A stretch of DNA of 64,000 bases, taken from NCBI RefSeq assembly GCF_031127815.1, contig NZ_JARXHY010000005.1:248001-312000 (forward strand). The letters run 5' to 3'. Below are positions 1 through 64,000 of the stretch, piece after piece. The stretch's first letter is position 1, and each line of letters begins with the position of its first letter. This DNA comes from Pelagicoccus sp. SDUM812003. Lineage in GTDB: Bacteria > Verrucomicrobiota > Verrucomicrobiia > Opitutales > Opitutaceae. Both the position numbers and the translations under genes were made by a program. Below the pieces are notes generated by a model. The model searched no databases. It had not been told where the DNA came from and was given only the letters and a program-made list of their open reading frames with translations.

Positions 1-336
1 ACGACTGCGAGCGGTATGCATCTTCGCCGCGGCGGGAGTGATCTTGGTCAGCAGCTGCTCGATGTTCATATGAACGTCCTCGAACTCCGCCTTCCACTCG
101 ACCTCGCCCTTGGCGATCCTTTTCGCCAGAACCTCGAGTCCCTTGTGAATATCGCGCAGCTCCTTCTTGGTAAGCAGGCCGATGCTTTGCAGCATCGCGG
201 TGTGAGCCTTGTTCACCTCGATATCGTAGGGAGCCAATCGCTTGTCGAACGACACGGATTCGCCGAAGGCCAGCATCAATTCCGCTGGCCCTTTCGAAAA
301 ACGTCCACCCCAAGTTGCTTGAGCTTTCTTCGCCAT
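1..336 (-). CDS. argH: Argininosuccinate lyase, N-terminal part (cut by window edge)
   Basis: The protein begins MAKKAQATWGGRFSKGPAEL and continues through FEDVHMNIEQLL and AAKMHTARSR. These match the N-terminal hallmarks of argininosuccinate lyase (WGGRF, EDVHMNIE and HTARSRND). The enzyme splits argininosuccinate into arginine and fumarate, the last step of arginine synthesis, in the cytoplasm. Only 112 codons lie in the window; the remaining three quarters, including the signature loop with the catalytic serine, are beyond the left edge. The gene lies 69 bases downstream of two ExbD-like genes on the same strand and may be read with them. Identification is confident. Confidence 0.93.
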   Translation of the reverse strand, partial: MAKKAQATWGGRFSKGPAELMLAFGESVSFDKRLAPYDIEVNKAHTAMLQSIGLLTKKELRDIHKGLEVLAKRIAKGEVEWKAEFEDVHMNIEQLLTKITPAAAKMHTARSR

Positions 337-405
337 GCAGCACAGGCTTCGAATCGCTCCACGTTTAGCAACAGGAAAGTTTCGCTTAACTCGCCGTGCC
401 CGAGC

Positions 406-861
406 TCAGTCCGTGGCGAAGCTCACCGATTCCAGGCCCGCCATCGCGCAGGCGTCCAAAACCTTGACCACGCTCTGGTGCGGCGTCTGGTCCGCGGGAG
501 CTAGCGTGACTTTCGCCTCCGCCCCTCCCAATTCGGAGGCTTCGCGAAAGCGACTCAGCATTTTCGCCAGCTCCCAATAGCGAGCTGCGTCGGCGCCGTC
601 GTAGGGGTAGCCATTCACCCAGGCCCGCCCTTCGGCGTCGACCTCCACCACCTGATCGTCCGGAAAATCGATCGGTTCGCTTGCAGCCACTTTAGCCGGG
701 AGAGCGAAGCCCACGTCCGCCTCCTGCCGCTGGATGCTGGAACTGACCATGAAATAGACCAGCAGGAGGAAAACCACATCGATCATGGGGGCGATAGGCA
801 GCTCCCCGAGGCTGGCCCGTGTCCGTTTTCCTTTGATCGATACCGCCATCGCTCTGCTCAC
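406..861 (-). CDS. ExbD/TolR-like biopolymer transport protein (second of a pair)
   Basis: A 151-residue protein with a short basic N-terminus, one membrane segment (about residues 23-45) carrying the family motif PIAPMIDVVFLLLVYFMV, and a periplasmic domain of about 100 residues. The Asp in MIDVVF is the position used for proton coupling in ExbD/TolR proteins. The start is GTG at 861, overlapping the upstream ExbD stop in a GTGA arrangement; an in-frame ATG at 849 is an alternative. ExbD proteins work with an ExbB channel, but no ExbB gene adjoins this pair. The partner must be encoded elsewhere, or the proteins use one of the other channels in the window. Confidence 0.88.
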   Translation of the reverse strand: MSRAMAVSIKGKRTRASLGELPIAPMIDVVFLLLVYFMVSSSIQRQEADVGFALPAKVAASEPIDFPDDQVVEVDAEGRAWVNGYPYDGADAARYWELAKMLSRFREASELGGAEAKVTLAPADQTPHQSVVKVLDACAMAGLESVSFATD

Positions 862-1283
862 CCCTCTCCTTGATAGGTGGCGTAAAGGTAGTGTTCCACG
901 CCCGCCTCCGCAGCCCGCTTCATGGCCGACTTGATGTGGAGAAACGGCGTGTCCTTGGCCGCCCGGATGCGCAGTTTCGCCGCAGGCGTCTCTTGGCGAA
1001 ACCGAACCAGCAGCTGGTCCAGCTCCTCCTCGGCCAACGGTTTTCCGCCCAGGAAGTAGCGCCCTTGCGAATCGATGCTCAAGATGAAGCGATGCGAAAG
1101 GTCCTTCGGCACTTCGCTGCTGGGCGATTCCGGCAGATCGAGCTCGAGCTTGCTGCCGGCCTGCGACATGGCGCTAGCCGTCATGAAGAAGACCAGCAAG
1201 AGAAACACCATGTCGATCATGGGAGCCATGGAAACGCCGGCGATGCCTCGGGAGCGCTTACGATTTCGTATCCGGACCGCCAT
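858..1283 (-). CDS. ExbD/TolR-like biopolymer transport protein (first of a pair)
   Basis: A 141-residue protein with the ExbD layout: basic N-terminus (RNRKRSR), a single membrane helix with SMAPMIDMVFLLLVFFMT (about residues 18-38), then a periplasmic domain ending near EHYLYATYQ. The conserved membrane Asp is present. It starts only 9 bases after the end of a short-chain dehydrogenase gene and overlaps the next exbD, so all three genes are probably on one message. Paired ExbD genes are usual in ExbB-ExbD-ExbD clusters; here the place expected for exbB is taken by the dehydrogenase. Confidence 0.88.
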   Translation of the reverse strand: MAVRIRNRKRSRGIAGVSMAPMIDMVFLLLVFFMTASAMSQAGSKLELDLPESPSSEVPKDLSHRFILSIDSQGRYFLGGKPLAEEELDQLLVRFRQETPAAKLRIRAAKDTPFLHIKSAMKRAAEAGVEHYLYATYQGEG

Positions 1284-1292
1284 GACAATAGC

Positions 1293-1985
1293 CTACCAAG
1301 GCAGCGGCTCGCCGTTGTAGTCGATGAAACGTCCGCTGTCTTCAAGCGTCAGCTTCTCGAAGCTGGCCCGCAGGGAGCTGACCGACTCCTCGACATCCAG
1401 AGCGGCTTCCTGACCGCCCATGTCCGTCTTGACCCAACCGGGATTGAAAGCCACCACCGTGATCCCCTTCTCGCGAAATCGCGGAGCCATCTGGGCCACC
1501 ACCATGTTCAGACCGGCTTTGCTCGCGGCGTAGGTCCCAGTGGGGCCGCCAAAGTCGATTCCCATGCCGAAAGAGCCGAGACCGGACGAGATGTTCACTA
1601 CCTTCGCCCCTTTCGCTAGCAAGGAGGCGAAGGACTGCATGACCATGGCAGGTCCCACCACGTTGGTGCGCAGGGTGCGGGTGAAGGTTTCGCATCCCCA
1701 TTCCCCTACTGGCTCCGGATATAGCACGCCTGCGTTGTTGATGAGCAGATCGATGGATACGCGACGCTCCTTCAGCAAGGATACCAAGGAAGCGATCGAA
1801 ACCGGATCGGTCACGTCCAAGGCGGCGATATCCACCCCCTGATGGCTTTGCTTGAGGTGCAGAAGCGCGTTGGCGGCTTCGGGTTCGCGACAGGTGGCGA
1901 TCACGTAATCTCCAGCTTCCACATACTGGCAAGCCAACTCCAGGCCAATGCCGCGATTGGCCCCGGTTACAAGAATGGTTCCCAT
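1293..1985 (-). CDS. Short-chain dehydrogenase/reductase (SDR)
   Basis: A 230-residue classical SDR. It has the cofactor motif TGANRGIG near residues 7-14, the NNAG motif in the middle, an active-site serine in VVNISSGLGS and the catalytic pair YAASK. It is a cytoplasmic NAD(P)-dependent oxidoreductase of unknown substrate, resembling the C-factor/sniffer-type SDRs with the NPGWVKTDMGG segment. I chose ATG 1985 because the Rossmann strand begins directly there; 18 more in-frame codons upstream have no recognisable content. The gene runs into the ExbD pair after 9 bases. Confidence 0.86.
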   Translation of the reverse strand: MGTILVTGANRGIGLELACQYVEAGDYVIATCREPEAANALLHLKQSHQGVDIAALDVTDPVSIASLVSLLKERRVSIDLLINNAGVLYPEPVGEWGCETFTRTLRTNVVGPAMVMQSFASLLAKGAKVVNISSGLGSFGMGIDFGGPTGTYAASKAGLNMVVAQMAPRFREKGITVVAFNPGWVKTDMGGQEAALDVEESVSSLRASFEKLTLEDSGRFIDYNGEPLPW

Positions 1986-2055
1986 GTCGCTCACGCTAGA
2001 AAACTTCGCCTCGGCATGAAAGCATTTTCTTGGGGACAACCCTCAACTAAGCGGC

Positions 2056-3087
2056 TCATTTGCCCGGTACCCAAAAATCCTTCCAGCCCAGCTCGGCCGC
2101 TTGAATGGACTCCAGGCGACGACGAAGCACTGACGGCTCCAACTCCTGCGATCCGCCTGAGCTAAAGACGATCTTCGCTCCCGCGGAGCTGGCGTTTCGC
2201 AGGGCCACGGTCGACGGGAGCGTGGTGTCATCCGTCACCAACAGCAGGAGCGGCGGAGCTTCGGCAAGATCCGCGTCGATCAGCGAAACTCCGTATTTGC
2301 GAGCTTGATACAGGCTGACTGGATTCAGTTCCACCCCGATATCGATCAATGGAATGTTATCGTTGGAGAAACGCGTTATCAGTTCATCGAGTTCCGAATC
2401 CTGCAGAGCTTGACCAGCGGAAGAGAGGTCGTCGGGCAGCAATCGAACCTCGATGGTTCGATAGCGGACCACGCTGCCGGGATCGTGAGCCTGCAAGGCG
2501 AACGTCCCCTCTCCCAGCAAACGCCGTTTCTTATCGTCCGGACGCCAGGGGCTTTCCGGCTCAGTGTATTCGCAAATCAGGGCGCCGTCGATGTAGGTCT
2601 GGATGGTTTTTCCCTGCACGCGTATGCGGTAGTCGAACCACTCCCCGTCGCGAGCGGGGCTTTGCCAGGTGTTTCGCACAGCGTAGATGCTGCCGGTCAT
2701 CTTGTGCTCGATGTAATTGCTCGGTCCCTCCGGGTTGGAGTTCGCGACCTGGCACTCGTACCCGTCGGCAGGCCAGCCTGCGTCTTGAAACGTAGTGTGA
2801 ATGTAGATACCGGAATTCGATCCCGGCTCGGTCATCACTTCCGCGCGCAGCTCGAAGTTCTTGAAATTCGCCTCCGCGACCTCCCCGGCGTAGAACAGGT
2901 GGGAGCGATTTCCGCGCGTGACGATCGCCCCCTCTTCGATCGCCCACGAGTCGGGGTTCTCATTGGCTTTCCAGCCAGCAAGGCTCGTCCCGTCGAATAG
3001 AGGGATCCATTTCGATTTTGGCTTGGCGATGAGCGAAGTCGATGCGGCGCACAGGCAAGCAAGCAGAAGCAAGGGGAGCGATTTCAT
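2056..3087 (-). CDS. Secreted DUF1080 (3-keto-disaccharide hydrolase-like) protein with C-terminal extension
   Basis: 343 residues with a signal peptide (MKSLPLLLLACLCAASTSLIA), then a DUF1080 jelly-roll domain at about 27-215. Typical motifs are IPLFDGTSLAGWKA, SGIYIHT, GYECQVAN and GEWFDYRIRVQG. Characterised members hydrolyse 3-ketoglycosides and the fold resembles concanavalin-type lectins. About 125 further residues after the domain contain alternating strand and helix segments (DNIPLIDIGVELNPVSLYQAR; KIVFSSGG) that I do not recognise. The protein is probably periplasmic or secreted and acts on plant or algal glycosides. Start and domain are clear; substrate is unknown. Confidence 0.85.
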   Translation of the reverse strand: MKSLPLLLLACLCAASTSLIAKPKSKWIPLFDGTSLAGWKANENPDSWAIEEGAIVTRGNRSHLFYAGEVAEANFKNFELRAEVMTEPGSNSGIYIHTTFQDAGWPADGYECQVANSNPEGPSNYIEHKMTGSIYAVRNTWQSPARDGEWFDYRIRVQGKTIQTYIDGALICEYTEPESPWRPDDKKRRLLGEGTFALQAHDPGSVVRYRTIEVRLLPDDLSSAGQALQDSELDELITRFSNDNIPLIDIGVELNPVSLYQARKYGVSLIDADLAEAPPLLLLVTDDTTLPSTVALRNASSAGAKIVFSSGGSQELEPSVLRRRLESIQAAELGWKDFWVPGK

Positions 3088-3190
3088 GATTTGGGGCAGG
3101 TTAGGAAAAACGATGTCAACGGTCTACTCGGAGCGAGGCAATTGCAACCTCTCAAGGCGCTGGGACGGGAAGCGCCCAAAAAAACGCCGC

Positions 3191-4213
3191 CTATCGGCCA
3201 AACGCCGCCTTTGCCGCGGCAAGCCCGGCCGAATAAAGCTCGACAAGCCGATCATAGGTTTCGTTTGCCGCCTCGTCGATCTCACGCTTCGCAGGGTCCG
3301 CGTCGAAGGCTGCGATGGTCTGGCGAATGCCCTGCTCGAAGCGAGTGGTCGCCATGAAATCCGGCACAAAGCGTTTTATCTTGCTGTTGTCCATCACCAC
3401 CGACGTGACCTTGTCGCCCAGCAGAGTGCCCTCCATCTCAGGCAAGCAGGCGATCAGGAAATCGCTCGCGATGTGCACTAGCTTGGGTTCGTCCACCCCA
3501 GCCGCTCGGGCCGTGGCGCGGTAGATTTGATCCCAGGTTAGCACCTCGTCCGAGGTGATGTGAAAGGCGTGCCCGATCGCGGAATCGTTTCCGAGCAGCC
3601 CCACCAACCCTTTGGCGAAATCGGTGTTGTGGGTGATGGTCCACAGCGACGTGCCATCGCCCGGCACAATCACCGGTTTTCCCTTTCGCATGCGATCGAC
3701 CACCGTGTAGGATTTTTCCCAACTGTTGATCGCGAGCGGGATGACGGTGTCTCCAAATGTCAACGACGGTCGAACAATGCTCGCTGGAAAGCGTCGCTCG
3801 CGAACCGCCTTCATCAGCGCCTCCTCGCAAGCGATCTTGTTTCTCGAGTAGCTCCAAAACGGGTTGTCGAGAGGCGTCGACTCGGTCACACGAAAATCCC
3901 TCACCGGACGCTGGTAGGCGCTGGCAGAGGAAATGAAAACGTAGTGGCTCGTCCTGCCCGCCAACAAATCCATTCGTTGCGCCATCTGCGACGGCTCGAA
4001 ACAGACGAAGTCCACAACCGCATCCCAACGCCGCCCCCTCAAACCCTGCTGCGCCGCCGATGGGTCGTTGACGTCGCACACGATTTGCTCAGCGCCTTCG
4101 ATCTCGAAGCGACGCCCACGATTGAGAACGGCGACCTCGTGCCCCTTCGCCACCGCCAACTTAACGCACGCGGCGCTGATGATTCCCGTCCCTCCGATAA
4201 AAAGCGTTTTCAT
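3191..4213 (-). CDS. NAD-dependent epimerase/dehydratase family protein (extended SDR)
   Basis: 340 residues. The N-terminal Rossmann motif is FIGGTGIISAACVKLAVAKG, followed by an acidic/basic turn at NRGRR. The active-site serine stretch is YVFISSASAYQ, and the catalytic Tyr/Lys pair is YSRNK at residues 122-126. The rest follows the nucleotide-sugar epimerase or mRNA-binding-like atypical SDR pattern. It is a cytoplasmic oxidoreductase acting on an unknown, possibly sugar, substrate. The start at 4213 places the Rossmann fold at residue 2; a longer reading adds 16 unrelated residues. It faces the thioesterase gene in a divergent arrangement. Confidence 0.83.
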   Translation of the reverse strand: MKTLFIGGTGIISAACVKLAVAKGHEVAVLNRGRRFEIEGAEQIVCDVNDPSAAQQGLRGRRWDAVVDFVCFEPSQMAQRMDLLAGRTSHYVFISSASAYQRPVRDFRVTESTPLDNPFWSYSRNKIACEEALMKAVRERRFPASIVRPSLTFGDTVIPLAINSWEKSYTVVDRMRKGKPVIVPGDGTSLWTITHNTDFAKGLVGLLGNDSAIGHAFHITSDEVLTWDQIYRATARAAGVDEPKLVHIASDFLIACLPEMEGTLLGDKVTSVVMDNSKIKRFVPDFMATTRFEQGIRQTIAAFDADPAKREIDEAANETYDRLVELYSAGLAAAKAAFGR

Positions 4214-4326
4214 GTTGAGCAGGACGATAAACCAGTTTCGGTCGTTTAGAAACCTTCTCAAACGCTCGCCCTAATGAGAACGAAGACGCTTTACACGCAG
4301 GCGGCACCTTTTAGAACGATCATACT

Positions 4327-4752
4327 ATGAATGCGGTCTTCCAGCAGACGATCCGAGTGGACGCCTCGCACATCGACGCCAACGGCCACGTGAACAACGT
4401 CACCTACCTGCAGTGGATGCAAGACGTGGCCCATGCCCATTCCATCGCGGTTGGATACGACGATGCCAAGCTGGAGCAGATGAACGCCACTTGGTTCATC
4501 CGCTCGCACTTCGTCAAATACCACCGTCCTGCGATGGAGGGAGATACGCTGATCGCCTACACCTGGCCCAGTCGGGCTCGCCATTTCAACGCCCTGCGCA
4601 AGTACAAGTTCGTGCGCCAATCCGATGGGGCCACTATCGCCAGCGGAGAATCGGATTGGGTCTATATCGACCGCGGCACCGGCCGGCCTCGAAAGATCGA
4701 GCAGGAGATGCTGGATCGTTTTCCAATGGTGCCAGCTGAACGTGAGCCCTAA
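4327..4752 (+). CDS. Hot-dog fold acyl-CoA thioesterase (YbgC/4-hydroxybenzoyl-CoA thioesterase type)
   Basis: 141 residues covering one hot-dog domain. The motif IDANGHVNNVTYLQWMQD near residues 17-34 matches the catalytic helix of YbgC/FcbC thioesterases, with the Asp of DANGHVNN as the expected active-site residue. The sequence continues with the usual strands (FIRSHFVKYHRPAMEGD). These enzymes hydrolyse short-chain or aromatic acyl-CoA in the cytoplasm. The gene is not next to tol genes, where ybgC often lies, although a tol cluster is present elsewhere in the window. Substrate unknown. Confidence 0.85.
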   Translation: MNAVFQQTIRVDASHIDANGHVNNVTYLQWMQDVAHAHSIAVGYDDAKLEQMNATWFIRSHFVKYHRPAMEGDTLIAYTWPSRARHFNALRKYKFVRQSDGATIASGESDWVYIDRGTGRPRKIEQEMLDRFPMVPAEREP

Positions 4753-4812
4753 GCTCGAAGTCAAGCGACCGGAACGGAACGTCCGCAACCTCGCTCTCTT
4801 TCTAAAAACGAA

Positions 4813-4841
4813 AAAGCGAGCCCCCGCAAGAGGCTCGCTTT
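4813..4841. terminator. Bidirectional intrinsic terminator
   Basis: The inverted repeat AAAGCGAGCC / GGCTCGCTTT forms a 10-bp stem with a 9-base loop. A-rich sequence on the left gives a U tract when read leftward. It separates two convergent genes, the thioesterase and the symporter. Confidence 0.8.
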
Positions 4842-4873
4842 GAAAGTCTAGGCTTCGGTTCGGATCGCCGTCC

Positions 4874-6850
4874 CTACCAGAACACCACGTAGAGACCGAT
4901 GGTCGCTACCACGACCACGACGCCCCAGAACTTGGCGATCGGGGAGGTCTCGAGAGCGATCTCCTTGTTTTCCGGCATTTCGACGGGCTTTGCCATTGGG
5001 CTCACTTTGGTGAGGATGGCGCCGACGATCAGCACGATGAAGAAGCAGACCGCCATGCGGTCGAGGAAGGCCATGGAGTCTGAGTACCACCAGCCATTGG
5101 AGACCAGCCAGGGACCAAGGGCCCACTTGAACAGACCGTAGGCCACTACATTGGTGGCTATGCCCACGGCGCCGAAATAGCGCGGCGTGCGCGGCGAGAA
5201 GAAGCCAAAGATGAAGACCGCGAGAATGCCCGGCGAGATGAAGCCCTGAAACTCTTGGATGTAGGCGAAGATGCTTCCGAAATTATCGAGTTTCGGGGCG
5301 ACCAGCCCTGCCAGTATCACGAATACGACTACGAAGAACCGTCCGACCTTCACCAGCTTCGACGGATCCTTCTGTCCGGAGAACTTGGCATAGAGGTCCA
5401 TCGTCGCGATGGTCGAAGCGGAGTTGAGCATGGACGCCAGCGAGCTGATCACCGCTCCACAGAGAGCCGCCAGCACGAACCAGGAGATCCATGGATACGG
5501 GCGAATCAGATTGCGTACCAAGACCGGAAAGGCGGAGTCGTAGTCGTAGCCAACGAGCTTGTTCGCCACGGTGACGCTGCTGTCCTTTTTCGTCGCGGCA
5601 ATCGCGAGCTCGTTAATTTTGCTCGCGAGTTCATCCGGAGGTAGCGAGCTGAAATCGACATCAGACGCCCCTGCCAATGTGAGGTTCTTGGCAGCGGCCT
5701 TCATGGCGAGATCCGGCTGGAGTTCCACAAACGCTTCATCCACCTCGAAAACCACGCTCGCTTCCGCCGACGAAAACGTTCTCAGATTTCGCTCCGCAGC
5801 CGACTCGTGCAAGTCGCCGCTAAACAAGTTGAAAGCGAGTATCCCCGGAATCACTACAACGAAGGGAATGATCAGTTTCAAGAAGGCCGCAAACACGATT
5901 CCCTTTTGCCCTTCCGCCAAAGACTTGGAGCCGAGGGTTCGTTGAACGATGTACTGGTTCAGTCCCCAGTAGAAAAAGTTCGGGATCCACAGGCCGATCA
6001 GCAATGCTGTCCATGGAATGTCGGAGTCCTCCTTGGGGCGAACCATGTGCACCTTGCCACCGGAGCCATTGGGACCGTTTTTCGCCACGGCCTCCCCGTC
6101 CACTCCATCGTTGAGCAACATGAAGCGCTCCCATGGACCGGCCGCTTCCAGATCTTGCACCGTCGCGTTGGAGTTCGCCACCTTGGTCGCGATCAGCTCC
6201 TCAGCAGGCGTTTCCGAGAGCACGCTGAAAGCGAAAAACGCGACGACCACGCCGCCCAAGACCAAGGCCACGCCCCAAATCAGGTCGGTCCAAGCGCAGG
6301 CCTTCAAACCGCCGATGAATACGTAGACCGCCGCGAAGATGGCGATCAGCCAGCACATGGCGGTGAGATTGCTGATCACCGGAACGTCGTTGTAGTATTC
6401 GGAAACGAACTTCGCACCGGAAAAGATGACCGACGAGGTGGTCACGAACACCAGGGTCACGATGGCCGGGATGGCCATGGCCATGCGAGCGACGCCGTCG
6501 AAGCGGTATTGGAGAAATTCGGGGATGGTGTAGAGACCCGCTTTTAGAAAACGAGGCAGGAACCAGAAGGCCACCACGATCAGGGTCAAGGCAGCCATCC
6601 ATTCGTAGGAAGCGATGGCCATGCCCAACCAATTGGCCGATGAGCCGGACATGCCGACGAATTGTTCGGTGGAAATGTTCGCCGCGATCAGCGAAAAACC
6701 GACCAGCCACCATGTCAGCCCGCGTCCAGCGAGGAAATAGTCGCTAGCGCCTTTTTCGCCGCTGGTGTCTTCGTCCCGGCTTTTCCAAATGCCGAGTCCG
6801 ATGACGCTCACGACTCCGACAATGAATAGAGTTACTTCAAGTGCAGCCAT
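4874..6850 (-). CDS. Sodium:solute symporter family protein (SSS/SGLT type) with a large loop insertion
   Basis: 658 residues with about 14 hydrophobic segments. The N-terminal region has SDYFLAGRGLTWW and SLIAANISTEQFVGMSG, typical of the SSS family, which moves sugars, amino acids or vitamins with sodium across the inner membrane. WIPNFFYWGLNQYIVQRTLG is also a family signature. Two hydrophilic stretches are longer than usual: about residues 215-270, and about 360-440, the latter rich in Ala, Asp and Glu and containing AFVELQPDLAMKAAAKNL. The start at 6850 puts the first membrane helix at residue 5; a longer reading would add 34 residues without membrane character. Substrate is not readable from sequence. 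Confidence 0.87.
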   Translation of the reverse strand: MAALEVTLFIVGVVSVIGLGIWKSRDEDTSGEKGASDYFLAGRGLTWWLVGFSLIAANISTEQFVGMSGSSANWLGMAIASYEWMAALTLIVVAFWFLPRFLKAGLYTIPEFLQYRFDGVARMAMAIPAIVTLVFVTTSSVIFSGAKFVSEYYNDVPVISNLTAMCWLIAIFAAVYVFIGGLKACAWTDLIWGVALVLGGVVVAFFAFSVLSETPAEELIATKVANSNATVQDLEAAGPWERFMLLNDGVDGEAVAKNGPNGSGGKVHMVRPKEDSDIPWTALLIGLWIPNFFYWGLNQYIVQRTLGSKSLAEGQKGIVFAAFLKLIIPFVVVIPGILAFNLFSGDLHESAAERNLRTFSSAEASVVFEVDEAFVELQPDLAMKAAAKNLTLAGASDVDFSSLPPDELASKINELAIAATKKDSSVTVANKLVGYDYDSAFPVLVRNLIRPYPWISWFVLAALCGAVISSLASMLNSASTIATMDLYAKFSGQKDPSKLVKVGRFFVVVFVILAGLVAPKLDNFGSIFAYIQEFQGFISPGILAVFIFGFFSPRTPRYFGAVGIATNVVAYGLFKWALGPWLVSNGWWYSDSMAFLDRMAVCFFIVLIVGAILTKVSPMAKPVEMPENKEIALETSPIAKFWGVVVVVATIGLYVVFW

Positions 6851-7002
6851 AGTAGAGGGTATCGATTGATAGGGATACGGGGTTCTTGTTGAGGGTAGGA
6901 ATGAGAAAATGCAGCCTAAGGGGAAGCGATTTAACCTTAGACCGGGCGGCATACTCTCGCAAAGCTTGGGAGAGCTGAAGGAAATTTTTTGTAGAATTTA
7001 GG

Positions 7003-7536
7003 TCATTTCGACGAGTTTTTGCTTCGGTGCCCGCCGGCGCCCAAATAGGCGATCGTTTCCAATCGCTCTCCGCTCACTCGATAGGCCTTGCCAAAGCCGA
7101 GCACCAGTCGCCCTTCACTGGCGCGCAAGCGAAACAAATCGAAGTCCGACAGCTCCTTCAAATATCCCATCGTCTCGCCTCCTCGCCGCTGCAAACCTGC
7201 CGTTCCTTCCAGCCAAGCCTCGCTATCGCGTTCAACCAACGCGACATCGCAATCCACCGTGAGACGCTTGCGAGCGAAGAGATTTTCCGAAGCGGACTCG
7301 TCGTCGATCATGCTCAAGCTGGCCTTGCCGCTCCGCTTGAGGTGACCGTAGTGCTTGGCGATGGCGCTGACGAAGACATAGAAGCGTCGCTCCTCGTCGA
7401 CGAAGACAGGGGCGTAGCTAGCGAGGGGCGAACCGCTGGAGGAAACCGTCGCCAACTGGCAGCACCGCACGCGCTGCAGCAAGGCTTCCATCTCTTTCGC
7501 CGCCCATTCGAATTCCTTTTCCTCGTCCGTATCCAT
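7003..7536 (-). CDS. HugZ/HutZ-like pyridoxamine 5'-phosphate oxidase-fold protein
   Basis: 177 residues with the split-barrel fold of the PNPOx family. Motifs RCCQLATVSSSGSPLASYAP, FYVFVSAIAKHYGHL, RKRLTVDCDV and RLVLGFGKAYRV match the HugZ/HutZ heme-utilisation proteins, and the C-terminus LGAGGHRS resembles their Gly/His-rich tail that contributes to heme binding. Known members bind or break down heme in the cytoplasm. It lies 13 bases after a methyltransferase gene, so the two are likely co-transcribed. A general flavin reductase-like role is the alternative. Confidence 0.75.
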   Translation of the reverse strand: MDTDEEKEFEWAAKEMEALLQRVRCCQLATVSSSGSPLASYAPVFVDEERRFYVFVSAIAKHYGHLKRSGKASLSMIDDESASENLFARKRLTVDCDVALVERDSEAWLEGTAGLQRRGGETMGYLKELSDFDLFRLRASEGRLVLGFGKAYRVSGERLETIAYLGAGGHRSKNSSK

Positions 7537-7549
7537 AATATCCTTTCCG

Positions 7550-8764
7550 CTACTCGTCGACCAGACGGCAGGCGAACAACTCGCGCCCGACGCCTGTCAC
7601 CGCGGCGCCGATGGCGAAGAGCTCTCCCCCATCCTTCAGTTTTAGCTTCTTGCGCATTTCCTCGGCGCTCATTCCGCTGTTGCGCGAGATCACATTGGCT
7701 TTTCGTTTGGGAAACAAAGCCTTGGCGGACTTCGGCTCCAGCGAGCCGCGTCCTATGATTTCAAATACACGACCGGGGAAACCGCGAAAAAGCTCGTAGG
7801 ACCCGTAGAGGCGGGTCCGCGGATTCAGGGCGGCCAGCCCGATTCGCTCGGAGAGCGTCTTGAAGGCGCCGGCCTTCATGATCGCCGCGTTGGGCTCGTA
7901 AAGGTAGCGCTCAGGTCGGTCGAACTTCCCTTCCAACGCGCCCTCCTCCGCAAGCGTGAAGCTCAGCGTATCGATTTCCTCGAGACTCGGGCCGATATTC
8001 ACGCAGTGGATACGAGCATCCCCGCTGAACCCTTCCTCCCCAATCAAAAGCAGCTCCTTGCAATCATTTTGCACCGCTACCACATGGACCTCGCAGACCG
8101 ATGGCAGCTGCTCGAGGGCTCGCGAAATGTCCAAGCCTGGAGACGCCTTAATCATGACCCGACCGGACCGAGCCAGCAAATCGCTCCAGTACTCCAGCAC
8201 GTTCGGCTCGCAATCCTCCAGCGCGGAGACCTTGAGACTACGCTGGTCGCGCCGGGCAGGGTCGAGATAGGTCAGATCGTAGCGAACGCTCGGGTCGCGA
8301 AACCGCTCCAATCCCGACTCCGGGCAAACCTGCAACGTGCTTTCCAATCCGAAGACGCTCGCGTTCCAGCGTACCAGCTCCGCCAGCTCGGCATCTCGTT
8401 CGAAATAGTCCAAACGCTCGAACCGCTCCGCCAAGAAACGAGCGTCCACTCCGAAACCGCCCGTCAAATCGCAGGCCGTTTTTCCAGCCTGCACGATGCT
8501 GGCCTTGTACCGAGCCGCGATTTCCGAAGAGCACTGCTCCAGAGAAAGACTGGGAGGAAAGGCCACGCGCGGCTCCGCCAGCCACGAAGGCAGTTTCTTG
8601 CCCATTCGCTGGCGGGCCTTGATCTGCTGGGCGGCGAACTTCGGGCAGACGCCATCGGGCAGATTCTTCATCAGCACGATTTCGCTCGGCGAGCGGCCAG
8701 CGTTTTCCACGACGAAGCGCTGAAGCGTTTCCGTGACGATCTCTTGCGACATCCCGGTCAGCAT
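7550..8764 (-). CDS. Class I SAM-dependent methyltransferase with THUMP-like C-terminal domain
   Basis: About 400 residues. An N-terminal helical region precedes a Rossmann methyltransferase core with motif I ACDLTGGFGVDARFLAERF and the catalytic-type motif YDLTYLDPARR. The C-terminal part (SELFR-like region YGSYELFRGFPGRVFEIIG through RKKLKLKDGGELFAIG) is the THUMP-like domain found in this family, common in Bacteroidota. The substrate is presumed to be RNA because of the domain, but this is not proven. Two ATGs, 8764 and 8752, are both possible and neither has a clear ribosome binding site. Confidence 0.8.
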   Translation of the reverse strand: MLTGMSQEIVTETLQRFVVENAGRSPSEIVLMKNLPDGVCPKFAAQQIKARQRMGKKLPSWLAEPRVAFPPSLSLEQCSSEIAARYKASIVQAGKTACDLTGGFGVDARFLAERFERLDYFERDAELAELVRWNASVFGLESTLQVCPESGLERFRDPSVRYDLTYLDPARRDQRSLKVSALEDCEPNVLEYWSDLLARSGRVMIKASPGLDISRALEQLPSVCEVHVVAVQNDCKELLLIGEEGFSGDARIHCVNIGPSLEEIDTLSFTLAEEGALEGKFDRPERYLYEPNAAIMKAGAFKTLSERIGLAALNPRTRLYGSYELFRGFPGRVFEIIGRGSLEPKSAKALFPKRKANVISRNSGMSAEEMRKKLKLKDGGELFAIGAAVTGVGRELFACRLVDE

Positions 8765-8912
8765 TCACGTCAGGACGAGCATGCCGAGCAAAAAGACTGG
8801 CTCCGAGCGGACGGTGGTCGAAAGTGTGAACGATCTCGCCACTCGGGATCTCAAGCAAAGGGTTGCCGTATTCGCTAATCGAACTAGCTTCCCGTTTTCA
8901 GACCTCCCAATT

Positions 8913-9635
8913 ATGAAATCTCTCCCCCTTCTAACCCTCCTCGCCTGCTTGCTTCTGGCAGGTGACGTGTTCGCTCAACGCGCAGTGCAACCCATCCCCC
9001 GCGGCACCGAATTCGAATGGATGTCCATCGCGGAGTGGTACCGCCGCCACGCCGACGACGTCGAAGCCGCCAAAAAAGGCGAAGCGGCCATCGTCTTCGC
9101 GGGTGACTCCATCACCCAAGGCTGGGAATGGGCTCCCGCGTGGGAACGCGACTTCGCCCCTCTGCAACCCGTCAACATAGGGATCGGAGGCGACAAGACT
9201 GAGAACCTGCTCTGGCGCCTGCAAAATGGAGCCACCGGATCGCTGCGTCCCAAACTGGTCGTGCTGCTGATCGGCGTTAACAATTTTCTGCACAACGACG
9301 ATTCCGCCCAAGAAGTTTTCGCCGGCGTGAAAGCCAACCTAGAGCAGCTTCGCACCTCCTTTCCCGAAGCCAGGATTCTGACGCTTGGCGTCTTCCCCTA
9401 CGGACAGGAGCCCGGCACCAGAAATCGCGAGCGTGTCAAGGTTGTGAATACACTGATCGAAACCCTTGCCGACGACACCGTGACCATCCTCGATATTGGC
9501 GACGCCCTGCTCGAAGACGACGGCACCATCTCCAAGGAGATCATGGGGGACTTTCTTCATCCAACGCCGGAAGGCTACGAACGCATCAACGCCGCCATCC
9601 TGCCTACCATCAAAGCGCTGATCGAAGAGAACTAA
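8913..9635 (+). CDS. Secreted SGNH/GDSL hydrolase (acetylhydrolase-like)
   Basis: 240 residues with a signal peptide (MKSLPLLTLLACLLLAGDVFAQ). SGNH blocks are in order: GDSITQGWE (nucleophile Ser), NIGIGGDKTENLLWRL (Gly), LLIGVNNFLHND (Asn) and DFLHPTPEGY (Asp and His). This layout is that of platelet-activating-factor acetylhydrolase-like esterases used to deacetylate polysaccharides. It precedes a GH43 glycosidase by 51 bases, which suggests removal of acetyl groups from xylan-type chains. The start at 8913 is the ATG directly before the signal peptide. Confidence 0.87.
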   Translation: MKSLPLLTLLACLLLAGDVFAQRAVQPIPRGTEFEWMSIAEWYRRHADDVEAAKKGEAAIVFAGDSITQGWEWAPAWERDFAPLQPVNIGIGGDKTENLLWRLQNGATGSLRPKLVVLLIGVNNFLHNDDSAQEVFAGVKANLEQLRTSFPEARILTLGVFPYGQEPGTRNRERVKVVNTLIETLADDTVTILDIGDALLEDDGTISKEIMGDFLHPTPEGYERINAAILPTIKALIEEN

Positions 9636-9686
9636 CGTAGCCACATCTCCCCTCCTAGATAACTCACCGCCTACCCTATACTGTAG

Positions 9687-11264
9687 ATGATTCAAAACCC
9701 GATTCTCCCCGGATTCAATCCCGACCCATCCATCGTGCGCGTGGGCGAGGACTACTACATCGCCACCTCCACCTTCGAGTGGTTTCCCGGCGTGCAAATC
9801 CACCATTCGCGCGACCTGGCAAACTGGCAGCTGGTCGCCCGCCCGCTGGATCGTATCAGCCAACTGAATATGATCGGCAATCCCAATTCCGGCGGCATCT
9901 GGGCCCCTTGCCTCAGCCACTGCGACGGCACGTTCTATCTCATCTACACCGACGTGAAGCAGTGGGCGGACTCGCGCTACAAGATCACCCACAACTACCT
10001 GACCACCGCCCCGACTATCGAGGGCCCATGGTCCGAGCCCATCTACCTCGACTCCAGCGGCTTCGACGCTTCGCTCTTCCACGATGACGACGGACGCAAA
10101 TGGTACCTGAGCATGATCTGGGACCATCGGGTGGGCAAAAACCAATTCGCCGGCACCTTGCTTCAGGAGTTCGACGAAACCACCGGCAAACTGGTCGGGC
10201 CACGCAAAAACATTTTCCGTGGTACCGAGCTCAAACTCACCGAAGGTCCGCATCTCTACAAAAAAGACGGCTGGTACTACCTGCTCGTCGCCGAAGGCGG
10301 CACCTGGTGGGAGCACGCCGTCACCATGGCCCGCTCCAAAACCATCGACGGCCCCTACGAGGTCGACCCCGAAAATCCCTTTCTGACCTCCCGCTACAAC
10401 CTCGACGCCCCGCTGCAAAAAGCGGGTCACGCCTCGCTGGTGGAAACGCAATTTGGCACCTGGTACGCGGTTCATTTGTGCAGTCGCCCGCGCAAGGAAC
10501 GCCGCTGCATGCTCGGCCGCGAGACCGCTATCCAGAAATTCGAGTGGAGCGACGATGGCTGGCCACGTCTCGTTCAAGGGGGACGCGTGCCCGCAACCGA
10601 GGTCGACAACTCCGAATTCGAGGGCATCTCCTCGCCCGCCATGGACCGCAGCACGCGCCGTATCGAATTCGACACGACGCAGCTCGATCCACACTTTCAA
10701 AGTCTGCGACGACCGGTGGACTCCAGCTGGCTGGACCTCGAAGCGCGGCCGGGCTGGCTGCGCCTATATGGGGAGGAGCCGACCACCTCCAATTTCCGTC
10801 AGAGCCTGATCGCTAGGCGTATCCAAAGCTTCACCACACGCGCCACGACCTGTCTGGACTTCCAACCGGACAGCTTCAAGCAGATGGCTGGACTCGTCGC
10901 CTACTACGATACCAAAAACCACTACTATCTTCGCGTATCCATGGACGAAGGACTGGGCCGCCACATCGGTATCATCCGCTCCGACTCCGGACAGGATGGA
11001 GAAATTCCAGAGTGCGAAACCTCCCTCCCCAACGAGGGATCCGTCTATCTCCGCGCGGAAATCAAAACCGACGATCTCCAATTCAGCTACTCCCTCGACG
11101 GCGAATCCTGGCAGGAAATCGGGCCGGTTCTCGACGCCAGCATCCTTTCGGACGACTATTTCACCCTTGGCTTCACCGGGGCGTTCGTTGGACTCTGCGC
11201 CCAGGACCTGACAGGAAGGCGCGCCCCCGCGGATTTCGATTTTTTCCACTACGAAGAAATATAG
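9687..11264 (+). CDS. Glycoside hydrolase family 43 (beta-xylosidase/arabinofuranosidase type)
   Basis: 525 residues. The five-bladed propeller starts with NPILPGFNPDPSIVRVGEDY. Expected catalytic residues are visible: Asp13 (NPDPS), Asp127 (FDASLF) and Glu186 (TEGPHLY). A C-terminal beta-sandwich (from about residue 330) carries QMAGLVAYYDTKNHYYLRV, the pattern of the GH43 accessory domain found in XynB3-like beta-xylosidases. No signal peptide is seen, so it probably acts in the cytoplasm on imported xylo-oligosaccharides. It sits between two SGNH hydrolase genes on the same strand. Confidence 0.92.
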   Translation: MIQNPILPGFNPDPSIVRVGEDYYIATSTFEWFPGVQIHHSRDLANWQLVARPLDRISQLNMIGNPNSGGIWAPCLSHCDGTFYLIYTDVKQWADSRYKITHNYLTTAPTIEGPWSEPIYLDSSGFDASLFHDDDGRKWYLSMIWDHRVGKNQFAGTLLQEFDETTGKLVGPRKNIFRGTELKLTEGPHLYKKDGWYYLLVAEGGTWWEHAVTMARSKTIDGPYEVDPENPFLTSRYNLDAPLQKAGHASLVETQFGTWYAVHLCSRPRKERRCMLGRETAIQKFEWSDDGWPRLVQGGRVPATEVDNSEFEGISSPAMDRSTRRIEFDTTQLDPHFQSLRRPVDSSWLDLEARPGWLRLYGEEPTTSNFRQSLIARRIQSFTTRATTCLDFQPDSFKQMAGLVAYYDTKNHYYLRVSMDEGLGRHIGIIRSDSGQDGEIPECETSLPNEGSVYLRAEIKTDDLQFSYSLDGESWQEIGPVLDASILSDDYFTLGFTGAFVGLCAQDLTGRRAPADFDFFHYEEI

Positions 11265-11321
11265 CAGACCCACGTACTTAGTTGCTTGCAGTCCCATGCC
11301 CGGCGAACAGCCTGCGTGGGC

Positions 11322-12095
11322 ATGGCTGCTCGTCCTAAGCTTTGCCTAACCCTCCTCATTGCCCTGGCGATCGCCTTGGGTGGATCCTTGATAGGGAACT
11401 ACTTTCTCTTCAACAAGGCCATCGACTTCTACACCCGCGAAGCGGCCATTCGCATCGACCCAATCGACCTGAAACGGTACGCTCAGGAAAACGCCGAAGT
11501 CAGCTCGCGAGAGAAACAGAAGCCGCGCATCATCGTATTCGGCGAATCGCGGGCGAACATGTGGAGAACCGCAATCCCCGAAAATTGGGGCGACGTGGAA
11601 ATCATCAATCGCGGCATTGGCGGCGAAACGACCCCTCAGATCAAGGCCCGCCTGCGGTCGGACGTGCTCGCGCTCGATCCCGACCTCGTCATCATGCAAA
11701 TGGGCGACAACGACCTAAAAGCCATGGCCATGATGCCGGAACGCAAATCCGAGATCGAGCAGCAGACCTATCAAAACATCCTGCAAATCGCCCGCGCCAT
11801 CCGCAATTCGGGAGCGGAGGCGCTGATCACGACCATCTTTCCACCAGCCCCGATCGAGCTGCTCAGGACGCCGCTCTGGTCCGACGAGGTCAATCCCGCC
11901 ATCGACGCCTTGAACGAGCGTCTCCTGGCGCTAGACGAGCCGGCCATCACCGTGGTGGATTGCGACGTTTTTCTCCGCCAAGGCGACTACATCAAGCCGG
12001 AGTTTGCCATCGACACGCTGCACATGAAACCGGTCGGCTACCAGGCCTTGAACGAGGGCCTGGAAGAGACCGTAAAAGGCCTGCTGGCGAAATAG
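11322..12095 (+). CDS. Membrane-anchored SGNH hydrolase
   Basis: About 257 residues with one N-terminal hydrophobic segment (LCLTLLIALAIALGGSLIG) that could be a membrane anchor. SGNH blocks: IIVFGESRANMWR (Ser in GES rather than GDS), NRGIGGETTPQI, IMQMGDNDLKAM and DTLHMKPVGYQ. The second block closely resembles that of the other SGNH protein upstream. The start is uncertain: ATG 11322 was chosen, with GTG 11316 and TTG 11286 as alternatives. It may deacetylate sugars alongside the GH43 enzyme, but a lysophospholipase-like role is possible. Confidence 0.8.
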   Translation: MAARPKLCLTLLIALAIALGGSLIGNYFLFNKAIDFYTREAAIRIDPIDLKRYAQENAEVSSREKQKPRIIVFGESRANMWRTAIPENWGDVEIINRGIGGETTPQIKARLRSDVLALDPDLVIMQMGDNDLKAMAMMPERKSEIEQQTYQNILQIARAIRNSGAEALITTIFPPAPIELLRTPLWSDEVNPAIDALNERLLALDEPAITVVDCDVFLRQGDYIKPEFAIDTLHMKPVGYQALNEGLEETVKGLLAK

Positions 12096-12177
12096 TCCGC
12101 ACCCGCCAAGCTGCAGCCGGCCGTCACTCGCGCTCAGCTCCATTCTGTAAAATCTGGCAAACGGCCTGAAAAGCGTC

Positions 12178-12198
12178 GGTTTCCTTAACAAGGAAACC
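12178..12198. repeat. Perfect inverted repeat, possible terminator or operator
   Basis: GGTTTCCTT-AAC-AAGGAAACC is a 9-bp perfect stem with a 3-base loop, 82 bases after the SGNH gene. It is followed by mixed sequence and not by a clear T run. It may end the upstream message or be a protein-binding site for the HAF-repeat gene. Confidence 0.5.
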
Positions 12199-12229
12199 CT
12201 CTAGTTTCAAAATGAACGGCACTACTCAA

Positions 12230-12243
12230 CGGCTTATAAGCCG
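12230..12243. repeat. 14-bp perfect palindrome in the HAF-repeat gene leader
   Basis: CGGCTTATAAGCCG reads identically on both strands. It lies 110 bases before the HAF-repeat gene and could be an operator. A further imperfect repeat, GAGAAC-GCCA-GTTCTC, is at about 12320-12335. Confidence 0.4.
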
Positions 12244-12353
12244 ATCGGAATCAATAGCTTGCGGAGTGTAAAAAAACTGCTAAGGATAGTGGCGCATCTG
12301 ATGCATTTCTACGGCCCGAGAACGCCAGTTCTCAGTGTGCTTAGAGAAATATC

Positions 12354-13838
12354 ATGCGTACCGCATCCATCAGTCTCTCCCTCAACAAGCTGTTCAGCCT
12401 CGCGCTCATCGGTCTTTCGCTCGTGCCCGCCCTTCGCCTCGAGGCTCAGGTCAAGTACGAGCTGATCGTTCCCGACGTATACGGCAGCCTGCCGACTCAG
12501 ACCCAAATCCGCGGCAACGAGATCAACGAGCAAGGACAGACCCTGCTCAATCGCCTCGCCACCTTCGCTATTTGGGAAAACGGCAGAACCACCGCAATCG
12601 TCGACGCTCGCAGCGATTTCCCCGCCACCCTGTCCCGCCTCACCGCTTCCTCCATCAACAGCTACACCCAGGTCGTAGGCTCGAAGACCTACCTGGTTCG
12701 CGGCGAAAGCGGCATGAACTACCAGACGTTCCCCTTCTACTGGGACTCCACCAATGGGCTGGTCGACCTCGAGGACATCGGCGACCATGACGAAAACGGC
12801 GCCGGCTACACCACACTCTACGGCATCAACGAAAAGGGAGCGTCCATCGGCGTCACCCGCAGCTACCTCGATGGCGCTCCCATCGCCACCCGCGGTTTCG
12901 TGTGGTCCTTCGAAACGGGCCGCGTAGATATTCAGCCGCTCGACACGGTGGGCTTCGCGTCCTGCACCACTCCGAGCGCCATCAACGATCAGGGCACAGT
13001 GGTAGGCATCTACAACCGCTACTTCAGCGACTCCCCTGACCACTACTACGAAAATGGCTTCATCCACAGCGAAGCCTTCGGCACCCATTCGCTCGACGAA
13101 CTGGACGCCGCGTTCTTCTCCACCGCCAACCACACCGCTCGCGACGTCTCGAACGCGGGCCTCATCGTCGGAGAGCGCGGGCGCGAAGCCTACGTTTACA
13201 ACATGAACACTGCCCAAGGAACCGTGATCCCGGGCTTCGATGGCGGTCGCGGTCAAACCCGAGCCTACGCGATCAACGAACAGGGCGTGGTCGCTGGCTA
13301 CGGTGAGGTATTCGACCAAAAGGGCAAAATCGGCTACGCTCCCCTGCTCTGGACCGAGACGACCGGATCGATCGATTTAAGCGTCTTTCTCGCCAACCAG
13401 CCGAGCGAAGCGCTGCCGCAAGGTCTCGACCTTCTCGACTGCATCATCGCTCCCAAAAGCGTCAACCAGCAGGGACAGATTTCCGCTCAGCTCAGGGCGA
13501 CCAGCGGCGACAGTTTCAGTCGCGAAGTAGTGCTCACGCCCACCTCCGCCTTCAAGTGGACCGAGATGCGGCGCGCCACCGAAGACGGCAAGCCCGGCAT
13601 GCTGCTCTTCTACGACAAGGCCTCGCAGCAGGATACCATCCCAGCAGCCGCGATCGGACTCGAGCTGGAGTTCTTCTGCAGCGACGATATGAAAAGTTGG
13701 CAGCCACTGGACCTCGACGGAAGCGCTATTCGCTACGTCGAAAACGACAGCTCCATCGAGCTCTTCGTACCCTTCGAGACCTGCCTCTTCATCAAGACCG
13801 GCCTCAAAGCCTCGTCCGCCACCAACAGCGTCTTCTAG
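12354..13838 (+). CDS. Secreted HAF-repeat protein of unknown function
   Basis: 494 residues with a signal peptide (cleavage near LRLEAQ). The middle contains several degenerate copies of a roughly 50-residue unit ending in patterns such as GINEKGASIGV, AINDQGTVVG, DVSNAGLIVGE, AINEQGVVAGY and SVNQQGQISA. This is the HAF extracellular repeat, predicted to form a beta-propeller. The last 100 residues (SCSDDMKSWQPLDLDG-like segment) resemble a small C-terminal beta domain. No catalytic residues are recognisable. The protein is probably exported to the periplasm or cell surface. The 258-base leader contains three inverted repeats, suggesting regulation of its own. Confidence 0.75.
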   Translation: MRTASISLSLNKLFSLALIGLSLVPALRLEAQVKYELIVPDVYGSLPTQTQIRGNEINEQGQTLLNRLATFAIWENGRTTAIVDARSDFPATLSRLTASSINSYTQVVGSKTYLVRGESGMNYQTFPFYWDSTNGLVDLEDIGDHDENGAGYTTLYGINEKGASIGVTRSYLDGAPIATRGFVWSFETGRVDIQPLDTVGFASCTTPSAINDQGTVVGIYNRYFSDSPDHYYENGFIHSEAFGTHSLDELDAAFFSTANHTARDVSNAGLIVGERGREAYVYNMNTAQGTVIPGFDGGRGQTRAYAINEQGVVAGYGEVFDQKGKIGYAPLLWTETTGSIDLSVFLANQPSEALPQGLDLLDCIIAPKSVNQQGQISAQLRATSGDSFSREVVLTPTSAFKWTEMRRATEDGKPGMLLFYDKASQQDTIPAAAIGLELEFFCSDDMKSWQPLDLDGSAIRYVENDSSIELFVPFETCLFIKTGLKASSATNSVF

Positions 13839-13909
13839 AACCGAACGAGCTCCGGATTGCGCTCGCATTGGCTCGCTCGCTCTCCTAGACAGCGGGTCAC
13901 ACTGGTGCC

Positions 13910-14887
13910 GTGAAATTCCGAACGATCGTCGACATTCCCCCCCACCCCAAGCCCATCGCCCTGTCCGAACAGGGTCTGGCCCTCGGTTCGTGCTTCGCCG
14001 AATCGATCGGACAGAAGCTCCAAGAGGCGCTCTTTCCCATTTGTATCAACCCACTGGGTACGCTCTACAATCCGATCAGCCTCGCTGGACTGGTGAAACG
14101 AGCCCTCGAGCAACGTCCGTTTCAGGAGCAAGAGTTCTTCCTCTATCAAGAGCTCTGGAGACACTTCTCCATTCACAGCAACTTGGCCCGCACATCGCGC
14201 GAAGCGGCGCTTTCCCTGGCCAACCGCCAACTTTCCGAGCTCGGCCAGCGCCTTGCAGACGCCTCGTATTTGATCCTCACCCTAGGTTCCGCTTGGGCCT
14301 ACTGGCATCAATCAACCCAGCAATTCGTCGGGCACAACCACCGTCTTCCGCTTGAGGGTTTCGAAAAGCGTCTTCTCAGCGTGGAGGAGATCACCGGCGA
14401 GCTCGGGTCGATGCTGGCCCATCTCTCCACTGCGAATCCGCGCCTTCGAATCATCTGCAGCGTTAGTCCCGTCAAACACACGCGAGACGGATTGCGTCAG
14501 AACAACCTCAGCAAGTCCGCGCTGCTGCTCTCCCTACATAAACTGGAGATCTCGTATCCGAATATCTACTACTTTCCTGCCTACGAAATCCTTATCGACG
14601 AGCTGCGCGACTATCGGTTTTTCCGCGAAGACCTTGCCCACCCTTCCGATGCTGCGATCGACTACATCTGGGAACGCTTTATCCAATCGTCCGTAGACGA
14701 ATCGACCCACTCCACAATCCAAGAAGCGCAAGCCATACGGGCCACGTTTTCCCACCGTACCCAACATCCAGATACGATCGCCCACGCTCGCAGCCTAAAC
14801 GCACTGCGAAGCCGGATCGACCGCCTCGCGGCTGCAGGGATAGATGTCGACGCGCTGCGACAAGAATTGAAGCGTTTCGAAACATGA
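13910..14887 (+). CDS. GSCFA domain protein
   Basis: 325 residues with a GTG start at 13910. The family signature appears as LGSCFAESIGQKL near residues 25-37, followed by NPLGTLYNP and the TLGSAWAYW and SVSPVKHTRDG motifs. The GSCFA family adopts an SGNH-like fold; its biochemical role is not established. The gene ends in a four-base ATGA overlap with a PLP-dependent enzyme gene, which indicates translational coupling. No signal peptide is seen, so the protein should be cytoplasmic. Confidence 0.86.
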   Translation: MKFRTIVDIPPHPKPIALSEQGLALGSCFAESIGQKLQEALFPICINPLGTLYNPISLAGLVKRALEQRPFQEQEFFLYQELWRHFSIHSNLARTSREAALSLANRQLSELGQRLADASYLILTLGSAWAYWHQSTQQFVGHNHRLPLEGFEKRLLSVEEITGELGSMLAHLSTANPRLRIICSVSPVKHTRDGLRQNNLSKSALLLSLHKLEISYPNIYYFPAYEILIDELRDYRFFREDLAHPSDAAIDYIWERFIQSSVDESTHSTIQEAQAIRATFSHRTQHPDTIAHARSLNALRSRIDRLAAAGIDVDALRQELKRFET

Positions 14888-15876
14888 ATCCCTTGCTGCC
14901 AGAGGCAATCGCGAAACTGATCGACTGGTCTCTCGCTCGCACCACTCGATTCCACCAGCTCCCTAGCGGACTGACATATATCAAACGCGAGGACGAGTTA
15001 AGCTCCGGCGTCACCGGCTCGAAGCTGCGCAAATACGCCAGCTTGCTTCCGTATCTAGATCGGAACGAAATCAGGACCGTTGGCCTGATCGGCGGCCCCA
15101 ATTCCAACAACCTCGTAGGGATCCTTCAACTACTGAAGGAAAAAGGCGTCGAGCCGCTTTTGTTCCTTCGCGAAGCGGCGGATGCAAGGAAGCGTGGAAA
15201 CGCCCTTTTCCTATCGATGCTAGCCCCGCCGAATTCGATCCGACGCATCCCGCGATCCGAGTGGCAGTCCGTGGAAACCGTGGCGCAAGAACTGTTGCCC
15301 AAGGAAGCGAGCTTCCTCATTCCAGAAGGGGCTCTATGCTTTGAGGCTCTGCCCGGTGCCATGAGCCTCGCCAGCGATCTGTTGCGCAACGAAGCCGAAG
15401 ACGACACCTTCTTCGAGCGCATCTTCATCGACAGCGGGACGGGCATGAGCGCCATCGGCTTGCTGCTCGGATTGAGGCTGCTCGATCCACGCTGCCGACA
15501 AAGGGAAATCGTCATCACGCTCATCGCCGGCGAAGCAGAGAACTTCTTGGAACAACTGAGGCGATTCGAGCAGCGATTCGAAGGGAAGTTCTCACTGCCT
15601 CTGGGCGAGCGACCGAAATTCGTTTTTCTCGTTCCCCCAACTGCAGCCAAGTACGGCGCTACCAATGCCAGCGTATTGCAAGCCTGCCACCGCATCGCCC
15701 AAACGGAAGGCCTATTGATGGATCCGATCTATTCGGTGAAGCACTACCTCGCAGCGGAACAGTTCCTTCATGAGAACGATCAATCAACGCCTTCCCTTTT
15801 CATCTACAACGGAGGATCTCTAGGGATTTGCGGATTTCTGGACAGGCTATCGGACTCTTTGGACGGTGAGCAATAG
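14884..15876 (+). CDS. PLP-dependent ACC deaminase/D-cysteine desulfhydrase family protein
   Basis: 330 residues. The PLP lysine is expected in VTGSKLRKYASLLP, preceded by IKREDELSSG. GGPNSNNLVGILQ matches the substrate-binding loop of ACC deaminase-like fold-type II enzymes, and FIDSGTGMSAIGLLLG is the phosphate-binding glycine loop. The family degrades 1-aminocyclopropane-1-carboxylate or D-cysteine. Translation overlaps the GSCFA gene by four bases, a pairing that suggests a shared substrate pathway. Confidence 0.82.
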   Translation: MNPLLPEAIAKLIDWSLARTTRFHQLPSGLTYIKREDELSSGVTGSKLRKYASLLPYLDRNEIRTVGLIGGPNSNNLVGILQLLKEKGVEPLLFLREAADARKRGNALFLSMLAPPNSIRRIPRSEWQSVETVAQELLPKEASFLIPEGALCFEALPGAMSLASDLLRNEAEDDTFFERIFIDSGTGMSAIGLLLGLRLLDPRCRQREIVITLIAGEAENFLEQLRRFEQRFEGKFSLPLGERPKFVFLVPPTAAKYGATNASVLQACHRIAQTEGLLMDPIYSVKHYLAAEQFLHENDQSTPSLFIYNGGSLGICGFLDRLSDSLDGEQ

Positions 15877-15904
15877 GAGCTCCTCCAATCCAATGCCAAT
15901 CTAG

Positions 15905-15992
15905 AGTATCAGGCAATCCCCTACAACCGGCACGAGGGCACCGATCTTAGACAGAAACACCTAAGACCTGTTGTAATAAGATACCTGATACT
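15905..15992. repeat. Nested inverted repeats upstream of the TLDc gene
   Basis: AGTATCAGG at 15905-15913 is the exact reverse complement of CCTGATACT at 15984-15992. Inside lies a second pair, TCTTAG (15945-15950) and CTAAGA (15961-15966). The stretch is markedly AT-richer than the surrounding genes and lies 78 bases before the next start. It could terminate the PLP-enzyme message or regulate the TLDc gene. Confidence 0.5.
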
Positions 15993-16070
15993 TGGGTAAA
16001 AGAGTTATCAATTTGTAAATTTTTGTTCACAAACGGCTTAGGAGAGAGTAAGCTATTCTTTTGCAGAGAG

Positions 16071-16838
16071 ATGCGCACAGACTCCAAACAACAAGGCGGG
16101 TCCCTCTTGAAACTGTTCGCTGCAGGCCTAGCCCTGGCGATCGTCCCACTGTCCCCGGCATCGCCGACTCCCAGTCAAACCGAACAGCTTAGAGATTGGC
16201 TCCCGTACCAAAACGCTCAGTTCGAGCTCCTTTTCGGCTACTATCCCGATGGTGGCGAGGATGGGGAGCCGCTCGATTCCGTCGACCTGCATCGGGCCGT
16301 AGACAAGGCGGGCCCGACCGTCACTATCCTGAGCGTCAAAGCTCCCTACGACCGGCAGTCCAGAGTTATCGGCGGTTACAATCCGCACAATTGGAAGTCC
16401 TGGTTCGGCAAATACGAAAGCAACGCTGGGCGCTTCATATTCGATCTGGGGCGGGGGCTCAAATGGGAGAGGACTTCGGGCTCAGGGCCTTCCTACCATC
16501 GCGACCCTTCAGAGTACGGCTTGGAATTCGGACAGGGCGACCTAGTGATCAATCCCGATCTACGAAGCGGTTCCGCCCGCAATCACAGCTTCGGCGCAAA
16601 GAACCAGAGCTCTTCGCTGCTGGGCCAGTCCGGACCCTTTCAGATCGAAAGCATCGAAGTCTACCGCGTACGGCGAGGGCCAGCGCCGCTTTCGGATCAA
16701 CCCATGGTGTGGAACGTGACCCCTCCTGAAATTTCCCCGCCGCCGCCATCCGTTGTGGTTCCCGACGACTCCCATTTAGTCTTCGAACTACTGATCGTCA
16801 CCATCAGCCTCGCCCTTTTCAAGCGCTTGAAGCGCTAG
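16071..16838 (+). CDS. Exported TLDc-domain protein with VPD-type C-terminal anchor
   Basis: 255 residues. A signal peptide (about 11-31) is followed by a TLDc-like domain at about 80-200, seen in VIGGYNPHNWKSWFGKY, GRFIFDLG, YGLEFGQGDLVINPDL, HSFGA and FQIESIEVYRV. These correspond to the eukaryotic TLDc pattern GxYxxxxWxS, FLFSL, GLxFGGG and IExW. After a proline-rich linker (ISPPPPSVVV) the chain ends VPDDSH, a hydrophobic helix and KRLKR. This is like the VPDSG/PEP-CTERM sorting tails of Verrucomicrobiota that are cut by an exosortase-type enzyme. ATG 16071 is chosen because of a purine-rich GCAGAGAG just before it. Function unknown. Confidence 0.72.
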   Translation: MRTDSKQQGGSLLKLFAAGLALAIVPLSPASPTPSQTEQLRDWLPYQNAQFELLFGYYPDGGEDGEPLDSVDLHRAVDKAGPTVTILSVKAPYDRQSRVIGGYNPHNWKSWFGKYESNAGRFIFDLGRGLKWERTSGSGPSYHRDPSEYGLEFGQGDLVINPDLRSGSARNHSFGAKNQSSSLLGQSGPFQIESIEVYRVRRGPAPLSDQPMVWNVTPPEISPPPPSVVVPDDSHLVFELLIVTISLALFKRLKR

Positions 16839-16954
16839 GCTCGTTCGGCTGGCGTCACCAAGCGAACTGAATGAAGCCCATCTTGCGCGATCGGCGCGGG
16901 AGACGGATGAGCCGCGGCGCTCCTGATTTGAATGGAGAGCGACTAGAAAAAAAA

Positions 16955-16982
16955 GGAGCGACCCTCTTTCGAGAGTCGCTCC
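16955..16982 (-). terminator. Intrinsic terminator of groEL
   Basis: Read on the minus strand, GGAGCGAC...GTCGCTCC forms a stem extended by a CTC/GAG pair around a short loop, followed directly by eight T. It lies 34 bases after the groEL stop. Confidence 0.93.
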
Positions 16983-17016
16983 AAATCGAATAGAAAACGG
17001 TGTATCGAGGCTAGGC

Positions 17017-18669
<1,653 letters not shown>

Positions 18670-18717
18670 TTAAAATTGGTTACGTTTTTTTGCAGTTACT
18701 AGTTTATCTGGAAGCGA

Positions 18718-19026
18718 CTAGCTTTCGATAACGCCGAGGATGTCGTCCTCGCGAACAAGCAAGTAGACTTCGCCGTCGATCTTGACTTCGGTGCCACCGT
18801 ACTTGCTGGTGAGAACGCGGTCGCCAACCTTCACGTTGAACTCGATAGCCTTGCCATCGCTGTCCTTCGCGCCAGTGCCTAGGGCGATTACTTCCGCTTC
18901 CTGCGGCTTTTCCTTGGCGGAATCCGGGATGTAGATGCCACCACGCATTTGCTCGTCTTCTTCGATGTGCTTGATAAGCACGCGATCACCTAGAGGTTTT
19001 ACTTTCACTGATGTTGATGCGCTCAT
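18718..19026 (-). CDS. groES: Co-chaperonin GroES
   Basis: 102 residues. [21 protein letters not shown] and [14 protein letters not shown] (mobile loop region) and [16 protein letters not shown] are typical of the 10-kDa chaperonin lid. The gene is between dnaK and groEL on one strand. The N-terminus has a few extra residues (MSASTS) compared with the usual start. It caps the GroEL ring during folding. Confidence 0.97.
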
Positions 19027-19071
19027 TTTTGAGTTTTCGGTTTGTTAGAGATTACAATTGGTTGAGCAGGC

Positions 19072-19102
19072 GAGACGCTGCGCGAAAACCACGCAGCGTC
19101 TC
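19072..19102. terminator. Long GC-rich hairpin between dnaK and groES
   Basis: GAGACGCTGCG at 19072-19082 pairs perfectly with CGCAGCGTCTC at 19092-19102 around a 9-base loop. It lies 13 bases after the dnaK stop. No T run follows on the minus strand, so it may be a weak terminator, an attenuator, or a 3' stabilising structure rather than a full stop to transcription. Confidence 0.6.
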
Positions 19103-19115
19103 TAAATTTTGAATA

Positions 19116-21065
19116 CTAGTCCTTCTTGTCGTCGTCGACCACTTCGAAGTCGGCGTCCACGACATCGTCTTGCTTGGAGTCCTTCTTCGAGCTGGCGCCG
19201 GCGTCGGCTCCACCTTGAGGAGGAGGCGCTCCAGCTCCGCCCATGTCCGGACCGGCTCCCGCTGCAGCCGCTTGCTGGTACAGCTCGGCTCCGAGCTTCG
19301 AGAGCTTTTCCAAGGCGGACTTGATCTCGTCCGGATTGCCCGATTCGAGAGCCTTCTTTCCGTCGGCAATCGCGCCTTCGAGAGGAGCCTTCTTATCAGC
19401 CGGCAGCTTGTCGCCCGCTTCGCCCAGCATCTTTTCCATCTGATAGATGGAGGAGTCGAGCTGGTTGCGGTTTTCCACAGCTTCCTTCTGCTTCTTGTCC
19501 TCTTCGGCGTGAAGCTCGGCGTCCTTGGTCATCTTTTCCACTTCGTCCTCTGAGAGTCCGCCGGAGCCAGTGATGGTGATTTTCTGGTCCTTGCCAGTAC
19601 CCTTGTCCTTAGCGGAAACGTTGAGGATGCCGTTAGCGTCGATGTCGAAGGTGACCTCGATCTGCGGCGTGCCGCGCGGCGCGGGTGGGATACCGTCCAG
19701 GTGGAAGGTTCCAAGCACCTTGTTGTCCGCCGCCATGGGACGCTCGCCCTGCAGCACCTTGATTTCCACAGACGGCTGGTTGTCCGCGTAGGTGGAGAAG
19801 GTCTGAGACTTCTTGGCTGGAATTGTGGTGTTTCTCGGTATCATCGCAGTGGATACACCGCCAGCGGTCTCGATACCGAGCGTGAGCGGAGTCACGTCCA
19901 GCAGCAGCACGTCGCGCACGTCGCCCTTGAGCACCGCGCCCTGAATAGCTGCGCCGATGGCGACCACTTCGTCCGGGTTCACTCCCTGGTGCGGCTTCTT
20001 GCCCGCAAGCTCGGTCGCGATCTCTACCACTTTGGGCATGCGCGTCATGCCGCCAACGAGGACAAGCTCGTCCACCTCTGAAGACGACAGGTCCGCGTCG
20101 CGCAAACAGTTCTGGAAAGGAACCTTGGTACGGGCGAAAAGACTGTCTGTGATCTGCTCGAGTTTCGAGCGGGTGATCTGGATGTTGAGGTGCTTGGGCC
20201 CGGAAGCATCCGCAGTGATGAACGGAAGATTGATGTCGTAAGTTGTCGCGGAGGAAAGCGCGATCTTGGCCTTCTCCGCTTCTTCCTTCAAGCGCTGCAA
20301 CGCCATCGGATCGCCCTTCAGGTCTATGCCGTTCTCCTTCTTAAATTCGTCGACCATCCAATTGATGATGGCTTCGTCCCAGTTGTCGCCACCCAGCATG
20401 GTGTCGCCATTGGTGGACTTGACCTCGAAAACGCCGTCTCCGATCTCGAGGATCGAGACGTCGAAGGTACCGCCACCAAGGTCGAACACGGAAATCTTCT
20501 CTTCCGACTTCTTGTCCAGTCCGTAGGCGAGCGAGGCCGCAGTCGGCTCGTTGATAATGCGAAGCACGTTCAGGCCAGCGATCTTGCCCGCGTCCTTGGT
20601 CGCCTGACGCTGGCTGTCGTTGAAGTACGCCGGAACGGTGATCACCGCTTCAGTGATCGATTCGCCGAGGTAGGCTTCCGCGTCGGCCTTGAGCTTGGCG
20701 AGCACGAACGAGGAGATCTGCTGCGGGGCGAAACGCTCCGTCTTGTCGCCGACCTGACACTCGATGTAGGCGTCGCCGTTGTCCGCCTTGGTTATCTTGT
20801 ACGGCAGGCCGGAAGCCTCTTCCTGGACCTCGTCGTACTTGCGGCCAATCAAACGCTTGGCCGAGAAAATGGTGTTCTTCGGATTCGTGATCGCCTGCCG
20901 CTTAGCAGCCTGACCGACAAGTCGTTCGCCGGTTTTGCTGAACGCGACAATCGACGGCGTCGTGCGAGCACCCTCCGCGTTTGGCACTACGACTGGCTCG
21001 TCGCCATCCATCACTGCCATGCAGGAGTTTGTTGTTCCTAAATCTATACCTAATACACGTCCCAT
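19116..21065 (-). CDS. dnaK: Chaperone protein DnaK (Hsp70)
   Basis: 649 residues. The N-terminal ATPase begins [20 protein letters not shown], with [19 protein letters not shown] and [18 protein letters not shown]. The interdomain linker and substrate-binding domain follow ([35 protein letters not shown]). The C-terminus is the usual Gly/Ala/Gln-rich tail ending in an acidic stretch (DDDKKD). grpE and dnaJ are not adjacent; instead groES and groEL follow on the same strand. It helps fold and rescue cytoplasmic proteins. The 255-base divergent region upstream shows no CIRCE or clear sigma-32 promoter. Confidence 0.98.
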
Positions 21066-21320
21066 GACATCGCCCTGTGCAATCCACGTACCACAACCCT
21101 AAAATCAATCCGCTAGTCATTGATAATGTATGACTTAAAATTTTACATCCCCCAAACCGCCTACAGGTCGCCCTTGAAAATCCGGCCATTTTGTCTCACC
21201 CGATGTCCCACTTTTTACATTTGGCCGCCAAAATCGTGTCACGCCCGCACACCTCGTGTAAATACTCCCCCGGGCATTTGCCTCTGCGGGAAAACCAAAT
21301 AGGATAGCTCAACCCGATCT
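21066..21320. promoter_or_regulatory. Divergent control region of dnaK and the LON-domain gene
   Basis: The 255 bases between the two starts must hold both promoters. An AT-rich core at about 21117-21150 is the most promoter-like segment for dnaK. On the plus strand TAGGATAGC at about 21300-21308 may be the ribosome binding site of the LON gene. No classical heat-shock operator was found by eye. Confidence 0.45.
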
Positions 21321-22001
21321 ATGCAAATTCCATTGCCAGAGGCGCTCCCAGTGATGGAGCTGAGTGGCACCGTTCTTCTTCCGAATACTGTGGTACCGCT
21401 CTACATTTTTGAGAAACGGTATCGACGCATGCTTGCCGACGTCCTGGCGAGCCACCGCATGTTCGCGCTGGCGAACAGCGACGCCGAAGCCACGTATCCA
21501 TCGAAAGAGGACAAGACCCGTCTCCTAAGAATCGCGACCGCTGGCATCGTTCGCATGAGCGCCCTAAATAGCGATGGCACTTCCACGCTCATGCTTCTCG
21601 GGGCGAAACGAGTCGCTATCGAAGCGAATCTCTCATCCGCGCCCTATCCGCTTGCCAGGATTTCCGAAGTTCCGAGCCAAGGGGCGATTCCTACCGAAGC
21701 GGCCGAGTTCTTGAAAAGAAGGCTTCTTCGACTGCTCTCCAAGCTCGAGGAGTTGAGCGGTCTGGAACGGAATTCCATGATCGAGATTTGCCAGGCGGCT
21801 CCCGACCTCGAGACCATGGTACACCTCGCCATGCAATGCGGCTGTCCCAGCTCGTTTGTGAATCAAAGGCTTCTCGAGACCCGCGATCTAGCAGCCCGAG
21901 TCGACATCGCGCTGCGCTATTTCGAGCGGCAGATTTCCTCGATCCAGCTGAACTCGGAGGCGAGCAAGCCATTCGGTTCCTCCGGGACCATGGAAAACTG
22001 A
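21321..22001 (+). CDS. Stand-alone LON substrate-binding domain protein
   Basis: 226 residues without a protease domain. The start LPVMELSGTVLLPNTVVPLYIFEKRYRRML matches the first strands of the N-terminal domain of Lon protease, and the helical end (RLLRLLSKLEELSGLERNSM) matches its second half. Such single-domain proteins are common but their role is unproven; recognition of unfolded or specific proteins is assumed. It is divergent from dnaK and shares the control region with it. It could be expressed with the chaperones. Confidence 0.83.
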   Translation: MQIPLPEALPVMELSGTVLLPNTVVPLYIFEKRYRRMLADVLASHRMFALANSDAEATYPSKEDKTRLLRIATAGIVRMSALNSDGTSTLMLLGAKRVAIEANLSSAPYPLARISEVPSQGAIPTEAAEFLKRRLLRLLSKLEELSGLERNSMIEICQAAPDLETMVHLAMQCGCPSSFVNQRLLETRDLAARVDIALRYFERQISSIQLNSEASKPFGSSGTMEN

Positions 22002-22039
22002 TCGACGTATCGCCTCCCCCGGCCGCTTCAGCGCGACGA

Positions 22040-23788
22040 TCAGGTCTTCAAGTGCGGTCGCTTGCGCGACAAAAACGCCGTCACTTCAGCCAGCGACCGA
22101 GTGTTCAGCACGCTCTCAGCCGTAAGCCAGCCTTTACGGGCGGAGTTCACGCCGGCTTCCACAAACTGAAAATGTTCGGTCCGATGCGCGTCGGGGTTGA
22201 TGCTCGTGATCAACCCCTTTTCAGCGGCCCGCCTCCAGTAGCGCCAATCCATATCGAGCCTGCGTGGATTCGCGTTGAGCTCGACGACAACATCGTTGGC
22301 TATGGCCGCGTCTATGATTTTGGATACATTGGCCTTATAGCCTTCTCTTCTGAGAAGAATGCGGCCCGTCAAATGGCCCAGCATCGTCGTGGCCGGATGC
22401 TCGATCGCCTTGATGATGCGCCGGGTGATCTCGTCCTCTGGCTGCGTCATGGAGATGTGGATGGAGGCGACCGTGTAGTCCAATTTCATCAACACGGACT
22501 CATCTAGATCGAGGCTGCCATCGCTCAGAATATCGCACTCAACTCCCGAAAAGACGCGCGCGTCGTAGCGTTTGCTCGCATTCAGCTTCCGAATGCTTTC
22601 CAGCTGAGCGAGCACCCTATCTTCGTCGAGTCCGTTGGCTTGAAAGCTGGCTTTGGAGTGGTCGGCGACGCCCCAATACTCCCAACCTAGCTCCTGAGCG
22701 GCGGCGGTCATCTCCTCCAAGGTATTGCGTCCGTCGGACGCGGTGGTGTGATTGTGAAACGCTCCCTTAAGCTCGCTCGCTTCGAGAAGCTTTGGAAAAC
22801 CGTCGCCCTCCGCCGCTTCCAGTTCGCCCATGCCCTCGCGAAGCTCCGGCGGGATGTATTCCAGATCCAACAATGCGAAAAGCTCCTTTTCCGAAGCCGC
22901 GCTTTTTCCGTTGTCGAACGACTCTTCCTCCACCGGCTTCAAGCCCCACTCGCTCAGGCTAAGCCCTCTGCCAAGCGCTCGCTGACGCATCATCACGTTG
23001 TGATCCTTGGATCCAGTGAAATGGTGCAAAGCGAAAGCGAACTGCTTGGGAGGCACTACCCGCAGATCCGCTTGCAAACCGTTTTCGAAACGCACGCTAG
23101 ACTTGGTCTTGCCCGCGGCGGTGACCTCTCTCACCCCCTCCTGCCCGACGAACCAATCCATGATCGGGGCGGGGTCGTCCGAGCCAACGATGAAATCCAG
23201 GTCGCCCACCGTCTCCCGCTTGCGACGCAGGCTGCCCGCATGGGAAGCTTTCGCCACCTGCGGCAGCTTTCGAAGCCCTTCGAGAATGGGCTCAGCCACC
23301 TGAAAAGCGTCCCACCAAAGATGACGTTTCCCGTACGCTTCGCGATTGGCGATTCCCTGAAGTATCTTTTCCTCCGACTTCTTGCCGAAGCCTTTCAAGG
23401 CTGCGACCTTGCCTTCCTCGCAAGCCAGTTTGAGCTCTTCGACCGACGTCACACCCAGCTCCTTGTGAACCGCCTTGATCTTTTTCGCTCCCAGGCCAGG
23501 TATTTCCAGCATGGATACAAGGCCCGGCTCCACGGAGGCTTTGAGCTTCTCGTAGAACTCCAACCGACCGCTGGTGTAAAGCTCGGAAATCTTCTGCACC
23601 AAAGCGTCGCCAAAACCGGCGACTTCCTTCAACCGGCCGTTTTCGACGAGCTCCCCCAAATCTCCCTCCAGCGTCTCCAGCTTTCTGGCTCCATTCTGGT
23701 AGGCGCGGATCTTGAACGGGTTCTCCCCTTTCAACTCCAGCAAGGTTCCGATCTCGTTCAATACGTCTGCTATGTCGCTCTTGTTCAT
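22040..23788 (-). CDS. polX: PolX-type DNA polymerase/3'-5' exonuclease
   Basis: 582 residues in the bacterial PolX arrangement. Helix-hairpin-helix repeats ([31 protein letters not shown]) come first. The family X nucleotidyltransferase core follows, with [19 protein letters not shown] near 185 and LQADLRVV near 240. The C-terminal PHP phosphoesterase has [10 protein letters not shown] near 344-353. It fills short gaps in DNA repair and removes 3' ends using the PHP domain. ATG 23788 is the natural start because the conserved N-terminus begins [14 protein letters not shown]. It follows menE in the same direction. Confidence 0.93.
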
Positions 23789-23825
23789 TCGATGTCCTCG
23801 GTTTGCCGCTGCAAGGATCGAGCTT

Positions 23826-25232
23826 CTAGCTGGCCGCCGACGACTGCAAGTCCGCAAGTATGGGCTTGCCCGCTTCGTTCCTCGGGATCCGCTCCAATCG
23901 AATCCACACTTTCGGGATCTTGAAGCTAGCCAGCTCCTTCATCAGGGACTCGCGTATCGCCTTTTCCGTTACAAACGCAGCTTTCGGCACGTAGGCCAAA
24001 GCGAGCTTCTGCCCCCACTCCACATCGTCCATTCCGAACGCGACTGCGTCGCGAACGAGATCCGTACCTTCGACAGCGAGTTCGATCTGACGCAGGTTCA
24101 CCTTCTCCCCACCGCTTATGATGACGCGATCGATGCGCCCCAGCACAGTGAGATTTCCCTGCTGGTCGAAGCGTCCCAGATCGGAGGTCACGATGGCTGG
24201 CTCGCGCTTGGATGGATCCTCTCCTGCGTATCCGCGAAACAACGACCCGCCACCGATTCGTATCCGCCCGATTTCGCCTGGGGCCACACGTTCGCTCGGG
24301 CTTTCCTCCGCCACAATGTCGATTCGAGCATGCGGCAACGGTTTCCCTTGGCTGAGCTCTCCTTTCAGAAACTGGGAGGGAAGCAGCGTCGCCACCTGGG
24401 CCGCGGTCTCCGTCATGCCGTAGGTGGGAGCAAGCGGGATCCCCTTTTCCCGACAGTCCTCCAATAGCCCGACGGGAGCTGGGCCGCCCCCGACGAAGAT
24501 GGCGCTGTAGGAGCGCAGAAGGTCGCGCTTCGCCTCATCGCGCATCACGCGTTCGAGCTGAGTGCTCACCAACGAAAGAAATCGATTTCCATGCGGGACC
24601 GAGAGCAGGCAGCGATGCGTCTCCTCGAAGGACTCCAATCTGCCAAAAGCGATCTTACCAACAGTCAGCAAGGCTCGAACCAGCTGCATGAAGCCACTGA
24701 CATGATAGAGCGGCAACACGCAATGAGCGGCCATGCCCGCGCAATTCATGTGCTGCTGAAATCCGTAGGTCGCGGCTGCCAGGCTGCTCCAATCGTGTAT
24801 GGCAAAGCGGATACGCCCTGTGGTTCCACCGGTCGGAATCATCACCCGGAGCTTGTTGGCTCCCATCTCGATCCGCTCGCCGCCGGGCACGCCCATGGGT
24901 ACGGGCTCGCTCGCGAAGCTTCCCGATCGGAATTCCCCGATCAGGGCATGCGGTCTCGCGATTCGCATCGCCGTATCCAGTTCTCCACGACCCCAGGTCG
25001 GATTGAAGAGATAAAGATCCACCTCATGCCGACAAAAGGCCAGAAAAAGGGCGGAAAACGCTTGCGGGTCCACCAGTTTCAAGGCGATGCGAGGCCGGGT
25101 GACCGCCCCGCCAAGGCTTCGATCGACCCATTCGGCCGCGGCAGCGAACTCGTTTTTCCATGAGGTTTCGAACTGCGGAAAAAGCCCGCCGCCGGATTCG
25201 AAGTCGAGAAGTCTGTCTAGATCTGGTTCCAC
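23826..25232 (-). CDS. menE: o-Succinylbenzoate-CoA ligase-like AMP-binding enzyme
   Basis: 468 residues of the ANL superfamily. The ATP loop is [15 protein letters not shown], the adenine motif [14 protein letters not shown], the hinge [19 protein letters not shown] and the C-terminal lysine [10 protein letters not shown]. This pattern, together with the menC gene immediately upstream and overlapping by 16 bases, supports MenE, which activates o-succinylbenzoate to its CoA ester in menaquinone synthesis. The first 100 residues are more divergent than usual. Without menC next door it would be called only an acyl-CoA ligase. Confidence 0.85.
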
Positions 25233-26218
25233 AAGCGTTCGAGTGAATCGATACCCGGCAGATCCCCATTTTGCAAGAAGGGTCCCAACGCTAAACCAAC
25301 GTTTCTATCCGCGAACAGTTTCTCCACTCCAAATCCCAGAGCGCGGCGCTGGCTGGCGTTGCGGATGGCGAAATCGATCGCCGCCCCGGCGCCCACCATG
25401 GTTTCCAGCGCGGAAGAGAATACGCAGTCGCAGTCTCCCTGGCCCAGCTCCTGACGCAGGTCTTCAAAGCCGCCGCTCAGCGAGGCCTTGACCACGAAGA
25501 CGCCCGGCCATTGCTCGTCGCGCCATCGCTTGAGATCGTCCACCGAGCAGACCGATTCATCCAAGGCGATCGCGGTGGGGAAGTCGCCCGCGAGCCGCCG
25601 CATTTCCTTCTCTTGCCCCTTGGGCAGCGGCTGCTCGAGAAACTCCACCGGCAGCTCCGACACCGCCTCCATCCACGCCCGAGCCTGGGACAGAGTAAGG
25701 GACGCGTTGGCATCGAGGCGCAGCTGCACGCTTTCGCCGGCCAGGTCGATCACCCGCTCCAAAGCTCGTCGCTCCTCCAAAAAGGATCCTTTGCCGATCT
25801 TGAACTTCAGACAGCGGTAGTGCATCGCGAGGCGTTGCTCCAGAGCTTCGTTCGCTTCCAGGTCGCTCATCAGCCCGCACACCGGCCACGGTTTTTCCAG
25901 CTTGGGCCGATCGCCCTCCCTCTTCAGGAAATCGATAGCGCTTTCCAAAGCCCAGCGGAGGCAGGGGCAGCCAGCCAGCTCTCGCGATTGAAGCTGCTCG
26001 ACCGACACTCTCTCACCGAGGGCCTGAGCCGCGGCGAGGGCCGAGACGAAGCTCTCCGAACCGAAGGACGGGATCGGAGCCGCTTCCCCAAAACCGACCC
26101 GCCCATCGCGGTCCTCCATCCGGACCAACAAGCCCTCTCGCGTGGCGAAGCTCTCCCGCGCGTTCGCGAACGCCTTGGCGAACGGCCGCCGATACGCCTT
26201 GTAATCAAAACGATACAT
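25217..26218 (-). CDS. menC: o-Succinylbenzoate synthase
   Basis: 333 residues of the enolase superfamily, muconate-cycloisomerase group. Expected residues are visible: general acid/base Lys in LKFKIGKGSF, metal ligands in RLDANASL (Asp), EFLEQPL (Glu) and ALDESVC (Asp), and the second Lys in VVKASLSGG. MenC dehydrates SHCHC to o-succinylbenzoate. The pairing with menE supports the call over other enolase-family activities such as N-acylamino acid racemase. ATG 26218 gives the natural start MYRFDYKAYRRPF. Confidence 0.88.
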   Translation of the reverse strand: MYRFDYKAYRRPFAKAFANARESFATREGLLVRMEDRDGRVGFGEAAPIPSFGSESFVSALAAAQALGERVSVEQLQSRELAGCPCLRWALESAIDFLKREGDRPKLEKPWPVCGLMSDLEANEALEQRLAMHYRCLKFKIGKGSFLEERRALERVIDLAGESVQLRLDANASLTLSQARAWMEAVSELPVEFLEQPLPKGQEKEMRRLAGDFPTAIALDESVCSVDDLKRWRDEQWPGVFVVKASLSGGFEDLRQELGQGDCDCVFSSALETMVGAGAAIDFAIRNASQRRALGFGVEKLFADRNVGLALGPFLQNGDLPGIDSLERLWNQI

Positions 26219-26319
26219 AGAAGCGACGATTTGATTTTCCTCCCCCGGCGAAGGCAAAATATTTCACCCGTAGCGATCAAAATTCTTGATTCAAAACACC
26301 CCCCTCCCTATGCGGGACT

Positions 26320-27888
26320 ATGGCAACTCCAAGTCCAGAAGAGTTTAACGAGAACAACTATTATCTCCACGCGGACGTATTTTTCGATGCCCAGAAAGGG
26401 ACCGCGCTCACCTACGACGACGTTTCGCTGGCCACCAACTATTCGGAAGTCCTGCCGCGCAACGCCTCGCTTGCCACGAAGCTTTCCGATCGGCTGAAGC
26501 TCAATCTCCCGATCCTTTCCTCGGACATGGATACCGTCACCGAGTACGAGATGGCCATCAACATGGCCCTCTGCGGCGGGATGGGCCTGATCCACTACAA
26601 CATGCCGCTCAAGGAGCAGGTATCGCAGGTCACCCGGGTCAAGTACCACATCAACGGATTGCTGCCCAACCCGATCACCATCCCCGAACACCTCTACGTG
26701 GGCGACGTGCTGGCCATGATCGAGGAAAAAGGCTACAAGTTCCGCACCTTCCCGGTGGTCAACAGCAAGGGACAGCTCACCGGCTTGCTCAGCAGCCGAG
26801 TGGTCAAGGAACGCTATCGCCACCTCAGCTTGAAGGAGGCCATGGATACGGGCGAGACGGTACACACCATCAATCAGAAAGACATCCTGCACGACCCGAT
26901 TTCGGTGGCCGACGCCTTCTTCAGCAAGCACTTGGGCATCAACAAGCTTCTGGTGGTCGACGACGACATGAAGCTGAAGGGCCTAGTCTCCCTCTCCGAC
27001 ATCGAGCGCATCATGAGCGACTCCCAGTCGGTGCTGAAACCGGCTCGCGATTCCGACTTCCGCCTTCTGGTCGGCGCCGCCATCTCCACTCTGCGCAAGG
27101 AGGACGGCAGCCTCGACAAGGACGCCATCGCCGAACACGTCACCAATCTGGTAAACGAGCGCGTGGACGCCATCGCCGTTTCCACCGCCCATGGCCATAG
27201 CGCCGGAGTGGGCGATTCGGTGAAGTTTCTGCGCGAGCAATTCAAGGATCTCACCATCATCGCGGGCAATGTCACCTCCGCCAGCGGCGTGGAGTACCTG
27301 GCCGACTGCGGAGCAAACGCCATCAAGATCGGCCAAGGGCCTGGCTCCATCTGCACCACCCGCGTAGTGGCCGGCGTAGGCATCCCGCAGCTCAGCGCCC
27401 TGTACGTGGCGGCTCAGGGAGCGAAGAAAAAGGGGGTTCGCATCATCGCCGATGGCGGCATCACCAAATCCGGTGACATCGTGAAAGCTCTCACCCTCTC
27501 CGACTCGGTCATACTCGGCGGCATGCTGGCCGGCTGCCGCGAGGCGCCTGGCGAGATCATCGAGATCAACGGCAAGCTCTATAAGCAGTACCGGGGCATG
27601 GGCAGCCTAAGCGCCATGAAAAAAGGCTCCGCCTCCCGCTACGGACACGACAAGAAGGACACCACGCGCAAGCTCACCGCGGAAGGCATCGAAGGCATGA
27701 AGGAAGTGCAGGGATCCGTCGTCAACACCTTGGCGGAGCTGGCTGGCGGCATCCAATCCGGCATGGGCTACTTGGGAGCCTCCAGCATCGCGGAGCTGAA
27801 GCAGAAGGCGCGCTTCGTGCGCATTTCGAGCGCCGGCATGAAGGAATCCGCCCCTCACGACGTGATCGAAGTCTCGACTCGCAAATAG
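26320..27888 (+). CDS. guaB: Inosine-5'-monophosphate dehydrogenase
   Basis: 522 residues. The TIM barrel is split by two CBS domains (from about residue 120 to 240). Motifs: [34 protein letters not shown], catalytic loop [15 protein letters not shown] with Cys345, and flap region [18 protein letters not shown]. It oxidises IMP to XMP with NAD, the committing step to guanine nucleotides. It has its own terminator downstream. The N-terminal extension ([15 protein letters not shown]) is longer than in many GuaB proteins, in the style of eukaryotic-like versions. Confidence 0.96.
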
Positions 27889-27917
27889 CGACGCTTCCGG
27901 AAATCAGGTTTCACACG

Positions 27918-27945
27918 AAAGGCGAGATCCGAGGATCTCGCCTTT
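27918..27945 (+). terminator. Intrinsic terminator of guaB
   Basis: AAAGGCGAGATCC and GGATCTCGCCTTT form a 13-bp perfect stem around a GA loop, followed by T residues. It begins 30 bases after the guaB stop and faces the next minus-strand gene. Confidence 0.93.
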
Positions 27946-27986
27946 TTTCCTACACAAAAAAAGAGGTTCGAAGACGAACGGCGTCG

Positions 27987-28346
27987 CTAAAGCTTGGCCT
28001 TTTCTCCATCCGGCTTGGCGACCTTCGATCGATAGACTTCCTTCCAGACCGCCCGCATCACCCAGAGGCCAAAAAGGCAAGGAGCGAGGGAAATCAGGGC
28101 GCTGGTGAAATCCGTTGGTCGGATGAGCTCCAGACTGGTTGGGATGATCATGAAAAACGCGAAACGCGAGCACCAGATCGCTCGGGCGTTCAAGCGCTCC
28201 GGAGAGCCCTGCACCTCAACCTGCTCCAGCTTCGGCTTGAGGCGGCTCGCCATGTGGCGAAAGTATCGCGCATAGAAAAACGCGTAGAAAATCCAGATTC
28301 CTCCCCAAAGCCAATTCGACTCCGCTATCCCATTCGTCTCGTTCAT
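27987..28346 (-). CDS. Small inner-membrane protein of unknown function
   Basis: 119 residues with a membrane segment near 11-25 (WLWGGIWIFYAFFYARYF) and two more hydrophobic stretches (WCSRFAFFMIIPTSLELI; ISLAPCLFGLWVMRAVW). Basic residues between them favour a multi-pass inner-membrane protein. I do not recognise a family. ATG 28346 is preferred since the earlier in-frame start adds basic residues unrelated to the rest. It is convergent with guaB and divergent from pyrE. Confidence 0.6.
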   Translation of the reverse strand: MNETNGIAESNWLWGGIWIFYAFFYARYFRHMASRLKPKLEQVEVQGSPERLNARAIWCSRFAFFMIIPTSLELIRPTDFTSALISLAPCLFGLWVMRAVWKEVYRSKVAKPDGEKAKL

Positions 28347-28529
28347 ATCAGCTCGTTTGATAAGGCCTGCGCTTCGCGGAGCGACCCAGCAGGAGAGCGC
28401 TCCGTACAAACAACATCGGCTACATAGCTAAGAACCTAAGCGCTAGGCTTTGTTCCGCCCTCCCCATCCTGCCCGGCCGCTCGAACTTTTTGCTGGAACC
28501 GTCCCTCGCCCCTCGCCAACGTTCCGCAC

Positions 28530-29099
28530 ATGCAATCCTCTCAGGAAGAAGTTCTAGACATTTTCAAGCGTACCAAGGCTCTGCTCCAAGGGCATTTCAT
28601 CCTCCGCTCCGGCCTACGCAGCGAGTACTTTTTCCAATGCGCCCAAGTCTGCCAGCACATGAGCGAAGTCACGCGCCTGATCGAATTGCTCAGCCCGAAA
28701 CTCAAGGATCTGGAGTTCGAAACCGTGCTGGCTCCCGCCATGGGGGGGCTGGTGGTCGGACAGGAAGTCGCTCGTCAGTTCGACAAGCGCTACATCTTCG
28801 TGGAGAAGGTTGACGACAAGCTGGAGCTGCGTCGCGGCTTCAAAATCGCGGATGGCGAGAAAATCCTGGTGGTGGAGGACGTGGTGACCCGCGGCGGCCG
28901 GGCCAACGAGGCGGTGGAAATCGTGAAGCGAAACGGTGGCGAGGTGGCCGGCATCGCCGTGCTGGTAGACCGTAGCCAGGGCAAGGCCACCTTCGACGCT
29001 CCTCTGATTTCACTGCTGGAAATGGGATTTCCGACCTACGACCCGGACAACCTTCCCGACCACTTGAAGGACGTGCCTGCCGTCAAGCCAGGCAGCTAG
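28530..29099 (+). CDS. pyrE: Orotate phosphoribosyltransferase
   Basis: 189 residues. HFILRSGLRSEYFFQCAQV is the N-terminal pattern of the PyrE form found in many non-enteric bacteria. PAMGGLVVGQEVARQ and the PRPP motif ILVVEDVVTRGGRANEAV are clear. It joins orotate to PRPP to give OMP in pyrimidine synthesis. It stands alone, with no other pyr gene nearby. Confidence 0.94.
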   Translation: MQSSQEEVLDIFKRTKALLQGHFILRSGLRSEYFFQCAQVCQHMSEVTRLIELLSPKLKDLEFETVLAPAMGGLVVGQEVARQFDKRYIFVEKVDDKLELRRGFKIADGEKILVVEDVVTRGGRANEAVEIVKRNGGEVAGIAVLVDRSQGKATFDAPLISLLEMGFPTYDPDNLPDHLKDVPAVKPGS

Positions 29100-29180
29100 C
29101 GGCGCTCAAAAGCGACAAGGAACAGCAGACGCGAGCGGCAATCTCGAGCCCTGCTCCTCAACCTCCCTCCGATCTTCCAA

Positions 29181-29213
29181 AAGCTCCGTATCCACAATCT
29201 GGATTCGGAGCTT
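29181..29213. terminator. Imperfect hairpin between convergent genes, probable terminator
   Basis: AAGCTCCGTATCC and GGATTCGGAGCTT pair with one T/T mismatch around a 7-base loop. It lies between the ends of pyrE and the VWA operon and could serve both directions. Confidence 0.65.
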
Positions 29214-29224
29214 CGTATTGCTGG

Positions 29225-30316
29225 TCAGATGCGTATGATGACGCCGCCCGAACGAGGCGGTGGCGGAGGTGGAGTCGGATAGCGGTCTCGCGATTCGCGG
29301 TCGATATCGTCCAAGCTTCCATGATCGAGGGCGATGAATGCTCCTCCGTGCTCGTAGGTCAGATCGTGCATCAGCTTGGCGAACTTCAAGCCTGACTGCC
29401 CGAGGAACATGCCGCCTGATTGGATCACATTGGGAAAGCCGATCGCGTTGATGCGGGCGATGCGGTTGCCCTCCTTGTCCTTGTTGAGCTTGCGAATCTC
29501 CGCGATCACCGGCTCCGGCTTGCCAGTGAACTCGTCGCCGAAAACATAGATGCCAAACTTCAAGTCCTCCGCGTTGGGATCGTAGAGCGTGCGAATGGCG
29601 CGCTTGATGCCGGGCACCGGGTTGCTCTCGCTCTCGAAGGGATAGAGTCGGACTTGACGCACCATGGCCTCTCGCATCTCGGGAGAATCCTGCAGCCAGC
29701 GACCGCCCATGCGCGATCCCATGATAAAGTGCCCGCTCGCATCCAGAAGCTGGATACCTTTCACCTCTGGGTAGGAAGTGATGACTTCCTCGAACTTTCG
29801 CACCACGTGAGTGCGGATGAGATTGGTGCTGGTTTCGCGCATGCTGCCGGAGGTGTCGATGACGAAGGCGATCACGTTGCTCTCCACCGGCACGCCGATC
29901 GGCGTGGGCTGGATGACCTTCTGCTCGATCTCCGGATCGGTTTGCATCACCGCCATTTCCTCCTCGAGCGACTCGAGATCGCTCACGAACAGCTCCTTGG
30001 CCTTTTCCTTGTCCGAGATCTGCTGCCTCAGCTTCGCCAGCAAGGCGTCAAGCGTCTGGCGATCGCGCTCCAGGCGCTTGCGCTTGGTCTTTTCCAAATC
30101 GAGCATCACGTTCAGCTCGTCCTGCTTGATCTGGTAGTCCGCCAGCTTGAGCTTACGCTGCAGGACCGTGTTTTCCAAAATGCGCTGCAGCTTGTTGATC
30201 TCCCGAGTCTGCACGCCCATGGAAACGATAAACAAGAGGATGATCGCTCCGAAACCGCAGCAGATGCAGTCCAGAAACGACAAGCTGAACACCTCGGTCT
30301 TTCTTCTGCGCTTCAT
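29225..30316 (-). CDS. Membrane-anchored coiled-coil VWA protein with intact MIDAS
   Basis: 363 residues. A basic start (MKRRRKTE) leads into one membrane helix with FSLSFLDCICCGFGAIILLF at residues 10-29. About 90 residues of coiled coil follow (roughly 38-125), then a von Willebrand A domain from about 147. The metal-ion site is complete at its first motif: FVIDTSGSM, Asp154. The chain ends in a proline run (PTPPPPPPRSGG). The Asp in SFLDC lies at the same place as the proton-coupling Asp of ExbD and MotB helices. The start overlaps the upstream paralogue by ATGA. It is the last gene of a four-gene operon with an ExbB-like channel; a role as stator-type partner with a metal-dependent binding domain outside the membrane is inferred. 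Confidence 0.82.
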   Translation of the reverse strand: MKRRRKTEVFSLSFLDCICCGFGAIILLFIVSMGVQTREINKLQRILENTVLQRKLKLADYQIKQDELNVMLDLEKTKRKRLERDRQTLDALLAKLRQQISDKEKAKELFVSDLESLEEEMAVMQTDPEIEQKVIQPTPIGVPVESNVIAFVIDTSGSMRETSTNLIRTHVVRKFEEVITSYPEVKGIQLLDASGHFIMGSRMGGRWLQDSPEMREAMVRQVRLYPFESESNPVPGIKRAIRTLYDPNAEDLKFGIYVFGDEFTGKPEPVIAEIRKLNKDKEGNRIARINAIGFPNVIQSGGMFLGQSGLKFAKLMHDLTYEHGGAFIALDHGSLDDIDRESRDRYPTPPPPPPRSGGVIIRI

Positions 30317-31377
30317 AGGTCAGGCCAGTTCTCCGCTGGGCTAATCATGGCCCCGCCCGACGAGTTGGCGAGTCTCCAGAAATGCACTGCGGAACCCGGG
30401 TCGGGCATCAGCGGATACATGATAGTGTTGACAGGCAGCCTCAGCTGCAGGGCGTTCTGAGCGGCCCGAAGCATCGCTACGCGGTCCTCGTAGACGATCT
30501 GCCCTCCAGACGGATATTGCTCGGAAAGCGTGGGCAATCCGTCGCAGATGAGCACCAAGCGGTCCGGCTCGATCGGCAGTTCGTTCACGATAGCGAAGGC
30601 CTTCTCAAGATTCGCTCCGTCGGTTGGGGTGATGTCGTCGATGGCGTTCAGGACCTCGACCGTCAAATCGTTGTCCATGGGGTCGAACCAGTCGCGGCCG
30701 AATCCGGTTTCCAGGGGCACCAGGTCCCGGTTGAAGAAAATGATCTTGTAGCGAGCCCCTTCCTTCATGTTGGCGATCAGCCAGCGCAAGGCCAGTTTCA
30801 CCCGCTTCCACTTCGGGGCCTCGCGACGCTCCTTATCCGATTTGCTGGAGTAGTCGACCGCTTCAGCGATGGTGTCCGCGGTCATACCAGCGGAGGCCTC
30901 CACCAGAAACAGCACATGGTCTCCGAGGATGTCGAAACCGGTCAGGTACTGGCGGCGCACCGGATTGGGAATCGGTATCGGCGCCTTCTCCTCCTGCGTG
31001 GGCATGTTCTCCTTCTCATCGATCAAGCGACCGATTTCGCCCTCGATAGCGGCCAGCTGCTGCAGCAGCAGCTTCAGCTTCTCCTCAAGCTCCGTTTGCA
31101 GCTTCTCCTTCTCGGTGAGCCGCGCCCCGGTATCCTCGTTCTTCTGGCGGGTCGAGGCCAAGGTGAGCTTGAGGTCCTCCAGCTCCTTGTCCTTCAGGGC
31201 GATGTCGTTGTCCATCTCCCCGATCACCTCCATGATCTGAGCCTGCAGCTTCTCCATCACATCGGCGCGACGGCTAGCGGTCAGCACAAACAGCAGCAGC
31301 ACCGCTCCGAACCCGCAGCAGATGCAATCGAGAAAGGAGAGGCTGAAAACTTCGGTGTCTTTTCGCTTGTGACGCAT
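30313..31377 (-). CDS. Membrane-anchored coiled-coil VWA-like protein with degenerate MIDAS
   Basis: 354 residues, a paralogue of the next gene. The membrane helix contains the near-identical FSLSFLDCICCGFGAVLLLF (residues 11-30), followed by a coiled coil to about residue 125 (KEKLQTELEEKLKLLLQQL) and a VWA-fold domain. Here the MIDAS start reads FLVEASAGM, so the usual D-x-S-x-S is E-x-S-x-G (Glu160). A later Asp, in LICDGLPT, is retained. Metal binding is therefore doubtful. It is 24 bases after the Hsp70-like gene and overlaps the second VWA gene. The two paralogues probably assemble together, one binding and one structural. Confidence 0.8.
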   Translation of the reverse strand: MRHKRKDTEVFSLSFLDCICCGFGAVLLLFVLTASRRADVMEKLQAQIMEVIGEMDNDIALKDKELEDLKLTLASTRQKNEDTGARLTEKEKLQTELEEKLKLLLQQLAAIEGEIGRLIDEKENMPTQEEKAPIPIPNPVRRQYLTGFDILGDHVLFLVEASAGMTADTIAEAVDYSSKSDKERREAPKWKRVKLALRWLIANMKEGARYKIIFFNRDLVPLETGFGRDWFDPMDNDLTVEVLNAIDDITPTDGANLEKAFAIVNELPIEPDRLVLICDGLPTLSEQYPSGGQIVYEDRVAMLRAAQNALQLRLPVNTIMYPLMPDPGSAVHFWRLANSSGGAMISPAENWPDL

Positions 31378-31401
31378 TCAGTCGATTCGAGATGTAGTCA
31401 A

Positions 31402-32883
31402 CTATTGGAGACAGTGAATGAGCAGCAGTTGCTTGCGCCTGCCCGGCAGGGCGACCTCCAGCGAGTCGCCGGCTTTCAAGGTCGAGATCGACACCGCCTC
31501 CACGATGGTGCTTTTCGACTCCGCGAGCACCCAGCGGTCCTCCTCCGGCTTCAGTCGACACAGCTCCGCGGGCGATGGCGTCAGGTTGCTCTCCACCACC
31601 AGGTCGAAGGATTCGGACTCTCCGAAACCGATGATGAACTCCTCCTCGCCTAGCTCGTAGGCCAAGCCGTCGCAGACGATGTGGGTGGGATTGAGCGACT
31701 TGCCCTGGCGCACCAGTCGAATGGCTCCGATGGGCACGATCGAGGCTCCCGCTTCGCCATCCTTGCCGCTCGGCGCTTCCAGCACGATGCCGGTTTCCAC
31801 GCGGACGTCTTCGATGGACTCTGGCACCGTCCAGGATTTGCCGAGATTGGCCGCCCCGAAAGCGGCGCTTTCCGCTGGCAGCTGCTTGACCGCTCCGACC
31901 CCCTGGGCCGCGATCGCTTCCTTCAGCCCGTGCACCGCCGCCGCCCGCTCGGAGAGCAAGATCTGCACCGGACCTTCACCGGCCCCGAAGTCGTTGATCG
32001 CTCGCAAAAGCATTTGAGCCAGCACCTTGACGTAAGGAGCGAGATCCATGGCCGCCAGGTCCCTCGTGATGGTCATCTGGCGGGATTTCTCGCGGGTGGA
32101 AACCTCCAGGCTCGCTTCGCCGGACTTGCCCAAGTGGAAAAGCATGTCCCGCGTCTGGGAGTGAAACGCCTGCTCGATGCGACGATCCTCAGTGATGTCG
32201 AACGAGGTATGCTTGAGAAAACGGTTGGCCAAGGCGTGCACGAACTTCTCCTGCATCTTGCTGAAGCCGTGCTGTGGCTGACGGGAGAAGTAAACCCGTT
32301 CCAACCCGTAGTGCTTGTTGAATACAGTGATGTGCGTAGCGTGGAGCAGCAGGTCGATGTGAAACAGGCGCTCGCCTTCCGCCACGTTCCACAGCCCTTC
32401 GCTGTACAAAGAGGCGGCTGCCATGTCGACCACGCCCGCCACGGGAATCTGCAGGTCCTTCAAGATGCCGAGCAGGATGCCGATGCGCTGGGCCGCCAGC
32501 TCGTTGTCCTCCATGTAGTGCCCGGGCACCGCGATGATCACTCTCTCGATGTTGGAATCGTCCTCCCTGATGCGCTCGACCAGCTTGGAAAAGAAGTGGT
32601 AGGCGATCTGCGAATACGCGGTGCGGGTTTGGTTTCCTCCGAAACTCGTCGCCTGCAGCGAGAGATCGTCGATGAACGAGGAGTTCACTCGACGCGGGTA
32701 GACCTGCCCCAGCTCCTGCGCTTCCGAGCCGAACACCAGACCGTCGCCAGCCGAACCCGAAAACGCGTAGGCAGGCAGGCGCTCCGTGCGGTCGCCGAGC
32801 TTCACGGTACGCGACGAGCCGTCATCTTCAATCAGGACGCCATGCACGCCCACGTCACTAAGTTCCAATCCTAAAGTGGCCAT
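31402..32883 (-). CDS. Divergent Hsp70/actin-fold protein with FHA-like tail
   Basis: 493 residues. The N-terminus GLELSDVGVHGVLIED corresponds to the phosphate-1 loop of Hsp70 (GIDLGTTNS), and RVIIAVPGHYMEDNELAAQRIG matches the VPAYF...R region. DMAAASLYSEGL matches the EPTAAAL motif and FHIDLLLHATHITVF the phosphate-2 loop, but glycines are lost in both loops, so ATP hydrolysis may be weak or absent. No Hsp70 substrate-binding domain is present. The last 110 residues (EEFIIGFGESESFDLVVES ... LKAGDSLEVAL) have the strand pattern of an FHA domain, although the arginine of FHA is Phe here. It lies 23 bases after the ExbB-like gene. It is probably a cytoplasmic control subunit of the membrane complex. 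Confidence 0.68.
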   Translation of the reverse strand: MATLGLELSDVGVHGVLIEDDGSSRTVKLGDRTERLPAYAFSGSAGDGLVFGSEAQELGQVYPRRVNSSFIDDLSLQATSFGGNQTRTAYSQIAYHFFSKLVERIREDDSNIERVIIAVPGHYMEDNELAAQRIGILLGILKDLQIPVAGVVDMAAASLYSEGLWNVAEGERLFHIDLLLHATHITVFNKHYGLERVYFSRQPQHGFSKMQEKFVHALANRFLKHTSFDITEDRRIEQAFHSQTRDMLFHLGKSGEASLEVSTREKSRQMTITRDLAAMDLAPYVKVLAQMLLRAINDFGAGEGPVQILLSERAAAVHGLKEAIAAQGVGAVKQLPAESAAFGAANLGKSWTVPESIEDVRVETGIVLEAPSGKDGEAGASIVPIGAIRLVRQGKSLNPTHIVCDGLAYELGEEEFIIGFGESESFDLVVESNLTPSPAELCRLKPEEDRWVLAESKSTIVEAVSISTLKAGDSLEVALPGRRKQLLLIHCLQ

Positions 32884-32906
32884 CGGTTTTGAAAACGTTT
32901 AGACTC

Positions 32907-33755
32907 TTACGAGTAGGTGATCGGGCTATCCTCGTTCTCCGGAGTCTTCATCAGGCCGATGATTCGCTTGGTGGCGAACTCCTCCAGATCGATCAGCAGC
33001 TTCTCCTGCTTGGATTGCAGCAGGTGAACGAAGAACATCAACACGATGCTCAGCAAGAGAGCGATCAAGGTCGAGTTGAAAGCTAGACCCAAGGCCGCCG
33101 TCACCCCTGAAATGTCGCCTCGGATGGCTTCGTCCGCCAACGCCAGCGCCTCGCCGATACCGCGAACGGTGCCGATAAACCCTACCGAAGGGATGGCCCA
33201 AGCGATGTAGCGCACCAGCGACAGCTCCGACTCCAGCTGGTCGTAGGCCATTTCGGTTCGCTGCTGGACGGCGTGGGATGCGTCCTGGATGGAGCGCGTC
33301 GAATCGAAGCGGTGCAAGGCGGACAGAATGACGTCCGGCAGGATCTTGTCCCTCAGTCGCCCGTTGCGCGACACCTCGTTGCCCAGCTCCTTGTAGTGGG
33401 CCAAGGCCTCGTCGGGGAGGATGCGCTCGCCTTTGGTGATTCTCAGAAACTGGAAACCCGTCACGCTTCGTTCCCCGTAGATGCGCAGAAACTTGTAGGA
33501 GATGATGATGCAGGCCCAAAGCATCAGCATGAGACAGAACATCTGCTCCATGTCCTTCAAGATCATCACCACCGAACGGTTAGCGACGATGGGCTGGTCC
33601 GGATTCTGGCTAGCTTCCACCCTGCTGGCGATCTCGATGTCCTCCGCGATGGGCCATACGTAGTAGCGGTAGATCGAGCCGACGAACAGGATCGAGAAAA
33701 TCAGGCCTAAGGTTAATACGATAAACTCACGGGAAAAGAACCCTTTTTTCTTCAT
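32907..33755 (-). CDS. MotA/TolQ/ExbB-like proton channel family protein
   Basis: 282 residues with membrane segments near 10-32, 67-87, 185-205 and 225-250. The motif IPSVGFIGTVRGIGEAL corresponds to the ExbB/TolQ pattern of PxxGLLGTVxGM, and ALGLAFNSTLIALLLSIVLM to the conserved pore helix with its Thr. A large cytoplasmic loop lies between helices 2 and 3. Such proteins form the pentameric ring that conducts protons and drives a dimeric partner. The genes that follow encode membrane-anchored VWA proteins and not a standard ExbD. It is the first gene of the operon, with a 227-base divergent region before it. Confidence 0.85.
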   Translation of the reverse strand: MKKKGFFSREFIVLTLGLIFSILFVGSIYRYYVWPIAEDIEIASRVEASQNPDQPIVANRSVVMILKDMEQMFCLMLMLWACIIISYKFLRIYGERSVTGFQFLRITKGERILPDEALAHYKELGNEVSRNGRLRDKILPDVILSALHRFDSTRSIQDASHAVQQRTEMAYDQLESELSLVRYIAWAIPSVGFIGTVRGIGEALALADEAIRGDISGVTAALGLAFNSTLIALLLSIVLMFFVHLLQSKQEKLLIDLEEFATKRIIGLMKTPENEDSPITYS

Positions 33756-33982
33756 ACGATACTTGGATAAAACGGATTATGCTGGCGGGAGTTGGGAGCG
33801 ATTTCCGGTCGAAGCCTGACGCGCGTTCGCAGTGGATAAAGTATACGAAATATGAATCAGGATAGTTTCATTGAAATTCCGTAGGAATGAACTCATTGTT
33901 TTAACCAGAGAACGCTAAGCGCCCGCAAAAAAAAGTTTCGCGGGAATCCAATCAATACTCACTCACCGTAGTTTACAATAGC

Positions 33983-34603
33983 ATGAAGCGGAAGAACGCC
34001 ATTTTAACAACACCTGTCGCCATTCTGGCCCTCGCGGCCCTCGTTTTCAACACTGGCTGCGCCGGACCAGCCGCTTCCAAAACCGTCAAGGGCGGCGCCA
34101 TGGGCGGCATGGTAGGAGCCGCAGGGGGAGCCATCGCTGGCGAAGACGCGGCCGGCATCGCCACCGCGGGTCTCGCTGGAGCGGCGGTGGGAGCCGTCAT
34201 CGGCGGAGTCGCCCAAGCCCGCGAAAACAAGCGCCAGGACAACCTAGCCCAGCAACGCGCCTACAACCAGGCCATCGCCATGCAGAAGCGAGCCCAGGAA
34301 AAGGAGAAGGCCGAACTGAAAGAGGAACTTGAGATCGCCGAAGGTTTCAGAATCACCCAGGAGGAGATCGACGAAATGACCACTCGGGCTGAAGCCGCCG
34401 AAGCGGAGCTCGCCCAGCTGCAAAAGCGACGCGACGCCGCCATCGAGCGCAAGCGCACGCTTGAAGAGCTCGAGGAGCGCGAGCAGGAAGCCCTCGCCGA
34501 AGCGGCTCGCCTCGAACGCGAGCTGGCCGAGCTGGAAGGCGGCGAATCCACCGCTTACAACGAAACCACCACCGAGGAGATCGATAACACTCCTCAACTA
34601 TAG
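33983..34603 (+). CDS. Glycine-zipper lipoprotein with coiled coil
   Basis: 206 residues. The signal peptide ends in VFNTGCAG, giving a probable lipid-modified Cys near residue 26. A glycine-zipper region follows (GGAMGGMVGAAGGAIAGE; AGLAGAAVGAVIGGVAQ), and then a long charged coiled coil from about residue 90 to 185. Glycine-zipper lipoproteins are usually found in the outer membrane or periplasm. It is divergent from the ExbB/Hsp70/VWA operon, with 227 bases between, and is followed by a second lipoprotein. Confidence 0.78.
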   Translation: MKRKNAILTTPVAILALAALVFNTGCAGPAASKTVKGGAMGGMVGAAGGAIAGEDAAGIATAGLAGAAVGAVIGGVAQARENKRQDNLAQQRAYNQAIAMQKRAQEKEKAELKEELEIAEGFRITQEEIDEMTTRAEAAEAELAQLQKRRDAAIERKRTLEELEEREQEALAEAARLERELAELEGGESTAYNETTTEEIDNTPQL

Positions 34604-34646
34604 AGCTTATAACAAGAATCCAACGCAACGAAGCGATTGAAGTCCG

Positions 34647-35420
34647 ATGAATAGCAAAGCCAAGATTTTCTGCCGAGCCGTGGCGGGCTTGGCTCTCGCA
34701 TTGTTCCTGCACGGTTGCTCCACAACCTACGAGATGCAGGTCGACGCCATCAAAAACCCCGTGCCTGTAGCGCCCGACGCCGATTCCTACGTGATCGTGC
34801 CGCGCGACCCCTCGGTCGACACCAACGACCTCCGATACAAGGAAACGGTCAACTGGATCAAAACCGCTCTTTCCGCCAAAGGGATGTACGAAGCGCTCGA
34901 CCCGCTGGAGGCGGACATGGTGATTGAAGTCGACTACGGCATGGAGGCCCCTCGGCAGGAGGTTACGGTGGTGGAGGAACCCGTCTACCGCACTCGCCGC
35001 GAGCCAGGCACCTACGTCACCCGCTCCGTGCGCGACCCCGAAACGGGGAAGGTGCAGACCATTCGCATCTACGTCCCTGGCCGCGCCGTTTCCGAGCTGA
35101 TCGGCTACCAGGAACGGGCCATCACCCGCATCGTCAACGAAAAGTACCTCGTGCTGACCGCGAAGGAGAACACCCTTGGGGAAGGTGGAGACAAGGCAGC
35201 GCAGGAGCTCTGGAGCGTCACGGTGACAAACGAGGACGAAAGCAACGACTTGCGCGAATACCTGCCGATCATGGCCTCCGCCGCGACGGACTACATCGGC
35301 GAAGACACTCAGGACGGAAAGACGGTTCGCCTCAAGAGCGACGACGAGGTCGTGGCTTTCGTCAAGAAAGGTCTCGCGAAGGAACGCCTCGAAAATACCC
35401 CGCCGCCAGCTTCACTATAG
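34647..35420 (+). CDS. DUF4136-like lipoprotein
   Basis: 257 residues. The lipobox LHGC is near residue 24, followed by STTYEMQVDAI. The core has YVIVPRDPSVDTNDLRYKETVNWIKTAL and DMVIEVDYGM, which resemble the DUF4136-type lipoproteins. The C-terminus overlaps the opposite-strand fusion gene by 59 bases (35362-35420). It is 43 bases after the glycine-zipper gene and probably co-transcribed. Role unknown. Confidence 0.74.
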   Translation: MNSKAKIFCRAVAGLALALFLHGCSTTYEMQVDAIKNPVPVAPDADSYVIVPRDPSVDTNDLRYKETVNWIKTALSAKGMYEALDPLEADMVIEVDYGMEAPRQEVTVVEEPVYRTRREPGTYVTRSVRDPETGKVQTIRIYVPGRAVSELIGYQERAITRIVNEKYLVLTAKENTLGEGGDKAAQELWSVTVTNEDESNDLREYLPIMASAATDYIGEDTQDGKTVRLKSDDEVVAFVKKGLAKERLENTPPPASL

Positions 35421-37806
35421 ACGACACCGAATCGGGTTTGTATCCAAGCTTTCGATTCCTCTCGGCTATCTCGAAGATCAGCCTCCAGGTACGTATCAGG
35501 CACCTCCATCCATGCCAAGCCGAGTGCTTGGGGTCGTACATGTGCGTCGGTTCAGAGGTCAACCCGTTGAGCTCGATCACGCGTATCCCTTCGCCTAGAC
35601 GCAGCGCTTCAGCTGATGGAACCCGAAGGTCATAGCGGCCGAAATGAAAGCCCTCCACCGGCGCCGTAAACCGATCGACCTCGTCGCGTAACCGCTCCGT
35701 GAGCAAGTGAGCGCCATCCAGAAACAGGGCTCCGCGACAATGCGTTCCGACCGAGGCCAGCCAGAAGCGCTCGCCAGCCGCTACGATTTCAGCTAAGCGC
35801 GCCTCATATTCGCTCAAGAAGAAGGGCGCCATGCGTACCGCTCTCGGATCCTTGAGGATCAAGGTCTCCAAGGTCGACTCGCCATCCCCCGTGACATAGG
35901 TCATACGCTTGTCGGTGATGGAGAAGATCTCGCCCTTCTTCCGGTCGGGGAAACGAAAGTAAAACACTCCGTACTCGCTTCCTGAAACATATTCCTGCGC
36001 GATCGTATCCTCTTTCTGATTACGCAAGAACGCCTCAGCCTCGATCCGGTCCTTCACGATGGTCACTCCCTGGCCGCGCTGGCCGACGTCCGGCTTCAGC
36101 ACCACGGGAAAACCTAGGGACTCCGCCTCCATGAAGTCATCGAGCGCCTTCAGTCGAGCCTGGATCGGCTCGGCAAGCGACAGGATCGAAAACCGGGCCA
36201 CCGGTACGCCGAAGCGTTGCAGGTGGGTCAAAATCTGCCCCTTCGATTCGTAGACCAGTCCGCTCGCCGGCATGCAGGGATTGACGATTGACGGCAAGGT
36301 CAGAGATCGGTGTCTCACCATTCGCCAAGCGATGTAGGGAAGGATCGGCCCGTAGACCGCCCAGACCGGCCAATATTCCCAGCGAATCAAACGCTGGAAC
36401 TTGCAGACCAGCAAGCGGCGCCCTTTCCAAGTGATACTCGCCACCAACAGCCTGCTTCCAAATACGAAGAGCAGCAAGAACAGCACCACTCCGAGCCAGG
36501 CCCAGGCTCCCATGCCCTCCACCAGAGCCAGTACTGGCTGCCCAAAAACGAACGACAGACCGACCAGGATCGGCGTCCAAATGCTGGCGGCCACCAGCAG
36601 GGCGAAGGCGAAACGCCAAAACCCTATTCTCAGAACGCCTGCGGCGAAATAGGTGGGCACTCGGCTGCCGGGGAAAAAACGAGTCAGAACCACCAGCATA
36701 ATGCCTTTCTTCTCGAACCAACGCATCCCGCTTCGCAGCTTGGTGGGTGACGCGAGCCGACGCAGCCCGGGCAGTTCCAGCGCCCGCGCTCCCAAGAAAC
36801 GTCCGATGAGGTAGATGCCTAGATCGCCCACGAAGATTCCCAGCAAGCAACCGGCGATCGCCACCCAAAGCGAAACGGTTCCAGCCGAAGCGAGCAGTCC
36901 CCCTCCAATGCAGGCGAGGTCTTCGCTCGCGAAGGTGGCGATGCCCAATAAAAGCCCCCCCATCCAGTGAGCGATCGGCTGAACCTCGACCGCGGAAAAC
37001 GAAACTCTGTCCTCATCGCCTCCTTCACCCGACCTGTCTTGAAAACCGGATACGAACGCCTCAACTCCAGCTACCGTTTGCTCCAGACGGTTTCCACGCG
37101 TCACCTTCAGCGTAGCGGCGTCTGGCCGGACCGCCTCCACCGCGCGAAGAAAGGAAGCCCGACCCAACTGCGGTGGACGGGCGCGAATCGCTAGCAAAGG
37201 CAGGTCGCTACGCTCCAAAAACCTCGAGCTCGCAAATAGATCCGCATCATGGATACGACGCCACCGGTCATCTCCCCAACCAGATCGATCCAAGAATCCA
37301 AAATCGGGCGCGACCCACTCAGCCAGCCATGTGGCCGCTCGAGCGAACGTTTTCAGAGCGGCGTTCAAGGCGCGATCGCCCAGCAGCTCCGCCTGAGGCG
37401 GTAGCGGGGCATCCACCAACACGATCGATCGGAGCTCTTCGCTCGAGGTCTCGGCGAACGCGGTCGCCTCCGCAGCGCCATACCCGATCCCCACCACGCT
37501 TACGCTGGCCCACTGCCCGGCGCCTGGAACCTCAGCGTCGCTCAACTCGGATGGGCTCCACTGCTCGCCCAGAAACGAGCTGGCCGAGATCCAATCGGTA
37601 GGACCGCCACCGGACCCGTTTCCTCTGGATACCAGACGCGAAGCTCGTGCTTCGTCAGGGGAAAACACGATTATCAAATGACGTGCCGGCGAGACGCTCA
37701 TCGAATCCATCGCAAACGAATTCGCCTCATCCCAAATGCCCGACCACTCAACGAGATGGGAAAGCAATAGGACGGATAGATAGATAAGCAAGAGCTTGCT
37801 TTTCAT
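35362..37806 (-). CDS. Hydrolase-like / DedA (VTT) / ATP-grasp fusion protein
   Basis: 814 residues in three parts. Residues 1-270: an N-terminal membrane or signal segment, then an alpha/beta-hydrolase-like region whose nucleophile elbow reads VVGIGYGAAEA with no Ser, so it is probably inactive. Residues about 275-460: a DedA/VTT membrane domain with VGDLGIYLIGRFLGAR and LTRFFPGSRVPTYFAAG. Residues about 515-780: an ATP-grasp domain with FPVVLKPDVGQRGQGVTIV, IAQEYVSGSEYGVFYFRFP, FHFGRYDLRV and VIELNGLTSEPTHMYDP. DedA proteins flip lipids in the membrane; ATP-grasp enzymes ligate carboxylates to amines. A membrane-lipid or cell-wall precursor ligase is a reasonable guess. ATG 37806 is chosen. 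It lies 25 bases after an NRDE gene. Confidence 0.8.
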   Translation of the reverse strand: MKSKLLLIYLSVLLLSHLVEWSGIWDEANSFAMDSMSVSPARHLIIVFSPDEARASRLVSRGNGSGGGPTDWISASSFLGEQWSPSELSDAEVPGAGQWASVSVVGIGYGAAEATAFAETSSEELRSIVLVDAPLPPQAELLGDRALNAALKTFARAATWLAEWVAPDFGFLDRSGWGDDRWRRIHDADLFASSRFLERSDLPLLAIRARPPQLGRASFLRAVEAVRPDAATLKVTRGNRLEQTVAGVEAFVSGFQDRSGEGGDEDRVSFSAVEVQPIAHWMGGLLLGIATFASEDLACIGGGLLASAGTVSLWVAIAGCLLGIFVGDLGIYLIGRFLGARALELPGLRRLASPTKLRSGMRWFEKKGIMLVVLTRFFPGSRVPTYFAAGVLRIGFWRFAFALLVAASIWTPILVGLSFVFGQPVLALVEGMGAWAWLGVVLFLLLFVFGSRLLVASITWKGRRLLVCKFQRLIRWEYWPVWAVYGPILPYIAWRMVRHRSLTLPSIVNPCMPASGLVYESKGQILTHLQRFGVPVARFSILSLAEPIQARLKALDDFMEAESLGFPVVLKPDVGQRGQGVTIVKDRIEAEAFLRNQKEDTIAQEYVSGSEYGVFYFRFPDRKKGEIFSITDKRMTYVTGDGESTLETLILKDPRAVRMAPFFLSEYEARLAEIVAAGERFWLASVGTHCRGALFLDGAHLLTERLRDEVDRFTAPVEGFHFGRYDLRVPSAEALRLGEGIRVIELNGLTSEPTHMYDPKHSAWHGWRCLIRTWRLIFEIAERNRKLGYKPDSVSSIVKLAAGYFRGVPSRDLS

Positions 37807-37831
37807 AGACGGAACCAGTGCCGGACCTCCC

Positions 37832-38590
37832 TTATTCTCGCAGCTCAGGGGCTGCGCGCTCGAGCTCCATCTCCTGCCCGCCTTCGAAACCGTCAACCTC
37901 GAACGGACGCGTTTGCAGCCTCATCAGAGTCGAAGTCTTCCGTATCGAAACCATGGTGACACATTGGGTTTCAGATTCCTCCCGTCTCATGAGCGGATTG
38001 TAGGCCGAACTCGGATGAGCCGTGTCGAAATGATAGGATATTCGACGTCTCAGGGAGCAGAGGCTGGCATCGTCGCCGCAGATCTCTATGTATCTGTTTT
38101 TTCGGTACGCCTCTACTTCCTCCGTTTGAAACGAGGAGGTAGTGAGAAATCGGATATCGCTAGCAAGGCGAACGATCCGACACCCATCCCATGAGAGTAC
38201 GACCGAATTCCCCAAGGACATAAGCCCTAAGAGAAACGGCTTGTATGAATCCAAGTCCAGACTCCGCAACCATCGCTCCGCCCCCGGCAGGCTGGCCTGC
38301 TGGCAGCAGCCAATGGTCAGGTCTCCCCTGCTCCGACCTCCGGAAAAACGCTTTCGCTGCAAAGCGAGCTTTGCCGTAGCCCCGTAGTTGTTGAGCAGAA
38401 ATGAGCACAATCCAGCTTCGTTCGCGCAGAGCCACGTGCCGCCGCCCTGTGGATCGCGAGCGAAGAGCAGTTTCCCGTTTTCCGATTCGTGCGCGGCGAG
38501 CGCCTCGGCTTCAGGGCGGATCTTTCGCTCGTCGCGATTGAAGCAAAGCGTCGCCTCGGTCGCCGATACGCTCCACGATGCGGTGCACAT
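37832..38590 (-). CDS. NRDE (TANGO2) family protein
   Basis: 252 residues, beginning MCTASW with the N-terminal Cys at position 2, followed by CFNRDERKIRPEAEA, which includes the NRDE motif. GGGTWLCANEAGLCSFLLN matches the next conserved region. In other organisms TANGO2 proteins are linked to heme or lipid homeostasis, but no reaction is established. Its start codon overlaps the stop of the DinB-like gene by one base (TGATG), and the fusion gene follows. Confidence 0.83.
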   Translation of the reverse strand: MCTASWSVSATEATLCFNRDERKIRPEAEALAAHESENGKLLFARDPQGGGTWLCANEAGLCSFLLNNYGATAKLALQRKRFSGGRSRGDLTIGCCQQASLPGAERWLRSLDLDSYKPFLLGLMSLGNSVVLSWDGCRIVRLASDIRFLTTSSFQTEEVEAYRKNRYIEICGDDASLCSLRRRISYHFDTAHPSSAYNPLMRREESETQCVTMVSIRKTSTLMRLQTRPFEVDGFEGGQEMELERAAPELRE

Positions 38591-39096
38591 CAGTTTCCAA
38601 CCGACTTCAGGTATTTCAGGGTCGAAGGCGCCACGCCGAAGGACTCGTCCGGAAAGATTCCCAGCATACGGCTCGCGATGGCGATCAACGCGTAGTGATG
38701 AACGGTGTGCGATACCAGAAACTGCAACTCCCGTCCCACGGAGGACTTGGAGTGCACGTCCTCGCCTTCCGTCGACGCGCTCACTTTCACCCTGATAGCG
38801 CGGCCGATATCGAGCTCCAACGAGCTAAGCTGATCGCGAACGCGCTCCAGAACCTGCAGGCTCAACTCTACGCTTCGCTCCTGATTCGTGTTTCGCACCC
38901 GAGCGTCATAATCGATCAACCCCGAATCCAGCCCCTTGACGAAAGACAAGTAGTGGTCGAGCACGTGTCGAAAGTGAACTCCGATGCCCGAACCGTAGCT
39001 GGCCGGATCGCCCGCCACAAAACTTTGGTCATCGTGGCGTGACAGTAGAGTTCGTCCCTGTTCCAGGAGTTCGCAGTTCGCGAGGATCAGATTCAT
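38590..39096 (-). CDS. DinB-like four-helix protein
   Basis: 168 residues, mostly helical. Histidines that could bind a metal ion lie in GVHFRHVLDHYLSFVKGL near residues 40-57 and in ELQFLVSHTVHHYALIA near 125-141. This arrangement matches the DinB/YfiT-like fold, whose members include thiol transferases. It opens an operon with NRDE and the DedA/ATP-grasp fusion. ATG 39096 is chosen over a start nine codons further out. Confidence 0.72.
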   Translation of the reverse strand: MNLILANCELLEQGRTLLSRHDDQSFVAGDPASYGSGIGVHFRHVLDHYLSFVKGLDSGLIDYDARVRNTNQERSVELSLQVLERVRDQLSSLELDIGRAIRVKVSASTEGEDVHSKSSVGRELQFLVSHTVHHYALIAIASRMLGIFPDESFGVAPSTLKYLKSVGN

Positions 39097-39444
39097 ACAA
39101 AAATAGGGGGATAGCCAAACCACAACTAAGACAGGGACCCCTTGAGTAAACGCTCTTTTTGAGAAAATTCCGCTCTCCCCTTCGAGCTCGCTTCTGGGAA
39201 CGCCAAACGCAGCTGCACTGGACCTAGTTTCAACGATTCAGTCGGACAGGCGCCTGCATTTTGGCGAGGAAACGCTGCCTGGGAGCGAAGACAGCGCAGG
39301 GCGCGTGACCGCGCTGTCGCGTTTTCCACACCTCCCGTAGATACTTGGCTAGCAGCATAAAATGGCTTTGACCTCGCGACGCCGCTAAGCAATCTACGCC
39401 ATTGCTCACGAGCAGTCACCGACGTTCCGCAGCCCCCTCATGCT
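39097..39444. other. Intergenic region with no recognised gene
   Basis: 348 bases between divergent genes, presumably holding both promoters. Only short imperfect repeats are visible. A 97-codon minus-strand open frame (39126-39419) has no homology I can see and unusual composition, so I do not call it a gene. Confidence 0.5.
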
Positions 39445-41904
39445 TTGAGATCCTCCGACACAGAGCCACCCTCTCCCCGCCCCTCCCCACTTCACGCGTC
39501 CCCGGAACAGTCCGGCGAGACCTCCCTCCACTCCGTCGCGCTGCGCGGGCTTCCCGAGAAATTGCGCCACGCCCTTAAGACGGAGCTCGAAGAGACGCAT
39601 CACATTCGCTGCGATTCGACCCCAAGCGACAAGGTCCAGCTGGCCTGCCTTTGGACGGAATCGCGCCACCCGCCCTCCCTCTATCGCGAAGGGGTCGACT
39701 GCATCGTGCTGGGCGAGTCCATTCCCTTCACGGAAATCAGCGCCTACATCGAAATGGGGGCTCTCGGGGTCTACGACCTGAGGCTGGTCCCAATCAAGGT
39801 CGCCGCGGAGTTGATCAAGTCCCACCTGCGTTCGCCTCGAAAAAAGGCCCCGCAGACCACCACGCCTTCCTCCCGGTTCGCCATCCTGGAGTGGGACAGG
39901 GATTTTCGCATCGCTCGCTGGTCCGACGACGCTGAAACGCTCACCGGCCTCTCCCGCAACCAAGCGCTCAACCGCAGCATCGGCGAATGGCTCATACCGG
40001 AAGAAGAGATCGGGCCCTTCATCGCCAGTTGCCATTCCGTCATCAAAGGAGAGCTGCCGGAATTCAAAGGGCAATGGAATATCATCACCGCCGACGAACA
40101 GACCCTACCCACCTTCTGGAAAGTCGTGCCAAAGGACCATCGAGCCCAATCCTTCATCGGCATTTTCGAGCTCGCTAGCAGCGCCGAGCTCTCGCCGCGG
40201 GCCACCCCCCTGTCTCCCCACACTGGCCCGGACGCGACCCCGCCGGTCCACGACGAGCTGCCGGATCTGCTCACCGAGGCCTTCGCCCAAGACTCCAAGG
40301 TGGAATTCCTCGCGACCGCGGTGGAACACCTCGCTATCGGCGTCTACGTCACCGACGAGACCGAAGACTGCGTCTTCACCGTGTGGAACAAGGAGATGCA
40401 ACGCCTCTTCCAAAAGAAGAAATCAGAGGTTCTCGGCAAGCGACTTTCCGAGGTATTCACCGACCCACTACTCCGCTCCGTGCTCAGCGAGGTCGCTCCA
40501 CCTCGCACCCGAAACCGCGCCATCATTCCCCAGATGGCGACCCCCAAGCGACCGGACGCCCACTTCATCGCCGACATCAACAAGACCGTGCTCTTCGACG
40601 ATTCCGGCGCCAAGAGCTCGATCGTCGGCGTGGTTCACGACGTGACCGACCGCATCAAGTCGGAAAACCGCCTGGTCGCGGCCTTCAACGAGTTGGAAGC
40701 CTCCAAGGAAAAGCTCGAGCAGAGCAACCTGGAGATCCGAAAAGGCATCGAAAAAGCCAAGAAGCTCGCCGTCGCCGCCCAGTCCTCCAACAAGGCGAAA
40801 TCCTTTTTCCTCTCCAATATCAGCCACGAGCTGAGAACGCCGCTCAACTCCATCATCAGCCTCACCCACGCGCTGCTGGAAAAGACCTTCGGTCCGCTCA
40901 ATCCCATCCAAACGGAAAACATGGAGATCGTTTCCGACAGCGCGCGACACCTGCAGGCGCTGATCACCGACATCCTGGACCTCTCGAAAATCGAGCTGGG
41001 AAAACTCAACCTGAAGATCGCCCGAGCGAACGTCGTCGAAATCGCCCAGTCATCCATCCGCATGGTGGAGCAGCAAGCCGCCCTCAAGGAAGTCACCTGC
41101 AAGCTGGACAATCGCGCCGCCATCGATCTCATCGACGCCGACTCCAAGCGACTGCGTCAGATCCTGCTCAACCTCCTGGTGAACGCGGTCAAGTTCACCC
41201 GCCCGAAAACGCAGATCACCCTGGAGATCGACTCGCCACCGGGCAGCAACTCCATCTACTTCACGGTGCGCGATCACGGCATCGGGATCCAGGAGTCGGA
41301 TTTCCACCGCATCTTCTCCCCGTTTACCCAGCTCGACGACTCCCTCGCTCGCCAGTACGAGGGCACCGGTCTCGGCTTGGCCATCGTGTCGAAACTTGTG
41401 GAACTCCACGGTGGAGGGCTCCGGGTGCAGAGCAGGCCAAACGAAGGGGCCCAGTTCCGCGTCGAGCTGCCCTGCGCTCAGCACGAGGGAGCTCCACCCG
41501 GGGAATCCTTGCCGACTCTAGCCGAGATCGCCCTGAAATCGAAACGGGTCGACAACCTGGTGCTGATCGTCGACGAAAACGACCGCAGCACCGCCCAAGC
41601 GCTCGCTGCCTCGAGAGCCAATCCTCAACTGACCACCGTGGCCGCCATGCCAAACGAGATCTCCGCTTACCACGACCAGATCGCCCCGAAGGCCATCATC
41701 GTGGACCTCAGCACGCTCTCCAGCCACGGCCACGACTGGATGCAGATCTCCCGAGCTCTGCCCAGCTGGAAAAACACCCATTGGATCGCCACCTGCTCGC
41801 TCGATATCGCCACCAGCCACGAGTCAGCCAAGCAGCATTCCTTTCACGAATTTCGCTGCAAACCCCTCAAACAGGAAACATTCGCCAACCTAATCCCTAG
41901 CTGA
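39445..41904 (+). CDS. Soluble PAS sensor histidine kinase with receiver-like ends
   Basis: About 819 residues with no membrane segment. The order is: an N-terminal receiver-like region (VDCIVLGESIPFTEISAYIE), two PAS-type domains (near 150-235 and 285-410), a coiled coil, the kinase core with SNISHELRTPLN (His461), NLLVNAVKFT, DHGIGIQ and GTGLGLAI, and a C-terminal receiver-like domain with LVLIVDENDRS and AIIVDLSTLSS. The terminal receiver has lost part of the usual motif set. TTG 39445 is used for lack of a better start; the frame stays open further upstream, so the true start is uncertain. It lies 17 bases before the next kinase gene. Confidence 0.85.
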   Translation: MRSSDTEPPSPRPSPLHASPEQSGETSLHSVALRGLPEKLRHALKTELEETHHIRCDSTPSDKVQLACLWTESRHPPSLYREGVDCIVLGESIPFTEISAYIEMGALGVYDLRLVPIKVAAELIKSHLRSPRKKAPQTTTPSSRFAILEWDRDFRIARWSDDAETLTGLSRNQALNRSIGEWLIPEEEIGPFIASCHSVIKGELPEFKGQWNIITADEQTLPTFWKVVPKDHRAQSFIGIFELASSAELSPRATPLSPHTGPDATPPVHDELPDLLTEAFAQDSKVEFLATAVEHLAIGVYVTDETEDCVFTVWNKEMQRLFQKKKSEVLGKRLSEVFTDPLLRSVLSEVAPPRTRNRAIIPQMATPKRPDAHFIADINKTVLFDDSGAKSSIVGVVHDVTDRIKSENRLVAAFNELEASKEKLEQSNLEIRKGIEKAKKLAVAAQSSNKAKSFFLSNISHELRTPLNSIISLTHALLEKTFGPLNPIQTENMEIVSDSARHLQALITDILDLSKIELGKLNLKIARANVVEIAQSSIRMVEQQAALKEVTCKLDNRAAIDLIDADSKRLRQILLNLLVNAVKFTRPKTQITLEIDSPPGSNSIYFTVRDHGIGIQESDFHRIFSPFTQLDDSLARQYEGTGLGLAIVSKLVELHGGGLRVQSRPNEGAQFRVELPCAQHEGAPPGESLPTLAEIALKSKRVDNLVLIVDENDRSTAQALAASRANPQLTTVAAMPNEISAYHDQIAPKAIIVDLSTLSSHGHDWMQISRALPSWKNTHWIATCSLDIATSHESAKQHSFHEFRCKPLKQETFANLIPS

Positions 41905-41921
41905 ATCCCCCCCACGAGACC

Positions 41922-43388
41922 ATGCCTTTAGGAGCGATCAATACGATCCTCGTCGTCGACGACAACCTCGGAGCCCGCCGCTCCATCGAAGCCCTGCTAT
42001 CACACGAGTCCTACGAGATACTGCTGGCCGAAAACGGCCTCTCGGCCATCGAAATCGCCAAGGCTCGCACCCCGGACATCATCCTGCTCGACGTCATGAT
42101 GCCCGGCATGAGCGGCTTCGAAGTCTGTCAGGAGATTCGCCGAGACCAGCGCCTATCCGAAATACCGATAATCATGATCACCGCCTTGGACGACGAGGAG
42201 TCCATGATCCAAGGCATCGAAGCGGGAGCCGACGACTTCCTCCCCAAGCCGATCAGCAAGATAGAGCTGCGCTCCCGCGTGAAAGGCATTCTCCGCCTCA
42301 ATCGCTTTCGAAAGCTCTGCGACGAGCGCCAGAAGTTCGAACTGGTGGTGCGCCAGTCCAATTTCGGGTACATCGTAATGAATCCGCAACTACAGATTCT
42401 TTTCGCGAATCCCGCCGCTCGCAAGTTTCTCGCCATCCCGGAGCCCAGCCCGAGCAATCTCGACTTTTTCGACATCGCTTCCGATCAGTACGCCGTCCAG
42501 CCGCGCGACGCCAAGCAACAGCTTCTCGGATCCACCTCGCTTCCCGATCCTCCACCGTTCATCCTCGTCAAATCAAACGTCATCGACGGGGAGTCCCAAT
42601 GGGTGCAGGCGACCGTGCAATCGCTGGGCTCCGCCTCCTCGAACCAGCTGCTGCTCAAACTCGAAGACATCACCGAGAAGATCATTTCCTTCCAGGAAAA
42701 GCACACCTTCTCCCGCATGATATCCCACAAGCTGCTGACTCCGCTCAACGCCCTCAAGGCGGCGAGCCAGCTGATGGACACCTTCAAGGGCGAGAGCGCC
42801 CAAGGGACGCGATTGGACAAGGTCCTGGACCTGCAGCGCCAGGGCATCTCTCGTCTCGAGTACGACGTGCAATCCATTCTGGCCTTCCTCGAAAGTAGTT
42901 CCCACGCGAATACAGACCATCCTCGTGCTTCCGTCGGCGAAACCCGCGAGCTCATGAACCGCATCGCGGAAAACCCGAATTTCGACCTGAGCCTATCGAT
43001 GGATGACACCACTGATGAAGCTCCTCGGATCGGCATCTCCATCCACGCGTTCGAAGCCTGCGTGCGCGAAATCGTGGAAAACGCCATAAAATTCAAGAAC
43101 GGTCCGCGAGCTCGCATCAACTGCTTCGTGGATACGCTATCGAGCCCTGAGGTGGTGACCTACCGCTTCCAAAACAACTCAAAACCGCTATCGGAGGTCG
43201 AGCTTGCCAACGTCTGGAAACCCTACTGGCAAGCGGATCGCTACTCGACTGGCGAAATTCAAGGCATGGGTCTCGGACTCTCGCTTATCGCCACCAACGT
43301 CTGGTCGGCTGGCGGTACCTGCAAAATCGAAAACTGCCCCATTGGAGACGGCGTGCAGCTGTCGCTCAGTTTCCCCATCACCAAATGA
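41922..43388 (+). CDS. Receiver-PAS-histidine kinase hybrid protein
   Basis: 488 residues. A complete receiver domain comes first: ILVVDDNLG with Asp13 and Asp14, phosphoacceptor Asp57 in IILLDVMMPG, and Lys109 in FLPKPISK. A PAS-like segment follows (about 135-255), then a kinase domain with FSRMISHKLLTPLN (His269) and a divergent ATP-binding domain (EIVENAIKFK, GMGLGLSLIA). It could receive phosphate from the preceding kinase. No DNA-binding output is present in either protein. Its stop overlaps the GH31 start by ATGA. Confidence 0.88.
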   Translation: MPLGAINTILVVDDNLGARRSIEALLSHESYEILLAENGLSAIEIAKARTPDIILLDVMMPGMSGFEVCQEIRRDQRLSEIPIIMITALDDEESMIQGIEAGADDFLPKPISKIELRSRVKGILRLNRFRKLCDERQKFELVVRQSNFGYIVMNPQLQILFANPAARKFLAIPEPSPSNLDFFDIASDQYAVQPRDAKQQLLGSTSLPDPPPFILVKSNVIDGESQWVQATVQSLGSASSNQLLLKLEDITEKIISFQEKHTFSRMISHKLLTPLNALKAASQLMDTFKGESAQGTRLDKVLDLQRQGISRLEYDVQSILAFLESSSHANTDHPRASVGETRELMNRIAENPNFDLSLSMDDTTDEAPRIGISIHAFEACVREIVENAIKFKNGPRARINCFVDTLSSPEVVTYRFQNNSKPLSEVELANVWKPYWQADRYSTGEIQGMGLGLSLIATNVWSAGGTCKIENCPIGDGVQLSLSFPITK

Positions 43389-45622
43389 TTCCACACCCCA
43401 CTCTCTACGCCTTCGCTGGCTGTCGCGTCTTCCTAGCTGCGACAGCCGCTTTTGTTTCCGCCCTCGCCGCCGTGGCGGAAACGCAGCTGGAAAACGCGGG
43501 CGCCGCGCTCGACTTCGAGGATAGCGACATCGTGGTCTCCAAAGCGGGCGACCCGATCCTGCGACTGATATCGATCCGATTCGACTACCACGACCCGATA
43601 TCCATGCGCCTGGTCTCCCGCGACGAATCAAGCCTCATCCTAGAAGCCCTCTATCCCTCCGCCGTCGAATTCAACAACGACCCGAACGACCAAACGCCGC
43701 GCCCGGCCACAATCGAAATTCGCGAAGTCCCAGGTGGATTTCGTATCCACAGCTCCCCTACCTGGGCCGACCAATGCACGCTCGTCCTACAGGATCTGGG
43801 CGATCACTTCTTCGGTCTCTCCGAGCCGCTGCAGCCCGACAACCAAAAGTCGCCCGACCTTCGCGGCTCCTCCATACGCGTGGAAGTCGCCAGCGAAGGG
43901 CAAAGCATCGTGGAAAACTACGCTTCCGCCATGTCCTCCTTCTACTTAAGCTCCTTCGGCTACGGAGCGTTTTTCGACACCTTCGCTCGCGGACGCTACG
44001 ACTTGGCGGTCAACGGAGCGAATCGCATCCACCACGATACAGGGGAGCTCGATTGGTATCTGTTTTTTGGCGACGATGGCGTCGAGGTGCACCGCCACTA
44101 CTTCGCTCTGATCGGAGATCCTAAGCCGCTCCCCCTTTGGGGACTAGGACCGGTCGCCTGGAGGGATCAAAACGACGGCGGTTCGAAGGAAATCCTCGGC
44201 GACATTTCCCGCATGAGCGACCTGCGAATCCCCCTCACGTCGTGGTTCGTGGACCGCCCCTACAGCGACGGCCACCACGCATGGTCCGAGATGAACTTCA
44301 GCAAGTCCTTCGCCCACCCAAAAAAATGGATACAAACGATCCGAGAAGATTTCGGCCTCGAGTTCATGACCTGGACCTCGACCGCTATGTTCGGCAGCGA
44401 ACGTTTTCCCAAACACCTCGCTGGAGCCTTCACCTACCTCGACCTCAGCCACCCGGAAACGGTCGAGCAGTTCCAAAGCGAACTGGCGAAAAAGCAGTAC
44501 GCGCACGGCGTCAAGGGCCACAAGATGGACCGGGCCGACGAAGTGTTTCCCTTGTACGAGCATTGGCATGACAGATCCATCGGTCCTGCCGAGCGACGCA
44601 ACCGCTACGTGTACCTCTTTACCAAGGTTCACCATGAAGCCCTTCAAGAGGCGTGGGGCGACGACCAGGTCAACTTCGCCAGAGCAGGCATACACCGAGC
44701 GCAGCCCTACCTGAGCGCCTTGTGGGGCGGCGATCCGCGATCGAACTGGCAGGGCCTGCAGTCGAATATCGCAAACGGCATCCGCTGCTCCTTCATGGGC
44801 TTTCCTGTCTGGGGAACCGATGTGGGCGGCTACCTCGGAGAGGGATTCATCGATGAAGAGCTCTACATTCGTTGGCTTCAAGCTGGCAGCGTAAACGGCC
44901 TATTCGAAATCAAGCTGGATGGGGCTGGCGGCGACGGCGAGGATCGGATGCCCTGGCGCTACGGCAAGCGGCTCCAATCGGCTTTCAGGACGGTATGCGA
45001 AGAACGCATGAGCATGCTCCCCTACTTGTATTCAATTTCTCACAACGCCCGCGAAACTGGCGCCGTCATGCAGCCCATGGCATACCGTCACCTCGACGAT
45101 CCTCGAACCTACGCCATCTGGGATCAATTCTACTTCGGTCCCAATATTCTAGTGGCTCCTGTGCTCGAAAAAGCGGTCAAGCGATCGGTCTACTTCCCCG
45201 CAGGGACTTGGATCGACTTCGACGACCCAAGCCAACGTCTCCTTATAGACACGCCTCAGCGGATTGAGGTCGACGCTCCTCTTGGCAAACTCCCTCGCTG
45301 GATAAAAGCCAACAGCATCCTTGTCACAGGAGACGTCTACCAAGGAAACGCCAAACGCTGGCAAGACCGGAGGGAACCGCGCCTGACGATCAAGGCTTTT
45401 CCAGGAATAGAGGGAGAGTCATGCTTATTCGAATACATCGATCCGTTCGACGAAAACGCAAAGAAACGCATCACCCTCGAACGATCCGAAAACAAGGTTC
45501 GCGTGACTGCCCCTTCCATCGCCTGCCCTGTCACCGTAGAGATTTACGACCCCGCAGAGAATGGGAAGCCAGTCGCCTTCAGCTTGGAAGGACCTATCGA
45601 TGTCAGTTGGGAGCTGCGATGA
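43385..45622 (+). CDS. Glycoside hydrolase family 31 (alpha-glucosidase/xylosidase type)
   Basis: 745 residues with a signal peptide-like start (residues 10-32) and a GH31 TIM barrel. The nucleophile Asp382 lies in GVKGHKMDRADE, where most GH31 enzymes have KxDFxE, and the acid/base Asp450 is in LWGGDPRSNW. The SFMGFPVWGTDVGGY region is the conserved substrate-binding segment. The C-terminal beta domain includes MAYRHLDDP. The altered nucleophile loop suggests a substrate other than the common alpha-glucosides. Translation is coupled to the kinase upstream and to the glycosidase downstream. Confidence 0.9.
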   Translation: MIPHPTLYAFAGCRVFLAATAAFVSALAAVAETQLENAGAALDFEDSDIVVSKAGDPILRLISIRFDYHDPISMRLVSRDESSLILEALYPSAVEFNNDPNDQTPRPATIEIREVPGGFRIHSSPTWADQCTLVLQDLGDHFFGLSEPLQPDNQKSPDLRGSSIRVEVASEGQSIVENYASAMSSFYLSSFGYGAFFDTFARGRYDLAVNGANRIHHDTGELDWYLFFGDDGVEVHRHYFALIGDPKPLPLWGLGPVAWRDQNDGGSKEILGDISRMSDLRIPLTSWFVDRPYSDGHHAWSEMNFSKSFAHPKKWIQTIREDFGLEFMTWTSTAMFGSERFPKHLAGAFTYLDLSHPETVEQFQSELAKKQYAHGVKGHKMDRADEVFPLYEHWHDRSIGPAERRNRYVYLFTKVHHEALQEAWGDDQVNFARAGIHRAQPYLSALWGGDPRSNWQGLQSNIANGIRCSFMGFPVWGTDVGGYLGEGFIDEELYIRWLQAGSVNGLFEIKLDGAGGDGEDRMPWRYGKRLQSAFRTVCEERMSMLPYLYSISHNARETGAVMQPMAYRHLDDPRTYAIWDQFYFGPNILVAPVLEKAVKRSVYFPAGTWIDFDDPSQRLLIDTPQRIEVDAPLGKLPRWIKANSILVTGDVYQGNAKRWQDRREPRLTIKAFPGIEGESCLFEYIDPFDENAKKRITLERSENKVRVTAPSIACPVTVEIYDPAENGKPVAFSLEGPIDVSWELR

Positions 45623-47703
45623 AACGCCTCGCCCTCCTCGCATTCGGAATCTGGCCCCTGTTCGCTACGGCCGAGCCAGAGGATCAGCCCCCAATAGATC
45701 GCGAGGCGTTGGTCAGTCGACACAATCCGAGCCTGGACCAAGCGGATACGCTGTCCGCCCTCAGCCTCGGAAACGGGGCTTTCGCGTTCACGGCGGACAT
45801 CACCGGACTCCAGAGCTTTCCAGAAGCCTACGCGCAGAACGGGATTCCTCTCTCAACTCAGTCCGAATGGGGCTGGCACAGTTTTCCCAATAGCCAGGGC
45901 TACCGGATCGAGGATACCTACCGGGATTTCGATACCTACGGCCGGCCTGTTCCGTATCCATACGACCAGCACAGCGACGCTGGCCAATGGTTGCGTGGCA
46001 ACCCCCACCGAATCGGACTCGGAACCATAGGACTGGAGATCGTCACATCGGAAGGCGCCATCGCGAGCCTGGACCAAATCGAGGCGATCGACCAAAAGCT
46101 GGATCTTTGGACCGGTACGCTCACGAGTCGCTTCGAAGTGGAAGGCGATCCCATAGAGGTCGTCACCGTTTGCCACCCCGACAGCGACACGATTTCAGCG
46201 GAGATCTCTTCGCCGATGCTCGCTAGCCAACGCCTTCGGGTGAGCCTGCGCTTCGCCTACGGAAAGAGCGACTGGGGAATTGTACCGGAAGACTGGATGC
46301 GCCCGGACAAGCACCAGAGCAAACTGAGAGGAGCAACCATCCTTCGAACGCTTGACGAAACCGCCTATCAGGTGAGCGTCGAAGGAAACGGTAGACTAAA
46401 ACGGGAATCCGCCCACCGGTTCAGCTATGCCAATCAACAGGACAGCCTTTGGTTCTCCATTCGCTTTTCAGCCGAACCTGATGCGACGCCACTCCCCTCA
46501 TTTCCGGAGTCTCGCCAGGCGAGCGCCACCGAGTGGAGCCGTTTTTGGACTTCCGGAGGAGTCGTCGACTTGTCCGGCAGCGCCGATCCACGAGCCGCCG
46601 AGCTGGAGCGCCGTATCGTGCTTTCGCAGTACCTCACCGCGATCCAGTGTCGAGGCTCGCTTCCACCCCAGGAAACCGGGCTCACCTTCAACAGCTGGTA
46701 CGGCAAACCGCATCTGGAGATGCACTGGTGGCATGCGGTTCACTTCGCCCTGTGGGATCGTATCCACGTCGTCGAGACTGCTCTCTCATGGTACGAGAAA
46801 ATCCTCCCCAAGGCCCGTTCGATCGCGAGCTTGCAGGGCTACGCGGGCGCCCGGTGGCCGAAAAACGTCGACGCCGAGGGAAATCAGGTTCCCTCCACCA
46901 TCGCGCCGCTTCTGATCTGGCAGCAGCCGCACCCGATCTATTTCGCTGAGCTTTGCTATCGCCAGAACCCCTCGTCGGAAACGCTGCTGCGCTACCTGAA
47001 AATCGTGACAGAGACAGCCGACTTCATGGCCGACTACGCCCACCGCGACTCGGAAAGCGGAGCCTACCACCTCGGGCCGCCGCTAATTCCCGCCCAGGAG
47101 AGCTACGACCCGCGAGTCACGCGCGACCCGCCGTTCGAACTCGTCTACTGGCGCTGGGGACTCGAGACCGCTCAACGCTGGCTCGAGCGGCTCGGGAAGC
47201 CTCGCGCATCCAAATGGGATCAGGTGCTGGATGATCTCGCCCCGCTGCCTCTCTTCGAAGACCGATACGCCACCGCGGAGGGCGTTTGGAACCCGAAAGA
47301 CCATCCCTCAGTGGTCGCCATCAAAGGCATGCTGCCAGGCAAGACCGTCGATGATCAGCGGCTTGAGCGCACCCTTCGCCATGTGATGGATACCTATGAC
47401 TGGCAGCACACCTGGGGATGGGACTACCCCATGATGGCCATGACCGCCGCTCGCCTCGGCGAACCCCAGCTGGCCATCGAAGCGCTTTTGCTCGACGTGC
47501 AGAAGAACACGTATTCGCCCAATGGACACAATTTTCAAGAGCCCGAAAACCTTCGCATCTACCTTCCTGGAAACGGAGGACTTTTGACAGCGATCGCCAT
47601 GATGGCAGCCGGCTGGGACGGAGCGCCAGAAATCCATGCCCCTGGCTTCCCGCAGGATGGGAGTTGGAAGGTAAGCTGGGAAAACCTGCACCCGATGCCT
47701 TAG
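45619..47703 (+). CDS. Secreted alpha/alpha-toroid glycosidase (GH65/GH95-like clan)
   Basis: 694 residues with a signal peptide (KRLALLAFGIWPLFATA). An N-terminal beta-sandwich with SALSLGNGAFAFTADITGL is followed by a helical toroid containing TFNSWYGKPHLEMHWWHAVH, YAGARWPKN and TWGWDYPMMAMTAARLGEP. The Glu in HLEMHWW is a candidate catalytic acid. The build is that of GH65, GH95 and related families, but I cannot assign a family by eye. It starts inside the stop of the GH31 gene (ATGA), so both enzymes probably act on the same exported polysaccharide. Confidence 0.76.
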   Translation: MKRLALLAFGIWPLFATAEPEDQPPIDREALVSRHNPSLDQADTLSALSLGNGAFAFTADITGLQSFPEAYAQNGIPLSTQSEWGWHSFPNSQGYRIEDTYRDFDTYGRPVPYPYDQHSDAGQWLRGNPHRIGLGTIGLEIVTSEGAIASLDQIEAIDQKLDLWTGTLTSRFEVEGDPIEVVTVCHPDSDTISAEISSPMLASQRLRVSLRFAYGKSDWGIVPEDWMRPDKHQSKLRGATILRTLDETAYQVSVEGNGRLKRESAHRFSYANQQDSLWFSIRFSAEPDATPLPSFPESRQASATEWSRFWTSGGVVDLSGSADPRAAELERRIVLSQYLTAIQCRGSLPPQETGLTFNSWYGKPHLEMHWWHAVHFALWDRIHVVETALSWYEKILPKARSIASLQGYAGARWPKNVDAEGNQVPSTIAPLLIWQQPHPIYFAELCYRQNPSSETLLRYLKIVTETADFMADYAHRDSESGAYHLGPPLIPAQESYDPRVTRDPPFELVYWRWGLETAQRWLERLGKPRASKWDQVLDDLAPLPLFEDRYATAEGVWNPKDHPSVVAIKGMLPGKTVDDQRLERTLRHVMDTYDWQHTWGWDYPMMAMTAARLGEPQLAIEALLLDVQKNTYSPNGHNFQEPENLRIYLPGNGGLLTAIAMMAAGWDGAPEIHAPGFPQDGSWKVSWENLHPMP

Positions 47704-47881
47704 GCGATCAAATGGCGCTCCTGCGTCGTATCGTTTATTCGAGCCAAATTGCAGGCGCATCGAAGTGATGACCGTTGAACCCAATACCTGGTCGAAACTG
47801 CACTGGATTGCCCAGCGATTGGATACGCGGTCCGGCGCCGTTTCCGGTGGAGCAACGCTCAACCCTAACACGAAAAAGTCT

Positions 47882-48484
47882 ATGAACACACTCGAAGCGA
47901 TCGAACAACGCCGTTCCGTCAAACACTACGATCCAAACTTTCAGATCCCAGAGACGGACCTGACTAAAATCCTGGAGTCCGCCATCAAGGCTCCCACGTC
48001 CTACAACATCCAAAACTGGCGCTTCGTCGTCGTGCGCGATCCCGAAACCAAGACGCGCTTGCGGGCCGCAGCCTGGGATCAGGCTCAAGTCGAGGAGGCC
48101 TCCGCGGCCATACTCATCTGCGGCGATCTCAAGGCCCATAGCCGCGATCCCGAGCGCTACTGGGAAAACGCCCCAGAGCAAGTACAGGACATGCTGGTTC
48201 CCATGATCGGCGACTTCTACGAAGGCAAGGAGGAGGTTCAGCGAGATGAGGTGATGCGTTCCGCCGGTCTAGCCGGCCAAACCATCATGCTCGCCGCAAA
48301 AAGCCTGGGATACGACACCTGCCCTATGATTGGCTTCGATCCCGAGGCCTTCGCAGAAATCATCAATCTCCCCGAGGACCACGTCATCGGCATGCTCGTG
48401 GTCGTCGGAAAAGCCAAAGAGCCCGCTCGCCCGCGTGGCGGCCAACTTCCCCTGGAGGAAGTCGTATTTCACGATTCCTTCTAA
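47882..48484 (+). CDS. Nitroreductase family protein
   Basis: 200 residues. EAIEQRRSVKHYDPNFQIP and KAPTSYNIQNWRFVVVRD match the FMN-binding N-terminus of nitroreductases, and GLAGQTIMLAAKSLGYDTCPMIGF the dimer and FMN region. It is a cytoplasmic FMN-dependent NAD(P)H oxidoreductase with a broad substrate range. ATG 47882 gives the usual start MNTLEAIEQRRSV. It is about 180 bases after the toroid glycosidase. Confidence 0.9.
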   Translation: MNTLEAIEQRRSVKHYDPNFQIPETDLTKILESAIKAPTSYNIQNWRFVVVRDPETKTRLRAAAWDQAQVEEASAAILICGDLKAHSRDPERYWENAPEQVQDMLVPMIGDFYEGKEEVQRDEVMRSAGLAGQTIMLAAKSLGYDTCPMIGFDPEAFAEIINLPEDHVIGMLVVVGKAKEPARPRGGQLPLEEVVFHDSF

Positions 48485-48605
48485 GCGAAGTCCGGAGTCG
48501 ACGGCCCCAAGGCAGGGAAAGCGCCAAGGGTATGGCTAAGAGAAAATCGCGAAACTTTTCTCTTGCCAAGGGGCGAAATCGTTGCCGTTTTAGCGACTCT
48601 ATTTT

Positions 48606-48681
48606 GGGGCCGTAGCTCAGTTGGAAGAGCGCCTGCATGGCATGCAGGAGGTCGTCGGTTCGATCCCGATCGGCTCCACCA
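48606..48681 (+). tRNA. tRNA-Ala (anticodon GGC)
   Basis: A 76-base cloverleaf. The acceptor stem GGGGCCG pairs with CGGCTCC (one G-U). The D arm has AGCTCAGTTGGAAGAGC, the anticodon arm CCTGC-ATGGCAT-GCAGG gives anticodon GGC, and the T arm GTCGG-TTCGATC-CCGAT is standard. The 3' CCA is encoded. It reads GCC and GCU alanine codons. Confidence 0.96.
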
Positions 48682-48692
48682 CTCCGATTTCC

Positions 48693-48718
48693 GCCGCTTC
48701 TCGCAAGCGGCTTTTTTT
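48693..48718 (+). terminator. Intrinsic terminator of tRNA-Ala
   Basis: GCCGCTT and AAGCGGC form a 7-bp stem with a CTCGC loop followed by seven T, 11 bases after the tRNA. Confidence 0.92.
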
Positions 48719-48840
48719 GCGTATTGTCCTCAGGCAAGACGCGAGGGACGGAGGGAAATCGAGCTCAAGAATCCTTGCGATTCCCGAGGGATTGGCTGAT
48801 GATTCCTAGAGAGCTCCTTCCCTGTCCATCCCTCCATTCG

Positions 48841-49899
48841 ATGCTCCGCAAGTTCGTTTCCTTCTGCCTCGCCGCCCTCGCTTTGCTGGCCATGACTGCG
48901 TGCGGCCCCACCGGCCAGCCGGAAACCGTTTCCTGGCGTCTGCAGACCCACTCCTATCGAGGAAGCGTCGACTTCGCGGCTTTGCAAACCTTTGCCGAAA
49001 ACGTCGCCAGAATGTCCGAAGGACGTTTCACGATCTCCATCCACGAGGGAGGAGAGCTGGCAAACGGGCCCGACATCTTCCGCGCGGTTTCGGACGGTAG
49101 GATCGAGATGGGAAACGGCTGGCCCAACTGGTGGTCCGGTCAGCATCCCGCCTGGGCGGTCATGAACGCAGGGCCGTTCGACTTCATGAATCTGGACGCG
49201 TCGATGATGTTTTTCTTCGAAGGGAAAGGTACCGAGTTGGCCAACGAGCTCTCCCTCCCTCTGGGCGTGATCTGGAGACCTGCTTGGTGGTCAGGCATGG
49301 AGTTTGGGCTGCTTTCGAAAACGCCGATCTATGGTCTCGACGATCTCGAGGGAAAACGCATGCGCTTCGGGCCGGGGCTACCCAGCGAGGTCATGGCGGA
49401 AGCCTCCGGAGCCTACACCATCCCGCTCGTGCCTCAGGAAATCCTGCCTGCGCTGAGGGATGGCAGCATCGAAATGGTCGAATGGGCGAACCCAAGCGGC
49501 GTGCTGGATCTGGGAATCCACGAGGAATGCCGCTACGCCTTGATTCCCGCCATTTGGCAGCCGTCCGTGCTGTCGGATTTTCTCATAAACGAGGAAGCGT
49601 ATGGCCGCCTTTCTCCCGACCTACAGCAGATTCTGGAATCCGCCATGCGCGACTTCTCTTTGAAAGCGACGCTCGAATCAAAGCTATCCGATTTCGCGGC
49701 GATCGAAAGCATGAAGGAAATGGGCATGGAGCTAAACGTCTGGAGCGACAGCGACATTCAGCGCTGGCGCCGGGCGAACGACACCATCGTCGAGCGCTAT
49801 CGTCGAGAGGACGAATTCTCAAAACGCCTCATCGATGCGAAACAAGCCTTCAAGGCTCGTTACGATTCCTACTACGAATTCTATCAAGCGTATGAGTAG
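48841..49899 (+). CDS. TRAP-type (DctP) solute-binding lipoprotein
   Basis: 352 residues. The lipobox is MTACG, giving a lipid-anchored periplasmic protein. The DctP fold is shown by ALQTFAENVARMSEGRFTISI, GLLSKTPIYGLDDLEGKRMRF and the substrate Arg region MRFGPGLPSEVM. WANPSGVLDLGIHEECRY corresponds to the ligand-binding helix. No DctQ or DctM permease genes are nearby; instead its stop overlaps a histidine kinase gene by eight bases. It may pass ligand information to the kinase rather than deliver a solute for uptake. Confidence 0.88.
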   Translation: MLRKFVSFCLAALALLAMTACGPTGQPETVSWRLQTHSYRGSVDFAALQTFAENVARMSEGRFTISIHEGGELANGPDIFRAVSDGRIEMGNGWPNWWSGQHPAWAVMNAGPFDFMNLDASMMFFFEGKGTELANELSLPLGVIWRPAWWSGMEFGLLSKTPIYGLDDLEGKRMRFGPGLPSEVMAEASGAYTIPLVPQEILPALRDGSIEMVEWANPSGVLDLGIHEECRYALIPAIWQPSVLSDFLINEEAYGRLSPDLQQILESAMRDFSLKATLESKLSDFAAIESMKEMGMELNVWSDSDIQRWRRANDTIVERYRREDEFSKRLIDAKQAFKARYDSYYEFYQAYE

Positions 49900-51289
49900 C
49901 CTCGGGACGTCTGCAGATTCATCGAGCGAGGCGCAGGAACCGCAAGGGCTCGACTTCCGCCTCAAGGGCTCTTCGCTTTCGCACCGCCTTCTGCTGGCGC
50001 TCATCCTCATCACGCTGGCCACCATGGCCATCTTCGTTTGTATACGCTATTTCATTACGATAACTTCGCTTGAGAAGGACCTCGCGACACGCGCCGAAAA
50101 CATAGCCACTCGCATCGCGAACTCCGTAGCCCCATCGGTTTGGGACATCTATCGCAAGAGCTACGATAGAGCATTTTCGCAAGAGGTGACCAACGCAATC
50201 CTGGAAGCCGAGTTTCGCGACCCCTACCTGAAAGGTATCGTGGTGTATGGAAATTTCGGGCACGTTTTCATGGAACTCTACAAAGACGCGTCGGGCGAAC
50301 TGGTCTCGAACAAGGACCTTCTCGAACCGGACGCCGACCTGGAAGGCAGCTACAGCGCCTACGTCGCGATCAAGAACGCTTCCATGACCACTGGCAACGT
50401 GCGCGTGTTCCTCAGCTCGGACCCGTCCGCCAAGCTGATCCGCGACACCTTGCTCATCGAAATCGTGCAGGCTCTAGTGATCGCCACCCTCTTTGTAGTC
50501 TTCCTCTTTTTCGCGATTCAAAAGGTCCTCATCGCCCCGCTGCGCGAGCTCCAGCTGGCGGACGCCGAGCTGAAGCGGGCCAATCAGCGATTGGAAACCG
50601 CGAACAAGGAGCTCGAGGAGTTCGCCTACCGATCCTCTCACGATCTGAGATCTCCGCTGGCCTCCTCGATCGGCGTCATCGGACTGACCAAAGAGCTCAT
50701 TCACGAAAACGAGCTGAGCGAAGCTTTGGACTGTTTGGAAAAAGTGGATACGGCCCTAAACAAGCTTGATCGACTGGTTCTCGACATTTTGCAAATGACC
50801 GAAATGGAAAACATGGAGGATCGAGGAGAGCTGACCGACCTCACTCATCTCGTTCAGGAAAGTATCCAAAGCGTGGAACATTTGAAGGAGAGCAAGCAAA
50901 TCTCGTTCGAGATCGACATCGAGTCCGAGCCGCTGAAGCTGCACCGAATCCGCCTCAGAAACATTTTGGACAACCTGCTCTCCAACGCGGTGAAGTACTC
51001 GGACGTCCAAGAGCCCCTCAGTCGCATTCGCCTATCCGCAAGAACCGAAAACGATCAGCTGGTCCTGAAGATCGCCGACAATGGACTAGGGATTCCTGAG
51101 CCGTATCGTAAGGACATTTTCACCATGTTCACGAGGTTTCACCCTAGGATTTCACGGGGAAGCGGACTCGGACTTTATTTGGTGAAAAAAAGCATTGAGC
51201 GTATCGGCGGAACCATACACTACGCCCCTTTGCCCAAAGGCTCATGCTTCACTCTGAGCATTCCCATACAAAACCAAGGCGAGGATTGA
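49892..51289 (+). CDS. Membrane sensor histidine kinase
   Basis: 465 residues with membrane helices at about 31-54 and 187-209. The periplasmic loop of about 130 residues between them (NIATRIANSVAPSVWDIYR ... FGHVFMELYKDASG) is of the kind that could meet the TRAP-type binding protein. A coiled coil (ELKRANQRLETANKELEEF) leads to the H-box YRSSHDLRSPLASS (His250), with NLLSNAVKYS, ADNGLGIP and GSGLGLYLV for ATP binding. It overlaps the binding-protein gene and is followed one base later by the receiver gene. A three-gene sensory unit is likely. Confidence 0.9.
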   Translation: MSSLGTSADSSSEAQEPQGLDFRLKGSSLSHRLLLALILITLATMAIFVCIRYFITITSLEKDLATRAENIATRIANSVAPSVWDIYRKSYDRAFSQEVTNAILEAEFRDPYLKGIVVYGNFGHVFMELYKDASGELVSNKDLLEPDADLEGSYSAYVAIKNASMTTGNVRVFLSSDPSAKLIRDTLLIEIVQALVIATLFVVFLFFAIQKVLIAPLRELQLADAELKRANQRLETANKELEEFAYRSSHDLRSPLASSIGVIGLTKELIHENELSEALDCLEKVDTALNKLDRLVLDILQMTEMENMEDRGELTDLTHLVQESIQSVEHLKESKQISFEIDIESEPLKLHRIRLRNILDNLLSNAVKYSDVQEPLSRIRLSARTENDQLVLKIADNGLGIPEPYRKDIFTMFTRFHPRISRGSGLGLYLVKKSIERIGGTIHYAPLPKGSCFTLSIPIQNQGED

Positions 51290-51290
51290 T

Positions 51291-51683
51291 TTGAAAAAGG
51301 TACTCATAGTCGAAGACGATTCCGTCGACCAATTTCTGGCGCGGAAGGTCATCAACCGCGAAAACCCCGAGGTGCAGTGCGAATTCGCAGACGATGGAGA
51401 CGAGGCTCTCGCTATCCTCACCTCGTCCAACCCGACTCCCGATCTGGTCTTGCTGGACATCAACATGCCCGGAATGAATGGCCTGAGCTTTCTGGAAGCG
51501 TACAACGCTCGGCTCGATGCCTCATCTTCGGTTCCGATCGCCATGCTCACCTCCTCCGATCTCGAGTCGGATCGGCAAAAGGCCCTCAGCTTCAGCAATG
51601 TGATCGAGTACCTCACCAAGCCGATCACCTGCGAAAGCTGGAAGCGGCTGCGCGACTCGTTTCGCGGCATGTTCAACGACTAG
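51291..51683 (+). CDS. Single-domain response regulator
   Basis: 130 residues, one receiver domain with VLIVEDDSVDQ, phosphoacceptor Asp56 in LVLLDINMPGMNG, Thr87 in AMLTSSD and Lys110 in EYLTKPI. The start is TTG at 51291, one base after the kinase stop. There is no output domain, so it must act by protein contact or pass phosphate on. This form (Rcp1-type) often accompanies bacteriophytochrome-like kinases. Confidence 0.92.
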   Translation: MKKVLIVEDDSVDQFLARKVINRENPEVQCEFADDGDEALAILTSSNPTPDLVLLDINMPGMNGLSFLEAYNARLDASSSVPIAMLTSSDLESDRQKALSFSNVIEYLTKPITCESWKRLRDSFRGMFND

Positions 51684-51728
51684 CGCCTCAAATCGCTCCG
51701 GATCTGCCCGAGCCGGCCGCCCCAACGC

Positions 51729-52556
51729 CTACTCCTGCACGAAGGTGAACGGCACGTCCGAGTAGCCTACGTTGTCGGGCGGAGCATCGAAAATGCGCAG
51801 CTTGCGGAAGGACTCCATGACCTTGCGGTCGTAAACCGGATCGCCGCTCCCGCGCACGAGCTTCACATCCGAAATGTGTCCTCCCCCTGAAATGTCGCAG
51901 CTCACCACGGCCCGCAGCGGCGTGCCGGGTATGGGGTGCCGCTCGACCATCCGTTTCAAAGCGGCTCGTAGACGGGCCAGGTAGTTGGCCACGGTCTGCT
52001 GATCGGACACGCTCATGGAGGATACGTCCACGCCGGGGATGCTCTTCAGCCCTAAGTCGTTCAGGCTCTTTTGAAGCTGCTGCAGATCCTTGCTCAAGTC
52101 GATGCGTGGAGCTGAGGTGGGGCTGGGCTTGGCGCGAACGTTTTTCACTTCATCTCCATGCATCCTGCGAAAATCCTCCAGCGACATCCTGGGCGTCTCC
52201 ACAGGCTTGGTTTCGACCGGCTTCGGCTGCTCCACCACCGGTCTCCGCTCCACTACCGGCTCTGGAATCTCAACCGGCACCAGAGGGCGCTCCGGCAATA
52301 CGATCTCGTCCTCGGTCGGCAGATCTATCTGTTCGCTTCGGTACTGGATCGGATCGATAGGCGTCAAGGGCGTCTCCTGAGCGTATCCTCCGCTTGGAGG
52401 CGAGACCAGTTCGAACACCAGCTCCTCGGGATCCTTTTCCGGAGAAACCAGCCCTAGAATCGCGAATACGATCACGGCGACCAGGTGGGCGCTGGCGGAG
52501 AAGACCAAGGGTCCCCTCTGCTCGTAGAACATGTTCGCTAGCCTGATCTCTTCCAT
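51729..52556 (-). CDS. TolA/TonB-like energy transducer
   Basis: 275 residues. One membrane helix is near 18-38 (LVFSASAHLVAVIVFAILG). A proline- and glutamate-rich spacer (VPVEIPEPVVERRPVVEQP) leads to a C-terminal domain with VVSCDISGGGHISDVKLVRGSG and YDRKVMESFRKL, matching the TonB/TolA C-terminal fold. It follows tolR, so it is called TolA-like. tolB and pal do not follow; the gene is convergent with the receiver gene. Confidence 0.84.
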   Translation of the reverse strand: MEEIRLANMFYEQRGPLVFSASAHLVAVIVFAILGLVSPEKDPEELVFELVSPPSGGYAQETPLTPIDPIQYRSEQIDLPTEDEIVLPERPLVPVEIPEPVVERRPVVEQPKPVETKPVETPRMSLEDFRRMHGDEVKNVRAKPSPTSAPRIDLSKDLQQLQKSLNDLGLKSIPGVDVSSMSVSDQQTVANYLARLRAALKRMVERHPIPGTPLRAVVSCDISGGGHISDVKLVRGSGDPVYDRKVMESFRKLRIFDAPPDNVGYSDVPFTFVQE

Positions 52557-52574
52557 CCTCGCCCCTTTCTCGGA

Positions 52575-52991
52575 CTACTCCTCCGGTCGCGTGACCAGGT
52601 TGATCTTGGACAACTTATACTCCTTCAGCAAGTCGAGCAAGCGCACCACGTTCTGGTAGCGCGTGTCCGCATCCGCTCGGATGCTCAGTACCGGCGGTTT
52701 GCCCATGCTGGCGAAACGAGCGAGCTCCTGCTCCAGCTCGGGCTCTCCGATCAGATTGCCGTCCACGCGATAGCCGTCGTTGACCACCACGATGTCCACA
52801 TTGTCCGGCTGAGCCTGGGCCTTGCTTGGACTGGCCACCGGAAGGTCCACTTCCATCACCTGCTCCTTCTCGATAAGCGGCGTACTGATCATGAAGATGA
52901 TCAGCAACGCGAATCCCAGGTCGATCAACGCGGTGACATTGAGCTCCGAATTCGGCTCCAGAGAGCGTTTTCTATGAAAGGATCGAGCCAT
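52575..52991 (-). CDS. tolR: TolR/ExbD family protein
   Basis: 138 residues with one membrane helix containing ELNVTALIDLGFALLIIFMI, in which the Asp of LIDLGF is the proton-coupling residue, and a periplasmic domain of the ExbD/TolR type. It lies between the ExbB/TolQ-like and TolA-like genes. The gene symbol is assigned by context; ExbD would be equally valid by sequence. Confidence 0.86.
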   Translation of the reverse strand: MARSFHRKRSLEPNSELNVTALIDLGFALLIIFMISTPLIEKEQVMEVDLPVASPSKAQAQPDNVDIVVVNDGYRVDGNLIGEPELEQELARFASMGKPPVLSIRADADTRYQNVVRLLDLLKEYKLSKINLVTRPEE

Positions 52992-53022
52992 CAGAATTCA
53001 GCGTTCACTCCTCGCAACCGGG

Positions 53023-53790
53023 CTATCGGCTTTCCAGCTCGATCACGTCCGCCAGGGCGCTAGCGAAGTTCTCCAGCTCCGTCACCAAAACCTTGGTACG
53101 CGATAGCAGATAGTTGTATCCAAAAACCGAAGGTATGGCAACGCACAGGCCAGCGACCGTGGTGAGCAAGGCGCCTGAAACGCCCGGAGCTAGGTTCTGC
53201 AAGGTGGCGGAGGACTGCAGCCCGATCGATCCGAAGGCGTCCATCACCCCCCACACCGTGCCGAGCAATCCGAAGAACGGAGCCCCGGAAACGATGGTCG
53301 CGAGAAAGACCATGCTCGACTCGTAGGAAAGAGTCTTGTTGGCCAGGGCACGCTGCAGGGCGTTTTCCACGTGCTCCACCCGGGCCGCTCGAAGCTGCTC
53401 CGAGGACTCGCCGTTCTTTGCTTTGATGCGTTGATAGGCCTCGATGGCATCCGAGTAGAGAGCGGCGTAAGGAACCTGCCGCGGCGCTTTGAAGGTGCCC
53501 GGCGGATTGAGTATCGACGGCTGACGATGCAGCGACTGCTCGAATCCGAGATTGAGCAAGCGGAGCTTCTTGAGCTCCCAATACTTGCCGATCATGACCG
53601 CCCAGGCGCAGATGCTGAAAAAAGCGAGGGCGAGAATGATGCATTTGCCAGCCAGGTTGCTCTGGCTGAAGTAGGTGAAAAGGCTTGCGGACTGGGCGAT
53701 GAGCACGGGGAAGGAGACGATAACGGTTAACCGATGGAAGGCCGACTCCTGTTTGAACGCAAGCGCGGCGATCCGTTCAACAAATTTCAC
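53023..53790 (-). CDS. tolQ: TolQ/ExbB family proton channel
   Basis: 255 residues with a GTG start at 53790. The conserved motifs GAPFFGLLGTVWGVMDAF and APGVSGALLTTVAGLCVAIP identify the ExbB/TolQ pore helices. Membrane segments are near 22-45, 50-68, 160-185 and 205-230. It leads the tolQ-tolR-tolA-like operon, which uses the proton gradient to pull on the outer membrane. Confidence 0.88.
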   Translation of the reverse strand: MKFVERIAALAFKQESAFHRLTVIVSFPVLIAQSASLFTYFSQSNLAGKCIILALAFFSICAWAVMIGKYWELKKLRLLNLGFEQSLHRQPSILNPPGTFKAPRQVPYAALYSDAIEAYQRIKAKNGESSEQLRAARVEHVENALQRALANKTLSYESSMVFLATIVSGAPFFGLLGTVWGVMDAFGSIGLQSSATLQNLAPGVSGALLTTVAGLCVAIPSVFGYNYLLSRTKVLVTELENFASALADVIELESR

Positions 53791-53957
53791 TCATTGCGCG
53801 AAAAATGCCGATCGGGAACGAGGAGCGGGGCGATTCGGCAAGCCATCGAGCCAATTTGCGGCCAATGCCAGGTCCGCTCTTCCAGAGGCGCACAAATCTA
53901 GTTGCGCTCGCCTCCATAGGGGAATTTATTCGCCCGCATTCTTCACTACCTCACGTT

Positions 53958-55070
53958 ATGGACTATCGCCAACGAGCACTACAGGAACTCTCGGAAAAAC
54001 GCAGCAAGCAAGCTGGCAAGCGCGTCCTCGTCGGATTGGATGGATTTGTGGATACGATCCTCCACCTCGTTGCCAAGCGTACTGGCAAAGGGGAAGACTT
54101 CACCCGCATGGACACGATCTCCGACTTCGGAGCGCGCATCAACGCGGCCGCCGGCAAAAGCACCAACATCGAGATGTTCCCGAAGATGGAGAAGCTGGGA
54201 GGAAACGGCCCCATCATGGCCAACGCCATGGTCGCGGCCGGCTACCCGCTTCGCTACATCGGCTCGCTAGGCAATCCGAACATCCATCCGGTCTTCCAGG
54301 ATTTCGCCGCCAAGACCAACGCCCTCTCCATCTCCGAACCCGGTCTGACCAACGCCATCGAGTTCACCGACGGCAAGATCATGATGGGCATCACCAAGTA
54401 CCTCGAAGACATCACCTACGATGCCATCGTCGAGGCCATGGGCGAAGGAGCGCTGCTCGACGAGCTCTCGCGCTGCTCCATGATCGCGCTCGTCAACTGG
54501 ACCATGATCCCGAACATGACCCAGATCTTCGAAGACCTGCTTTCCAAAGCCCTGCCAAGCCTGCCGCCGCTCGATGGCGGACGCTCCTTCTTCTTCGACC
54601 TGGCCGATCCTGAGAAGCGCTCCACCGGCGAATTGGTGAACGCCTTGCGCGTCATCGGAAAATTCCAAAGCTTCGGCAATGCGGTGCTCGGGCTCAATCT
54701 GGCGGAAGGCCAGCAGGTCAGCAGAGCCTTCGGCATCCAGGAAACAGGGGAAGACGCGGAATCGCTCCAGGCCATGGCAGCCGCGATACGACGCGAGCTG
54801 GGTCTCAAAATGGTGGTGGTGCACCCGAAGGAACGAGCCGCGTGCGCCACTAAGGATGGCGAATGGTGCGTGGAAGGACCTTACGAACCCAATCCAAAAA
54901 TCACCACCGGAGCAGGCGACCATTTCAACGCCGGCTTCATGAGCGCCCAGCAGCTCGGCCTTTCCCCGGAAGCCTGCCTCACCGTCGGCGTGAGCTTCTC
55001 CGGCTTCTACGTCAGAACCGCTAAGAGTCCGAGCCTAAACGATATCGACAGCTTCCTTCGCAACTGGTAA
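53958..55070 (+). CDS. PfkB family carbohydrate kinase
   Basis: 370 residues of the ribokinase fold. VLVGLDGFVDTILHLV opens the fold, KLGGNGPIMANAMVAAGYPLRYIG corresponds to the substrate motif, and ITTGAGDHFNAGFMS holds the catalytic Asp and anion hole. It phosphorylates a sugar or nucleoside with ATP in the cytoplasm. Most PfkB enzymes have about 300 residues; this one has about 70 extra, partly at the N-terminus. It lies 13 bases before tmk. Substrate unknown. Confidence 0.85.
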   Translation: MDYRQRALQELSEKRSKQAGKRVLVGLDGFVDTILHLVAKRTGKGEDFTRMDTISDFGARINAAAGKSTNIEMFPKMEKLGGNGPIMANAMVAAGYPLRYIGSLGNPNIHPVFQDFAAKTNALSISEPGLTNAIEFTDGKIMMGITKYLEDITYDAIVEAMGEGALLDELSRCSMIALVNWTMIPNMTQIFEDLLSKALPSLPPLDGGRSFFFDLADPEKRSTGELVNALRVIGKFQSFGNAVLGLNLAEGQQVSRAFGIQETGEDAESLQAMAAAIRRELGLKMVVVHPKERAACATKDGEWCVEGPYEPNPKITTGAGDHFNAGFMSAQQLGLSPEACLTVGVSFSGFYVRTAKSPSLNDIDSFLRNW

Positions 55071-55083
55071 GGGCATTAGAAAT

Positions 55084-55728
55084 ATGACTGACGCGGAAAC
55101 CTTGACCGGAAAACTGTTCACATTCGAAGGCTCCGAAGGGAGCGGCAAGTCGACCCAGATCGACCTGCTCGCGGAAGAGCTCACCGGCATGGGCCACGAA
55201 GTGGTGGTCACCCGCGAACCTGGCGGCACCGTGATCGGCGAGGAGATTCGCCATCTGCTGATCCATAGCTCCAGTGGCCAGAACATGACACCGGAAACCG
55301 AGCTGCTGCTCTTCGCGGCGGCTCGCGCTCAGCTGGTACGGGAGCTGATCCTGCCGGAGCTGCAAAAAGGCTCCATCGTGCTTTGCGATCGCTTCCTCGA
55401 CTCCACCACCGTCTATCAAGGAGCGGCCCGCAGCATCTCCAGCGATCCGGTGGCCTACATCAACCAGTTCGCCGTCGGTCCCGTCACCCCTCACCTCACC
55501 TTCATCCTGGACGTGCCGGCGGAAGAATCCATTCGCCGCGTGAAGCGCCGCGTGACCGACCTTCCCGACCGCATGGAGCAGGAGAACATCGACTTCTACA
55601 ACAAGGTGCGCGAAGGCTACCTGCTGCTGGCGCGTTCCCTGCCCGAACGCTACTACGTGGTCGACGGCACCCTTTCGCTCGAGGAGAATCGCGAGGACAT
55701 CCTCAAAACCGTTCTAGACAACCTCTAG
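55084..55728 (+). CDS. tmk: Thymidylate kinase
   Basis: 214 residues. The P-loop EGSEGSGKST is at residues 15-24, the motif TREPGGTVIGEEIR follows, and VLCDRFLDSTTVYQGAAR is the DRx signature. It phosphorylates dTMP to dTDP. It is followed by holB, a common arrangement in bacteria, with a 37-base gap. Confidence 0.95.
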   Translation: MTDAETLTGKLFTFEGSEGSGKSTQIDLLAEELTGMGHEVVVTREPGGTVIGEEIRHLLIHSSSGQNMTPETELLLFAAARAQLVRELILPELQKGSIVLCDRFLDSTTVYQGAARSISSDPVAYINQFAVGPVTPHLTFILDVPAEESIRRVKRRVTDLPDRMEQENIDFYNKVREGYLLLARSLPERYYVVDGTLSLEENREDILKTVLDNL

Positions 55729-55765
55729 GAAGCCCGTCACGTACCGACGCGCGCTCAAACTCACG

Positions 55766-56713
55766 GTGACTGAGATCCAGGCCCCAAGCGACCCGAAAGC
55801 TCTGATCGACAAGGCCATGGCCGAAAACCGGCTGGCTCACGCCTTGCTGATCCACGGGCAGAACCTCGCTCAGGTGGAACGTTTCGCCATCGAGCTGTCC
55901 TGCCGCCTGTTGGGCGTGTCGGCAACTCCCGAGCAACTGGAGGAAAAATTGTTTCGACACCCGGACGTCTTCACCCTGCGCCCCTCCAAGAAATCGCGCG
56001 TCATCTCGGTGGACGACACCCGCGAAGCGATCCGAAACATCCAGCATTCCCCGCAGGCTGGCGAGCGCAAGGTAGCTATCATCTTCGAAGTCGACCGTTT
56101 CAACACCAGCGCCGCCAACGCCTTTCTTAAAACGCTCGAAGAACCCCCGCTCAATACCACCATACTGCTGCTGACGACCCGTCCGCATTCGCTGCTCGCC
56201 ACCATCCGCAGCCGCTGCCAGCTCTTTCGCCTCCCAACCGGGCTGGCCACCTTCGACGATCCCACCGCTCAGGAATGGCTCGCCGCCTACCGTCAATGGC
56301 TCTCCGACCTGCTCACTGGACAACCAGGCGGCAAGCAATGCATCCCGCACTTCATCATCGGCGCCTACGGGTTGGTGGAGCGCTTCTCCCACATCATCCA
56401 AACTTTGGGAAAAACCGCCTGGAAAGCCCAATCCGAGAAGCTGCCGGAAGACATGAGCGACGACGAACGCATCGCTCTGGAATCGCGTATCAGCATTTCC
56501 ATACGACAGGACTTTCTAGCGGCAGTCGAGTCCTCCACCGAACAGCTCGCCCGCGAGAAGCTCTTCGACGACAGCTCGGTTCCCATCAAGCTGGTCGAGT
56601 CGGTCGAAGCCTTGGAAAAAACCACTCACCTGCTACGCCTGAATATGAAAACCGAAGCCGTGCTGGAGTCGTTTCTCCTGCAGGCCCTGCGCATCTGGAC
56701 CGCCAAAGGCTGA
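55766..56713 (+). CDS. holB: DNA polymerase III clamp-loader subunit, delta-prime
   Basis: 315 residues with a GTG start at 55766. AENRLAHALLIHGQNLAQVE is the degenerate P-loop region, ISVDDTREAIRNIQHSP and FEVDRFNTSAANAFLKTLEEPP are typical of delta-prime, and TIRSRCQLFRL closes the AAA core. The usual zinc-binding Cys cluster of DnaX-type proteins is absent. It sits directly after tmk, supporting HolB. It helps load the sliding clamp onto DNA. Confidence 0.88.
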   Translation: MTEIQAPSDPKALIDKAMAENRLAHALLIHGQNLAQVERFAIELSCRLLGVSATPEQLEEKLFRHPDVFTLRPSKKSRVISVDDTREAIRNIQHSPQAGERKVAIIFEVDRFNTSAANAFLKTLEEPPLNTTILLLTTRPHSLLATIRSRCQLFRLPTGLATFDDPTAQEWLAAYRQWLSDLLTGQPGGKQCIPHFIIGAYGLVERFSHIIQTLGKTAWKAQSEKLPEDMSDDERIALESRISISIRQDFLAAVESSTEQLAREKLFDDSSVPIKLVESVEALEKTTHLLRLNMKTEAVLESFLLQALRIWTAKG

Positions 56714-56761
56714 TCGCTTCATCCTCCCCGACACCTCGCGACCGATGCCGGATCAGGCCCC

Positions 56762-57607
56762 CTACGAACGCAGGGACTCGCCGCAGACGTGGCAATACCG
56801 AGCTCCTACCCGATGCTCCACCTCCCCGCAACGCTTGCAGGCGCCCTTGGCCCCCTCCCGTCGCTGGTCGCGAGCGGCCAAGGTCAACTCCGCGGTCACG
56901 ATCCCCGTTGGCACCGCGATCACCCCATAGCCGATGATCATGATCAGCGAGGCGAACACCTGTCCCAGCGCGGTTTGCGGAGAGATGTCTCCGTAGCCCA
57001 CCGTGGTCAAGGTGACGATCGCCCAGTACACGCTCTTGGGAATGCTGGTGAACCCATGCTCCGGCCCCTCGATCAGGTACATGATGGAACCAAGGATCAG
57101 TACCAGAGTGAGCACGAAGAAGATGAACACCACGATCTTGCGTCCGCTGGCCCAGATCGCCCGGTAGAGCAGATTCGCCTCGCCCACGTAGTTCACCATT
57201 TTCAGCACCCGAAAGATGCGCAGCACCCGCAAGGCCCGAAACAGCATCAAATAGTGCGCTCCAGGGTAGATCAGATCCAAATAGGTAGGCAGGATGGAAA
57301 TGAAATCCACGATGCCGAAAAAGCTGAAAATGTATTGTAAGGGCTTTTTCGATACGTAGATCCGTACGATGTACTCCAGGGTGAACAATACCGTAAAGCC
57401 CCACTCCAGCGCGTACAGGCTGGGACCATAGCTCGCCCGAATGCTGCGCACGCTCTCCAGCATCACCACGACCACGCTCATCGAGATCGAGACGATCAGC
57501 AGCACGTCGAAAAGCTTCTCCCCGAACTCGTTCGAATGGAAAATGATCCGTCTGCAGCGCTCCCTGAACGCCGACCAGTGATCGGGCGTGGACTCGGTCT
57601 CGGGCAT
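56762..57607 (-). CDS. Voltage-gated potassium channel-like protein with zinc-ribbon tail
   Basis: 281 residues with six membrane segments. S4 is [16 protein letters not shown] (Arg at 124, 127, 130, 133), which is the voltage sensor. The pore loop contains the filter TVGYGD at 202-207, so it selects potassium. The C-terminus carries two CxxC pairs, CKRCG (257-260) and CHVCG (272-275), which form a zinc ribbon not common in bacterial Kv channels. ATG 57607 is preferred to a start 11 codons earlier. It is convergent with holB. Confidence 0.9.
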
Positions 57608-57958
57608 GCCTCCCACCAAAGCCGATTCACAGCCGAGCACAACGTCTTATTTTCATCTGTAAACACCCGCCCCAAACCGGAGGGGCCCGAGTCCGCCCCG
57701 CCGCTTCGTCCCCTAGCGCCTTCTCCTCAGAACGCCCCGATATGTAGGCAACTTTGCAGCGCCACGCCTTGCTCCAGACCGAAATCTGGACTACCTTTTT
57801 CGAAAGGCTGAGGCAGCCACGAGAACCACGAAGAAGATCCCTGTCGCATTCGTTTCTTTCTCTAAAAGACGTCGAGCGTGCCGTCGTCTTCTCTCGTACG
57901 CGGTTACCCCATACCTCTCACCTAAAACGCTTATTGCACACATCGAAAGGGGGACACT
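57608..57958. other. Intergenic region, control region of two divergent genes
   Basis: 351 bases. A strong ribosome binding site GAAAGGGGG lies just before the monooxygenase start at 57959. No other gene or repeat was recognised. Promoters of the channel and monooxygenase genes must lie here. Confidence 0.55.
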
Positions 57959-59242
57959 ATGTTTAGCAAACGAAGAGTCGACGCTCTCGTCGCAGGAGCC
58001 GGCCCGGTCGGCATGATCGCAGCGCTTACTCTGGCCCGAAACGGAGTCGATACCACCATCGTCGACGGCGAGCGTCGGGCCTGCACCAGCAGAAACAACC
58101 TGATCATCCACCCGCAGACCCTGCAGCTGCTCGATCGCCTCGGCTTCGCGGAGCGCGTCATCGAATCCGGATACCGCATCAATACGGTACTTCTCTACGA
58201 CGACACGCAGCCACGCGAAACAGTCGAGCTCAACAGCCTGCCCATCGCCTTTCCCTACGCCATCTCGATTTCCCAATCGGACCTCGAATACGTGCTGGAA
58301 GACGAGCTATCCCAAGCGGGCGTTCAGATCCTCTGGGACCACCGCGTCTCCTCGCTCGAGCACGACGAGCAAGGCGTCTACGTCGAAGTCGATCGCTACG
58401 GGGACCGAGGGACCGGCTACGCCGTTTCGCACACCGAACGCACCATCGAACGCACCTTCCACTACCAGACCAAGCTGCTCATCGCCGCGGATGGATACAA
58501 CTCGCTCATACGCCGATTCACCCATCGCAAAAGCGCCTTGCTCGGCCAGGACCAATACTTCGTGTTCTTCGAATTCGAAACGGATATGGATCCCAACCAC
58601 GCCATGCGGCTGAGCATCCACAACGACCTCGCCACCGCCCAGTACCCGATGCTCGACGGCATGGCTCGCCTCGCCTTCCAATTCGAAGGCCTCACCCTGC
58701 CGTCCGAAAACCGAAACAAGGAACGCAGCCTGCTGCCGGACCGCGAGCAAGTGCCTGAGCTGCTCGACGATCAGCACTTCAAGGAACTGATCGACCGTCG
58801 GGTGCCATGGATAACTGGATACATCAACCGCATACGCTACCGGGCGGCGGTGCCGTTCGAAAAACGCTACCTGATCGATCCCTACCAGGATCGCATTTTC
58901 TTCATCGGCGACGCGGCCCGCCAGTTCGGCCCGCTAGGCAGCCTGAGCCTCAACCTCGGCATGCAGGAAGCGGAAACCGTGGCCTGCGAATTCACCCGGG
59001 TGCAGGAATGGGCCAAGGAAGGACAGCTGCGCCTGCGCGAGCTGGGACGAGACATGACTGCTCACTGGGTCAACATGGCGGACATGGATAAGAACTCGAC
59101 CCCCATCGACATGTCCGACCTCTGGATCGCCCGCAATCGAGCTCGCATCCTGCGGGCTCTGCCCGCGACCGGCCACGCCCTGGAAAAGCTGGCCAGCCAG
59201 ATGTTCATCCATCTGAAACTTGGAGAGCTCGCCGAGGCATAG
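57959..59242 (+). CDS. FAD-dependent monooxygenase (group A, PHBH-like)
   Basis: 427 residues. FAD binding: ALVAGAGPVGMIAALTLARNG at the N-terminus, LLIAADGYNSLIRRF in the middle (the DG motif), and IFFIGDAARQFGPLGSLSLNLGMQEA near residues 310-335 (the GD motif). It is a single-component flavin hydroxylase of aromatic or other ring substrates, or a related polyketide-type enzyme. It is preceded by a strong ribosome binding site. Substrate unknown. Confidence 0.88.
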   Translation: MFSKRRVDALVAGAGPVGMIAALTLARNGVDTTIVDGERRACTSRNNLIIHPQTLQLLDRLGFAERVIESGYRINTVLLYDDTQPRETVELNSLPIAFPYAISISQSDLEYVLEDELSQAGVQILWDHRVSSLEHDEQGVYVEVDRYGDRGTGYAVSHTERTIERTFHYQTKLLIAADGYNSLIRRFTHRKSALLGQDQYFVFFEFETDMDPNHAMRLSIHNDLATAQYPMLDGMARLAFQFEGLTLPSENRNKERSLLPDREQVPELLDDQHFKELIDRRVPWITGYINRIRYRAAVPFEKRYLIDPYQDRIFFIGDAARQFGPLGSLSLNLGMQEAETVACEFTRVQEWAKEGQLRLRELGRDMTAHWVNMADMDKNSTPIDMSDLWIARNRARILRALPATGHALEKLASQMFIHLKLGELAEA

Positions 59243-59269
59243 AAGCGAGCTCGCCACCGCTAGGTAAGA

Positions 59270-59296
59270 GCGGCGCGTCCCCAGCGGGCGCGCCGC
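59270..59296. terminator. GC-rich hairpin after the monooxygenase gene
   Basis: GCGGCGCG and CGCGCCGC form an 8-bp stem, with CCC/GGG pairs possible inside the loop. It lies 27 bases after the stop. The T run is weak (CGTTTTC follows after six bases). Confidence 0.55.
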
Positions 59297-59386
59297 AAAC
59301 CGTTTTCGTCCTGAGGCGAAGCGCCAGTCGCTAGTCGACGAAAAAATTGGTTCGCAACCAGGAAGCTCGTTTCTACCGTCAGGATT

Positions 59387-60568
59387 GTGACCGATACCGA
59401 ATCCGCTCTCGCCCAATCCGTGCGCGAACGCCAGCAAACGCTGCTTCACACCACCCAACGCTTCTTTGGAAAAACCCCGATACCGAAAGCGATCCGTCAG
59501 GCCTTTCTGGATACGCCGCGCCATCGCTTCGTGCCGCGCTTCTATTCCTCGAGGCGCGGATCATGGATCGAACTCTCGCGAAGCGACCTGAAAGACCACC
59601 TGGACGAGCTCTACGCGGACCATCCGCTGTCCATTTTCCGCGACGAAAACGGCCGTACCCTATCCACCATCTCCCAACCTTCCCTCGTCCTCTACATGCT
59701 GGATCTGCTGGAGCTCGAACCCGGGATGAGCGTTTTCGAGCTCGGCGGCGGAAGCGGATGGAACGCAGCCATGCTGGGTCGACTGGTGGGAAGTCGTGGC
59801 CGCGTCCTGAGCGTGGAGATCATCGAGGAACTCGCTCGCAGCGCTCAAGCATCCATCGACGCGATGAACCTGCCGCAAGTCACCATCGCCGCGGGCGACG
59901 GCAGCCAAGCTCTCGCGGAGGACGCGCCCTTCGACCGGGGAGTCTTCACCGCAAGCGCCTGGGACCTGCCGAGCTGCTTTTTCCAGCAAATCGCTGCCAA
60001 CGGCCTGCTGCTCCTAGTGGTGAAGATCCAGCCGGGTTGCGACCTGCTGGCCCTGCTTCAAAAATCGGACCATGCCCGTTTCGATAGCAAACTCCACATG
60101 CCTTGCAGCTTCGTCTCCGTGACGGGTTCGTGCGTGGTTCCTGAATACGCTCCAGTGCCAGAAGCGCAGTTCGCCGAACTCGGAGCTCCGCACGAGGTCA
60201 GCTGGGCCCAAATGAAGATCCCGAGCGAAGCGATTTCGGACTTCATCGCCTTCGCCCGCATCGCGCACGATTGCCAGCGCTCCTACCTGATCGACGATCC
60301 CGATCTCGGCTTCGCCGAGGAGTTCGCGGGAATCGAACGATCGCGCGGTGGCAGTCTCGCCCTCTTCAACGAAGACCGAGTCCTGAGCTACGGCGAGGAA
60401 GAGGCGTTGATCGCCCTGCGACGCGCTGGCAAGCGCTGGATGAAAGCCGGCCAGCCGAATTTGGAGGATCTGAAGCTCAGCATCCTGCGCCACGACGAAT
60501 CGCCCGAACTCAGCAACGACCAATGGCTGGTCAAACGGGGGCAAAGCCAGCTGCTCTGGAGCCTCTAG
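59387..60568 (+). CDS. Protein-L-isoaspartate O-methyltransferase-like protein with extension
   Basis: 393 residues with a GTG start at 59387. The N-terminal PCMT-type region (RHRFVPRFY; DHPLSIF; TISQPSLVLYMLDLL) leads to the SAM motif SVFELGGGSGWNAAMLGRL and GDGSQALAEDAPFDRG. These correspond to the repair enzyme that methylates damaged aspartates. About 170 residues follow the domain, giving almost double the usual length of PCMT. Their function is not clear. Confidence 0.82.
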   Translation: MTDTESALAQSVRERQQTLLHTTQRFFGKTPIPKAIRQAFLDTPRHRFVPRFYSSRRGSWIELSRSDLKDHLDELYADHPLSIFRDENGRTLSTISQPSLVLYMLDLLELEPGMSVFELGGGSGWNAAMLGRLVGSRGRVLSVEIIEELARSAQASIDAMNLPQVTIAAGDGSQALAEDAPFDRGVFTASAWDLPSCFFQQIAANGLLLLVVKIQPGCDLLALLQKSDHARFDSKLHMPCSFVSVTGSCVVPEYAPVPEAQFAELGAPHEVSWAQMKIPSEAISDFIAFARIAHDCQRSYLIDDPDLGFAEEFAGIERSRGGSLALFNEDRVLSYGEEEALIALRRAGKRWMKAGQPNLEDLKLSILRHDESPELSNDQWLVKRGQSQLLWSL

Positions 60569-60678
60569 ACAGTTTGCGCCAAGCACGGCGCAGCGGCTTT
60601 ACTCTCTGACGAAGCGTTTAGACGAAACGCGACGATCATGAGCCGAAGTCTTCGTGGCCGCGTCTCTCGTGCGCGCGC

Positions 60679-61281
60679 TTAGCCCAAGAGATCCATCTGC
60701 GAGTCCTTCAAGAGATCGAAGGTCTTCAGGGTGCGCAGCAATTGCAGCAGCTGAGACTTCTCGTAGATCTGCTTCGTATCCACCCGATCGATCAAGTCCA
60801 GCAGGATCGATTTGAAGGAAAAGATCCCATCCACCCCCTTCGACTTCAAAAGTTCGATACACTGCGAGCGGTGCGGCTCCTGCGTTGGGAAGACCGGGGC
60901 GAGCAGGATCTTCTTGGGAGGAATCTTCGTTCCGAAGGTCACTCCCTTGTCGTAGGCGAACCACTTCTCGACCTTCTTGGCCACATGAGACTCGAGGTAG
61001 CGAAGAATGTCCGAACCGCTCGACATGCTGGCGAGCGCCGCCTTTTCGCCGTACCAGCCTCGCACGCACACGATGGCGCTCTCCAAGTAGCGAAGCTCGC
61101 TGGAAAACAGCAGGAAGTTCGGCTCCCGCCCGCCCGGGACGAACACCATGTTGCGGATGTACAAGTCCAACCCCTCGTCGCCCGATTTCTTGGACTGCGG
61201 ACGCGACTTGCGCAGCGGACGCGCCATGAACCCGTTTTGCTCAAGGTATTCTCCTACCAGAATCTCGTCGATCGACCGCAT
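60679..61281 (-). CDS. Hypothetical protein, unrecognised
   Basis: 200 residues, probably cytoplasmic. It opens MRSIDEILVGEYLEQNG and contains a basic segment (RPLRKSRPQSKKSG). GREPNFLLFSSELRYLESAIVC is the most structured-looking part. I cannot name a family. It lies 44 bases after aroB, with a perfect hairpin (61282-61301) directly against its start codon. Confidence 0.6.
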   Translation of the reverse strand: MRSIDEILVGEYLEQNGFMARPLRKSRPQSKKSGDEGLDLYIRNMVFVPGGREPNFLLFSSELRYLESAIVCVRGWYGEKAALASMSSGSDILRYLESHVAKKVEKWFAYDKGVTFGTKIPPKKILLAPVFPTQEPHRSQCIELLKSKGVDGIFSFKSILLDLIDRVDTKQIYEKSQLLQLLRTLKTFDLLKDSQMDLLG

Positions 61282-61301
61282 GGTTTAGCCTGAGCTAAAC
61301 C
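61282..61301 (-). promoter_or_regulatory. Hairpin abutting the start codon of the unknown gene
   Basis: GGTTTAGC-CTGA-GCTAAACC is an 8-bp perfect stem whose last base is next to the ATG at 61281. It also lies 24 bases after the aroB stop and could be a terminator, but in the mRNA of the downstream gene it would cover the ribosome binding area. Confidence 0.5.
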
Positions 61302-61325
61302 CTTTTCAGTCAACGAATCCAGCTT

Positions 61326-62432
61326 TTAAACCGCTCCGCAATCCCGCCAGATTCGACAGATCTGATCCATGTCCGCGGATTCGATCGTCTCCGCCTGGCC
61401 AATACGTCGCATCACTACGAAACGGATCACCCCTGCTTTCACTTTCTTGTCGAGGCGCATGGCGTTCATCAGCCGATCCACCGAAAGCGGTTTGCTGAGA
61501 TGGGTCGGCAGCTTGTGGGCAGACACCACTCTTCGGATACGGTCGATGTCGCTCTCCGGGATGAATCCCAAGGAGCAACTGAGCATCGCCGCCGCCACCA
61601 GTCCGATTCCGATCGCCTCGCCGTGCAGGTATTCGCCATAGCCAGCCACGTTTTCGATGGCGTGTCCAAAGGTGTGCCCGAGATTCAGCAGGGCTCGGCC
61701 TCCGCTGGCGGCGGTTTCCTTCTCGTCCGCATTCACCACCGTAGCCTTGATTCTGCAGTTCCATTCCACCACCTCTTCCAAGCGCTCGTCCCGAGCGTTT
61801 AGGATGGAACGCGCTTCCAGCAACTGAAAGAGCTTCGCGTCGGCGAGCATGCCGTGCTTGATGATCTCCGCCATACCGGAAGCGAACTCCCGCGGCGGCA
61901 TGGTCTTCAGCAGATCGATGTCCGAGTACACCGCAATCGGCTGGTGAAACGCGCCGACCAGGTTCTTGCCAGCGGAAATGTTGATGCCGGTCTTCCCTCC
62001 GACCGAGCTGTCGACCATTGCCAAAAGCGTAGTGGGAATCTGGATAAAGCGAACGCCGCGCAGAAAGGATGCCGCAGCGTAGCCAGCGAGATCGCCTACC
62101 ACGCCGCCGCCGATGGCGAGAACCACGCCGCCTCGGTCCAACTTGTTTTCCGCCAGAAAATCCAGTACCTTTCCAAAGGTCGCCAGGCACTTGCTGGTCT
62201 CGCCCGCGGGCACCACCTTCACCGCCGCCACCGCTTCGATCGCCTTGAAAAACTCGGGCTGGGCCGCGTAGACATTGCTATCGGTCACCGCGGCGACCAG
62301 GCTATCCTTGGCCTTCAACTCGGCCACGTGCTCCAGCAAAGCGGAGCGCAAGCTTCGACCGACATGGATCGGATAGGTGGACTTAGCGGTTTCGACGAAG
62401 ACCTTTCTCGGGGACGACACGGTTGTATTCAA
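61326..62432 (-). CDS. aroB: 3-Dehydroquinate synthase
   Basis: 368 residues. GGGVVGDLAGYAAASFLRGV and IPTTLLAMVDSSVGGKTGIN are hallmark segments of AroB, followed by the metal-binding region GMAEIIKHGML and the His-containing LLNLGHTFGHAIEN. It converts DAHP to 3-dehydroquinate in the shikimate pathway. The start is TTG at 62432 or GTG at 62420. It is 15 bases after the DUF362 gene and probably on its message. Confidence 0.94.
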   Translation of the reverse strand: MNTTVSSPRKVFVETAKSTYPIHVGRSLRSALLEHVAELKAKDSLVAAVTDSNVYAAQPEFFKAIEAVAAVKVVPAGETSKCLATFGKVLDFLAENKLDRGGVVLAIGGGVVGDLAGYAAASFLRGVRFIQIPTTLLAMVDSSVGGKTGINISAGKNLVGAFHQPIAVYSDIDLLKTMPPREFASGMAEIIKHGMLADAKLFQLLEARSILNARDERLEEVVEWNCRIKATVVNADEKETAASGGRALLNLGHTFGHAIENVAGYGEYLHGEAIGIGLVAAAMLSCSLGFIPESDIDRIRRVVSAHKLPTHLSKPLSVDRLMNAMRLDKKVKAGVIRFVVMRRIGQAETIESADMDQICRIWRDCGAV

Positions 62433-62447
62433 ATTTCTGATTTGCGG

Positions 62448-63587
62448 CTAGTTCGCGTGAATCAGGTCCATCAACGTTATGTCGCCATCGCCCAATCCAA
62501 GCTGTTCGGAAAAGGCGAGAATCTTCAGCTGTTCAGGCAAGGGAGCAAACCCATTTTTCGCTCGGTGAGCATTGATGCGCTCGCTCATCAGGGCGTCGAG
62601 CATCACCGGATTGTCGCTCATCACCACCACCGGCTCGGACACCGTGTAGAGGGAGTTGAAAATCGGACCGCCCACGTATTGGTAGCGCTCCAAACTGGCA
62701 ATGTTCAACACCCAGGTCTCCCGCAATTCCGGGATGGCCCCCATCTCCGCCACCGCGACCGGGGCAGTGGCCGGGCTGTTGAGAAAGCGCGTGGTGTTGC
62801 TGGCGTTCCAGAGCGTGGCGTTGGTCAGAGCCCCATTGATCCCCAAAACCGGATGATCCGAGTAGCACGGCAGGTTTATCCAGAAGTCGACCTCGTGCAG
62901 CAAGGGCACCGGGAGGTAGCTCTTGCGAGCCAGTTCCTCCTCGTTTTTCGCTGGAAAGGGATTCTCCTTGGCCACGTTGATCCAGTAGCTGGCCGACTGA
63001 GCTGGCAACGGGCTGTCGTAAAACCACTTTTCATGATAGTAGCGACCGGTATCGAGCGCGCGCACGTAGGTCTGGTTGAAGAAATAGGAGCGAGCGCTCA
63101 ATGGCGGCAGAAAGCCGGATTCGCGCAGCTTGTTGGCGTCCGAGCCGATGATGAAAATATCCGATCTGGCGTAGCCGCGCTTGATCAGCGACTGGATCAC
63201 CGCCTCCACCAAAGCGGAAGGGGTGCTCAATCCCGGCCCGGAATCGCTGTAGACCTTCAGGCCAACCCGTCCCTTTTCCCCTTTCTCGATCTGCTCCCCG
63301 CGCGACTGCTCGAAAAGCTGCATCATGTCCTCCACCGCCTCCGTGTATTCGAAGAGGCTGAAGCTATCGATCTCGTACTCGAAAACCCGATTGGACGGCA
63401 CGGGCGGCTGGTTGGCGAAGATGCTGAAATCGTCCTGGCCCTGCAGCGACTTGATGACCGCCAACACGGCGAGAATTCCGACTATCAGCAGCTCGACTCG
63501 GAAGTAGCGTCCTAGGCCGAAGGCCCAATGGTTGGAAAAAGGGGATTTCACACGTACGAATGACTTAGCAGATTGAATAACGAACAC
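62448..63587 (-). CDS. DUF362-like membrane-anchored protein
   Basis: 379 residues. One membrane helix lies near 31-46 (VELLIVGILAVLAVIKSL), and the remainder faces the periplasm. The DUF362 pattern is seen in VYSDSGPGLSTPSALVEAVI and LPCYSDHPVLGINGALTNAT. Many DUF362 proteins have iron-sulfur binding Cys clusters; here I see none. The start is GTG at 63587, with another GTG at 63551 possible. Role unknown. It precedes aroB by 15 bases. Confidence 0.65.
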   Translation of the reverse strand: MFVIQSAKSFVRVKSPFSNHWAFGLGRYFRVELLIVGILAVLAVIKSLQGQDDFSIFANQPPVPSNRVFEYEIDSFSLFEYTEAVEDMMQLFEQSRGEQIEKGEKGRVGLKVYSDSGPGLSTPSALVEAVIQSLIKRGYARSDIFIIGSDANKLRESGFLPPLSARSYFFNQTYVRALDTGRYYHEKWFYDSPLPAQSASYWINVAKENPFPAKNEEELARKSYLPVPLLHEVDFWINLPCYSDHPVLGINGALTNATLWNASNTTRFLNSPATAPVAVAEMGAIPELRETWVLNIASLERYQYVGGPIFNSLYTVSEPVVVMSDNPVMLDALMSERINAHRAKNGFAPLPEQLKILAFSEQLGLGDGDITLMDLIHAN

Positions 63588-63588
63588 A

Positions 63589-63612
63589 TCCTGCCCCTAA
63601 TTGAGGGCAGGA
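63589..63612. repeat. Inverted repeat in the divergent region
   Basis: TCCTGCCC and GGGCAGGA form a perfect 8-bp stem around an 8-base loop, one base before the DUF362 start at 63587. It may be an operator for that gene. Confidence 0.45.
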
Positions 63613-63741
63613 TCAAGCTTCCGAAAATCGAGGGACACGCATTGTAAATAAAAGTTGTCAAAATTCCTCGCCAATCGTTACAACCCTGCAAACGGTGAAA
63701 GCCGAAGTCTCGTGCACGCTTCTCCGAACGCCCGTTCCCGA

Positions 63742-64000
63742 ATGTCATCCTCTTTTTCCTCCGTAAAATCACGCATCGCGCTGCTGCTACTGCTCTGCTT
63801 CGCCGCGCTCTTCCAAGGCTGCGCCAGTCGGGAGGAACGCATCCAGAAGATCCAGTCCAAGGCCAACGAAGCGCTCTTCGAAAACGAGCCAGCTCGAGCC
63901 ATCGACATCCTGCGCGATGGTCTAGACACCTTCGCCGACTCCAACGAACTGCGCATCGACCTGAGCAAAGCCCTGCAGAATCAGGGATCGAACGAGGAAG
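63742..64000 (+). CDS. Lipoprotein, N-terminal part (cut by window edge)
   Basis: The 86 visible codons begin MSSSFSSVKSRIALLLLLCF and contain the lipobox LFQGC. The helical pattern after it (ANEALFENEPARAIDILRDGL; SNELRIDLSKALQ) looks like tetratricopeptide repeats. TPR lipoproteins often serve as scaffolds in outer-membrane assembly or cell-wall work. The C-terminus is outside the window. Confidence 0.75.
   Translation, partial: MSSSFSSVKSRIALLLLLCFAALFQGCASREERIQKIQSKANEALFENEPARAIDILRDGLDTFADSNELRIDLSKALQNQGSNEE

Follow-up and report, generated by a model that had tools for sequence, protein, structure and literature searches.

A predicted proton-driven motor cluster with paired VWA proteins and an Hsp70-family subunit in Pelagicoccus sp. 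SDUM812003

RESULTS AND DISCUSSION

Gene cluster and its conservation

Analysis of a 64,000-nucleotide stretch of the Pelagicoccus sp. SDUM812003 genome (referred to here as the window) identified a cluster, conserved in Verrucomicrobiota, that probably encodes a 5:2-class proton-driven inner-membrane motor, with an axle formed by two VWA proteins, candidate lipoprotein targets and a putative adaptor of Hsp70 fold. Four minus-strand genes make up the cluster:

32907..33755, minus strand: ExbB/TolQ-family ring protein, 282 aa (PF01618, E=1.2e-14)
31402..32883, minus strand: Hsp70-family (actin-fold) protein, 493 aa (family profile against DnaK, E=6.2e-10)
30313..31377, minus strand: VWA-A, 354 aa (basic N-terminus, one membrane helix, coiled coil, VWA domain)
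29225..30316, minus strand: VWA-B, 363 aa (basic N-terminus, one membrane helix, coiled coil, VWA domain)

The coordinates of the ORFs bear out the arrangement given in the original prediction, with intergenic gaps of 23 and 24 bases and an ATGA overlap between VWA-A and VWA-B. Genes for an IMP-dehydrogenase and a phosphoribosyltransferase adjoin the cluster, both in the window and in Pelagicoccus. A scan for terminators and promoters returned chance levels (4 terminators against 4.5 expected, and 1 promoter against 1.1 expected).

All four genes are present in three Pelagicoccus genomes and in strain DG1235. Among 387 genomes searched, VWA-A and VWA-B are co-resident in all 23 that have a strong VWA-A match. 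A VWA-B match was obtained in 34 other genomes, of which the neighbourhood comparison covered 31, leaving aside G018 and G272 (weak matches, in-frame stops) and G063, where a contig end cuts the gene and the ring gene, the Hsp70-like gene and the first part of VWA-A follow one another as usual. The ring, VWA-A and VWA-B genes are contiguous in 32/36 places, which rejects the possibility that the VWA genes rarely neighbour an ExbB-like gene. Exceptions to the integrity of the operon include G008, in which the modules are scattered, G268, in which VWA-B is separate, and G398, in which the ring gene is absent from the 4.9 kb upstream.

Besides the window proteins, 35 VWA-A, 35 VWA-B, 27 Hsp70-like and 32 ring relatives were collected. 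The alignments, window included, comprise 26, 21, 22 and 23 rows, respectively, and the key residue counts were repeated on the VWA and ring proteins that had been collected. L088 and L089, which have only the VWA part and lack the membrane motif, were not scored as VWA-B in these counts.

Ring protein

The match to PF01618 confirms the ExbB-like assignment, and there is an apparent extra membrane helix at the N-terminus. The predicted pore residues are Thr196 and Asn227-Ser228-Thr229, of which Thr196 and Thr229 align with the TolQ threonines of GTV and ALIAT. These pore residues are invariant in the 23 aligned ring proteins, and GTVRG and AFNST are present in 32/32 of those collected. The host genome has 22 ExbB-family matches, 18 of them with an ExbD match within 1 kb, and 16 ExbD matches in total (15 over the cut-off). 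There is no ExbD match within 18 kb of this ring gene, and the nearest PF02472 match in the host genome is 18.8 kb from the operon.

VWA proteins and their membrane motif

One hydrophobic segment was detected in each VWA protein (hydrophobic windows 15–33 and 17–35), and both segments carry the same motif, as had been noticed at the outset with the correct numbering of the Asp residues:

31303..31347, minus strand: membrane motif FSLSFLDCICCGFGA of VWA-A, containing Asp17 (Asp and CGFG in 35/35 relatives collected)
30245..30289, minus strand: membrane motif FSLSFLDCICCGFGA of VWA-B, containing Asp16 (Asp in 35/35 relatives with the membrane region)

CGFG is present in 34/35 VWA-B relatives, the exception being L070, which has CGFA. 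The DNA pattern of the motif has two matches in the host genome, both in the VWA genes, and a reversed-pattern control has none. The motif is not a product of chance, as it is kept in relatives of only 28 % (VWA-A) and 31 % (VWA-B) identity. The two VWA proteins are paralogous over their full length (hhalign 100 %, E=1.1e-39).

The VWA labels gained little from the window sequences themselves: a Pfam search at E<=1 gave no VWA support for VWA-A, and VWA-B has a weak VWA_2 match under the cut-off (E=0.018). Their families, however, uphold the labels, with VWA model matches at E<=1 in at least 14 of the 26 aligned VWA-A and at least 20 of the 21 aligned VWA-B members. The metal-site start of VWA-B, DTSGS, is intact and is kept in 21/21 aligned proteins. 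The metal site of VWA-A is degenerate, its first Asp being retained in 7/26.

Neither window VWA protein matches PF02472 (ExbD) at E<=1. When the VWA helices were compared with ExbD/TolR by profile, no similarity was detected (probability 0.3 %, compared with 2.4 % for a reversed control), and the alignment returned leaves the Asp residues unpaired. The proposed equivalence of these residues to the ExbD Asp is therefore one of position, invariance and context. The cluster thus resembles ExbBD and TolQR in its ring family, its pore threonines and an Asp in the partner helix, but its VWA proteins differ in having neither an ExbD domain nor detectable helix homology.

Hsp70-like protein

The Hsp70 label in the original prediction finds no support from the single window sequence, which has no Pfam match at E<=1, but it is upheld by the family profile, which shows homology to the nucleotide-binding domain of DnaK (E=6.2e-10, profile positions 89–332). 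The phosphate loops (DLGTT and DLGGGT) and the adenosine GG motif, in contrast to those of DnaK, are degenerate across the 22 aligned proteins. The first GGG position is Gly in 0/22, the first Thr of TT is found in 1/22 (with two gaps), and the two adenosine positions have Gly in 2/22 and 0/22. Nucleotide binding has likely been lost, judging from these substitutions; a firmer statement is precluded because the Asp of DLGGGT, in the second ATP loop, is retained in 16/22.

Profile similarity to Hsp70 stops near position 350, and no Hsp70 substrate-binding domain was detected by the profile. In relatives, the C-terminus appears to be of FHA type, with FHA exceeding the Pfam cut-off in three of the 22 aligned members (L071, L072 and L058); the window protein is not among the three. 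The Hsp70-like gene occurs in 12/18 motor genomes (G018 excluded) compared with 1/114 others, in which it is an ordinary-looking Hsp70; the Fisher tests on such co-occurrence ignore phylogeny. The gene is accessory, as one clade lacks it and keeps the ring and VWA genes. That the motor is controlled by a cytoplasmic Hsp70-like subunit, as first proposed, is sound as regards a genuine Hsp70 relative, but the control role itself is conjectural, the ATP motifs being degenerate, the end FHA-type and the gene missing from one clade. Monomer models built from five close sequences were unusable for both the Hsp70-like protein (mean pLDDT 33.9) and VWA-A (mean pLDDT 43.2).

Divergent lipoprotein genes

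Two plus-strand genes, which were not part of the first reading of the cluster, lie divergently beside it:

33983..34603, plus strand: glycine-zipper coiled-coil lipoprotein with a lipobox-like start (PF13441, E=9.5e-4, under the cut-off)
34647..35420, plus strand: DUF4136-like lipoprotein with a lipobox-like start (PF13590, E=5e-4, under the cut-off)

Among the 32 fetched loci with a ring gene, the glycine-zipper gene is found in the same position and direction in 22, and the DUF4136-like gene is found in 17. On the basis of this linkage, the glycine-zipper protein is a candidate outer-membrane partner of the motor and the DUF4136-like protein a further candidate partner. The pair also occurs in some genomes that lack the motor, which weakens the case for lipoproteins dedicated to it; the co-occurrence count omits a DUF4136 match in G041 (E=6e-4) and glycine-zipper matches weaker than 1e-20.

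Proposed mechanism and alternatives

From the genes, their families, linkage, invariant residues and co-occurrence, we infer a ring, a heterodimer, proton coupling and rotation, together with the targets and the adaptor role. Five ExbB-like subunits would assemble into an inner-membrane ring, its pore holding one VWA-A and one VWA-B helix, probably as a heterodimer. Asp17 and Asp16 may alternate in proton uptake and release against Thr196 and Thr229 of the ring, and this cycle would rotate axle and ring relative to each other. The axle is predicted to extend as coiled coils of ~90 residues across part of the periplasm and to end in two unlike VWA domains, of which that of VWA-B, with its intact metal site, could bind a ligand while that of VWA-A may be structural. 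The outer envelope would receive the torque or pull, with the divergent glycine-zipper and DUF4136 lipoproteins as plausible targets. At the cytoplasmic face, the catalytically degenerate Hsp70-fold/FHA-type protein could serve as an assembly or regulatory adaptor, dispensable in one lineage. The stator-type motor first proposed, in which VWA domains replace the ExbD or peptidoglycan-binding domain, is supported by the linkage, the invariant Asp and the invariant pore Thr, and further by the absence of ExbD nearby and by agreement with a published prediction (PMC12204202).

It is unlikely, although the best of the alternatives, that the cluster encodes a ligand-gated proton channel or envelope sensor rather than a rotor, with the VWA domains binding a periplasmic ligand, the helices plugging or opening the ring and the Hsp70-like/FHA protein relaying the signal inside. 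The difference between the metal sites (21/21 intact in VWA-B versus 7/26 with the first Asp in VWA-A) looks like sensing, and a cytoplasmic FHA-type domain would be a signalling part. However, the characterized relatives that pair a ring Thr with a helix Asp (ExbBD, TolQR, MotAB and ZorAB) are motors, and the Hsp70-like/FHA part is missing from a clade in which ring and axles remain.

A very improbable arrangement is one of the TolA/TonB (SHLS) type, in which the VWA proteins would be side-binding transducers and would rely on an ExbD from another part of the genome. The host genome could supply one (16 matches, 15 over the cut-off), and the first vWA family described in PMC12204202 is predicted there to act in this way. 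Against this, there is no His in residues 10–36 of either window VWA protein, and thus none in their membrane segments; the invariant Asp would be left without a role; and the closest ExbD match is as distant as 18.8 kb.

An anti-phage system like Zorya is the least credible reading and was rejected on a PADLOC scan of the four cluster proteins. Weak matches link the ring protein to ZorA models (best E=8.6e-7) and, in the coiled-coil region, the VWA proteins to LmuB and JetC models (best E=0.0025). Of the Zorya models, however, only ZorA matches, within the MotA/ExbB core common to both, with no ZorB, ZorC, ZorD or ZorE match at E<=1 in the four proteins. Searches of 50,697 phage and 72,556 plasmid records gave no relative of VWA-B at E<=0.01, a plasmid search with VWA-A was equally empty at this threshold, and the neighbours are the IMP-dehydrogenase and phosphoribosyltransferase genes.

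Comparison with predicted and known motors

The combination was originally thought to have no described function. Its core design has, however, been predicted already: Williams-Jones et al. (2025; Mol Biol Evol, PMC12204202, Fig. 4c–d) describe, with AF3 models, TPH-vWA/TolQ-like motors in which a ring is combined with paired vWA proteins and a pore-crossing Asp helix, in the absence of tolR/exbD, and their account presents ExbBD, TolQR, MotAB and ZorAB as motors. As these motors are described there, the present cluster shares with them a TolQ-like gene adjoining vWA, an unlike vWA pair, an invariant helix Asp, ring threonines and Verrucomicrobia hosts, as well as a tolR/exbD-free neighbourhood, which here refers to the host genome. 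The likeness to the published motors, those of Idiomarina included, is one of described features. The core of ring, VWA pair and pore Asp is thus already known from the 2025 prediction and is not new. The same account includes PVC-group clusters of TPR, TolQ-like, TolR-like pair and vWA genes (Fig. 4a–b), which also combine a ring with two unlike one-helix coiled-coil Asp proteins. Similar clusters were seen in L136–L141; those of this type have other motifs (FQDII... and LLDTMCNTFGG), and in some of them vWA is encoded by a gene of its own and GYF-domain genes are present. No experiment on the VWA motor cluster was found in the literature.

The Hsp70-like/FHA subunit and the divergent lipoprotein pair are present here but are not mentioned in PMC12204202, in which the words Hsp70, chaperone, DnaK, forkhead, glycine zipper and DUF4136 each have a count of zero. 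As far as was found, two features appear to be new: a dedicated Hsp70-family subunit with degenerate ATP motifs and, in some relatives, an FHA domain; and the pair of divergent glycine-zipper and DUF4136 lipoproteins that many genomes encode next to the motor. A bolder and rather doubtful extension is a six-gene trans-envelope machine, in which a proton motor with a heterodimeric axle would grip the glycine-zipper and DUF4136 lipoproteins of the outer membrane through its unlike VWA domains and be switched on the cytoplasmic side by a fusion of an ATP-dead Hsp70 with an FHA-type reader. If true, this would to our knowledge be the first case of an actin-fold regulator on a stator-class motor.

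The cluster provides a compact genetic version of the predicted motor class in named bacteria, and three candidate partners are added that are unmentioned in the paper predicting the class. Two questions become testable as a result: what VWA-tipped motors target, and whether a 5:2 motor may be regulated by a chaperone fold.

Operon layout and conservation

As the original prediction had it, four minus-strand genes follow one another, separated by 23 and 24 bases at the first two junctions and overlapping by ATGA at the third. Two further genes diverge from them upstream.

32907-33755, minus strand: gene 1, ring protein
31402-32883, minus strand: gene 2, Hsp70-like protein
30313-31377, minus strand: gene 3, VWA-A
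29225-30316, minus strand: gene 4, VWA-B
33983-34603, divergent, directly upstream of the operon: putative glycine-zipper coiled-coil lipoprotein (Pfam match below cut-off)
34647-35420, divergent, upstream of the operon: putative DUF4136-like lipoprotein (Pfam match below cut-off)

Both VWA proteins carry, as also predicted, FSLSFLDCICCGFGA in a single membrane helix (one hydrophobic segment each by hydropathy, at residues 15-33 and 17-35), and in this genome the motif pattern matches these two genes only. The same four genes occur in four named relatives, three Pelagicoccus and 'Verrucomicrobiae bacterium DG1235' (L003-L006), whose VWA-A proteins are 77-79% identical to that of the window.

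Counting this genome, VWA-B is present in 19/132 genomes of the order Opitutales and 24/387 of the phylum Verrucomicrobiota. Beyond the phylum, the searches covered plasmid and phage records, with no VWA-B match at E<=0.01. Loci were retrieved from 31 of the 34 other genomes with a VWA-B match, and in 27 of these the ring gene, the Hsp70-like gene where present, VWA-A and VWA-B are contiguous in that order. With the window and the four named loci, the neighbourhood analysis finds ring, VWA-A and VWA-B contiguous in 32 of 36 places; the VWA genes are thus not rare neighbours of an ExbB-like gene. The exceptions comprise a contig that stops past the Hsp70-like gene (G055), VWA-B on a different contig from the other three genes (G268), three contigs that hold ring/Hsp70-like, VWA-A/VWA-B and lipoprotein genes, respectively (G008), and a locus with no ring gene found in the 4.9 kb upstream (G398). 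Across the phylum, strong VWA-A and strong VWA-B matches fall in an identical set of 23 genomes.

The genome itself served as an internal control, all PF01618 and PF02472 (ExbD) matches being compared by coordinates. An ExbD match (16 in all, one below cut-off) lies within 1 kb of 18 of the 22 PF01618 matches. The window ring gene is among the remaining four, the nearest ExbD being 18.8 kb from the operon; the others, labelled by eye, are a flagellar MotA with MotB (L112), a gene beside TonB-like genes (L102) and one with no partner visible beside it (L099). At seven places (contigs C3, C6, C9, C13, C14, C18 and C21) two consecutive PF01618 matches precede an ExbD match. Two tandem ExbD-like genes (PF02472; window 406-1283, minus strand) have no PF01618 match within 30 kb on the contig.

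Ring and VWA proteins

The gene 1 product belongs to the MotA/ExbB family (PF01618, E=1.2e-14), and a profile of its relatives retrieves TolQ chains (E=0.0034). The sequence suggests four helices, the N-terminal one extra relative to TolQ and the third below the hydropathy threshold used. Thr196, Asn227, Ser228 and Thr229 are invariant in 23/23 aligned sequences, and GTVRG and AFNST are kept in all 32 collected ring proteins. Thr196 and Thr229 align with the threonines of TolQ GTVWGI and ALIAT, which line the pore. Just ahead of the second membrane helix lie conserved charged or polar residues (window 33543-33557, minus strand): Glu70 is invariant, and Lys67 and Gln71 are at least 90% conserved (23 sequences).

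VWA-A and VWA-B are paralogous over their full length (hhalign probability 100%, E=1.1e-39) and have basic N-termini (4 and 5 Lys/Arg, respectively, among the first 12 residues). In the VWA-A family, VWA_3 matches at least 14/26 members at E<=1 (best 1.6e-7) and VWA_2 at least 13/26 (best 4e-10); in the VWA-B family, VWA_2 matches at least 20/21 (best 4.7e-5). Searched against solved structures, the two profiles hit many coiled-coil chains over about residues 35-130 and also inter-alpha-trypsin inhibitor chain H4, in its VWA domain (E=9.8e-4 and 0.034). DTSGS is intact in VWA-B (21/21 aligned), while its first Asp position in VWA-A holds Asp in 7/26, Glu in 14/26 and Arg in 5/26.

The helix Asp (Asp17 in VWA-A, Asp16 in VWA-B) is present in 26/26 and 21/21 aligned sequences and in 35/35 of all collected relatives of each protein. 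CGFG follows it in 35/35 VWA-A and 34/35 VWA-B proteins (CGFA in L070). The Cys four residues past it (Cys21 and Cys20), kept in 35/35 of each, perhaps serves helix packing inside the pore. Profile alignment detected no homology of this helix to ExbD/TolR. Two VWA proteins akin to the VWA-B domain (L088, L089) are without the membrane motif, and no ring or Hsp70-like match occurs in the stretches retrieved around them.

Hsp70-like protein

As a single sequence, the gene 2 product gives no relevant Pfam or NCBIfam match; a 22-sequence profile finds DnaK/Hsp70 chains at 6.2e-10, which bears out the divergent Hsp70 proposed originally. Alignment with E. coli DnaK shows degenerate versions of the DLGTT loop, the DLGGGT loop and the adenosine GG: Gly occupies the first GGG position in 0/22 and Thr the first position of TT in 1/22, and the DLGGGT Asp is retained in 16/22. 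The C-terminus appears to be FHA-type, Pfam FHA being above cut-off in 3/22 aligned members (L071, L072, L058) but not in the window's protein. The best hydropathy window (residues 134-152, 1.78) lies within the Hsp70-homologous region and so probably represents buried core of a presumably cytoplasmic protein.

In the order, the gene occurs in 12/18 genomes with the proposed ring/VWA motor vs 1/114 others (Fisher 7e-12, phylogeny ignored); the lone non-motor match (L129) has its DLGTT intact at the start and resembles a conventional Hsp70. It is missing from 6/27 contiguous loci (L060, L064, L066, L068, L069, L070). In a rapid tree of 23 loci, four of these six among them, a single change accounts for the absence; L060 is marked there as a long branch, and the gene is shortened in five of the rows (L082, L084, L085, L087, L090). 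That one clade lacks the gene speaks against its product being obligatory.

Divergent lipoproteins

Both divergent products are predicted lipoproteins, from lipobox-like starts. Of the 32 retrieved loci with a ring gene, 22 have the glycine-zipper gene at this position and 17 the DUF4136-like gene. Over 132 genomes, the former (E<=1e-20) occurs in 17/18 motor genomes vs 17/114 others (Fisher 3e-11) and the latter in 10/18 vs 14/114 (Fisher 1e-4), phylogeny being ignored in both. Among the 114, G014 carries the lipoprotein genes next to a ring gene cut at a contig end, so the split is slightly understated. Because the counts favour motor genomes, yet others have the pair (L122, L123, L124, L125, L128), it is a separate module preferentially linked to the motor. 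An 844-aa ORF (window 35362-37896, minus strand) appears by eye to join three parts in one protein: hydrolase-like, DedA-like membrane and ATP-grasp-like.

Relation to described systems

The core of the window system matches the paired-vWA/tolQ-like system of Williams-Jones et al. (2025; PMC12204202). They describe TMH-tethered vWA proteins in unlike pairs, mostly from Proteobacteria and Verrucomicrobia, that tightly co-occur with tolQ-like genes, without tolR/exbD. Their AF3 models place a conserved Asp in a pore-crossing vWA helix with threonines around it, and a ring of essential threonines is stated. The original prediction knew of no described function for the combination; the text of that paper names none for the pairs, although the core itself was already predicted there. 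Its main text differs in not mentioning the Hsp70-like subunit or the divergent lipoproteins ('Hsp70', 'chaperone', 'DnaK', 'forkhead', 'glycine zipper' and 'DUF4136' are all absent by word count). No 'vWA' occurs in the searched text of a 2026 review citing it (PMC12905483) or of a paper on MotAB evolution (PMC12505986). No report of the subunit or the lipoprotein link was found in the literature search, outside which most subscription papers lay.

Six related clusters in five genomes (L136-L141; G049 has the motor too) combine a ring-like gene with two unlike one-helix coiled-coil proteins, with motifs of FQDII and LLDTMCNTFGG types and Gly seven residues past the Asp. Some add GYF-domain, about 1000-aa and vWA genes. 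They resemble the other vWA family in the text of Williams-Jones et al. (2025).

Beside the families, linkage, invariant residues and co-occurrence observed here, a mechanism may be proposed. The ring protein would form a pentamer around a heterodimeric axle of VWA-A and VWA-B; the motor may be proton-coupled and rotating, with the Hsp70-like protein as a putative adaptor, and the motor's target would be at the outer membrane.
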